In this document: positions 1 to 39,982 of the stretch, one piece after another
Position numbering within the stretch: position 1 is the stretch's first letter
Layout of the letters: every line of letters begins with the position of its first letter
Source of the DNA: Nitrospina sp.
Lineage (GTDB): Bacteria; Nitrospinota; Nitrospinia; Nitrospinales; VA-1
Length of the DNA stretch: 39,982 bases
Assembly: GCA_018702695.1 (NCBI GenBank)
Contig: JABIYR010000053.1
Location: 1-39,982, forward strand
Reading direction: 5' to 3'
The notes under the pieces: generated by a model
Database searches by the model: none
Seen by the model: the letters and a program-made list of their open reading frames with translations, nothing else
Told to the model about the DNA's origin: nothing
Made by a program: the position numbers and the translations under genes

Positions 1-774
1 CTGATACATAGTCGGAATTTTGTCGAATTTCTTTTTGGAAATTAAAACTCCCCCGGTGGCATAACCCATGCGTAGCCGGGTAATATGTTTCACCTTAGTG
101 AACCATTGCAAAGCCAACGCCCCCTGAGTGGATGAATAAACCGTATCCACCATGCCCGTTTGCAAAGAAAGCAAAACATCCATAATAGAAAGAGGGATAG
201 GTTGAACCTTCATCCCCCTGTATGCTTGCTCAACCAAGGGGTCGCCCTCCCACAACCACGCTTTAGACCGACGTAAATCTTGCATCGACCGAATCGGGTG
301 TTGGGATAGAAAATGAACCCAACCGACAGGAACCCAGCCTAACAACACATAACCTTTCTCTTCATACTGACCTGAAAAATAGTCGTTCATATTTTTGTAT
401 ACGTGCTCAACTTCCGCATCCGTTTCAAACAGAAAAGGCAGGTCGAGCACCCTGACTTCCGACAAAATTTCTCCCAGCCCCACACCGGTAAAACCCGCAC
501 CGTGAAGTTGACCGATGCGCATCTTACGAATGACATCCTTCTCATCTCCCGATACGCCGCCGGGATAAAACCTAAACGTCACATTGCCATCGGTGGCTGT
601 TTTAATTTTTTTTGCCAGACCGTGCATGGCATTCATCCATGAAGAACCTTCCGGTGCCAGCGTCGCAAACTTGATCACATGTTTATTTCCTGCCTGTGCC
701 GAGTTCACCCCGGTAAAGATCAACAAGGCTGTAAACAAAAATATATAGCGGATTGGTGAGTTAAAATAATTCAT
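1..774 (-). CDS. dctP: TRAP transporter substrate-binding protein, DctP family (3' end cut by window)
   Basis: Periplasmic solute receptor of a TRAP (tripartite ATP-independent periplasmic) transporter; it would hand an organic acid or similar ligand to DctQ/DctM membrane subunits, which are not in the window. The frame is open from the ATG at 774 to base 1, giving 258 codons. Residues 1-28 form a signal peptide ending SAQA before Gly29. The mature start (HVIKFATLAPEGSSWMNAM), the GGVSGDEKDVIRKMRIGQLHG stretch (split here as GGVSGDE and IGQLHG) and LPFLFETDAEVEHVY are typical of the family. The start codon lies inside the last codons of the upstream tatT gene (14-base overlap), so the two are translationally coupled. 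The substrate cannot be read from sequence. The family call is firm; the C-terminus is missing only because the window ends. Confidence 0.9.
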   Translation of the reverse strand, partial: MNYFNSPIRYIFLFTALLIFTGVNSAQAGNKHVIKFATLAPEGSSWMNAMHGLAKKIKTATDGNVTFRFYPGGVSGDEKDVIRKMRIGQLHGAGFTGVGLGEILSEVRVLDLPFLFETDAEVEHVYKNMNDYFSGQYEEKGYVLLGWVPVGWVHFLSQHPIRSMQDLRRSKAWLWEGDPLVEQAYRGMKVQPIPLSIMDVLLSLQTGMVDTVYSSTQGALALQWFTKVKHITRLRMGYATGGVLISKKKFDKIPTMYQ

Positions 775-1612
775 CAATTTGACCCATAAGTAGGGTGGCC
801 TTTTGGCGCGCCACTTCATTAGCAAGACGTTGCTCTGGGTATAAATCGTGTGGAGCTTGCAGGATGACCTGCAATTGCTGTTCAAATAATTTTCGATCCT
901 GATTCTGCACCGCATAGGTTTTGGCGAAAAGTAAATGCACCAGCAAATATCGGCCTTCGGTCAACCTCAACGCCTCTTCAAAATGATAACGAGACTTTTC
1001 TGGGTTCCCGCCCAGCATTTTACTGCGTCCGCCATAAAAAGCACCTAAGAACCAATTCGGCCCCCCATGGTGATAAGCTGGGTTCAAGGCATGAACTTTC
1101 TGCATCAAAACTTCCAACCGAGGGATGTCAGCAAACGCCTCAACCGAGTCCAGATTCTGCATCAACCAGCTTCCCCAGCATTGCCCCAGCCAGAATAATG
1201 CCGGCTGTTGCGAAATGTTGACAGTATCCAAGGAATTCGACCATTCGTCTAAAGAGAGACCCTGCCAATTTTTATGTGTCCTCAAAGCCGTTGCGTCCAA
1301 GGCATAAGCCTTACCCCTTTCATAAAATAAAGAGGCTCGTTTCGTGCCTTCCAGAAAACTGAAACCATAACCACAAAACCCTTCGGCAAGTTGTTCTAAA
1401 ATCCAAGGGTTTTCGGGGTCTTCTTTATGCAGTCCTTCCAGCATTTTCAAACTAGCCGGGATGGCACTCTTGGCCAAGGCGGGGTCAGGCTCCTCTTGCA
1501 TGGCCAAGATCTGGCTTGCGACCAAGGGCAAAGTGGCCTCAACCGCCATGCGGCGAGTAGAGCACCCGAACAACAGAACCAAAGCTATCCCTATACACAC
1601 AAAAGGTTTCAT
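761..1612 (-). CDS. TatT-like TRAP-associated lipoprotein
   Basis: A 283-aa lipoprotein: a short hydrophobic signal followed by the lipobox LFGC puts the lipidated cysteine at residue 17. The body is all-helical, TPR-like, with motifs such as EGFCGYGFSFLEG, ALFWLGQCWGSW and HHGGPNWFLGAFYGGR that match the TatT family. The family was first described in Treponema pallidum, where the trimeric TPR protein TatT binds the TRAP receptor TatP and may take up hydrophobic ligands. The gene lies directly upstream of, and overlaps, a dctP gene, which is the context expected for TatT. The ATG at 1612 has no strong ribosome binding site. Direct evidence is the lipobox, length and linkage; the role is inferred from the family. 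Confidence 0.8.
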   Translation of the reverse strand: MKPFVCIGIALVLLFGCSTRRMAVEATLPLVASQILAMQEEPDPALAKSAIPASLKMLEGLHKEDPENPWILEQLAEGFCGYGFSFLEGTKRASLFYERGKAYALDATALRTHKNWQGLSLDEWSNSLDTVNISQQPALFWLGQCWGSWLMQNLDSVEAFADIPRLEVLMQKVHALNPAYHHGGPNWFLGAFYGGRSKMLGGNPEKSRYHFEEALRLTEGRYLLVHLLFAKTYAVQNQDRKLFEQQLQVILQAPHDLYPEQRLANEVARQKATLLMGQIDELF

Positions 1613-1663
1613 CGTTCAATCTTATCAGAACCCATCACGCCCAACAACCGAGTGACTAATATT

Positions 1664-1692
1664 TTGACATAAAATGGCCCTTTTGCTACCAT
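1664..1692 (+). promoter_or_regulatory. Candidate sigma70-type promoter
   Basis: TTGACA at 1664-1669 is followed after 17 bases by TACCAT at 1687-1692 (6/6 and 4/6 consensus matches). It lies in the spacer between the minus-strand tatT gene and the plus-strand four-gene run that begins near 1811, and would drive the latter. Base pattern only; no start site is known. Confidence 0.4.
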
Positions 1693-1810
1693 CCTGCAAG
1701 GGATGAAACCCGCTCTAAACGGTGACCTCCTATGAGGAGATCGCTTCTTTTGCAAAAAAATAATTCCAGGCCCACTATAATTGAATACGCATGAGCAGAA
1801 CACCGACTGG

Positions 1811-2002
1811 ATGAAAAAATGCCTTTTTGTACTGGGCGCAATATTTGTCGTGGTGGGCATCGTTCGGCAATGGCCTCTGGCAGGAAAGACCTATATGGAG
1901 TTCATTGAAGGCAAAGGATATCTTGCCCTCATGCTGGGTTTGATCATGATCGTATTGGGTTTTTCCGTTCCCCTGCTGATGGGCGACGACGAAGACTCTT
2001 AA
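1811..2002 (+). CDS. Small two-helix membrane protein, unknown function
   Basis: A 63-aa protein counted from the ATG at 1811; an in-frame TTG at 1781 would add ten hydrophilic residues and cannot be excluded. It has two hydrophobic segments (about residues 4-20 and 35-53) joined by a short loop and an acidic tail ending GDDEDS. It is not recognised as a named family. It opens a same-strand run with the DUF1844, YkgJ-type and alcohol dehydrogenase genes, 28 bases before the next start, so it is probably co-transcribed. The absence of a clear Shine-Dalgarno site leaves the exact start open. Confidence 0.55.
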   Translation: MKKCLFVLGAIFVVVGIVRQWPLAGKTYMEFIEGKGYLALMLGLIMIVLGFSVPLLMGDDEDS

Positions 2003-2030
2003 TTCAACATTATCTATTTAAAGGTGAACC

Positions 2031-2426
2031 ATGAGTGAAGAAATAGAAGGAGAAGGAGAAGGATTCGTTTTCAAAGACAGCCGTTCCTCACAGATTTCTG
2101 AAGATGAGGCTCTAGATAATGACGCTCACACTGAAGCTCAACAGCCCGACCCGACGCAAGAGGCGGCCCCCGGTCAGCCATTTAAAATAGATTTTTCAAC
2201 CTTTATTATGTCGCTGACCTCGTCTGCCTTTTATCACTTGGGCGACATCGCCGACCCCGAGACAGGGAAAACCGAAACAAACCTGCCAGCCGTTCAGCAA
2301 ACCATTGACATGCTCATCATGCTGAGTGAAAAAACAAAAGGCAATCTCAATGAAGAAGAAGGCAAACTTCTCGAACGACTTGTCTATGAACTACAGATGA
2401 AATTTGTCGCCAAGAATAAGAAATAA
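2031..2426 (+). CDS. DUF1844 domain protein
   Basis: A 131-aa protein with an acidic, low-complexity N-terminal half (residues 1-50) and a C-terminal DUF1844 domain (about 55-128). Recognisable parts are FSTFIMSLTSSAFYHLG, the PxTGxxxTNLPxxxQTID stretch and the helical end LLERLVYELQMKF. The function of DUF1844 is unknown; the domain is widespread in deltaproteobacteria and related phyla. The start is preceded by AAAGGTG. The stop is 9 bases before the next gene, which suggests a shared transcript with the YkgJ-type gene. Confidence 0.8.
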   Translation: MSEEIEGEGEGFVFKDSRSSQISEDEALDNDAHTEAQQPDPTQEAAPGQPFKIDFSTFIMSLTSSAFYHLGDIADPETGKTETNLPAVQQTIDMLIMLSEKTKGNLNEEEGKLLERLVYELQMKFVAKNKK

Positions 2427-2434
2427 ATTCACCC

Positions 2435-3151
2435 ATGTCTCTCAACACCGATAAGAATGGAATGTTCATCCTTGGGATGACCAACACCGATGAACTGGGT
2501 GGTTTTTTAAAACACAAGTTTTCTGAAGATAAAATCCAGCGAGCCTACGACTATCTAGTCGAAGCCACGAAAGAAAAAGCCCGCACCGAGAAAACAACTC
2601 CTCTGCGCATTTTCTGGAAACACCTGAAAAATGTTTATAACGAAGGCATCCCGCCTTTGCAATGTCACCGGGGTTGCGACCATTGTTGCCATACAGGGGT
2701 CGCCTGCACTCAGTTGGAGTGGGATGGCATCCTGAAAAATGCAGAAGAAAACGGGGTCGACCTCGATGCCGTATATGAACGGTCACAGCGAACCATCAAA
2801 AAGGTGGATGCCGTTCTCAAATCAAACCAAAAACTCGAACAGGTAGACTGGCATCGTCTGGTCATCAACCAACCCTGCCCATTTCTCAGCGATGAAGGAG
2901 CTTGCGAAGTCTATGAAGATCGTCCCCTAGACTGCCGCATGGTGGTAGCCTTTCGAGGCATCTGCGAATCTAAAAAACTCGAACACGCGCAACGCGGTGT
3001 GGTGTTGGAAGAAGCGGTGGGAGCCACCGTCATCGCAAAACTTCAGCACGACCTGACCCCAAAAATAAAACGTCGAAAGTTTCGCGGTACCCAACCGATC
3101 AAACTCCTGCAACATTGGCTCATTATCTGGCGGGATAAGAAAAAAAAATAA
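2435..3151 (+). CDS. YkgJ-family cysteine cluster protein
   Basis: A 238-aa protein with the CxxCxxCC-type metal-binding cluster of the YkgJ family (PF03692). The N-terminal cluster reads CHRGCDHCCHTGVAC; a second set of cysteines lies in the QPCPFLSDEGACEVYEDRPLDCR region. The family is thought to bind zinc or an iron-sulfur centre; no reaction is established for this member. There is a basic C-terminal tail. It sits between the DUF1844 gene (8-base gap) and the alcohol dehydrogenase gene (19-base gap). The family assignment is good; the cellular role is unknown. Confidence 0.8.
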   Translation: MSLNTDKNGMFILGMTNTDELGGFLKHKFSEDKIQRAYDYLVEATKEKARTEKTTPLRIFWKHLKNVYNEGIPPLQCHRGCDHCCHTGVACTQLEWDGILKNAEENGVDLDAVYERSQRTIKKVDAVLKSNQKLEQVDWHRLVINQPCPFLSDEGACEVYEDRPLDCRMVVAFRGICESKKLEHAQRGVVLEEAVGATVIAKLQHDLTPKIKRRKFRGTQPIKLLQHWLIIWRDKKKK

Positions 3152-3170
3152 CCCTTCATCCGGCTAAACA

Positions 3171-4193
3171 ATGCCTCGCATAGCACAACTGACGGCACCG
3201 GGTCATATCGAAATCATTGACCACGCGCCTCTAACAGCCAGCCCCGGTTCAGCCATCATTCAAGTCAAACATGCCGGAATCTGCGGCACCGACTTGGCCT
3301 TATTTCACGGCGACTACCCCGTACCGTTGCCACATGTTTGCGGGCACGAGTTCACCGGCATTGTCAAAGAAGTCGGGTCAGGAATCGATGCCAACTGGGT
3401 CGGAAAAACCGTCACAGCAGAAATCAACAACACCTGCATTGCCTACGGTCGCTCACCACTTTGCGCCGCTTGCAGAAATGGCCTGTCAGCGCATTGTCTA
3501 GAACGCACCGTAACCGGAATCGTTCAACATGGCGGAGCCTTTGCCGAAGAAGTGAAAGTCGCTGGCGGAACCCTGCATGCCATCCCCGACAACATAGATC
3601 CTGTTACGGCCACTCTCGCCGAACCGCTTGCCGCCGCTCTGCAAACCTTTGTGCTGTCGCCGGCTCAAGAAGGTGATACCGTCGTGGTATTAGGCCCCGG
3701 TCGGCTCGGCATTCTCATCGTCTTTATCGCCGCATTGAAAGGCCTGAACGTGATTGCCGTTTCTCGCAGTTCAGCAAAACAAAACCGAGCTTTAAAATAT
3801 GGCGCGCAAAAAGCTTGTGCGCCAGAATCAGCCGAAACCTTAATCAAAGAAAATACCGAAGGTCTAGGAGCCAAATTCGTGATCGACACCACCGGTCACG
3901 CCGATGGCATCAGCCAAGCCTTGCAATGCGTGCAACCGCGCGGAACCATTTGTTGCAAAACCACCTGCGGCCTACCCGCCACGGGGTTAGACATGACAAA
4001 ACTGGTGGTCGATGAAGTGCGACTGCAAGGCTCGCGTTGCGGCCCGTTTGAGCCAGCCTTGCAGATATTAAAAACGCATCACGAAAAATTGCGACCTTTG
4101 ATCACCGCCACCCGCCCACTGGAAGAAACCCAGCCGGCTTTAGAGTCAGCAAGTGTAGAGGATAAAGTGGTGATTGATATGCAGTGTGTTTAA
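3171..4193 (+). CDS. Zinc-dependent alcohol dehydrogenase (MDR superfamily)
   Basis: A 340-aa medium-chain dehydrogenase/reductase. Catalytic zinc ligands are visible as Cys38 in GICGTD, His59-Glu60 in CGHEF and Glu151 in LAEPL. A structural-zinc lobe carries Cys89, Cys98, Cys101 and Cys109. The Rossmann motif VVVLGPGRLG lies near residue 175. Such enzymes oxidise an alcohol or polyol with NAD(P)+; threonine/sorbitol-dehydrogenase-like relatives are closest in feel, but the substrate cannot be told. It is the last gene of the run starting near 1811, and is followed by a perfect 12-base-pair hairpin (4236-4262). Confidence 0.85.
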   Translation: MPRIAQLTAPGHIEIIDHAPLTASPGSAIIQVKHAGICGTDLALFHGDYPVPLPHVCGHEFTGIVKEVGSGIDANWVGKTVTAEINNTCIAYGRSPLCAACRNGLSAHCLERTVTGIVQHGGAFAEEVKVAGGTLHAIPDNIDPVTATLAEPLAAALQTFVLSPAQEGDTVVVLGPGRLGILIVFIAALKGLNVIAVSRSSAKQNRALKYGAQKACAPESAETLIKENTEGLGAKFVIDTTGHADGISQALQCVQPRGTICCKTTCGLPATGLDMTKLVVDEVRLQGSRCGPFEPALQILKTHHEKLRPLITATRPLEETQPALESASVEDKVVIDMQCV

Positions 4194-4235
4194 AGAACAT
4201 CACACCCGGCATCACTGAACCAGTGGTATCAGGTC

Positions 4236-4262
4236 ACTACCCCCTTGCCTCAAGGGGGTAGT
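4236..4262 (+). terminator. Perfect 12-bp hairpin after the alcohol dehydrogenase gene
   Basis: Arms 4236-4247 (ACTACCCCCTTG) and 4251-4262 are exact reverse complements around a 3-base CCT loop, followed by ATTTGATTT. It begins 43 bases after the dehydrogenase stop. The following T-tract is poor, so either a weak intrinsic terminator or a mobile palindrome is possible. Confidence 0.55.
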
Positions 4263-4280
4263 ATTTGATTTACGTTTTCC

Positions 4281-4335
4281 TCACCCTTCGAGGGCATGAA
4301 GGCTAGTGATGGGGATATCACAAGCCTCAGGGTGA
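4281..4335. repeat. Nested intergenic palindrome
   Basis: The outer arms TCACCCT (4281-4287) and AGGGTGA (4329-4335) enclose AGGCT (4300-4304) with AGCCT (4323-4327) and GTGAT (4306-4310) with ATCAC (4317-4321), so the whole block can fold into one imperfect hairpin. The sequence resembles the CACCCTTCGA...CTCAGGGTGA class of dispersed intergenic palindromes seen in many genomes. Only one copy was noticed in this window, so its repeat status is an inference. Confidence 0.45.
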
Positions 4336-4370
4336 CATGTTTTTAATAGCAAAATAAATAGAGTCTATTC

Positions 4371-5324
4371 ATGGCAAACCCCGAACATATAAAAATTCTC
4401 AAACAAGGTACTGAGGTCTGGAACAAATGGAGACTTGCAAACCCTACTGTTAGGCCTGATTTCACGGGTGCTAACTTCACGGGGGTTAACTTCGCCGGGT
4501 CTAACTTCACCGGAGTTACCTTCGCTGAAGTAGACCTCTCTGGGGCAAATCTATCTAAGACAGACCTCTCTGGGGCAGACCTCTCTTGGGCTCACCTCAA
4601 CTTCGCAAAATTATTGGGAACCAACCTTAATGAAACAAATTTAGAAAATGCCGTCATTCATGAAACTGTTTTTACTGATGTTAATTTATCCAACACGAAG
4701 GGGTTGAATAAACTGCGGCCGCTCGGCCCCTCAATTGTTGATCACCGCACATTAATTCAATCTGAAAATTTACCCGATAAGTTTTTGCGTGATTGTGGGT
4801 TGCCAGAGCCGTTCATTGAATATCTACCCAGCCTGATTGGCTCTCTCGAACCGATTCAGTTTTATTCTTGTTTCATCAGTCATTCTTCTAAAGATGAGGC
4901 GTTTGCGCATCGGCTTCATGCTGACTTGCAAGCCAAAGGCATTCGTTGTTGGTATGCACCGGAGAATTTGAAAATTGGAGATGAGATTCAGCCGACCATC
5001 GACAAGGCCATTCGGGTGCATGAAAAACTGTTGCTGATTTTTTCTGAGAATTCGATCACCAGTTCATGGGTGAGAAAAGAAGCCCACGAGGCCATGACAA
5101 CAGAAAAGAATAAGGGCAAAAAAGACGTGTTGTTCCCCATTCGTCTCGATGACTCGATCTTGAACACGGCGGAACAATGGTGCGATGACGTGAAGCGCGA
5201 GCGCCATATCGGTGATTTTAGAAATTGGACAGATCACGACACTTACCAGAAAAGTCTGGATCGTTTGTTGCGTGATCTAAAGAATGAGGCCAGCGAAGAG
5301 TTAGGTCGCCCCGACTCTCTTTAA
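4371..5324 (+). CDS. Pentapeptide-repeat protein with C-terminal TIR domain
   Basis: A 317-aa two-part protein. Residues 30-110 hold tandem A(D/N)LSX-type pentapeptide repeats (FTGAN, FAGSN, DLSGA, DLSWA) that should form a right-handed quadrilateral beta-helix. Residues 111-160 are a linker. Residues 163-305 form a TIR domain starting YSCFISHSSKDEAFAHRL. The SSWVRKE motif supplies Trp233 and the likely NADase glutamate Glu237. Bacterial TIR domains with this Glu usually cleave NAD+ or make cyclic ADP-ribose signals, often in phage defence. It stands alone between a palindrome-rich spacer and a convergent MBL gene, with no recognisable defence partner and no clear ribosome binding site. The architecture is seen directly; a defence role is inferred. 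Confidence 0.88.
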   Translation: MANPEHIKILKQGTEVWNKWRLANPTVRPDFTGANFTGVNFAGSNFTGVTFAEVDLSGANLSKTDLSGADLSWAHLNFAKLLGTNLNETNLENAVIHETVFTDVNLSNTKGLNKLRPLGPSIVDHRTLIQSENLPDKFLRDCGLPEPFIEYLPSLIGSLEPIQFYSCFISHSSKDEAFAHRLHADLQAKGIRCWYAPENLKIGDEIQPTIDKAIRVHEKLLLIFSENSITSSWVRKEAHEAMTTEKNKGKKDVLFPIRLDDSILNTAEQWCDDVKRERHIGDFRNWTDHDTYQKSLDRLLRDLKNEASEELGRPDSL

Positions 5325-5387
5325 GAAAGAGGGAAGCTTTATTTTTTCAGCTGGGATAATTTTTGACTGCCAAAAGGCGAGCTACAC

Positions 5388-6365
5388 TTAGGAGTCTTTG
5401 AGCAGGTCTATTTTAAGGCCTTCGTAGGCGAGAAACATTTTCAGGTCTTGTTTGGGTGCGACCAATTTGAGGTATTTTTCTGTCTGACGAAAAATATCTC
5501 TCAGTTTGAAATCGCTATAGGTCGGTTCATGGTGAAAGAACGCGATTTGCTTAATATTGGCCTCGGTGGCAAGATCTACTCCAATGAACGTCGAGCTATG
5601 TCCCCAGTCTTCTTTTTCTAGGCCTTCGCTGAAGGTATACATTGAGTCGAAGATCAACAGGTCTGCATCGCGGAAGAATTCCACCGCCGGTTTCAATTCT
5701 GCTGAACCGAGTTTTTTATATTCTGCATCGGTCGCGTAGACCACCGACTTACCATTATAGTCCACTCGATAGGCAAAACATTTGCCGGGGTGATACATGG
5801 CTTTCCAAGTGACCCCAATATCTCCGATTTTATGTTCTTCTTTGCTCCCCAGAACAACGAAGTCAATATCGGACGCATAAATGCTAAATGGAATCGGAAA
5901 ATATTCGGATTTTTGCTGACCTTCTAGGCGTTCTCGAATGTCAGGCAACGGACTGTGGATGGTGAATTGGTTACCCTTTATATAAAAAGGCACAAAAAAC
6001 GGTATTCCAAGAATATGGTCCCAATGGGTGTGCGAGAAGAAAATTTGCGCCTTGCCCTGCCCCCGGCCAAATTCGGTCGCCATCAACTCTTGCCCCAACA
6101 TGCGGATTCCCGACCCGGCATCAAAGATCAAAAGTTCGTCATCGACCTGAACGGAAACACAAGAAGAGTTGCCCCCAAAGGTGCCTCGCTCTTCATGCGG
6201 CAAAGTTTGCACAAATGATTTGATCGAATCTTCATCAGTCAGGTCTTCAGGTTTGGCCTTCGCCAAAGCCCGCGTCAGCTTTTCTTCCACCTCTTCAGAC
6301 CCTAAAGGACTAGGAATAGACCCTCGAACACCATGAAATTTGACTGTAAAAACACTATCCGACAT
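5388..6365 (-). CDS. MBL-fold metallo-hydrolase
   Basis: A 325-aa metallo-beta-lactamase-fold hydrolase. Metal ligands are readable: HTHWDH at residues 112-117, His192 in YHPG, Asp213 in YATDAEY and His278/279 in FFHHEP; WGHSS at 254-258 adds another His. The start FHGVRGSIPSP and the phrase FDAGSGIRMLG are typical of a subfamily often annotated as cyclic-nucleotide-phosphodiesterase-like or PhnP/ElaC-like. A phosphodiester substrate is likely but not shown. An insert at residues 22-60 is longer than in minimal members. The ATG at 6365 has no visible Shine-Dalgarno site. It is convergent with the TIR gene and followed on the left by no clear terminator. Confidence 0.8.
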   Translation of the reverse strand: MSDSVFTVKFHGVRGSIPSPLGSEEVEEKLTRALAKAKPEDLTDEDSIKSFVQTLPHEERGTFGGNSSCVSVQVDDELLIFDAGSGIRMLGQELMATEFGRGQGKAQIFFSHTHWDHILGIPFFVPFYIKGNQFTIHSPLPDIRERLEGQQKSEYFPIPFSIYASDIDFVVLGSKEEHKIGDIGVTWKAMYHPGKCFAYRVDYNGKSVVYATDAEYKKLGSAELKPAVEFFRDADLLIFDSMYTFSEGLEKEDWGHSSTFIGVDLATEANIKQIAFFHHEPTYSDFKLRDIFRQTEKYLKLVAPKQDLKMFLAYEGLKIDLLKDS

Positions 6366-6463
6366 ATATATAGTTGCTAACCAGTTTGTTTAATTATAGA
6401 GAGTTTGGGATTCGAAACATTATAACACTCCCCAAACAAATGTAAATACTTGTTATTTATGAG

Positions 6464-7318
6464 CTATCCCATCAAAATGGTTTCGGCTGCCGCCACCCCA
6501 TCACGAGTCGTGCTGACAAAGTCTTCCAGCTCACCTTCCTTCAAACTCAATACTTTCAATACCTTAGGGTTTATAGGCGGGGTATCGGCAAAAATTCCAT
6601 TACCCATCCCGTTGCTATTTGCAATTTGGTTGGCGCAGTTTATAAAACGGGAAATACCCGGTGAATGGACACCTGCGGATAATGGGCCGTGATGCTTTCG
6701 AACCGTTGAAACAACTTGCTTCGATACGGGCCACCATTTTTCCATAAAGACGGCTCCCAACTCAGGGTGCGAAATACCAAAATTTTCCAATTCCAGCTCT
6801 TCCAAGCTTTTGTCGTTGTCATCAAGGTTTCCTAACAATCCACCATACTGTTCAGGGATTAAATAATCGAAAACCAATATGCCGACATCATGCATCAACC
6901 CGGCCAAGTAACTTGTTTCTAGCTCTTCCTTGCTACCACCAAAATGCGAAACCAGAATTTTCGACAAACACGCCACACCTAAAGAATGTTTCCAGAACTC
7001 CACATGGTCGAAAGACTTGGATTTTTTGAATGCGTTTGGCAACTCCAGTGTATAGGCCAAGTCGAGCACCATCTTCAGCCCCAGACGCATGATGGCCGCA
7101 TTCAGGTCTAACACTTCTTCACGCCCACCCCCGAAAAGAACGCTATTAGAAAGTCTGATTAAACGCCCGGACAAGACTGGCTCTGTTTGAATAAGGTCCG
7201 AGACTTCCTCGATATCGCATTCGGGATCATTAATTCGCCCCTCTAAACCGATGAGGATATCGGATAGCGGAGGCAGGTCGCCCTTGGTTTGCAAGAGTTC
7301 CAAAAGTTTATTTTTCAC
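6464..7318 (-). CDS. HDOD domain protein
   Basis: A 284-aa protein consisting of one HDOD (metal-dependent hydrolase-related output) domain at about residues 15-215. Markers are LIQTEPVLSGRLIRLSNS, the LAGLMHDVG segment with the His-Asp pair kept, and the late HHG. HDOD proteins act in signalling, usually without proven catalysis. The start is GTG at 7318; upstream GAAGTGACTCC is a weak ribosome binding site. The gene is separated by 98 bases from the MBL gene start on the same strand and could share its transcript. A second, only distantly similar HDOD protein begins at 39192. Confidence 0.8.
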   Translation of the reverse strand: MKNKLLELLQTKGDLPPLSDILIGLEGRINDPECDIEEVSDLIQTEPVLSGRLIRLSNSVLFGGGREEVLDLNAAIMRLGLKMVLDLAYTLELPNAFKKSKSFDHVEFWKHSLGVACLSKILVSHFGGSKEELETSYLAGLMHDVGILVFDYLIPEQYGGLLGNLDDNDKSLEELELENFGISHPELGAVFMEKWWPVSKQVVSTVRKHHGPLSAGVHSPGISRFINCANQIANSNGMGNGIFADTPPINPKVLKVLSLKEGELEDFVSTTRDGVAAAETILMG

Positions 7319-7484
7319 GGAGTCACTTCAAATGAGTTAGTGGAACCCTACGCCAATAAAAACAATATCAACCAAGACGCCTAATCTGTCCAATATAAAG
7401 TATTATCCATTTATTCCCTTATTCGTCAAGCATTTATAGAGCATTTTCAATGGCTTACCCATTGCCCAGAGCGATAAATTTTTG

Positions 7485-7514
7485 TTGACCCCATAGCAAT
7501 TCTAGCCCTACAAT
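7485..7514 (+). promoter_or_regulatory. Candidate sigma70-type promoter upstream of greA
   Basis: TTGACC at 7485-7490, an 18-base spacer and TACAAT at 7509-7514. If used, transcription would start near 7521, about 240 bases before greA, giving a leader that contains both hairpins described below. Confidence 0.45.
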
Positions 7515-7554
7515 GAACTCTTGAAAGATTGTGAGGAATTACGTTTATATCTTT

Positions 7555-7593
7555 AAAAAAACACGGGTTACAATAGAACGAGGGTGTTTTTTT
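7555..7593 (+). terminator. Weak terminator-like hairpin in the greA leader
   Basis: AAAAAAACAC (7555-7564) pairs with GTGTTTTTTT (7584-7593), leaving a 19-base loop and ending in a run of T. The stem is A/T rich with few G-C pairs, so termination efficiency is doubtful. Confidence 0.35.
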
Positions 7594-7630
7594 ACTAGGC
7601 TCTTTAGTAGTTTTCCGGCATAATCCATTT

Positions 7631-7677
7631 CCCAGACGATAAATGAGTCAATCCTATTCATAAAAGCGTCGTCTGGG
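7631..7677. repeat. Inverted repeat in the greA leader
   Basis: CCCAGACGA (7631-7639) is the exact reverse complement of TCGTCTGGG (7669-7677), with a 29-base loop, followed by TTTAATAC. It ends 83 bases before the greA start. It could be a terminator of an upstream transcript or an attenuator for greA. Confidence 0.45.
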
Positions 7678-7760
7678 TTTAATACTTATCTTGAACAGAA
7701 CCCTCCATTTTGCGGCCAACACACCGCATTTAAATATTATCTATATATAAGAGAAAAAAA

Positions 7761-8261
7761 ATGGCCCAAATTCGACTTCCCATTTTGGACAAATTAGAAA
7801 ACGATTTAAAAGAGTCTCAAAGAGAACTTCAGATGGATATTCCCAAAGCCATTTTGACAGCTCGGGAGCATGGTGACCTGAGTGAAAATGCGGAGTTTAA
7901 GGCGGCCAAAGAACGACAGATGTTTCTGGAGTCTCGTATTTCTCTTTTACAAAAACGCGTCAGCGACATTTTGTCTATCAACGTCAATCAGATTCCCAAA
8001 GACCGCTCTGGTTTGGGAAGTACTTTAAAATTAAAAGATTTGGACACTGGCAAAGAGATCGAGTATCAACTGGTGTTTCCAGAAGAAGTCAATCCCGATG
8101 TCGGCAGGCTTTCCACCGCCTCTCCAGTAGGAAGGTCTTTGCTGGGAAAACAAGAAGGCGATGAGGTCACCATTTCACTGCCTGACTCAAAGGTAGAATA
8201 TGAAGTCTTAAAAGTATCCACCATTCACGACACCCCAGAGGGCGACTCGGCACTAGCTTAA
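7761..8261 (+). CDS. greA: Transcription elongation factor GreA
   Basis: A 166-aa Gre factor, near the usual family length of about 158. It rescues backtracked RNA polymerase by stimulating cleavage of the nascent transcript. The N-terminal coiled coil carries the signature AREHGDLSENAEF with the acidic tip residues, and residues 90-160 form the FKBP-like C-terminal domain (PVGRSLLGKQEGDEV). The ATG follows AAGAG at 7750-7754. Its stop TAA overlaps the trmB start by one base (TAATG), so the two are coupled. GreA rather than GreB is favoured by the AREHGDLSENAEY-like signature. Confidence 0.93.
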   Translation: MAQIRLPILDKLENDLKESQRELQMDIPKAILTAREHGDLSENAEFKAAKERQMFLESRISLLQKRVSDILSINVNQIPKDRSGLGSTLKLKDLDTGKEIEYQLVFPEEVNPDVGRLSTASPVGRSLLGKQEGDEVTISLPDSKVEYEVLKVSTIHDTPEGDSALA

Positions 8262-8908
8262 TGACTGCAAAACCACTTATTTCTTTCTCCAAAATCGCCG
8301 CAGAGGACCCTAATTTCCTTGATACCGATGAATGGCCTGACTGGCAAGCCCAGTTCGGGAACACGCAACCGCTGAAACTTGAAATCGGTTTTGGGATGGG
8401 GAATTTCCTCATTGAGATGGCGGCTCTTGAGCCTCATACCAACTTCATTGGCATGGATTTCTATCACAAAGGAATCCGAAAGCTGATGACGCGCATACAA
8501 AAATTGCAATTGGATAATATCCGGGTGGCTTATGGAGACGTTCGTTTCAAAGTTCCCGAATTATTTAAAGATGGCGAGTTGGACACGATTTACATCAATT
8601 TCCCCGACCCTTGGCCTAAAAAAAGACATTATAAAAGAAGGTTGATCAAACCCGATTTTGTTAAACTGGTCGCACAAAAATTGGCTCCGAAAGGTCGCGT
8701 TTTGCTAGCGACTGACTTTGAAGTCTACGCCATGGAAATGCTAGAATTTTTTAATGCCGACCCCATGTTTAAAAATCTGGCTCCCGACTCAGGTTTTTTG
8801 GAAAGTCGTGAGGATCTGCCCAAAACTAAATATCAAAAAAACTTTATCAATGCAGGTCATAAAATCTATTATCTCGAATATTCACGGCTTGGTATTGCCA
8901 CAGCTTAA
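8261..8908 (+). CDS. trmB: tRNA (guanine-N7-)-methyltransferase TrmB
   Basis: A 215-aa Rossmann-fold methyltransferase that forms m7G46 in tRNA from S-adenosylmethionine. Family landmarks are LEIGFGMGNFL (SAM loop, about residues 41-51), FIGMDFYHKGI, the FPDPWPKKRHYKRRL block that carries catalytic and tRNA-contacting residues, and the late LPKTKYQKNF segment. The start overlaps the greA stop. Twenty-six bases after its stop begins the LpxC fusion gene, so greA, trmB and the fusion probably form one transcript. Confidence 0.93.
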   Translation: MTAKPLISFSKIAAEDPNFLDTDEWPDWQAQFGNTQPLKLEIGFGMGNFLIEMAALEPHTNFIGMDFYHKGIRKLMTRIQKLQLDNIRVAYGDVRFKVPELFKDGELDTIYINFPDPWPKKRHYKRRLIKPDFVKLVAQKLAPKGRVLLATDFEVYAMEMLEFFNADPMFKNLAPDSGFLESREDLPKTKYQKNFINAGHKIYYLEYSRLGIATA

Positions 8909-8934
8909 AATCTGTCTACCGACCGGAGGCCCCC

Positions 8935-11124
8935 TTGCCTAAAGAACGAATACTCATCGTTGATGATGAAAAAAATATAGTCAGCTCCCTAACGGGAATC
9001 CTCTCGGATGAGGGTTATGAAGTCTCGATAACAGGGGACGGAATTGAAGCGCTGGAAATCATCCAAACGGACCCCCCCGACTTGGTTTTGCTCGATATCT
9101 GGCTACCGGGAATGGATGGCATTGAAGTTTTAAAGACGGTCAAAGCCTATCACCCTGAGATTGAAGTTCTCATCATGTCTGGGCATGGAACCATTGAAAC
9201 GGCTGTCAAAGCAACAAAATTGGGAGCGCAAGATTTCATCGAAAAACCTTTCTCATTAGAGCGTATCATCCAGTCGATTGAAGAGGTGTTGAGAAACAAA
9301 CACGCTTCATCCCGAAGTGAGGATAGGCCGATCTCTCTTTCCAAAGAGCTTCCGCTTTGTTTTGAGTCTATGGTGGAAGTCAAAAAATCTGTCAAAGCAT
9401 TTTCGAAAAACATGAAACCGGTTTTATTAACCGGTGAGAGTGGAACTGGAAAAGAATTCATCGCCCAAGCCATCCATCGTCAGAGCAGGAAAAATGACCG
9501 CGCTTTCGTTAAAATAAACTGCTCTTTTCGGCAGGCACGCTCCATTCATTCCTTACTTTTTAAACGCTCAGAGAAAGCCAACTCTTCTCGTCAGATGCGC
9601 GAAGAAAAGGTAATTTATCTCAGCAACATCGAATCGTTGAGCAAAGGCCTGCAAGAAAAACTTACAGAAGCCCTGCGACCCAATGGTTCGCAGTCTACTG
9701 ACACACCTTTAGAGTTGATACCCATTCGGGTTTTTGCATCCTCCACCAAAGACTTGAAGTCTCTGGCGGCAAAAGGGCAGTTCCACCCCGCATTGTTGGA
9801 GGCATTCAATGATTCCACCTTGTTCATTCCTCCTTTGCGCGATTATACCGGAAGCATCCCTGAATTGGCGAACGACTATCTTGAGGAAATTAGAAAAACA
9901 CAGAATACCAGCGTTTCAGAAATAGGCAAAGATGCCTTGGCCGCTCTATGCCGTTATACCTGGCCGGGAAACGTGAAAGAGTTAAGATCGGTATTGAGCA
10001 AATCGATTCTTACGGGTGTCAACCAGCAAACAATATCGGCGCAAGACCTTCCGGCTGAAATCTGGCAACCGCAAGTAGAAGTTAAAGATATTGAAGGGAC
10101 AGAGTCTATTGTCGAAGCCGAGCTGGTTTGGGAAAAACATTTCATACTGCACCATCTCAAACAAAATAACTGGGATGTCGAAGCAACCTGCAAAGCTCTG
10201 AAAACAGAAAAAAAACAACTTAAAGAAAAAATAGCGCGTCACGCTATTGAGCTACCCAGCACATCCAATACTAAGAATGGAACTCGTCACCCGCAACGCA
10301 CCCTGAAACGCAGTGTTGTGTTGTGTGGCAGTGGTTTGCATTCAGGCATTAAAACAGGGTTGATTTTGCAACCCTTGCCTCCTGGAAGCGGAATCATATT
10401 TGGAGATATTTCAACAGGCAAAACCATTCCCGCTCATTTGGAAAATGTGCAATCTACAGATTATGCCACCCGCTTGCAAAAAGACCGCGCTTCTGTCGGC
10501 ACCATCGAGCATATTATGGCGGTTCTTCATATGTACAAGATCACCAACTTACTGATTAAAATTGGTGATGAAGCACCGGTGATGGACGGCTCTGCAAAGG
10601 ATTTTTGTGACCTGATAGAAGATGGAGAGTTTGAAGAACAGGAAGATTTTTATGAAGAAATCGTGATTGATAAAAAATACACCTTTGGCGATGAAGACCA
10701 AGGCGGACCCTTTATCTCCATCGAACCCAGCGATCGTTTCTCTGTCAGCTATCACATGGATTACCCCGAACCGATTGGCATTCAAGACTACACCTATGAG
10801 TTCACAGGAGACGAAAGTTTTAAAAAAGAAATCGCCCCGGCAAGAACATTTGGGTTTATGGAAGAAATGGCGCAACTGACAAAAATGGGCTATGCCTCAG
10901 GTGGCAAGCTGGATAATTTTATTTTGCTTGGCGATAAAAAAGTCTTAAACACCGAACTTCGTTTTAAAGACGAGTTTCCTCGTCACAAAATTCTAGATAT
11001 TCTGGGAGATTTTTATTTATTGGGGAAACCCATACGCGGTCACATCAAGGCTTGCAAGTCTGGGCATACCCAGAACATTGGCCTTCTTAAGCATATCCAA
11101 AATAGTCTAATTCAAAAAAACTAA
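8935..11124 (+). CDS. lpxC: Response regulator receiver/degenerate NtrC-type AAA+/LpxC fusion
   Basis: A 729-aa fusion, well over twice the usual LpxC length. Residues 1-122 are a receiver with Asp10/Asp11, phospho-acceptor Asp54, Ser82 and Lys104. Residues 140-380 resemble a sigma54-activator AAA+ domain: Walker A GESGTGK (167-173) and the PGNVKEL end (344-350) are kept. The Walker B Asp-Glu pair is replaced (VIYLSNIE) and the GAFTGA sigma54 contact loop is absent. Residues 395-440 resemble a Fis-type helix-turn-helix. Residues 455-729 are UDP-3-O-acyl-GlcNAc deacetylase, the committed step of lipid A synthesis, with Glu525-His526, the ARTFGF motif, His684 and Asp688 (zinc) and His711 all present. 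The start is TTG at 8935, 5 bases after GGAGG. The fusion is read directly from one open frame; a regulatory role is inferred. Confidence 0.9.
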   Translation: MPKERILIVDDEKNIVSSLTGILSDEGYEVSITGDGIEALEIIQTDPPDLVLLDIWLPGMDGIEVLKTVKAYHPEIEVLIMSGHGTIETAVKATKLGAQDFIEKPFSLERIIQSIEEVLRNKHASSRSEDRPISLSKELPLCFESMVEVKKSVKAFSKNMKPVLLTGESGTGKEFIAQAIHRQSRKNDRAFVKINCSFRQARSIHSLLFKRSEKANSSRQMREEKVIYLSNIESLSKGLQEKLTEALRPNGSQSTDTPLELIPIRVFASSTKDLKSLAAKGQFHPALLEAFNDSTLFIPPLRDYTGSIPELANDYLEEIRKTQNTSVSEIGKDALAALCRYTWPGNVKELRSVLSKSILTGVNQQTISAQDLPAEIWQPQVEVKDIEGTESIVEAELVWEKHFILHHLKQNNWDVEATCKALKTEKKQLKEKIARHAIELPSTSNTKNGTRHPQRTLKRSVVLCGSGLHSGIKTGLILQPLPPGSGIIFGDISTGKTIPAHLENVQSTDYATRLQKDRASVGTIEHIMAVLHMYKITNLLIKIGDEAPVMDGSAKDFCDLIEDGEFEEQEDFYEEIVIDKKYTFGDEDQGGPFISIEPSDRFSVSYHMDYPEPIGIQDYTYEFTGDESFKKEIAPARTFGFMEEMAQLTKMGYASGGKLDNFILLGDKKVLNTELRFKDEFPRHKILDILGDFYLLGKPIRGHIKACKSGHTQNIGLLKHIQNSLIQKN

Positions 11125-11131
11125 GCCCATC

Positions 11132-12481
11132 TCATTTTCTGGCTCTTGCCAACTGAAGCTGTTGCACCACTTTAGTTTTACCCAGTTGGCGAGCGATCTT
11201 GAGTGCTGTCCAGCCGCTTTTTGTGACCGGTTCGATGCGGGCCCCCTGATCCAAAAATAACTGAACCATCTTTGTATGCCCCCCTGCGGCCGCCACCATT
11301 AAAGCGGTCCACCCTCTTTTACTGCGGGCCTGAATGTCAGCACCATATCGAAGCAAAACTTCTGCCGTAGACAAATAGCCTCTTTCAGCCGCCACCATCA
11401 AGGCCGTTGAGCCATTGGCAATGCGACCATTATTACTGGCTCCCTGCTTGAGAAAATATTCTACAATGGACTCATGCCCTCCTGCAGAAGCACTGATTAA
11501 CGGGCTCGTTCCATTTTTACTTTTTGCATTGATATCCGCCTGATGCTCCGTCAAAGTCTGGACCATCTTCATTTCGCCACGTTCGGCGGCAATCATCAGA
11601 GCCGTTGCGCCCCCTTTGCTGACGGCGTTCACATCGGCCTCATTTTCAATCAAAACATTGGCCGACGCAGAGCGACCATATTTGGCGGCGCGCATCAGAG
11701 CTGTCCAGCCCCTTGGGCTTCGAGATTCTATCTCGACCCCCGCATCCAACAAGGCCTGTATCGCATCAACAAAACCTCTTTCAACCGCAAGAAATATTAA
11801 CGAATCATTGAATGCATTTTCAGTTTCAGGATTTGCCCCTGCCGCAACAAGATTTCGAATGATATCCGCACGACCTGTTAGGGTGGCCAACAATATTGCC
11901 GTAATGCCTTCATAATTGCGTGCATTAGGGTCCGCCCCCTTATCCAATAAATAGCTCACTATGCCAGAATGCTCTTCTCCGGCTGAGATAATTAGAGGGG
12001 TCGCACCATCATTGATACGAATATCGACCTGAGCTCCCTGTTCAACCAGATCACGAAGCGCCGGCAATTGACCATACCGGGCAACTCGGGCAAGGGGGCT
12101 CCAGCCATGCATGTTCTTTAAGTTGATATCTGCGCCCCGATCGATCAACATCTTCATACACTTCCTGTCCGCAAGTGTGGCGCATAATAATAAGGCCGAG
12201 TCATCATAGCGGTTCTGAGCGTTGACCTTTGCGCCCTGCTCCAACAGAAATTTTACAAGAGAGGTGCGTCTTTGAGCCGCCGCAACAATTAAAGCGGTGC
12301 TGCCCTTTTTAGTGGTTGCTTCAATATCAGCACCCATTTCAAGCATCGACTCCACTTGCTTGCGGTCACCGGCAAATACTGATTTGAGAAGTTCATCGTT
12401 CAACTCCGCAAATGCCGATCCGGTAGCCAAAAATACCCCAAAAATGGAATAAATAATTTTGAGAAAAGGAGAACGGGTCAT
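11132..12481 (-). CDS. Exported ankyrin-repeat protein
   Basis: A 449-aa protein from the ATG at 12481; an upstream in-frame TTG at 12520 would add 13 residues before the signal peptide and is less likely. Residues 1-25 look like a cleavable signal ending SAFA. The rest is about twelve or thirteen 33-residue ankyrin repeats (typical units GATPLIISAGEEH and GWTALMRAAKYG, with GADI/GADPN turns). Ankyrin repeats are protein-binding scaffolds, so a periplasmic binding role is plausible; the partner is unknown. Its stop lies 7 bases from the convergent stop of the LpxC fusion gene, with no terminator between them. Confidence 0.85.
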   Translation of the reverse strand: MTRSPFLKIIYSIFGVFLATGSAFAELNDELLKSVFAGDRKQVESMLEMGADIEATTKKGSTALIVAAAQRRTSLVKFLLEQGAKVNAQNRYDDSALLLCATLADRKCMKMLIDRGADINLKNMHGWSPLARVARYGQLPALRDLVEQGAQVDIRINDGATPLIISAGEEHSGIVSYLLDKGADPNARNYEGITAILLATLTGRADIIRNLVAAGANPETENAFNDSLIFLAVERGFVDAIQALLDAGVEIESRSPRGWTALMRAAKYGRSASANVLIENEADVNAVSKGGATALMIAAERGEMKMVQTLTEHQADINAKSKNGTSPLISASAGGHESIVEYFLKQGASNNGRIANGSTALMVAAERGYLSTAEVLLRYGADIQARSKRGWTALMVAAAGGHTKMVQLFLDQGARIEPVTKSGWTALKIARQLGKTKVVQQLQLARARK

Positions 12482-12789
12482 GAGACATAAGTTTCGTGAG
12501 TCAACTCGCCATGATATCAAAAGGCAAATAGACTCTCATTTTTGACAATATATTTCGCTTGCAAGAGAAAAATATAACCAACTTATTGAAAGAATGGAAG
12601 TGTTTCCTGACAATCACTCGAAATTTAAGGAGAAAAGAGGGAGAAAAAGAAATCCGCCCACCAAGGAGGTAGAAAGGAGGTGGGCGGATCGCAAAAAGGG
12701 GTGGAATACTAATTCCGTATATAAGAGCACTGTATAAACGAAATTATTCCCGAAAAATAAAATTTCTATTCATTTATCTCATTCTCGCC
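12482..12789. other. Spacer with a terminator and no gene
   Basis: The spacer lies between two minus-strand genes. It holds the hairpin at 12640-12689 and is A/T rich elsewhere. No open frame with a ribosome binding site was seen. The promoter of the ankyrin gene should lie here, but no convincing consensus was found. Confidence 0.5.
12640..12689 (-). terminator. Rho-independent terminator of the GGDEF gene
   Basis: An exact 11-bp stem (12652-12662 with 12679-12689, ATCCGCCCACC and its complement) encloses a 16-base loop. On the minus strand it is followed by a T-rich stretch (TTTCTTTTTC). It begins about 100 bases after the stop of the PAS-GGDEF gene. The minus-strand sequence reads ACCTCCTT twice across the loop, which equals the anti-Shine-Dalgarno end of 16S rRNA. 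Confidence 0.7.
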
Positions 12790-14187
12790 TTAAGTCGAGG
12801 TTTGATTGCGGCCCTTATTTTTTGCTCGATACAAAGCCTTATCAGCTTGTGCTAGGAGGTCAGAGAACTGCTTTTCGGGGTCTGCGGTGTCGCTAGCAAT
12901 GCCTAAACTTATAGTCACCCTATTCTCACAGCTACTATCCGGGTGCTCTAAATTCAAATTCATGACATCGTTCCTCAATTTCTCGGCCAACTCACCAGCC
13001 CCCTCCTCATTCGTCTCAGGCAGAATGAGGACAAACTCTTCCCCACCATATCTGGCGGCAAAATCTGCGGGTCTTTTCATAGATTTTTTTATGACTTCTG
13101 CTACCTTTTTGAGACAGACATCTCCCTGCTGATGTCCATAAGCATCATTATAGGCCTTGAAGCAGTCCAAATCGATCATGACAACAGAAAAAGAATGTTT
13201 CTCACGTTGGGCGCGTTTCCATTCTTTTTCCGAATACTCATCAAAAAACCGGCGGTTGGCAATTTCGGTCAATCCATCTAGGGTCGACAATTCTTTTAAT
13301 TCCGTCACCGCATTCATCAAGCGGTGCTGAGTTTGCAGTAGCTCTTCTTCAACCGCCTTCAGCTCCATAATATTTCGAGCGATGCAAAGTGTTCCCAAAA
13401 AATTTTTTTCAACGTCATTTTTAAAAACATGCTCATCAGAAACATCCCAAAGCCCAAAGGCATCTAAAAGCACGGGTATAGGCTTCACTTCCTCATCCAA
13501 AATGGGTTCTAAACCAACTTTCAAACTCACCTCTAAGTTACGGGTTGCCAAGGGCCCAACAGCTTGCGTAGCAATTTTAGCAATGACCTCATCGTCGCCA
13601 TCCTCAACACAAAAGAACTCAGATATCGAGCGTCCAACCATATCAGCAGGCTCATAGCCAAAGAACCGAATGGCTGGGTTGACAAATTCTATTTTCCGGT
13701 CCGGCCCCAAACGAAATATGATATCAGACACGGTTTCGACAATGGTGCGATAGGTTTTTTCGCTTTCGGCCAAAGCGTTTTCCGCATCACAAGCCTTCCT
13801 TTTCAAATTTCGAACTCGAACAGCACCTCGTATGCTATGAACCAACATGGCCCCATTGAGCTGGTTTTTCGACAAATAATCCGTTGCCCCTTTTTTCATC
13901 ACTTCCGCAACCAATTGTTCACCCCCCATGCCGGTCAACAAAATCATCGGAACAATATCATCCACAGCCACAATCTGCTCCATAACCTCTAGGCCAGTAG
14001 CATCAGGCAACCGATAGTCTATCAAGACACAATCAAAACTTTGCGATGTCAGTTTTTCCATTCCAGCAGAACAAGATGAAGCCTCATGAACCACCGCCTT
14101 AACCCCTTCACCATCAAGCAGGTGCTGAATATTCATACGGTCCACTTCATCGTCATCAATGATCAGAATATTCCAACAATCTTCCAT
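12790..14187 (-). CDS. Receiver-PAS-GGDEF response regulator (diguanylate cyclase)
   Basis: A 465-aa protein counted from the ATG at 14187, which has GGAG six bases upstream; a TTG at 14214 is possible but less likely. Residues 5-125 are a receiver with the acidic cluster 11-13, phospho-acceptor Asp57 and Lys107. Residues 143-275 are a PAS sensor domain. Residues 300-460 are a GGDEF domain with an intact GGEEF active site (381-385) and an RxxD inhibitory site (RPAD, 372-375) five residues before it. It should make cyclic di-GMP from two GTP under phosphorylation control, with product inhibition. No histidine kinase is adjacent; a second receiver gene lies 90 bases upstream on the same strand. 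Confidence 0.9.
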   Translation of the reverse strand: MEDCWNILIIDDDEVDRMNIQHLLDGEGVKAVVHEASSCSAGMEKLTSQSFDCVLIDYRLPDATGLEVMEQIVAVDDIVPMILLTGMGGEQLVAEVMKKGATDYLSKNQLNGAMLVHSIRGAVRVRNLKRKACDAENALAESEKTYRTIVETVSDIIFRLGPDRKIEFVNPAIRFFGYEPADMVGRSISEFFCVEDGDDEVIAKIATQAVGPLATRNLEVSLKVGLEPILDEEVKPIPVLLDAFGLWDVSDEHVFKNDVEKNFLGTLCIARNIMELKAVEEELLQTQHRLMNAVTELKELSTLDGLTEIANRRFFDEYSEKEWKRAQREKHSFSVVMIDLDCFKAYNDAYGHQQGDVCLKKVAEVIKKSMKRPADFAARYGGEEFVLILPETNEEGAGELAEKLRNDVMNLNLEHPDSSCENRVTISLGIASDTADPEKQFSDLLAQADKALYRAKNKGRNQTST

Positions 14188-14277
14188 ACTGCGCTCCGCA
14201 ATTAATATTGACAAAAAACAGGCTTATAAATTCAAAACCCCACCTTTTAAGCTCTCCAAGCTAAGGAACCACACTCC

Positions 14278-14757
14278 TTAAGCCCGCTCCGAAGGTATTT
14301 GAGATTTAATTTGCTTTAGTTCCATGAGCAACTGATCTCGTTCTTGCTCGATTTCAACCTTTTCTTGATACATTTTTTTCCGTGCTAAAGACTCTTCCAC
14401 AACTTGTGGTAACAGATGCAAATACATGCCAGAAATATCTTTAATCAAGAAATCAGAGGCTCCTAACTTCAATGCCCGAACAGCAGACTCAACATCACCC
14501 TTACCCGTTATAATAATAGCGGGGATGGTTTTCAACTCCGTTAAAAGGTCCAGCCCTGAGCCATCTGGAACATGAAAGTCTAACAAAGCCACATCAAAAT
14601 CTTTCAGCCTTAATAGCTCCAGAGCATTCGAACAAGTCCTCGCAACAGTGATTTCGTAGTTTAAAGCTTTTTTACTCACCAACGCATGAATACGCCCTGC
14701 GTCCACGTCATCATCCTCTAGTAATAAAACTTGCAAAGTTTTATTTTCAGAATTCAT
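14278..14757 (-). CDS. Single-domain response regulator with coiled-coil tail
   Basis: A 159-aa protein. Residues 8-125 form a receiver with acidic residues Glu14/Asp15, phospho-acceptor Asp60, the switch Thr in IITGKG and the late Lys of LIKD. Residues 126-155 are a charged helix, probably a coiled coil that dimerises or docks a partner. The receiver resembles that of the downstream GGDEF protein, suggesting duplication or a shared phosphorelay. The ATG is preceded by AGAGG at a good distance. No output domain is present, so it acts by protein contact. Confidence 0.85.
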   Translation of the reverse strand: MNSENKTLQVLLLEDDDVDAGRIHALVSKKALNYEITVARTCSNALELLRLKDFDVALLDFHVPDGSGLDLLTELKTIPAIIITGKGDVESAVRALKLGASDFLIKDISGMYLHLLPQVVEESLARKKMYQEKVEIEQERDQLLMELKQIKSQIPSERA

Positions 14758-15138
14758 TTCTAGCCTCTATATCTGTTTTCTATACTTTCCTACCAATTAG
14801 ATAGTAAGCCTTTATTTTCAATAGAGGGTGACGCTTGCGTTACAGTTCTGTCATGATTTGGAGACCCTGTTAAGGAGGGCTTTGTTCTCATAAAAATTCA
14901 TCTTTTTTTCAAAACATAAACACATTTGTTTTTCCGCAGTCATGAGCCCAAAAGAACACGGGCCTGAAACACCAAGTTTATAAACATCGCGATTTAAGGG
15001 GGTTATTCAAATCGGTACAAACTCCACCTCATCTTCAAGCTTTTTTTGAATGCTTTGAATACATTGATTTATAATATCGTTTAATGATAAGCTCAGATCA
15101 GTGTTATTTCGTACTCCCCAACAAATCGCCCCTTTCAA
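14758..15138. other. Divergent spacer between the response regulator and purN
   Basis: This 381-base spacer separates divergent genes. A good promoter-like element for purN lies at 15046-15075. A 44-codon minus-strand frame (TTG 15138 to stop 15007) is present but has no ribosome binding site and no recognised family. Nothing else stands out. Confidence 0.5.
15046..15075 (+). promoter_or_regulatory. Candidate sigma70-type promoter of purN
   Basis: TTGAAT at 15046-15051, an 18-base spacer and a perfect TATAAT at 15070-15075. The purN start is 63 bases downstream, so the leader would be about 55 bases. Confidence 0.5.
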
Positions 15139-15756
15139 ATGATTTCCGACAAATTCAAACTTGCCGTTTTGGTTTCAGGACGTGGATCCAATCTGCAAGC
15201 CATCATAGACAGCATTGAGAAAAACGACTTACAAGCTGAAATCGCCCTAGTGGTCAGTAATGTCCAAAAGGCTTACGCTCTGGAACGAGCCGAGAAACAT
15301 GGCCTGAAAGTGCTTTTTATAGACCCCAAAGCTTACCCAGATCGCGCCAACTATGAACAAGCTCTAGTAGAACAGATTCAAGCCCAATCGGTCAATTTAA
15401 TTTGTCTTGCCGGATTCATGCGGGTTTTGGGGAAAAATTTTATCGAAGCGTTTGCCAATCGTATCATTAATATTCACCCTTCCTTATTGCCAGCATTTCC
15501 CGGTTTACATGTTCAAAAACGGGCTATCGATCATGGAGTGCGATTTTCAGGAGCCACAGTGCATTATGTGAACGAGGAGGTAGATGGTGGCCCCATTATT
15601 TTGCAGGCGGTGGTGCCTATTTGCGATGGTGACAACGAGGCCTCCTTATCTGAGAAGATACTGAAGCAAGAGCATATAATATACCCTCAAGCCATTAAAA
15701 TGATCGCCGAAAATAAACTGACGCTTTCAGGTCGGAGGGTTCTGCATGGGAAATAA
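15139..15756 (+). CDS. purN: Phosphoribosylglycinamide formyltransferase PurN
   Basis: A 205-aa enzyme of de novo purine synthesis that transfers a formyl group from 10-formyltetrahydrofolate to GAR. The nucleotide loop GRGSNLQA (15-22), the segment NIHPSLLPAFPG (Asn111, His113) and Asp149 in VDGGPI supply the three classical catalytic residues. Length matches the E. coli enzyme (212 aa). The stop overlaps the lolA start by 11 bases, and the lolA ribosome binding site (GGAGG) lies within the purN end. It opens the purN-lolA-rseP run. Confidence 0.94.
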   Translation: MISDKFKLAVLVSGRGSNLQAIIDSIEKNDLQAEIALVVSNVQKAYALERAEKHGLKVLFIDPKAYPDRANYEQALVEQIQAQSVNLICLAGFMRVLGKNFIEAFANRIINIHPSLLPAFPGLHVQKRAIDHGVRFSGATVHYVNEEVDGGPIILQAVVPICDGDNEASLSEKILKQEHIIYPQAIKMIAENKLTLSGRRVLHGK

Positions 15757-16408
15757 AACACATTTCCTACAAAAACTTTTTGTACTGCTCTTATTCTTGC
15801 CTGGAGCCGCATTTGCAGAAACCCCTGAGCAAAAAGCGTTGGATGCCATACAATTGCAGTATGAGGGAATTTCAACCTATGAAGCCGATTTCACGCAAAA
15901 GTCTTACGTCAAAATGATGAATCAGACTCAGAGCGTCAAGGGCAAGGTGAAGATCAAAAAACCGGGAAAAATGAAATGGGTTTATGGAGCCCCCGACACA
16001 CAAATTCTAATCAGCGATGGAATCAACCTCTGGCTCTACATCCCTGAAGAAGAGCAAGCCACCAAAGTGCCGGTGGAAAACATCTACTCTTCCAACACGC
16101 CCGCCCTTTTCCTTGCTGGCAAAGGAAAATTGACCGAGTCCTTCAATGTTGAAAGCGTGAGCGATAACGGTCAGAGTATTCATGTGTCCCTAGTTCCCAA
16201 GAGCACAGAGCAGAGTCTGGAGAGATTGACCTTGCGGGCAGACAAGAAAAACTACCAAATTACCGGATCGACCGTGTATGATAAATTAGGAAACAAAACA
16301 GAAATTCGATTCAGCCGAATTCGAATAAACCGGGAAATCCCGAATGAACAATTCCAGCTCAAGACTCCTCCCGGAGTAGAGATTTTGGATTACACACAAA
16401 CTCCTTAA
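15746..16408 (+). CDS. lolA: Outer-membrane lipoprotein carrier protein LolA
   Basis: A 220-aa periplasmic carrier that accepts lipoproteins from the LolCDE complex and passes them to the outer membrane. The signal peptide ends AAFA at residue 24. The mature protein has the LolA/LolB beta-barrel signature: YEADFTQKSY, KGKVKIKKPGKMKWVY and DGINLWLYIPEEEQ. It supports a diderm envelope. Its frame overlaps purN, and rseP starts 5 bases after its stop, so these envelope genes are co-transcribed. Confidence 0.9.
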   Translation: MGNKTHFLQKLFVLLLFLPGAAFAETPEQKALDAIQLQYEGISTYEADFTQKSYVKMMNQTQSVKGKVKIKKPGKMKWVYGAPDTQILISDGINLWLYIPEEEQATKVPVENIYSSNTPALFLAGKGKLTESFNVESVSDNGQSIHVSLVPKSTEQSLERLTLRADKKNYQITGSTVYDKLGNKTEIRFSRIRINREIPNEQFQLKTPPGVEILDYTQTP

Positions 16409-16413
16409 AACTA

Positions 16414-17784
16414 ATGTTTGAACTTTCACTATTTTCTCTCGATATGGTTCTCGGTTTCGGAACCAAAATGCTAGCCTTTTTGGGTGGCTTGGCCGCCCTC
16501 ATCTTTGTTCATGAACTGGGGCATTTTTTAGTGGCCCGTAAAGTGGGCGTGGTGGTAGAAAAATTTTCTCTCGGTTTTGGGCCAAAGATCTTGAGCTTTA
16601 CCCGAGGTGGCACAGAGTACCTTATTTCCTGCATTCCCCTTGGCGGCTATGTGAAAATGAAGGGAGAAGAAGTCGGCGAAGATGATGCCGATGAAAAAGG
16701 CTCCTTCTCTTCTGCTCCCGTTTTGCACCGGTTGGCCATCGCATTTGCGGGTCCGCTATTCAACATTCTGTTTGCCATCATCATTTATTATTTTGTTTAT
16801 CTGGCAGGGGTTTCGGCATTGTCGCCCGTTGTCGGCACCATCAAAGATGAGTCCCCCGCCCAAGCGGCAGGGTTGCAAACCGGAGACCGCATTTTAAAGA
16901 TCGAAAACAAGGAAGTGCTTTACTGGGAACAACTCCAGAAAGTCGTTCATAAATCTCCAGGCCAGTCTTTGGATTTCGAGGTAGAAAGAAGCTCCGGCCA
17001 TATCGCTCACGTCTCGATCACACCCGTATCTCAGAAAATTTCGGACCTTTTTGGTGATGAGGAAAATGTAGGTCTGATCGGGATCTCCCCTTTGGTGAGA
17101 AATATCGTTCTGGTCAAAGAAGGCACTCCGGCTGAAAAAGCAGGCATTCAAAAAGGCGACATCTTACTCTCCGTTGACGGAAGAACAATTTTTGGATGGG
17201 GTGACTTAAAAGAAGCGGCCATCGACAAGCCGGGCCAGGAACTCAGTTTTAAAGTACTCAGAAATGGTCTAGAAATTTTAACAACGCTCACTCCAGAAGC
17301 CAAAATAGTCAAAGACATTGAAGGTAAAAGCGCAGAAATCGGTCTTCTCGGCATTGGCATGGCCGGGGAAATGGTCAAAGAAAAATATGGAGTTTTTGGA
17401 GCCTTCAAAAGAGCCAGCGAAGAAACCGGTCGGTTGATTTATTTGATCGCAGTCAGCATTAAAAAAATGGTCATGGGTTCCATTCCAGCAGACTCTATCG
17501 GAGGCCCCATCCTGATTTTTCAAATATATGGAGAACAGGCAGAGCAGGGGTTTAATGAACTCATTCGCTTGACAGCTCTTTTGAGCATTAACTTGGGTCT
17601 ACTCAACCTCCTGCCCATTCCGGTTCTGGATGGTGGACATATTTTCTTTTTCCTGATAGAAATTCTCAAGGGAAAACCCCTCAGCGAAAGAACGCGTGAA
17701 CGGGCTCAGCAGGTGGGGCTGTTTATGTTATTGAGCCTTATGGTTTTTGCGTTCTACAATGATATCATGCGGATCATGACCTGA
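16414..17784 (+). CDS. rseP: RIP metalloprotease RseP (site-2 protease)
   Basis: A 456-aa inner-membrane zinc protease. The HELGH active site is at residues 33-37 in the first membrane helix. Two periplasmic PDZ domains follow (about 115-200 and 205-290), then the NLLPIPVLDGGH motif with the third metal ligand, and a last membrane helix (about 430-450). In other bacteria it cleaves anti-sigma factors to release envelope-stress sigma factors and trims signal peptides. No anti-sigma factor gene is in the window. It follows lolA closely, and the 88-aa unknown gene begins 8 bases after its stop. Confidence 0.94.
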   Translation: MFELSLFSLDMVLGFGTKMLAFLGGLAALIFVHELGHFLVARKVGVVVEKFSLGFGPKILSFTRGGTEYLISCIPLGGYVKMKGEEVGEDDADEKGSFSSAPVLHRLAIAFAGPLFNILFAIIIYYFVYLAGVSALSPVVGTIKDESPAQAAGLQTGDRILKIENKEVLYWEQLQKVVHKSPGQSLDFEVERSSGHIAHVSITPVSQKISDLFGDEENVGLIGISPLVRNIVLVKEGTPAEKAGIQKGDILLSVDGRTIFGWGDLKEAAIDKPGQELSFKVLRNGLEILTTLTPEAKIVKDIEGKSAEIGLLGIGMAGEMVKEKYGVFGAFKRASEETGRLIYLIAVSIKKMVMGSIPADSIGGPILIFQIYGEQAEQGFNELIRLTALLSINLGLLNLLPIPVLDGGHIFFFLIEILKGKPLSERTRERAQQVGLFMLLSLMVFAFYNDIMRIMT

Positions 17785-17792
17785 TCGCTCTT

Positions 17793-18059
17793 ATGATGCA
17801 AGATATTGAGAGCCGGATCCGGGATATCAAAGAAACCGCAGAAAAATTATCCATAAAAATTGAAGTTGCTGACCTCAACGATCAGGAATTCTCAATTCAA
17901 AGTGGCTACTGCAAGCTCAATGGTGAAGACCTCATTATTCTGGATAAAAACCTGCCAGAGGAGGAACACTTAATTATTATGTTGAACACCTTAAAACAGT
18001 TCAATCTCGACGACATTTATGTTGCAGACTGGATTCGTGAAAAAATTGAAGCGGATTAA
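17793..18059 (+). CDS. Conserved-looking 88-aa protein, unknown function
   Basis: An 88-aa acidic protein with no signal or membrane segment. The N-terminal third is a charged helix (about 1-25), followed by a short beta-rich part (SGYCKLNGEDLIILDK) and a helical end (LDDIYVADWIREKIEAD). It is not recognised as a named family. It sits 8 bases after rseP and 18 bases before the PEP mutase gene, so it is very likely translated from the same message. The in-frame start uses the first of two adjacent ATG-like codons. Confidence 0.65.
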   Translation: MMQDIESRIRDIKETAEKLSIKIEVADLNDQEFSIQSGYCKLNGEDLIILDKNLPEEEHLIIMLNTLKQFNLDDIYVADWIREKIEAD

Positions 18060-18077
18060 ACCGTTGGAGCCTAATCA

Positions 18078-19811
18078 ATGACCCTGCTTAACACTATTCT
18101 TCCCGAGCAACGCAGAGGGAAACTCAAAGCCCTGCTTGACGCGGGTAAAACCGTTCGAGTGCTGGAAGCCCATAATGGGTTGAGTGGCATCATTGCCAAC
18201 ACGCTTGAAGTCACCGGAGAATCAGAGGGCAAAAGTGTCGCTCGGCAGTTTGATGCCATCTGGGAGAGTAGCCTCACCGACTCAGCGTCAAAAGGCCACC
18301 CTGACATAGAGGTAGTCACCTTTGACTCTCGGTTTCATACGATTAATGAAATTCTCGCTGTGACAGATAAACCCATGATCGTAGATGGTGACACAGGCGG
18401 AGATGCAAACACCTTCGAATACACCGTCTCCAAGCTTGAACGCGCTGGTGTCTCAGCCGTGATCATTGAAGACAAAGTTTTCCCTAAACGCAACAGTCTA
18501 GAGGCTGGAGTCCAGCAAAACCTGCAAGAGCCAGAAGTCTTTGCGCAAAAAATACGCCGAGGGAAAAGCATCCAAAAAAGCAATGACTTCATGATAATCG
18601 CCCGCATCGAAAGCCTGATCGCAGGAAAACCCATGGAGGACGCTTTAAACCGAGCTACGCAATATCTTCAAGCGGGTGTCGATGGCATCATGATCCACTC
18701 CAAATCCAAAAACCCGGATGAGATTCTTGAGTTTTCCCAGAAATATCAAATAATTTTAAAAGATCTCAAGCTGGATAAGCCATTAGTGTGTGTGCCCACC
18801 ACCTACAACACGATCACCGAAGACGAGCTCAGTGCCGCAGGTTTCAATATCATTATTTATGCCAATCACCTTTTGCGCAGTGCTTATCATGCCATGATGG
18901 AAACGGCAAAAACCCTTCTGCGTAATCAACGGTCGCTGGAGGCGGACCCTCTGTGTGTACCCGTGCGGGAGATTTTTAAAACCGTCGGTTTCCTAGAGGT
19001 CAAAGAAAAAGATCAGCAAGATGAGCAGACCACCAATATTCCTGTGATCATCCCTGCCGCAGGAGAAGACCCGGTTTTCAAAGAAATGCTGAATGGCAAA
19101 CCCAAAACCATGTTGGAAATTGGCGGCAAAACCCTCATTGATCACCAGATTCAAACCCTCAGTAACGCCAATTTGGCGGACATCACACTCATTGCAGGCT
19201 ATGGCAAAGACAAACTGCATGTTGAGGGCATCGAGGTTCTAGAAAATCCTGACTACCAGAAAGGTTCCATGCTCAACTCCTTACTGGTAGCAAAAGAAAA
19301 AATGGCCAATGGTTTCATCATGCTGTACTCAGATATTCTCATGGAAGACGCTATCCTCAATAAACTCATGGATTGCAAGGAGGATATCGTTCTCGTTGCC
19401 GACAACTCCACGCAATATCATCAGCCGGAGGAAGGCCACGCCCTCGATTATATTATCAGCAAAAACCACTATAAACCCGCGCGCAGAGCCATCCGCTTCA
19501 CGGGCGAAAACACAGTGGCCAATATTGGCATCAAGATCAATCCTGAAACCGCGACGCATGAGTTCATAGGCTTGGCTCGCTTTAGTAAAACCGGCGCCGA
19601 ACAATTTTTAGAAACTTATAGCGATGTGATCAGCAATTTTACCGGACCATTTCAAGAGTCCGAGGATATCGCCAACCTGACCTTCACCGACCTCATGCAA
19701 GAAATGATTGACAGAGGATTTGCCGTTCACTATATGGAGATTCACAAAGGCTGGCTGGAAATTCACAACACCGACCATATTGCCCTTGCTCAAAAATCTT
19801 TTAACGCATAA
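18078..19811 (+). CDS. Phosphoenolpyruvate mutase fused to a nucleotidyltransferase
   Basis: A 577-aa fusion. Residues 10-290 are a PEP phosphomutase of the isocitrate-lyase superfamily, which makes the C-P bond of phosphonopyruvate. The diagnostic loop EDKVFPKRNS (131-140) and DGDTGGD (103-109) are present. Residues 320-575 are a nucleotidyltransferase similar to phosphonate (PntC) or phosphocholine cytidylyltransferases: KPKTMLEIGGKTLIDHQ, LYSDILMED and a late GLARFSKTG. The usual GxGxR nucleotide loop is altered (IPAAGEDPVFKE). The pair suggests an activated phosphonate for surface decoration. Neither phosphonopyruvate decarboxylase nor an aminotransferase is nearby. GGAG lies 9 bases before the ATG. 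Confidence 0.88.
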   Translation: MTLLNTILPEQRRGKLKALLDAGKTVRVLEAHNGLSGIIANTLEVTGESEGKSVARQFDAIWESSLTDSASKGHPDIEVVTFDSRFHTINEILAVTDKPMIVDGDTGGDANTFEYTVSKLERAGVSAVIIEDKVFPKRNSLEAGVQQNLQEPEVFAQKIRRGKSIQKSNDFMIIARIESLIAGKPMEDALNRATQYLQAGVDGIMIHSKSKNPDEILEFSQKYQIILKDLKLDKPLVCVPTTYNTITEDELSAAGFNIIIYANHLLRSAYHAMMETAKTLLRNQRSLEADPLCVPVREIFKTVGFLEVKEKDQQDEQTTNIPVIIPAAGEDPVFKEMLNGKPKTMLEIGGKTLIDHQIQTLSNANLADITLIAGYGKDKLHVEGIEVLENPDYQKGSMLNSLLVAKEKMANGFIMLYSDILMEDAILNKLMDCKEDIVLVADNSTQYHQPEEGHALDYIISKNHYKPARRAIRFTGENTVANIGIKINPETATHEFIGLARFSKTGAEQFLETYSDVISNFTGPFQESEDIANLTFTDLMQEMIDRGFAVHYMEIHKGWLEIHNTDHIALAQKSFNA

Positions 19812-19860
19812 AATCTGCAATCCATTTTATCGGCACCAACCATCAGGGAATCATTGACGT

Positions 19861-21570
19861 ATGCATTTTTCAAAACTGTTTGCCCCCACATTAAAAGAAT
19901 CTCCTGCTGATGCAGAAGTGATCAGCCATAAACTCATGGTACGCGCAGGGATGATCCGCCAGGTTGCATCGGGGATTTACTCCATCCTCCCTTTAGGGCT
20001 CCGAGTCCTAAGAAAAGTGGAACAAATCATCCGTGAAGAAATCAACCAAGTTGGCGGGCAAGAAGTTTTCCTGCCTAGCATTCAACCGGCTGAATTGTGG
20101 ATAGAAAGCAAACGCTGGGATTTTTATGGCAAGGAGTTGTTGCGGTTCAAAGACCGGCATAACCGGGAGTTCTGTTATGGCCCCACCCATGAAGAGGTCA
20201 TCACCGATGTGGTAAGAAAAGAAATCCGGTCTTATCGTCAGCTTCCTGTTGTATTTTATCAGATTCAGACCAAATTTCGCGATGAAGTCCGGCCACGGTT
20301 TGGCATCATGCGTGGCCGTGAATTCATGATGAAAGATGCCTACAGTTTTCATGTTGATGAAGAAGACACACAACGCACCTATCATAAAATGGCAAAAGCC
20401 TACAGCAACATATTCAACCGGTGTGGTCTAAAATTCAAACAGGTTCAAGCTGACTCCGGAACCATTGGCGGAAGCTTTTCGCATGAATTTGCCGTGCTGG
20501 CAGACTCAGGAGAAGATAATATTGGTTTTTGCGAGCTCTGCGGTTACGCTTCGAACGTGGAACTTGCAAAATCGAAACCCTCCCCTGCTTCAACACCTCA
20601 AACCCAGCAACAAGACCTTAAAGAGGTTGAAACACCGGGCAAGAAAACTGTCGAGGAAGTAGCCAGTTTTCTGAACATACCTGCACAACACATCGTCAAA
20701 ACCATTCTATTTGAAAATGAGAACGGGCTGGTGGCGGGGCTAGTTCGCGGTGACCATGAAATCAACCTCATCAAAATGAAAAACCTGATTGGCTGTGAGA
20801 GCCTGCATCCGGCAGAAGAGGATGTGATTGCCAAACACCCCGAACTGCATTGCGGTTACCTTGGCCCTATTGGGCTTAAGATTCCGATTTATGTCGACCA
20901 CGAGGTTTCCGTGTTGCATGATTTTGTGACCGGTGCCAATAAACCTTCCGCTCATTTCACGGGGGTTCAAGTAGAACGTGACTTGAAAATTGAAAAAACT
21001 GGCGACCTTCGTACCGTCATGACCGATGACCCGTGCCCTAATTGCGAAACCGGTAAGTATCAAGTCACACGCGGAATCGAAGTCGGCCATATTTTCATTC
21101 TTGGGACCAAGTACTCCTCGGCAATGAAGGCTGTTTATATTGATCAGCAAGGCAAAGAAAACCCAATGGTTATGGGCTGTTATGGCATTGGAGTCGGGCG
21201 CACCGCCGCCGCCGCCATCGAACAAAATCATGATGAAAGAGGAATAGTCTGGCCTAGAAACCTGGCACCTTTCCAAGTGGTTATCATCCCCGTTAATTAT
21301 TCAAATGACGAACTGAAAGTGGTTAGTGATGCTATTTATGAACGACTTCAGGAAATGGGTATCGAAACCCTTTTGGATGACCGATCCGACCGACTGGGAG
21401 GAAAACTGAAGGATGCAGACCTCATAGGAGTTCCTTTACAAATCATTATTGGCCCTAAAAATCTTGCCGCCGGACAAGTTGAAATTAAGATCCGGAAGAC
21501 CAATGAGTCCAATTTGCACCCTTACCCGCAAGTCGTTGAAGATATCCCCGATATTTTAAAAAGTTTATAA
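19861..21570 (+). CDS. proS: Prolyl-tRNA synthetase, bacterial type with editing domain
   Basis: A 569-aa class II synthetase, close to the 572 aa of E. coli ProS. The start LFAPTLKESPADAEVISHKL, the motif-2 area QTKFRDEVRPRFGIMRGREF, motif 3 GCYGIGVGRT and the C-terminal anticodon-binding domain (about 475-565) are all present. Residues 225-390 form the inserted YbaK-like editing domain that clears mischarged alanyl-tRNA. It begins 49 bases after the PEP mutase stop and ends 94 bases before a strong terminator. Confidence 0.95.
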   Translation: MHFSKLFAPTLKESPADAEVISHKLMVRAGMIRQVASGIYSILPLGLRVLRKVEQIIREEINQVGGQEVFLPSIQPAELWIESKRWDFYGKELLRFKDRHNREFCYGPTHEEVITDVVRKEIRSYRQLPVVFYQIQTKFRDEVRPRFGIMRGREFMMKDAYSFHVDEEDTQRTYHKMAKAYSNIFNRCGLKFKQVQADSGTIGGSFSHEFAVLADSGEDNIGFCELCGYASNVELAKSKPSPASTPQTQQQDLKEVETPGKKTVEEVASFLNIPAQHIVKTILFENENGLVAGLVRGDHEINLIKMKNLIGCESLHPAEEDVIAKHPELHCGYLGPIGLKIPIYVDHEVSVLHDFVTGANKPSAHFTGVQVERDLKIEKTGDLRTVMTDDPCPNCETGKYQVTRGIEVGHIFILGTKYSSAMKAVYIDQQGKENPMVMGCYGIGVGRTAAAAIEQNHDERGIVWPRNLAPFQVVIIPVNYSNDELKVVSDAIYERLQEMGIETLLDDRSDRLGGKLKDADLIGVPLQIIIGPKNLAAGQVEIKIRKTNESNLHPYPQVVEDIPDILKSL

Positions 21571-21663
21571 AAAACCCGTCATATCGGGGTATTCCCCAGT
21601 TTTCTCTTGAATTTAGGCCCAAAGGTCTAGTACACTTCAACAGAAATTTGTGGATCCTGCATC

Positions 21664-21688
21664 GCGGGCTTTTAGCCCGCTTTTTTTT
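21664..21688 (+). terminator. Rho-independent terminator after proS
   Basis: GCGGGCT (21664-21670) and AGCCCGC (21674-21680) form a 7-bp G/C-rich stem with a TTT loop, followed by eight T. It separates proS from the rimP operon. Confidence 0.85.
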
Positions 21689-21712
21689 ATTCTTTTCAGG
21701 TTACTATGAATT

Positions 21713-21743
21713 AAAACGGCCTGTTGAGGCCTGAAATCGTTTT
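21713..21743 (+). promoter_or_regulatory. Stem-loop in the rimP leader
   Basis: GGCCT (21718-21722) pairs with AGGCC (21727-21731) around GTTG. Outer AAAACG and CGTTTT can extend the stem across a bulge. It lies about 30 bases before the rimP start. NusA is known to regulate its own operon in other bacteria; a role here is untested. Confidence 0.35.
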
Positions 21744-21771
21744 GTGACAAAGCGACAAAGCAGAGGTTTAA

Positions 21772-22233
21772 ATGGCAAAAATGCCCATTGCCCAATCGGT
21801 TATGAACTTAATCGAACCTGTCCTCGAATCAGAAGGGCTGGAATTGGTTGATGTCGAATATAAAAAAGAAGGCAGCAACTGGTTCCTAAGGGTTTATATT
21901 GATAAAGAGGGAGGAGTCAATGTTGCGGACTGCCAAAAAGTCAGCCACTTGACCGGCGATCTCATAGAGGTCGAGGAAACCATTAAAACCCCTTACAGCT
22001 TGGAGGTATCATCTCCCGGTCTGAATCGCGCTTTGAAGCGGGAAAAGGATTTCTTAAAGTTCAAAGGCAAGCAAATTCGCGTACAAAGCGTTTTGCCGAT
22101 TGATAATAGAAAAAAATTTATTGGCATCCTTGCGGATTTCAAGGATCAAACCGTATTTTTAGAGTTCGACGAAAAATCCATTGAGATCCCGTTAAGCCAG
22201 ATAACTAAAGCAAACTTAGTAATTGAAATTTAG
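21772..22233 (+). CDS. rimP: Ribosome maturation factor RimP
   Basis: A 153-aa factor for 30S subunit maturation. The family phrases LEPVLESEGLELVDVEY, LRVYIDKEGGVNVADCQKVS and LEVSSPGLNRALKREKDF are present, with an SH3-like C-terminal part. AGAGG precedes the ATG. It is first in the conserved rimP-nusA-infB block and ends 12 bases before nusA. Confidence 0.93.
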   Translation: MAKMPIAQSVMNLIEPVLESEGLELVDVEYKKEGSNWFLRVYIDKEGGVNVADCQKVSHLTGDLIEVEETIKTPYSLEVSSPGLNRALKREKDFLKFKGKQIRVQSVLPIDNRKKFIGILADFKDQTVFLEFDEKSIEIPLSQITKANLVIEI

Positions 22234-22245
22234 GGTAAAAGCGCC

Positions 22246-23859
22246 ATGAACATGGAAACACTCAGCATTCTAGATCAACTCAGTCGCGATAAAGGCATCG
22301 ACAAAAGCATTCTGATCGAAGCTTTGAAATCTGCTGTCGAAGTGGCGGCGCGCAAACGATTCCCGACTGCAAAAGAGTTGCAAACTGATTTCAATGAATC
22401 CACCGGAGAGGTTGAAATCTATCTAGAAAAAACAGTGGTTGAAACGGCCAGCTTGCCCGATGACGAAATCAGCCTGAAGGATGCTAGGGAATTTTCCGAA
22501 GATGTTCAGATTGGCGATCAGGTTCTGGTGCAACAAATCATGGAAGATTACGGACGCACAGCCGCCCAGCTAGCTCGACAAGTGATCGTGCAAAAACTGC
22601 GCGAAGCAGAAATCAACCAGATCCACAGTGAGTACATCGACAAAAAAGGTGAACTGATCAATGGCATGGTTCATAGAGTGGAGCATGGCGATTTAATCGT
22701 TGACCTAGGGAAAGCCGAAGGCGTTCTGCCGCGGCGAGAACAAGTTTTTCGCGAAAGTTTTAACCGGGGAGAGCGAATCCGGGCCTATGTTCTGGATGTT
22801 CGTAAAACACCCAAGAATGCACTGGTGATCCTCTCCCGCACCCATGTGGGTTTGATCAAGCGCTTATTCGAAATGGAAGTCCCTGAGATCAGCGAGGGCA
22901 TGGTAGAAATCATGGGGGTCGTTCGTGAACCCAATGGTCGCACCAAAATTTCAGTGCAGTCCAATGACCGAGAAATTGATGCCGTGGGAGCCTGTGTCGG
23001 GATGCGTGGAATGAGAGTCCAGTCCATTGTTCAGGAACTGCGTGGCGAAAAAATTGATATCGTTGAATACTCAGAAGACCCAGAAACTTACATCAAAAAT
23101 GCATTGAGCCCGGCTAAAGTTGCCCGAGTTATTATCAATGCCGATGAAAAGCAAATGACCATCATTGTGGCTGAAGATCAAATGTCTTTGGCGATTGGTA
23201 AAAAAGGCCAGAATGTGCGACTTGCCGCCAAACTTGTGCGCTGGAAAGTTGATATCAAGGGTCCTTCTGATGCCTTGAATATGGGCGGTGGACATGCCAT
23301 CTTATCTGCCAGCAAAAAACGGCCCTCCATCGATTTCTTGGAAGATGTGAAGCAGGCTAAAGGTTTGGGTGAAAAAGTCATGACAATTCTTTTTCAAAAT
23401 AACCTTGTGACCTACGAAGAAGCTAAGAGTCGGGGAGTCGAGGGAATGGTTGAGTTAGTCGGCATTGGCCCTAAAAAAGCAGAGGCGTTGATGGGGATGG
23501 TCGATGAGCATATAGAGGCTTTGGCCAGTGTAGTGGCTGAAGATCCCGTCGCAGAAGCCTCCGAAGAGCCAGAGGCAATAGAAGCGCTCACAAGCGAGAC
23601 TGAGATGCCTGTCGCCGAAAAAGAAGATTCAGAGGAACAAGAAAGTCTTCCCGAGGATGAGGAGATTCCAGTGCAGGAATTAATTGGAATACCCTCTGAG
23701 GTTCTGGGAACTTTGGTAAGCAATGAATTCGAAACATTCGCTGAGCTATCAGTCACTCCATTAGAGGAGTTGCTCGCGTTAGAAGGTATTAATGAAGAGT
23801 TGGGACAATCTATTCTGGATCAGGTAAAAAAACGCTTGGAAAACATTGAAGCGGTTTAA
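22246..23859 (+). CDS. nusA: Transcription termination/antitermination factor NusA
   Basis: A 537-aa RNA polymerase-binding factor for pausing, termination and antitermination. In order: an N-terminal polymerase-binding domain (1-125), S1 (about 133-200), KH1 and KH2 (about 225-345, with SLAIGKKGQNVRLA), a helix-hairpin-helix repeat (about 365-425), an acidic linker (430-480) and a second helical repeat at the C-terminus. Two such C-terminal repeats also occur in E. coli NusA, so the length is normal for Gram-negative forms. The gap to infB is 119 bases; the ylxR gene often found there is absent. Confidence 0.95.
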   Translation: MNMETLSILDQLSRDKGIDKSILIEALKSAVEVAARKRFPTAKELQTDFNESTGEVEIYLEKTVVETASLPDDEISLKDAREFSEDVQIGDQVLVQQIMEDYGRTAAQLARQVIVQKLREAEINQIHSEYIDKKGELINGMVHRVEHGDLIVDLGKAEGVLPRREQVFRESFNRGERIRAYVLDVRKTPKNALVILSRTHVGLIKRLFEMEVPEISEGMVEIMGVVREPNGRTKISVQSNDREIDAVGACVGMRGMRVQSIVQELRGEKIDIVEYSEDPETYIKNALSPAKVARVIINADEKQMTIIVAEDQMSLAIGKKGQNVRLAAKLVRWKVDIKGPSDALNMGGGHAILSASKKRPSIDFLEDVKQAKGLGEKVMTILFQNNLVTYEEAKSRGVEGMVELVGIGPKKAEALMGMVDEHIEALASVVAEDPVAEASEEPEAIEALTSETEMPVAEKEDSEEQESLPEDEEIPVQELIGIPSEVLGTLVSNEFETFAELSVTPLEELLALEGINEELGQSILDQVKKRLENIEAV

Positions 23860-23978
23860 AGTTTAAATCCAGATCGTCGCATTCTGTCATAGCAGGAAAA
23901 CTTTGCTCAAACCCGTGAACGAAATATCAAGCCCGGGTAATAAGAAAATAGTGCTGTTGTCTCATAACAGGAGGAAAT

Positions 23979-26318
23979 TTGCCTAAGATTCGCATCAACA
24001 AACTGGCCTTGGAGCTCAATCTTCAGAACGATCAGATCATTGAAGCCCTGCATAAGAATGATATTGCCGTAAAAAATCACATGAGCTCTATTGATGAGGA
24101 GGCGACGCAGTATATCCGCGACCTCTTCGCTCCTAAAGCTCCGCCTGAAAAAGTAGTGATCAAAGCGAAAACGGCCAAGGCAAAAATTAAAATCAAGGTT
24201 CCCTCTAAAATAACAGTCACGACCGCCAAAACTCAGGCAAAATCTACGGCGGCTAATAAGAAAGTCGTGAAAAAGACCAGTGCTTCCGCTGAAAAAGTCG
24301 CAGCCGAAAAAACGGAGACAGCGACCAAAGAGGCAAGCAAAACCAAAGAGACTGCCAAGGTCAAAAAAACCGGAACCAATGAAACAGCGGACAACAAAGC
24401 GGCAAAAAAATCCGGCCTCAAGATAGTCAAGAAAGAGGAAGCCCCGAAGCCGGTAGAGAAAAAGCCAGCCCCGGTCGCCAAGGCAAAACCGCAACCACCT
24501 AAGCAAAAACATGCTACGAAGGCTCCCGTTGCCCCCAAACCCGCACCTGAACCCATCGTTGAAGAAGAAATTTTCGAAGTGGTCCAGATTGGTGAAAATA
24601 CACCTGTGCGCGATTTGGCAGAAAAATTAAAATGCGCTCCCAATGAAGTCATTAAAGAGTTGATGGCCTTCGGAATTCTGGCCAATATCAACCAGACTCT
24701 GAATTTTGACCTCGCCGGGAAAGTCGCAGATAAACTGGGTTTCGAGGTAGAACTCCTTGAGGAGAAATCCGACCTGGATTTCACCGAAGAAGAACAGGAC
24801 GATACCAAAGATCATTCTTCCCGAGCGCCGATTGTGACCATCATGGGGCATGTCGACCACGGCAAGACCTCTTTATTGGATGCTATACGCAAAACAGAAG
24901 TTACAAAATTTGAAGCCGGAGGAATCACTCAGCATATTGGTGCTTATCAAGCCCATATCAAAGGGTTGCCGATCACATTTCTGGATACACCGGGGCATGA
25001 AGCCTTCACAGCCATGCGTGCGCGTGGCGCACAAGTGACAGATATTGTTGTTCTGGTCGTGGCCGCCGATGACGGCATTAAACCGCAAACTCGTGAAGCA
25101 ATTCACCATGCAGAAGCGGCGGGTGTGCCGATTCTCGTTGCGATCAATAAAATTGACAAACCCGATGCCAAGCCCGATGAAGTCAAAAAGCAGTTGGCCG
25201 ATTTAGGCCTTCTACCTGAGGATTGGGGCGGACAAACAATTTATGTTGAGGTTTCTGCACTAGAAGGAACCGGAATCGATGATCTCCTAGAAAATCTGAT
25301 TCTACAAGCAGAGGTCATGGAGCTGAAAGCCAATGCAAAACTCCGAGGTAAGGGAGTCGTCATTGAGTCAAAGCTGGATAAAGGCCGCGGCCCCATTGCT
25401 ACCTTGGTCATTCAAAATGGGACTCTGAAAGTCGGCGACCCTTTTATTGTGGGTTGTTATTTTGGTAAAGTCCGTGCCTTGGTCGATGACAAAGGTAAAA
25501 AGATCAAAAAAGCCATTCCTTCCACCCCTGTAGAGGTAATTGGTTTGCCCGATGTTCCGCAACCCGGCGATCAGTTTATGGTGGTTCAGGATGAAAAAAA
25601 GGCGCGCCAACTCAGCAGCCAGAGATTACAACAGCAACGCGAAACCCAGCTGGCGAAATCGACCCGCATCACCATGGACGACCTGCATCAGCAAATCATT
25701 GAAGGCAAGATTCAAGAACTCAACTTGATTATCAAGGCAGACGTTCAAGGTTCGATTCATGCTGTTCAGGAAGCCTTTGAAAACTTGGCTAGCAAAGAGG
25801 TTCGCATCAAATGTATTCATGATGCCGTTGGAGGAATCACCGAATCGGATGTTATTCTGGCAAGCGCATCAAACGCCATCATCATTGGCTTCAACGTGCG
25901 CCCGACAGACCAGGCGATGAAGCTGGCAACTCGAGATCAAGTCGATGTCCGCCTCTATAGCATTATTTACGATGCCATCAATGATATGAAGCTGGCTATG
26001 GACGGAATGCTGGCTCCAAAATTCAAAGAACGCATTACAGGCAAAGCCGATGTTCGCGAGGTATTTACCATTCCCAAAGTTGGCACCATCGCTGGCTGTC
26101 ATGTTTTATCGGGAAAAATCGAGCGCAACGTGGAAGCTCGTCTGATTCGAGACAGTGTCGTGGTGTATCAGGGTAAAATTGCGTCGATCAGAAGGTTTAA
26201 AGATGACGTTAAAGAAGTCGCCGCCGGATATGAGTGCGGCCTGTCTATTGAAAAGTTTCAAGATTTGAAACAAGGGGATGTCATCGAATCTTTCGTTATG
26301 GATGAGGTCAAACCCTGA
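23979..26318 (+). CDS. infB: Translation initiation factor IF-2
   Basis: A 779-aa GTPase that places initiator fMet-tRNA on the ribosome. Residues 1-50 are an IF2N domain, 55-195 a low-complexity Lys/Ala/Pro linker, and 205-260 a second IF2N domain. The G domain starts near 285 ([25 protein letters not shown]). The C-terminal tRNA-binding domains end at 779. The start is TTG at 23979, supported by AGGAGG five bases upstream. The repetitive linker produces long antisense frames that are not genes. Confidence 0.95.
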
Positions 26319-26344
26319 TAAATAAGAAACTCTGGTAATGAAGG

Positions 26345-26647
26345 ATGATTATCGGTTGTTGCTCTATAAAGTTTTATTTGCACGGAATTAGGTCTTTAAA
26401 GGAAAAACGCCGGGTTGTCCGAGCGATTAAAGACCGGCTCAAGAATAATTTTAATGTATCTGTAGCAGAAGTTGGGGATCAAGATAAATGGCAGAGTCTG
26501 CATATTGGGATATCCGCAGTAGGGTCTGACCGACCTTATATGGATGGTTTAATGACCAAAGTGGTCGATGCCATCGATAGGATGAATCTGGCTGAGATCA
26601 CCGAATGCAAAACAGAAACCATAAACTTGGGTTCTGAAAATTTTTGA
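26345..26647 (+). CDS. DUF503 (YlxP-like) protein
   Basis: A 100-aa protein of the DUF503 family, which commonly sits between infB and rbfA. Landmarks are HGIRSLKEKRRVVRAIKDRL and FNVSVAEVGDQDKWQ. The function is not established; a link to ribosome maturation is inferred from gene context. AAGG lies directly against the ATG, an unusually short spacing. The rbfA start follows within 5 bases. Confidence 0.88.
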   Translation: MIIGCCSIKFYLHGIRSLKEKRRVVRAIKDRLKNNFNVSVAEVGDQDKWQSLHIGISAVGSDRPYMDGLMTKVVDAIDRMNLAEITECKTETINLGSENF

Positions 26648-26651
26648 GGCA

Positions 26652-27026
26652 GTGGGTGTTTTCATGCGGTTCAAACGTTCCCAAAGAATTCAGGAATTGC
26701 TTCTTGAAGAAATATCAAAGATCGTCCAAAGTGGATTGAAAGACCCTCGAATCGGTTTCACCACCATCACCAAGGTCGAACTGACCGACAACCTCAAACT
26801 TGCGAAGGTTTTTGTTAGCGTGATGGGCACCGAAAAAGAGAAGTCGGATACTCTGGAAGCACTGAATAGCGCGAAAGGGTTCGTTCGAAATACTTTGGGT
26901 AAGAATCTTTACCTGAAATATCTCCCTGTATTAGATTTTCGGCAGGATGATAATGCCGATCATGTTGAAAAAATATCGAGAATACTCAATGAATTGCACA
27001 CTGAATCAGGTGGTCAACCTCTATAA
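26652..27026 (+). CDS. rbfA: Ribosome-binding factor A
   Basis: A 124-aa KH-fold factor that binds the 30S subunit during cold adaptation and 16S processing. The start RSQRIQELLLEEISKIVQ, the phrase KDPRIGFTTITKVELT and the end LPVLDFRQDDNADHVEKISRIL are typical. The GTG at 26652 follows GAGG closely; an ATG at 26664 is an equally fair start and would shorten it by four residues. The 3' end overlaps the truB start. Confidence 0.92.
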   Translation: MGVFMRFKRSQRIQELLLEEISKIVQSGLKDPRIGFTTITKVELTDNLKLAKVFVSVMGTEKEKSDTLEALNSAKGFVRNTLGKNLYLKYLPVLDFRQDDNADHVEKISRILNELHTESGGQPL

Positions 27027-27930
27027 ACCGTTGGGGCCGACCTCTTTTTTCATGGTTAATGCGGTAAAAAAAATTCTAGGGGTAAAAAAAGCTGGGCATA
27101 TTGGCACTCTAGACCCGATGGCTGAGGGCATTTTGCCTATTTGCCTGAATCAGTCTACCCGGATCATCCAGTTTCTTTCTCCATTATCCAAGCATTATCG
27201 TTGTACGATGACCTTGGGAGCGGCGACGGACACTCAAGATTCGACAGGAAAAGCCATTTTTGAGGCCGACCCCTCAGGGATCACTGAAAATCAAGTTAAG
27301 GAACAGTTAATTCATTTTACCGGGGAACAAAAACAAGTTCCCCCTATGTACTCAGCGAAAAAAAACAACGGAATTCCTCTTTACAAATTAGCCAGAAATG
27401 GTATTACTATCGAGAGGAAGGCCGTCTCCGTCCATTTTTATTCCATCGATTTTATTAGTATGGACGGAAACAAAATAGAATTTGAGGCACATTGTTCTGC
27501 CGGAACTTACCTACGCACCCTATGCCATGATATCGGCGAAAAACTGGGTTGTGGTGCTCATATGTCCCGATTGATTCGGACGCAGGTAGGGGTGTTTGAT
27601 CAAAAATCTTCAGTCAATCCCGAAGCGTTGGAAACAGCACACGCAAATGGGACACTGAGCGAGGTTCTTTTTTCTGTGGAAAGGGTTCTGAAGTTTCTTC
27701 CAGAAATCCGTATTAACGATGATTTTATAAAACCTCTTTCTAATGGCAGTGCCCCGCCAAAATTTTCCCTCAAAGCTTTTCCGGGAGAGTTTGAATCAGG
27801 GATGACAATGCGTGTTTGCAACGGCAGTGATAAAGTACTTGCGGTCGTTGAATCGCTCGTTGATCAAGACAAATTTGCTCAGATGAACCGAGAAGATATT
27901 GCGTTTAAATTGAAACGCGTTTTAATTTAA
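26989..27930 (+). CDS. truB: tRNA pseudouridine(55) synthase TruB
   Basis: A 313-aa enzyme making pseudouridine 55 in tRNA. The catalytic Asp42 lies in GTLDPMAEG, and the family phrases LYKPLGPTSF and GTYLRTLCHDIG are present. The frame extends upstream to an ATG at 26947, but the first 14 residues have no counterpart in the family, so the ATG at 26989 is preferred; a GTG at 27010 is also possible. It overlaps rbfA by 38 bases. The C-terminal part (about 235-313) fits the PUA-like extension. Confidence 0.92.
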   Translation: MNCTLNQVVNLYKPLGPTSFFMVNAVKKILGVKKAGHIGTLDPMAEGILPICLNQSTRIIQFLSPLSKHYRCTMTLGAATDTQDSTGKAIFEADPSGITENQVKEQLIHFTGEQKQVPPMYSAKKNNGIPLYKLARNGITIERKAVSVHFYSIDFISMDGNKIEFEAHCSAGTYLRTLCHDIGEKLGCGAHMSRLIRTQVGVFDQKSSVNPEALETAHANGTLSEVLFSVERVLKFLPEIRINDDFIKPLSNGSAPPKFSLKAFPGEFESGMTMRVCNGSDKVLAVVESLVDQDKFAQMNREDIAFKLKRVLI

Positions 27931-27967
27931 TTATAAACTTTTGAAATTTAATGCAAAAAGGTTGGAG

Positions 27968-28016
27968 TGTTTTCGTAGGGACACCGCGAAATAATAGCTG
28001 TGTCTCTACGAAAACA
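27968..28016 (+). promoter_or_regulatory. Long hairpin in the rpsO leader
   Basis: Arms 27968-27984 (TGTTTTCGTAGGGACAC) and 28000-28016 form 17 pairs with one G-U, around a 15-base loop. The right arm is followed by TTTT. It ends 44 bases before the rpsO start. It may act as an attenuator or terminator between truB and rpsO, or as part of the S15 autoregulatory leader known, in different shapes, from several bacteria. Confidence 0.6.
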
Positions 28017-28060
28017 TTTTCCAATCGTTTTAAAGCATTGAACGAGTTGGAGAAAAAATC

Positions 28061-28330
28061 ATGACACTGAATGTTGAACAAAAAACTTCTATTATCACCG
28101 ATTACAAGCTTCATGAAAAAGACACTGGGTCTTCAGAGGTGCAAATCGCTTTGCTGACAAAGCGTGTGACCTATCTGACAGAACATTTTAAGACCCATGC
28201 TAAAGACCATCATTCCCGGCGCGGGCTCCTCAAGCTAGTCAGCAAACGAAGAAAGCTTTTGGACCATTTGAAAAAAGAAAGCCTCAACCGTTATCAGAGC
28301 ATCATCTCAAAGCTCGGTATACGTAGATAA
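28061..28330 (+). CDS. rpsO: 30S ribosomal protein S15
   Basis: An 89-aa protein of the exact usual length that binds 16S rRNA helices 20-22. [28 protein letters not shown] and the end ISKLGIRR are diagnostic. GGAG lies 8 bases before the ATG. It is followed after 52 bases by pnp, the standard order. Confidence 0.97.
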
Positions 28331-28367
28331 TCGCGCCCAACTCACCTGAATTTCCAGGAAAAAAGAT

Positions 28368-28380
28368 ATTGGAGACCAAT
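28368..28380 (+). promoter_or_regulatory. Ribosome binding site of pnp inside a small palindrome
   Basis: ATTGG (28368-28372), AGA and CCAAT (28376-28380) form a 5-bp hairpin that contains the GGAG used by pnp three bases downstream of it. PNPase controls its own message in E. coli through leader cleavage; whether this small palindrome matters is unknown. Confidence 0.3.
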
Positions 28381-28382
28381 TA

Positions 28383-30479
28383 ATGGAAAAAGTAGAAATA
28401 GATATAGATGGAAAACAGATTACAATAGAGGCTGGTGACTTAGCCCGTCAAGCTGGTGGATCAGTCGTAGTTAGACAAGGCGACACCATGTTGCTGGTAA
28501 CCGCCACCATGGCAAAAACAGCGCGGGAAGGAATCGACTTCTTTCCTCTGACAGTAGACTACCGCGAAAAAACCTATGCGGCAGGTAAAGTACCGGGTAA
28601 TTTTTTTCGACGCGAAGCGCGTCCCGGAGACCTTGAGACTCTGACCTGTCGGTTGATCGACAGACCGATTCGACCTTTGTTTCCCAGCGGTTTTAAAAAT
28701 GAAACCCAAGTCGTGGCATTGGTTATCTCTCACGATCAAGTCAATGCTCCAGATGTCAACGCCATCACTGGCGCGTCGGCCGCACTGATGATATCAGACA
28801 TTCCTTTTGAGACCCCTGTTGCAGGGGCACGTATCTCTAGAGTGGAAGGTAATTTGATATTCAACCCGACCTACGAAGAAGTCGCCGCCAGTGACTTGAA
28901 TCTGGTCATGGCCGGAACTTCAGATGGCATCGTAATGGTTGAAGCCGGAGCAAAAGAAGTCAGCGAAGACGCAATGATGGAAGCCCTCGAATTCGGGCAC
29001 GAACGAATCAAAAAATTAATTGAAATTCAGATCAAACTTCGCGAACTGATCGGCAAGCCAAAACTCGAATTTGAAGCACCACAAGTAGATGAAGAGTTGA
29101 AAGGCAAAATTTACGCGTTGGCCGATTCTCGACTGCAAGAAGCCATGCAAATTGCTGGCAAACAAGAACGTGCAGATGCCATCAAGCAAATTAAAGAAGA
29201 CATGAAAGCAGGTTTGAGCCCTGAAGAGCAGGAAGAAAAAGGCGGCGCCATTAAAAATATTTTCCACGATCTAGAAAAAGAAATCGTGCGCAATCTGGTT
29301 CTCGACAAAAGTTATCGTGTCGATGGCAGAGGTCTGGCCGACGTCCGTCAGATTACCATTAAAACCGGCTATCTGCCACGGGTACACGGTTCTTCCGTTT
29401 TCACCCGCGGTGAAACGCAAGCCTTGGTAACGGCAACTCTGGGAACCGCCTCAGACGAACAACGCATTGATAGTCTTGAGTATAAAGGTACCAAGTCATT
29501 TTTTCTGCACTACAATTTTCCGGCCTTCTGTACGGGAGAAGTTAAATTTCTTTCCGGCCCAGGGCGACGCGAAATCGGTCACGGAATGCTCGCTGAGCGT
29601 TCATTGATCCCGGTTCTGCCAGATAAAGAAACATTCCCTTATACCATTCGTATCGTTTCTGAAATTCTTGAGTCCAATGGTTCTTCATCCATGGCTTCGG
29701 TCTGCGGAGGTTCACTCGCAATGATGGATGCAGGTATTCCCATCAAAGCACCTGTTGCGGGGATCGCTATGGGCATGATTAAAGATGGCGATCGTGTCGC
29801 CATTCTATCAGACATTCTGGGATCCGAAGATCATCTCGGTGATATGGACTTTAAAGTAACAGGAACGCTTAACGGCATCAACGCCTTGCAGATGGACATC
29901 AAAGTAGACGGTCTGGATCGCGAACTTCTGGGTAAAGCCCTCGATCAAGCGAAAGCAGGACGCCTGCATATTCTTGGAGAAATGGATAAAGCTCTGCAAA
30001 CCTCGAGAGCCGAAATGTCCAAATACGCCCCAAGAATCGTAACTTTGACGGTTCCTAAAGATAAGATTCGAGATGTTATTGGACCGGGCGGCAAAGTCAT
30101 CCGCGAAATTATCGACAAAACCGGTGTCAGCATTGATATCAATGATGATGGATTGGTTTCAATCGCTTCAGCCGATGAGGAAGCCGCTAACAAGGCCGTT
30201 GAATTTGTACAAAACCTTGTTCAGGAGGTTGAAATCGGAAAAATCTATCTCGGCAAAGTTAAAAAGATTGTTGATTTTGGAGCCTTCGTAGAAATCTTCC
30301 CTGGCACCGATGGTCTGGTACATATCTCACAAGTGTGTGATCGCCGTATCAAAAATGTCAGCGACGAGATTCAAGAAGGAGATGAGATCAAAGTCAAAGT
30401 CATTGATGTGGATCAACAAGGAAAAGTTAAACTCAGCCGCAAAGAAGCCCTGCGCGATGCAGTGGCAGCGACCGAGTAA
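28383..30479 (+). CDS. pnp: Polyribonucleotide nucleotidyltransferase (PNPase)
   Basis: A 698-aa 3'-5' phosphorolytic exoribonuclease. It has two RNase PH domains (about 10-145 and 310-540) joined by a helical domain, then KH (about 555-610) and S1 (about 620-690). [22 protein letters not shown] is partly shown by FFRREARPG, and the catalytic stretch [12 protein letters not shown] in the second PH domain is intact. The length is normal. It closes the translation block and ends at a very strong terminator. Confidence 0.96.
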
Positions 30480-30493
30480 TTCTCTCGCTCAGC

Positions 30494-30536
30494 AAAAACG
30501 GGAAGGGCTTTTTAAAAGCCCTTCCCGTTTTTTTTT
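30494..30536 (+). terminator. Strong terminator after pnp, possibly bidirectional
   Basis: Arms 30494-30512 and 30514-30532 form an almost uninterrupted 19-bp stem with core CGGGAAGGGC, followed by more T to 30536. The left end starts with five A, so it could also stop minus-strand transcripts from surE, whose stop is at 30562. Confidence 0.9.
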
Positions 30537-30561
30537 GTTCTTTTTCTAGTGAAAATAAAGC

Positions 30562-31311
30562 CTACAGTTTCCAACCTTTGATCTCATCAATCGAAGCATA
30601 ATGGGTGAGGTCAAAATGGATGGGAGTCACCGATATATAATTTTTACTCACCATCACACAGTCGGCGCCGTCTTCAACTTCATCAAAACGCATCTCCCCT
30701 GCCATCCAATAATAAGTGTTATTGCGCGGGTCAGCCCGTTTATCGAACGACTCCACCACTCGTGACTTGCCCTGTCGAGTGATAGCCACCCCAGCAAGTT
30801 CAGCCTCTGGTACAGGCGGAACGTTGACATTCAATACCACGCCCTGAGGCAACCCCTTTTTCATAACAGTAGGAATTAATTTACGAATAAACTTGGCCGC
30901 CGGAGAAAAATCAGGATCTTCGTAGGTGTCCAAAGAAACCGCAATACTGGGAACCCCCATTATCATCGCTTCCGTTGCGGCTGAAACCGTTCCCGAGTAA
31001 AGTGCGCAAATGCCTAGGTTCCCCCCTAGGTTGATTCCAGAAACCACCAGCCGAGGCGGTTCATCTAACAATACAGCGATGGCCAGTTTCACACAATCGG
31101 CAGGAGTGCCATTGACAGCATAACCAATGAATTTGCCCTCTTCCACAACCTTCCTGACTTTGAGAGGCTGGCTCAATGTGATGGCATGGCCCATAGCACT
31201 TTGCTCAGTCTCTGGAGCGACAATGATGACATCGTCTTCCTGACTGAGTTCGTGATACAAAGCCCTTAAACCATCTGCATTAAAACCGTCATCATTACAA
31301 AGTAAAATCAT
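30562..31311 (-). CDS. surE: 5'/3'-nucleotidase SurE
   Basis: A 249-aa metal-dependent nucleotidase that removes phosphate from nucleoside monophosphates. Metal-binding NDDG (residues 6-9), EQSAMGHAIT, NGTPADCV, SGINLGGNLG and YSGTVSAA are all present. Length is usual. It is convergent with pnp. In other genomes it is often linked to stress survival genes; here it stands alone. Confidence 0.94.
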   Translation of the reverse strand: MILLCNDDGFNADGLRALYHELSQEDDVIIVAPETEQSAMGHAITLSQPLKVRKVVEEGKFIGYAVNGTPADCVKLAIAVLLDEPPRLVVSGINLGGNLGICALYSGTVSAATEAMIMGVPSIAVSLDTYEDPDFSPAAKFIRKLIPTVMKKGLPQGVVLNVNVPPVPEAELAGVAITRQGKSRVVESFDKRADPRNNTYYWMAGEMRFDEVEDGADCVMVSKNYISVTPIHFDLTHYASIDEIKGWKL

Positions 31312-31355
31312 AAATTCCCGTTGGCAAAATTATTTTTAATTTATCTAAAAAGAAA

Positions 31356-31390
31356 CGAAAAAAAAGGGCGTCACCTTTCGGGAACGCCCT
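31356..31390 (-). terminator. Terminator after the peroxiredoxin gene
   Basis: On the minus strand AGGGCGT (31390-31384) pairs with ACGCCCT (31371-31365), with a GAAA-type loop inside and a following run of eight or more T. It is about 95 bases after the peroxiredoxin stop. Confidence 0.75.
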
Positions 31391-31484
31391 AAATTATCAA
31401 GATAACATCAAACTCGCCAGCAACCGCGTCTCAAAACCAACAACAATACCCTAGGTTCATTCAGCGATTGCACCCCACTACGCG

Positions 31485-32072
31485 TTAGTTATGCTTGCCG
31501 AAATATTCTTGAGAACCATCAGGATCGGCTTTCATACCATCTGCGCCCTCTTTCCAGTTCGCAGGACAAACTTCGCCATTTTTCTCATGGAATTGTAAAG
31601 CATCAACCATTCTCAAAGCTTCGTCGGTATTGCGCCCCAACGGTAAATTATTGATCAACTGGTGCTGAACAATGCCGTCTTTGTCGATCAGGAATAATCC
31701 TCTGAAAGCAATTCCGGCCTCATGCATGACACCGTAATCGTAGGTAATTTTTTTACTCAAATCAGCTACCAGCGGGTAAGCAATATCACCGAGGCCGCCT
31801 TTTTTACGATCGGTATTTCTCCAAGCCAAATGCGAAAAATGACTGTCTACAGAAACACCCAACACCTCGGTGTTGCGCTTCTTGAACTCACCCATCGCAT
31901 CACTGAAAGCGATGATTTCTGTCGGACAAACAAATGTGAAATCCAAAGGATAAAAAAACAAGATCACATACTTTCCTTTATAATCGGAAAGTTTAATTTC
32001 TTTGAAACTACCATCAGGCATCACAGCTTGAGCTGTAAAACACGGGGCAGGTTTGGCAACTAATGCTGACAT
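31485..32072 (-). CDS. Typical 2-Cys peroxiredoxin (AhpC/Prx1 type)
   Basis: A 195-aa thiol peroxidase that reduces H2O2 and organic peroxides. The peroxidatic Cys49 is in DFTFVCPTE and the resolving Cys169 in EVCPANW. Both the GGLG (92-95) and C-terminal YF (190-191) motifs are present, the pair associated with over-oxidation-sensitive peroxiredoxins. The ATG at 32072 is preferred over one 8 codons upstream because GAGGAG lies just before it. No dedicated AhpF or thioredoxin partner is adjacent. Confidence 0.93.
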
Positions 32073-32114
32073 ATTCAACTCCTCTAATAGAAACAATTTT
32101 TAAACAACAATCAC

Positions 32115-32144
32115 ACTTTAGCATAATTTTCACGACGCATTCAA
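32115..32144 (-). promoter_or_regulatory. Possible promoter of the peroxiredoxin gene
   Basis: On the minus strand TTGAAT (32144-32139), an 18-base spacer and TAAAGT (32120-32115), each matching consensus at 4 of 6 positions. Weak, position-supported only. Confidence 0.3.
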
Positions 32145-32222
32145 TTCAGATCAACATCGCCCCAAAAAGTCTTGAAGGGTGCAACAAGAAGCATTAAAGC
32201 CCCTCTCACGTCACACTCTGCC

Positions 32223-32251
32223 TTGACACACTCGAGCACCCTAATTACAAT
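32223..32251 (+). promoter_or_regulatory. Candidate sigma70-type promoter of the PhnP-like gene
   Basis: TTGACA (32223-32228), exactly 17 bases, then TACAAT (32246-32251). The gene starts 120 bases downstream, leaving a leader that contains an 8-bp inverted repeat at 32292-32327. Confidence 0.6.
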
Positions 32252-32291
32252 CATTTAAGCGGAATAACACCGCTAACAATCAATCCTGTTA

Positions 32292-32327
32292 TTTTGCAGA
32301 TCGTGACAAAATGATGTCCCTGCAAAA
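32292..32327 (+). promoter_or_regulatory. Inverted repeat in the PhnP-like gene leader
   Basis: TTTTGCAG (32292-32299) pairs with CTGCAAAA (32320-32327), and an inner GACA/TGTC can add four pairs. It lies between the candidate promoter and the start codon. It may be an operator or an RNA hairpin. Confidence 0.35.
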
Positions 32328-32371
32328 CACAGCCATCATTCCCCGCCCCGAGTGGTCGGTATATATAATTT

Positions 32372-33136
32372 ATGGAAATACTGTTTATGGGAACCGGAAC
32401 TTCGACAGGAGTTCCCTCCTTATGTTGCGACTGCCCAGTTTGTATATCTAAAGATCCGCGTAACAAGCGTTTACGTTCGTCTATTCTTGTTCGACAAAGT
32501 GGTCATACGATTCTGGTCGACACCTCCACAGACCTGCGACAACAGTGCCTGCTCTATGGCATCAAAAAAATCGATACCGTTCTCTACAGCCATCATCATG
32601 CCGATCATGTTCATGGAATCGATGAGCTACGCAGTTTTAATTTTTTTAATAAAACTCAATTGCCCGTATATGGCAACGCCCAAACCCTGTTCAACCTGAA
32701 AAAAAACTTCAGCTATATTTTTGGAGAGGCTGAGCAGATAGGGGGCGGCATTCCACAACTGACACCCGAAATATTAGAAAATAAGACTTACCAGTTCGGC
32801 GATATCCCTGTCACCCCTCTCGATATTCAGCACGGAAAGCTGATCATCAATGGGTTCCGTTTTAAAGACTGCGCTTATATTACCGACTGCAGTGGCATCC
32901 CCGATACCACGCGGAAAAAACTAAAAGGTCTGAAAGTTCTCATTTTGAATGCCCTCGGCTACAAGCCTCACCCCACGCATTTCAATCTCAACCAAGCTCT
33001 AGAGGCTATCGCCACCCTTAAACCAGAACGAGCCATTCTGACCCATATCAATCATTATTATGATTTTGAAAAAGTGTCACAAGAACTGCCAGAAGGAGTT
33101 GAGTTGGCAGTCGATGGAATGCGGCTGGACGTCTAA
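32372..33136 (+). CDS. PhnP-like MBL-fold hydrolase
   Basis: A 254-aa metallo-beta-lactamase-fold enzyme. The start LFMGTGTSTGVPS with CCDCPVC, the SHHHADHVHGIDELR metal site (about residues 73-87), Asp in AYITDCSG and His in ILTHINH match the PhnP group of phosphodiesterases. In E. coli PhnP opens cyclic ribose phosphate during phosphonate breakdown; many relatives act outside that pathway, and no phn genes are near. The ATG has no clear ribosome binding site but the N-terminus aligns with the family start. Confidence 0.85.
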   Translation: MEILFMGTGTSTGVPSLCCDCPVCISKDPRNKRLRSSILVRQSGHTILVDTSTDLRQQCLLYGIKKIDTVLYSHHHADHVHGIDELRSFNFFNKTQLPVYGNAQTLFNLKKNFSYIFGEAEQIGGGIPQLTPEILENKTYQFGDIPVTPLDIQHGKLIINGFRFKDCAYITDCSGIPDTTRKKLKGLKVLILNALGYKPHPTHFNLNQALEAIATLKPERAILTHINHYYDFEKVSQELPEGVELAVDGMRLDV

Positions 33137-33179
33137 CCTTGTTTTGCTACAGGCCTTGGTCACTCGCAATGCACGGGGT

Positions 33180-33473
33180 TCAGTCTAAATCAAAATCTCT
33201 TAGAGGTTTCTCCCCCGATTTGTCCACATGTTTTTGTGATTCCTTAAAAATTTCATCGAGAACTCGCCCCCGCTCCTTCAGGTTCTCGCTATTTTTTTTA
33301 AAAATATTTTCCTGCTCCTTTTTCTGATTTTCTAAGTCTTTCACCATATCCGTGAGAGAAGCTACTGGCTTGACTTTTCTTTCTTCCCAGATCACCTCAC
33401 CAGTTTTTTTATCCACCTGAAGTGTTGTTTCGCAACAGGGGCAGATAATCTCAAGTTTTTTTGATCCCATCAT
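33180..33473 (-). CDS. Small CPCC-motif protein with a coiled coil, unknown function
   Basis: A 97-aa protein from the ATG at 33473. A short N-terminal cysteine motif (CPCC near residues 10-13) begins a half zinc-ribbon-like strand pair (LEIICPCCETTLQVDKKTG). A long charged helix follows (about 45-85), probably a coiled coil. An AAGGAGG site lies 10 bases before an ATG at 33493 that opens a six-codon frame MLLLWI, whose TGA stop overlaps this start (TGATG). A TTG at 33482 is an alternative start. The family is not recognised. Confidence 0.65.
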   Translation of the reverse strand: MMGSKKLEIICPCCETTLQVDKKTGEVIWEERKVKPVASLTDMVKDLENQKKEQENIFKKNSENLKERGRVLDEIFKESQKHVDKSGEKPLRDFDLD

Positions 33474-33556
33474 CAAATCCAAAGCAACAACATTAATAAC
33501 TTGCCTCCTTAGTAGGAAGCCGTTATTAATTATATCAGAAATATAAATTACGATAA

Positions 33557-34270
<714 letters not shown>

Positions 34271-34339
34271 TTGGTGCTCTCGTGCAAAAGTACAACCCAA
34301 TACGGTAAATTAGAGTTCTGATTTACGGGTCTGCCTGAT

Positions 34340-35044
34340 TCAGATTTTAAATTCGTAGCCTTTTTCTCGGTGGGTGATGATATGCCGGGGAGTCTGTGGG
34401 GCTTTCTCAAAATATTTACGCAAGCGAGCTACAAAGTTATCCACAGTGCGGGTTTCAGTCTGCGGGTCATAACCCCAAACTTTTTCCAACAATTCCTCAC
34501 GCGTCACAACCGTGTCCTTTTTGGTCACCAGCAGTTTCATCAACAAGGCTTCTTTTGCTGTCAGGTAAAATTCGCCTGAGCAACCCTTGGCTTTGCCACT
34601 GGCAAAGTTGATCCACATATCCCCAAACTGAAAAACCTCTTGATCGTGCACAGGTTCTTTGTACCATTCCCAACGACGCAGGATGCCTTTGACCCGCAAC
34701 AAAAGTTCGGGCAAATGAAAGGGCTTGGTTAAATAATCGTCGGCCCCGGCTTTCAACCCCATTTCCCGATCTTCATCTGTGGATTTGGCAGATAACATCA
34801 AAATTGGGAAGCGCATATCTCGATTGCGAATTTTCCTCGCCACTTCCAAGCCGCTTAATTTTGGAAGCATGATATCAAGAACCATCAGGTCAAAGTCTTC
34901 TTCGCCCAACAAATCCAGAGCAGACTGACCGTTGTCGGCAAGGGTGACGAGATAGCCCTCTCGTTCCAAGTTAAACTGTAGGCCTTTGGCAAGATGCGCT
35001 TCGTCTTCGACGACTAGAATTTTCTTTCTATCATTCTTCATCAT
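34340..35044 (-). CDS. OmpR/PhoB-family response regulator
   Basis: A 234-aa two-domain regulator. The receiver (1-120) has Glu13/Asp14, phospho-acceptor Asp57 and Lys in LTKPFHLPE. The C-terminal winged helix (about 135-234) ends with RTVDNFVARLRKYFE and HREKGYEFKI, typical of OmpR-type DNA binding. It begins 19 bases after the histidine kinase stop and is surely its partner. The target genes are unknown. Confidence 0.92.
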   Translation of the reverse strand: MMKNDRKKILVVEDEAHLAKGLQFNLEREGYLVTLADNGQSALDLLGEEDFDLMVLDIMLPKLSGLEVARKIRNRDMRFPILMLSAKSTDEDREMGLKAGADDYLTKPFHLPELLLRVKGILRRWEWYKEPVHDQEVFQFGDMWINFASGKAKGCSGEFYLTAKEALLMKLLVTKKDTVVTREELLEKVWGYDPQTETRTVDNFVARLRKYFEKAPQTPRHIITHREKGYEFKI

Positions 35045-35063
35045 TCATCTCGTTAAGATAATC

Positions 35064-36020
35064 TCAAACTTCGACTTCACAACTGAGCGGAAGCCGAACA
35101 GAAAATACCGATCCTTTTCCTCTACCTAGGCTTGAAACTTTCAGTTGACCTTTATGATATTTTATAATTTCACTGGAAATAAATAAACCTAACCCAGCGC
35201 CTTCAATATTTTGTGTGTCTTCATTCTGCACTCGGTAGAATTTTCTGAAAATTTTCTTCAGATCTTTTTTATCAAAACCAAAGCCCTGATCTTCAAAATT
35301 CACCTCCCAGTATTTCCCATTTTTATGAAGATAGATACTCAGTGTCGAACCTCTGGGTGAATAGCGAATCGCATTACTAATAAGATTATTGAATACCATG
35401 CTCAAAGCTCTTTGGTCTAGGTTCAAGGTAGGAGAAGCCTCAATTTCTAATTTCACCCTGCAATTCTTTTCTTCAAACTGACGTTTGTAACCTTTGACCA
35501 CTTCTCGGAGAAACGACCCTAGATCAACGGGCTGAAACTGCATGGCCATGCTCTTGGGGTCGGCCTTGCTCGATTGTAAAATATTATCGATTAAACCCGA
35601 GAGACGCTGTGTGTCATACAGCATGGTTTCGACAAAATCCTTTTCTTCCTCACGGGTTACATCCTGATATTTTAAGGTTTCAAGGTAGAGCTGGATGGAA
35701 GCAAGCGGGGACTTCAACTCATGCGAAACACTGGCAACAAAATTGCTTTGCATCTGATTCAATCGACTCTGCTTGTTCCAATATACAAAGATCACATAGA
35801 CCCCTGCCAGAATCAGGAGCATCAGAAAACAACCTTCAAACAAGATCAGCCATTGAATCTCAGCGGTGAATAAATCTGGACGGATTTTCTGGGCAAATTC
35901 CTTTATTGCCAGATTATTTTCCAGATACCAGTTGATCCAGACCGCCATGAGTACGATCCAAGCGATCTGAACCCCAATAAACACCATGATCGGGTGAAAC
36001 AACGTGCGTAATCGACTCAT
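35064..36020 (-). CDS. Membrane sensor histidine kinase
   Basis: A 318-aa kinase. Two membrane helices (about 10-32 and 57-80) flank a very short periplasmic loop of about 25 residues; no HAMP or PAS domain follows. The H box SHELKSPL puts the phosphorylated His at 100. The ATPase domain shows the N box NNLISNAIRYS, DQGFGFD and GAGLGLFI. The small loop suggests that it senses membrane state or a partner protein. It is upstream of its response regulator in the same transcript. Confidence 0.92.
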   Translation of the reverse strand: MSRLRTLFHPIMVFIGVQIAWIVLMAVWINWYLENNLAIKEFAQKIRPDLFTAEIQWLILFEGCFLMLLILAGVYVIFVYWNKQSRLNQMQSNFVASVSHELKSPLASIQLYLETLKYQDVTREEEKDFVETMLYDTQRLSGLIDNILQSSKADPKSMAMQFQPVDLGSFLREVVKGYKRQFEEKNCRVKLEIEASPTLNLDQRALSMVFNNLISNAIRYSPRGSTLSIYLHKNGKYWEVNFEDQGFGFDKKDLKKIFRKFYRVQNEDTQNIEGAGLGLFISSEIIKYHKGQLKVSSLGRGKGSVFSVRLPLSCEVEV

Positions 36021-36311
36021 TGCGTCCTCTCAACCGCTTCATTTCTCATACAAGCACCTGCTTATTTATACCACTCTACCAAGCCCTAAGGCTAAATAGA
36101 AAGGCTAATTATCAACATCCAGAAATATCATTATTTTCGTATAAAGACCGCGTTCAAATTCGGCATTGTCAATATTTTGGGACAAAGTAACCTTAAACAA
36201 ACCAAATAAATAGGCTCAGAGTTTTTCTCTAATCCCATAAAAAAGGAATATTTTTATACAGTTATTGATCCCTTATAAGTAGCAAAGGTTTTTAATACTA
36301 CTGGAGACATT

Positions 36312-36722
36312 GTGAACGACCCTCCTGAAAGTCAAAAATATCATATTCTTGTTCTCAACAACGAGCCTAGGATTCTTGAGCTTATACGAATTTTATTGGT
36401 AAAGGAAAATTATAAGGTCATCGTCAAGGAAAGTATTGTCGAGGCAGTTGAATATGTCAAAACGCATAACAACACAGCCCTCGCCATTTCATATCACTGC
36501 GAAGATATGATAAAGGGGTCGGATTTCTTGCAACAAATCGCTATCATCTCCCCCAATACCGTCCGCTATATGACAAACTGTTGCTTGCCGCAACAAATAT
36601 TGAAACAGCTCATAGGTGATAACACCATTCAACTGCACTCCAAAATGCCCTTTAGTCTTAATGAGGTGACAAAAAACGTTGCTCTCGGTTTACAACTTTA
36701 TGAGAAAAACATTGCAAAATAA
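36312..36722 (+). CDS. Degenerate receiver-domain protein (pseudo-receiver)
   Basis: A 136-aa protein aligning over its whole length with receivers of the RpfG type: HILVLNNEPRILELIRILL, then SPNTVRYMTN and HSKMPFSLNEV (Lys111). The acidic pair is Asn16-Asn17 and the phospho-acceptor position is Tyr61, so normal phosphorylation is unlikely. Such pseudo-receivers act by constitutive protein contact. The start is GTG at 36312 with GGAG before it. It stands alone between the kinase pair and the desaturase gene. Confidence 0.7.
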   Translation: MNDPPESQKYHILVLNNEPRILELIRILLVKENYKVIVKESIVEAVEYVKTHNNTALAISYHCEDMIKGSDFLQQIAIISPNTVRYMTNCCLPQQILKQLIGDNTIQLHSKMPFSLNEVTKNVALGLQLYEKNIAK

Positions 36723-36886
36723 GACCTTCCAACCCCTTAATTATTTTCTTCAAAGTAGCCGCCAGCCTCAACGTATCGTCAAAATGATTATTATTCATGC
36801 AGATATTACATAAGTTTTACAAATGGTATCACTCACCTACGATATTATAGAGTTGTTAAAAAACCTTTATAAAGAGGATCTTTTCT

Positions 36887-37786
36887 ATGACCAGTGACTC
36901 CACTGAGAATTACAAACTAAAATTCAACCCCACTGCCACAGCCGTACTGGCCCTCGTGCATGGCATGGCATTGTTTGCTTTTTTTCCGTTCGCATTTTCT
37001 TGGAGTGCGGTCGCGGTGATGTTCTTTCTCTACTGGGTCACCGCATCACTGGGTATCTGCCTCGGGTTCCACCGATATCTGACCCATCGAGGTTTTGCCG
37101 CCCCCAAATGGGTTGCAAATACCATCGTTTTGTTTGGGACATTGGCTTGCCAGAATGGTCCCATCAAATGGGTTGGGCAACACCGCATCCACCATGCCGG
37201 TTCCGATACACCGGAAGACCCGCATAGTGCTAAAAAAGGTTTCTGGTGGGCGCATCTAAATTGGATGTTTTTCACCCATTCTAGATTTGATGACGAGCAA
37301 GTTCTTCTCGATTACACCAAAGATTTTCACGAGGATAAATTTTTTAAATTTCTCGACAAATATTTCATTTTAGTACAAGTCGCCTTCGGTCTCATTCTAC
37401 TCGCCATTGGCGGTTTTCCTTGGGTGGTTTGGGGAGTGTTTGTTCGTCTGGTAGTGACTTATCACTCCACTTGGCTTGTGAACAGCGCCGCGCATTGTTT
37501 TGGTTATGTGACCTTTCCTCTGAAAAATGATCTCTCCACCAATTGCTGGTGGGTAGGCCTTTTGGCTTGGGGCGAAGGTTGGCATAATAACCATCATGCA
37601 TTTCCAAAATCGGCTCGACATGGCTTACGCCCTTGGGAAATTGATATGACCTGGTGGGCTATTTGTGTGTTGGAAAAACTGGGCCTTGCCAAAGATATTA
37701 AAGTCGCTCAGTTGATTCCCAACCCAAACCGCGATGACAAAGAAGCCCCGGCTTTTATCGGTAAAATTGTCACTCAGGCGGCCTGA
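36887..37786 (+). CDS. Acyl-CoA desaturase (delta-9 type fatty-acid desaturase)
   Basis: A 299-aa membrane di-iron desaturase. The three histidine boxes are HRYLTH (62-67), HRIHH (99-103) and HNNHH (233-237), the set of acyl-CoA or acyl-lipid delta-9 desaturases. Four hydrophobic segments are present (about 18-38, 42-60, 162-178, 180-195). It would introduce a double bond into saturated acyl chains to adjust membrane fluidity. AGAGGATC precedes the ATG. A terminator follows at 37808-37847. Confidence 0.92.
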   Translation: MTSDSTENYKLKFNPTATAVLALVHGMALFAFFPFAFSWSAVAVMFFLYWVTASLGICLGFHRYLTHRGFAAPKWVANTIVLFGTLACQNGPIKWVGQHRIHHAGSDTPEDPHSAKKGFWWAHLNWMFFTHSRFDDEQVLLDYTKDFHEDKFFKFLDKYFILVQVAFGLILLAIGGFPWVVWGVFVRLVVTYHSTWLVNSAAHCFGYVTFPLKNDLSTNCWWVGLLAWGEGWHNNHHAFPKSARHGLRPWEIDMTWWAICVLEKLGLAKDIKVAQLIPNPNRDDKEAPAFIGKIVTQAA

Positions 37787-37807
37787 CTTGTTCTCTCACT
37801 ATTAAAT

Positions 37808-37847
37808 AAAAAGCCGCGCTCTTCTCTTACAGGGCGTGGCTTTTTTT
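37808..37847 (+). terminator. Bidirectional terminator between the desaturase and DUF2797 genes
   Basis: AAAAAGCCGCGCTC (from 37808) pairs with GGGCGTGGCTTTTTTT (to 37847) allowing G-U pairs. T runs exist on both strands, and the right T run touches the DUF2797 stop codon at 37846-37848. Confidence 0.75.
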
Positions 37848-38646
37848 ATGCTTCCTGAAAATCAAACTCCACATGATAGCCCGAATATTTGCGCAGGTTG
37901 ATCACTCGAGTCTCAAAAATTAAGTATTGCCCCTTGATGCCCGTCAAGCGATCTGTGAACTCGGGGACTTTATCCAAGTTATGACTGCTGATTTTTTCAG
38001 GCACTGAATCGACCGGATACACCAACGATTGAATTTCGCCATCTCGCACCGCATAGTTCTTTAAGGACTCGGGGAATAACTCTTGCGCCTCTTCACGCAA
38101 GGCAAGTAGATCAGCCTCTTCCACTTCCCCCTTAAGCATTTTGCGCCAATTTGTTTTATCCGAAAAATGTTTCGCCACCGCCACTTCTATCTGCCCTGAC
38201 AGAAGCCTCTCTGGAACTTTGGCGATGATCACCCCCTTGACCGCCCCTTGATCTATCCAACGCTCAGGAATATTATAATGCCGAGTGATGCCGACCTTCA
38301 CGCCACTAGTCAATGAAAGATACACATAGTGGTCGATCTTACAATGCGTGCGCCAGAACTCACGGTCTGCCTCATTGCCTGTCTCGTGAACGCATAGTTC
38401 GGGACGAACCGAACACAAAGCGTTTCCCGGTAGGTCTCTAGCGCAGACAAAACAATGACCTTGCTGGTAAGATTTTTTGGTTTTTCGCCCACATTCGATG
38501 CAGGTAATGGTTCCTAACCATTTTATCTTCACAGGTTTTCCTACCTGCGAGTTGATGGGATAAGATTTGTTATCCAGATTCAAAAAATACTGAATCGGTT
38601 TGTGAGCTTCGACATTCATCTTGCGAAGCTGGCCCGTAATATTCAT
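37846..38646 (-). CDS. DUF2797 protein with zinc-ribbon and GIY-YIG-like core
   Basis: A 266-aa protein of the DUF2797 family. A zinc-ribbon-like set of cysteines (Cys49, Cys52, Cys65, Cys68) precedes a segment YVYLSLTSGVKVGITR...RWIDQGA (about 107-135) that resembles the start of GIY-YIG nucleases. Further cysteines are at 78, 85 and 102. The function is unknown. GGAG lies before the ATG. A small membrane-protein gene lies 17 bases upstream on the same strand. Confidence 0.8.
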   Translation of the reverse strand: MNITGQLRKMNVEAHKPIQYFLNLDNKSYPINSQVGKPVKIKWLGTITCIECGRKTKKSYQQGHCFVCARDLPGNALCSVRPELCVHETGNEADREFWRTHCKIDHYVYLSLTSGVKVGITRHYNIPERWIDQGAVKGVIIAKVPERLLSGQIEVAVAKHFSDKTNWRKMLKGEVEEADLLALREEAQELFPESLKNYAVRDGEIQSLVYPVDSVPEKISSHNLDKVPEFTDRLTGIKGQYLIFETRVINLRKYSGYHVEFDFQEA

Positions 38647-38663
38647 TCAAACATCTCCATAAA

Positions 38664-38831
38664 TTAACGCTCCTTGTTCTGCTCTGATTTGCTTATAAAA
38701 TGATCCAAGGCACCTACCGCCAATAAGACGCTTGCCACCACCGTAGCCGAATCAAAAATCAGGAAACTACCGATAAATAGAAGAAAGTATAAAAAAATCC
38801 TCAGATTTTGTTTTTGATTTTTAAAACTCAT
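38664..38831 (-). CDS. Small membrane protein, unknown function
   Basis: A 55-aa protein from the ATG at 38831; a GTG at 38861 would add ten residues. A basic N-terminus (SFKNQKQN) is followed by one or two hydrophobic segments (about 11-44) and a charged tail. No family is recognised. It is followed within 17 bases by the DUF2797 gene on the same strand. Neither start has a strong ribosome binding site, so the gene is only moderately supported. Confidence 0.4.
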   Translation of the reverse strand: MSFKNQKQNLRIFLYFLLFIGSFLIFDSATVVASVLLAVGALDHFISKSEQNKER

Positions 38832-38861
38832 ACAAAGATTATAAAGCACCTGCTCGCCCAC

Positions 38862-39191
38862 CGCAAAACCTGCCGAAGCCGCTTACAGCTTTCAAAATAT
38901 AAAATAATTTTAGCCACCAAGTTTAAGCGGCATTCCTAACAAAATATTTGGCATATGCAAAACACGGCCTCCTAGACCATTGCATCACATGCACACTAAA
39001 AACCGCTGAAAAATCAATGTCTTTACACTACTAGGCTATAAAAACCCGTAACTCCTTTTAAAGTTGACACAATTGGGACAATTGAAACTTTGTTTAGGTT
39101 TACATTTTAATGTAGAATTTGAATAGGGGAGAACAAATAAAAAATATCCGAAATCAGATACAGAATTGTTAACTCTTTTATTTGTTTCATT
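38862..39191. other. Divergent spacer before the final HDOD gene
   Basis: This 330-base A/T-rich spacer has no protein gene. It holds a candidate promoter at 39090-39118, a 6-bp palindrome TACATT-TT-AATGTA at 39101-39114 inside that promoter, and a repeated ACAATTG at 39069-39084. Confidence 0.5.
39090..39118 (+). promoter_or_regulatory. Candidate promoter with overlapping palindrome
   Basis: TTGTTT (39090-39095), 17 bases, TAGAAT (39113-39118). The palindrome TACATTTTAATGTA at 39101-39114 lies between the two boxes, where a repressor could block polymerase. The HDOD gene begins 74 bases downstream. Confidence 0.35.
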
Positions 39192-39982
39192 ATGAGCTTA
39201 ATTGATATTCAAGATTTAATAAAACAAAACGAGCCTCTCGCTTCACTTCCCAATACTTTTTATAAATTGCGGGAGGTTGTCGAGGATCCCAACTGCGATT
39301 TTGACGACATAGCTGAAATAATCAGCATCGACCCGTCTCTCACCCTCCGTCTTTTAAAAATTGTCAACAGCGCATTTTATGGGTTGCGTGGAGAAGTGGA
39401 TACCATTTCTCATGCAATGGGAATCGTAGGCACCGAGCAACTGATGCAGTTGGTTCTGGCCACCACCGTGGTGGGGCAATTTAAAGATATTCCTAAAGAT
39501 ATTTATGACATGGAATATTTCTGGAAACATAGTGTCGCCTGTGGCTTGTCTGCCCGCGCAATTCAAGAAACACGTGGCGAAAATGATGGTGAATTCTTTT
39601 TTGTGGCAGGGCTTCTGCACGATATCGGTCGTTTGGTGATGTGCCTGAAGGTTCCCGATCAATTTAGGCTGGTTTTGGATTTCGCCAAAAAAAGTGGCGA
39701 CCGTTGGCATAAAGCTGAAGCCAAATATTTTGGCTTTGACCATGGCGCAGTCGGAGGCGCGCTTCTTAGAGCTTGGGGCCTTCCTGAACGAGTTCAAATG
39801 CCTGTCGCGCATCATCATTTTCCCTCATCGGCTGACAATTTTTCTCTTGAAGCCTCTGTCGTTCACCTAGCAGATCGAATCAGCCACCAAATTCTTTTAA
39901 GCCCTAACCGGAAACCAGAGCCCTCTGACTACGACAAAAAAGCATGGGATGCCGTTCAACTGTCTGAGTCCAAACACCTCTC
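39192..39982 (+). CDS. HDOD domain protein (3' end cut by window)
   Basis: The open frame from ATG 39192 runs to the window end (263 complete codons). Residues 15-215 form an HDOD domain: IISIDPSLTLRLLKIVNSAFYG, AGLLHDIGRLVM and AHHH are clear, with the His-Asp pair kept. The sequence after residue 230 may begin a second domain that cannot be seen. HDOD proteins act as signalling outputs, often with cyclic di-GMP or kinase partners. There is no obvious ribosome binding site. It is not a close copy of the HDOD protein at 6464-7318. Confidence 0.82.
   Translation, partial: MSLIDIQDLIKQNEPLASLPNTFYKLREVVEDPNCDFDDIAEIISIDPSLTLRLLKIVNSAFYGLRGEVDTISHAMGIVGTEQLMQLVLATTVVGQFKDIPKDIYDMEYFWKHSVACGLSARAIQETRGENDGEFFFVAGLLHDIGRLVMCLKVPDQFRLVLDFAKKSGDRWHKAEAKYFGFDHGAVGGALLRAWGLPERVQMPVAHHHFPSSADNFSLEASVVHLADRISHQILLSPNRKPEPSDYDKKAWDAVQLSESKHL

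Follow-up and report, generated by a model that had tools for sequence, protein, structure and literature searches.

An NtrX-LpxC fusion protein of Nitrospinota and part of a second phylum may place lipid A synthesis under the control of NtrY

LpxC is the committed enzyme of lipid A synthesis, its main control point and an antibiotic target. The controls known for it act either on its abundance, through FtsH, LapB and YejM, or on its gene, through NtrYX and ChvGI (PMC12444477). The locus described here raises the question of whether LpxC might also be controlled by a phosphorylation domain built into its own chain. It lies in a stretch of 39,982 nucleotides from Nitrospina sp. (contig JABIYR010000053.1 of assembly GCA_018702695.1), the whole of which we refer to as the window. 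A single stop-free frame (8935-11124, + strand) encodes 729 residues; its start codon is TTG and is preceded by a GGAGG ribosome-binding site on the same strand (8925-8929, counted by eye and perhaps 1-2 bases off). The initial annotation had read this one frame as joining a receiver, an AAA+ region, a Fis-like segment and LpxC, and Pfam agrees, with domain E-values ranging from 1e-16 to 1e-81.

The receiver domain, of NtrX type, spans residues 1-122 (8935-9300, +; PF00072, Response_reg at residues 6-115, E 1.4e-31). Its phosphorylation site, previously noted from Asp54 and Lys104, is indeed intact: D10 and D11, the phospho-acceptor D54, S82 and K104 make up the full set of Asp-Asp pair, acceptor Asp, Ser/Thr and Lys. 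There follows a degenerate AAA+ core and lid, also NtrX-type (9367-10080, +; residues 145-382), which is matched by Sigma54_activat (residues 145-289) and Sigma54_activ_2 (146-301) at E about 1e-20 and by AAA_lid_14 (306-382). Here too the sequence agrees with the first reading: Walker A is present as GESGTGKE at residues 167-174, the Walker B position reads VIYLSNIE and lacks the Asp-Glu pair, and the GAFTGA loop is deleted. Thus, the domain has neither GAFTGA nor the Walker A plus Walker B of an active ATPase, the features by which a sigma54 activator is recognised. A Fis-like three-helix segment (10108-10239, +; residues 392-435), the helices of which appear in the predicted model, leads on to the LpxC domain (UDP-3-O-acyl-GlcNAc deacetylase; 10285-11112, +; residues 451-726), where Pfam LpxC (PF03331) matches residues 454-721 at E 9.5e-82. 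Alignment to 28 LpxC sequences from the PDB shows, in agreement with the initial annotation, that all eight zinc and catalytic residues are there (E525, H526, T638, H684, K685, D688, D692 and H711), and profile scores exceed the cut-offs of both PF03331 (274.9 bits; cut-off 27) and TIGR00325 (238.8 bits; cut-off 187). A check for a second LpxC in the window's genome (2.49 Mb, 94% complete) found none. Complete residues, passing profile scores and its status as the sole LpxC of the genome together predict that the protein is a deacetylase.

Upstream of the fusion gene lie a greA-like gene (7761-8261, +; Pfam GreA_GreB) and a trmB-like gene (8261-8908, +; Pfam Methyltransf_4), the latter separated from it by a 26 bp gap, and the three likely form one operon in this genome. 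Convergent with the fusion gene, a gene at 11132-12520 (-) encodes 462 residues that are nearly all ankyrin repeats. Elsewhere in the window, a pentapeptide-repeat protein with a C-terminal TIR domain and a weak Thoeris ThsB match (4371-5324, +) is a possible defence or signalling protein, and a PEP mutase domain is fused to a nucleotidyltransferase at 18078-19811 (+), as in phosphonate pathways.

When LpxC genes were compared among genomes of several phyla, the fusion was located throughout Nitrospinota and in some members of a second phylum. The window's own organism belongs to Nitrospinota: the named loci with 78-83% identity to the window come from Nitrospina/Nitrospinaceae metagenome assemblies. 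LpxC was found in 65 of 77 Nitrospinota genomes, one apiece. Its frames measure 460-797 aa, except for shorter or partial ones (363, 229, 530, 567 and 500 aa) that were apparently cut by contig ends. The receiver stands in front of LpxC in all but one of the 47 Nitrospinota loci inspected, and that one is itself cut by a contig end. The second phylum, to which the metagenome assembly G078 ('Deltaproteobacteria bacterium' by title) belongs, was represented by 148 genomes. The LpxC cut-off was passed in 135, and the fusion is present in 33 of the 135, either as a form of about 750 aa (receiver-AAA+-LpxC) or as one of about 450 aa (receiver-LpxC). One of the 33, G134, has a stand-alone LpxC as well as a fused one (loci L155 and L156), and the contig of the stand-alone copy also carries an NtrY-like kinase. 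Two short-form loci, L151 and L152, share a conserved radical SAM gene on their upstream side; downstream of each, a small protein is encoded, which has HTH_17 in L151 and is similar in sequence in L152.

In Pseudomonadota (the phylum of Telmatospirillum), the same search found the fusion in 0 of 139 LpxC-bearing genomes. LpxC frames there are of about 300-400 aa, the outliers being a few small fragments and one 510-aa frame, in which some bases are masked and no receiver was matched. Complete LpxC frames are of 270-400 aa in the phylum of a Gastranaerophilales genome. Many frames of 435-540 aa occur in the phylum of a Verrucomicrobia genome; these were considered as receiver fusions and rejected, the sampled ones having either a FabZ-like C-terminus or a receiver-free N-terminal stretch. 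In two of the Verrucomicrobiota loci, L228 and L229, about 230 residues without a receiver match precede LpxC, representing either another fusion or a spurious extension.

The receiver is constrained nearly as tightly as the active site of the enzyme. The eight LpxC catalytic and zinc residues are invariant in 81/81 fused proteins, while D54 is kept in 78 of the 79 proteins in which that column is filled and K104 in 80/80. Mean column identity over 44 Nitrospinota long forms is 0.81 for the receiver and 0.82 for LpxC, compared with 0.54 for AAA+ and 0.62 for the Fis-like segment; dN/dS between the window and its congeners is about 0.03-0.05 for receiver and LpxC and 0.06-0.11 for AAA+, rough values with dS near saturation. 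Within the AAA+ domain, the Walker A Lys is kept in all 54 members bearing the domain, GAFTGA is absent from every long fusion member inspected, and Walker B-like acidic residues (Asp) remain in L113-L116 and L146-L148 but are gone in the window. At L137 (G078; 768-2111, -), the receiver is degenerate, with D54 changed to T and the acidic pair altered, and LpxC is complete. At L143, in the second phylum, an in-frame TAG lies within the receiver at about position 8710, reflecting an assembly error or a broken gene.

In a maximum-likelihood tree of 81 LpxC domains (a quick search, with long branches flagged and a midpoint root), all fused domains fall in one clade with an SH-aLRT of 98, and there is a single change between the fused and stand-alone states. 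The parts between receiver and LpxC are far more variable. AAA+ is missing from 27/81 fused proteins, with linkers down to 20 aa and the smallest members being bare receiver-LpxC proteins of about 450 aa, and the Fis-like segment is missing from 20/54 long forms. Short forms are found both at the base of Nitrospinota and within it, which implies that AAA+ has repeatedly been lost, or first gained and then lost. In L110 the Fis-like helices persist in the absence of AAA+, and this favours loss in that case.

What was the ancestor of these variable parts? The best PDB match of the receiver is 4d6x, which we take to be an NtrX receiver (the record itself says only Fis-family regulator), followed by full-length NtrX (5m7n). 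The NtrX equivalog model NF051870 scores 257.9 bits, below its curated cut-off of 600, yet scores best of all NCBIfam models. A full-chain structure prediction, also proposed initially, matched full-length Brucella NtrX (5m7p, E 2.7e-33) as well as LpxC structures. The best PDB sequence match of the AAA+ domain taken separately is VpsR (7v2b). The initial annotation had called this domain a broken NtrC-type one. Given that the top structure matches are to NtrX and that NtrY lies upstream of the fusion in deeper lineages, it is better read as an NtrX-type relic, AAA+ and Fis both having been inherited from NtrX.

The NtrY gene is found directly upstream of the fusion, on the same strand and adjacent or overlapping, in Nitrospinota loci L110-L116 (L110 being cut by a contig end). 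It is also directly upstream in second-phylum long forms L138, L139, L141, L142 and L143 and short forms L145, L149, L150, L159 and L164; many other members of that phylum, including most short forms, have no NtrY neighbour. In the examples scanned, NtrY comprises NtrY_N, HAMP, PAS, HisKA and HATPase domains. The window's genome encodes a single clear NtrY orthologue (G000:C4:54270-56489; 48% identity, 722 bits, the next match scoring 141) that is unlinked to the fusion and has no receiver gene beside it; likewise, no receiver gene was found within the flanks of the unlinked NtrY genes inspected in Nitrospinaceae and their relatives in the order. Orthologues of NtrY are present in 64/77 Nitrospinota genomes and in 30 of the 31 good ones, nearly always in single copy. 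The only good genome in which NtrY was not detected is G023 (91% complete), where the fusion is present and lacks its AAA+ part. By operon and orthology, NtrY is the best candidate kinase, the pairing in Nitrospinaceae being by orthology only. The frames of L145 (1423 aa) and L149 (1007 aa) were considered as kinase-receiver-LpxC fusions and rejected: Pfam is blank upstream of the receiver, the NtrY gene overlaps this stretch in another frame, and the long frames are spurious 5' extensions.

We consider it fairly probable, reasoning from sequence, that the gene encodes an NtrX-LpxC fusion in which phosphorylation by NtrY acts on LpxC in cis. NtrY, a membrane sensor kinase, would sense an envelope or redox cue and phosphorylate D54 of the receiver, the altered face of which would change LpxC in cis, be it in activity, self-association or protease exposure. 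Lipid A synthesis would thereby be set at the protein level, within one chain. We infer here both the phosphorylation of the fusion by NtrY and the resulting change in LpxC output. The features common to all fusion members are the receiver and LpxC, and because many members lack AAA+ and Fis, these are not needed for the core function. Receiver chemistry is kept nearly like the active site while the AAA+ and DNA-binding parts come and go; this argues for LpxC, and against DNA, as the target of the receiver, and fits the switch on the enzyme suggested in the initial annotation. The AAA+ and Fis parts of the window's lineage may add nucleotide-dependent dimerisation; in one GAFTGA-less relative, ATP binding, not hydrolysis, is reported to matter (PMC10274813). 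The predicted structures show no docking face between receiver and LpxC: the full-length model has a pTM of 0.47 and the linker of the short-form model is disordered. Other observations also count against this reading: L137 has a damaged receiver and L143 a stop codon in its own, G023 carries the fusion with no NtrY detected, kinase and fusion are unlinked in Nitrospinaceae, most short forms of the second phylum have no NtrY neighbour, and the reading gives no role to the invariant Walker A. As to the sign of the effect, loss of NtrYX in Rhodobacter sphaeroides raises the lpxC transcript 8.8-fold and increases LPS (PMC7240162). By analogy, a braking role of NtrYX on LpxC would be the natural guess, the precedent being transcriptional and one that may not carry over. 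We give an even chance to the broader proposal that, in Nitrospinota and part of the second phylum, direct switching of LpxC by NtrY phosphorylation has taken over from transcriptional control by NtrX and from FtsH/LapB proteolysis as the main brake on LPS synthesis.

Other explanations of the fusion have to be weighed against control in cis. One is that it is an assembly or frameshift artefact, or that the fusion is dead and a separate, stand-alone lpxC does the work. Nothing in the window's genome points that way, although G134 does have both kinds of LpxC. A sequencing error joining two genes, the danger signalled by the initial annotation, is ruled out because dozens of assemblies, made independently and drawn from several families, show the same junction in an unbroken frame; together with the single LpxC of the window's genome and the strong purifying selection, this refutes the explanation and leaves it a negligible probability. 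Alternatively, the receiver might serve as a tether that brings LpxC to NtrY at the membrane, or as a degron platform that exposes it to a protease, and would then have little direct influence on catalysis. LpxC abundance is set by proteolysis in E. coli (PMC12444477), the short-form linker is flexible in the predicted model, and the adaptor LapB was not found in the window's genome, where the sole match in a search for LapB-type zinc ribbons is RadA by its sequence and was rejected as LapB. However, tethering alone would require none of D10, D11, D54, S/T82 and K104, and these are under nearly the same constraint as the catalytic residues, making this explanation quite improbable.

A further alternative is a bifunctional protein, in which receiver, AAA+ and Fis would still form a DNA-binding NtrX regulator of sigma70 promoters, using ATP binding without hydrolysis, and the tethered LpxC would perhaps report substrate or flux to transcription. 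The Fis-like helices and Walker A are retained in the window's lineage, the closest structure is a full-length NtrX, and GAFTGA-less NtrC-type proteins are known to regulate sigma70 promoters (PMC10274813). The last point also bears on the earlier argument from loss of GAFTGA against a role in transcription: loop loss alone does not exclude such a role, and it is not peculiar to the fusion, Caulobacter NtrX being likewise without GAFTGA (PMC10274813). What does argue against transcriptional control is that entire lineages have lost Fis and AAA+: the former is missing from 20 of the 54 long members and the latter from 27 of the 81 fused proteins, with receiver and LpxC still complete. We therefore regard the bifunctional protein as unlikely.

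Response regulators with enzyme outputs, in which the phosphorylated receiver controls the attached enzyme, include CheB, PleD/WspR and the RsbU type. To our knowledge, none has an enzyme of lipid A biosynthesis as its output. As a kind, such regulators are thus already known; the receiver-LpxC architecture was not found described in the open-licence papers searched, and in a 2025 review of lipid A regulation the words 'receiver' and 'fusion'/'fused' do not occur, NtrYX being described there solely as a regulator of lpxC transcription (PMC12444477). With NtrX (Brucella abortus 5m7n/o/p, 4d6x) the fusion shares the receiver-AAA-Fis order, the receiver sequence and, in deeper lineages, an upstream NtrY, and with Caulobacter NtrX the absence of GAFTGA. 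It differs from NtrX in its C-terminal LpxC output, in the loss of Walker B in the window's lineage and in the frequent absence of AAA+ and Fis. VpsR (7v2b) and other degenerate enhancer-binding proteins resemble it in the AAA+ domain but, in the case of VpsR, form a transcription factor without enzyme output.

The LpxC of the fusion has the full fold, zinc ligands and catalytic residues of known LpxC, which is either stand-alone or carries a C-terminal FabZ, whereas here a receiver stands in front. The LpxC-FabZ bifunctional enzyme (PRK13188, seen in the Verrucomicrobiota controls) is also an LpxC fusion, but its partner is a C-terminal enzyme of fatty acid synthesis and no receiver was found in it. 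Desulfovibrio vulgaris DVU2934 is likewise a response regulator dedicated to LpxC, with lpxC as its single target and its own histidine kinase in the operon (PMC3333781); unlike the fusion, it is a separate protein and acts on the lpxC promoter. In alphaproteobacteria, NtrYX controls lpxC transcription by repression (PMC7240162, PMC12444477), and the fusion joins NtrYX physically to LpxC in phyla far from those in which that effect was shown. If our reading is correct, receiver-LpxC would be a one-protein, signal-driven control of lipid A synthesis, through which an envelope sensor could act on LpxC directly, bypassing gene or breakdown, in a whole marine phylum and part of another.
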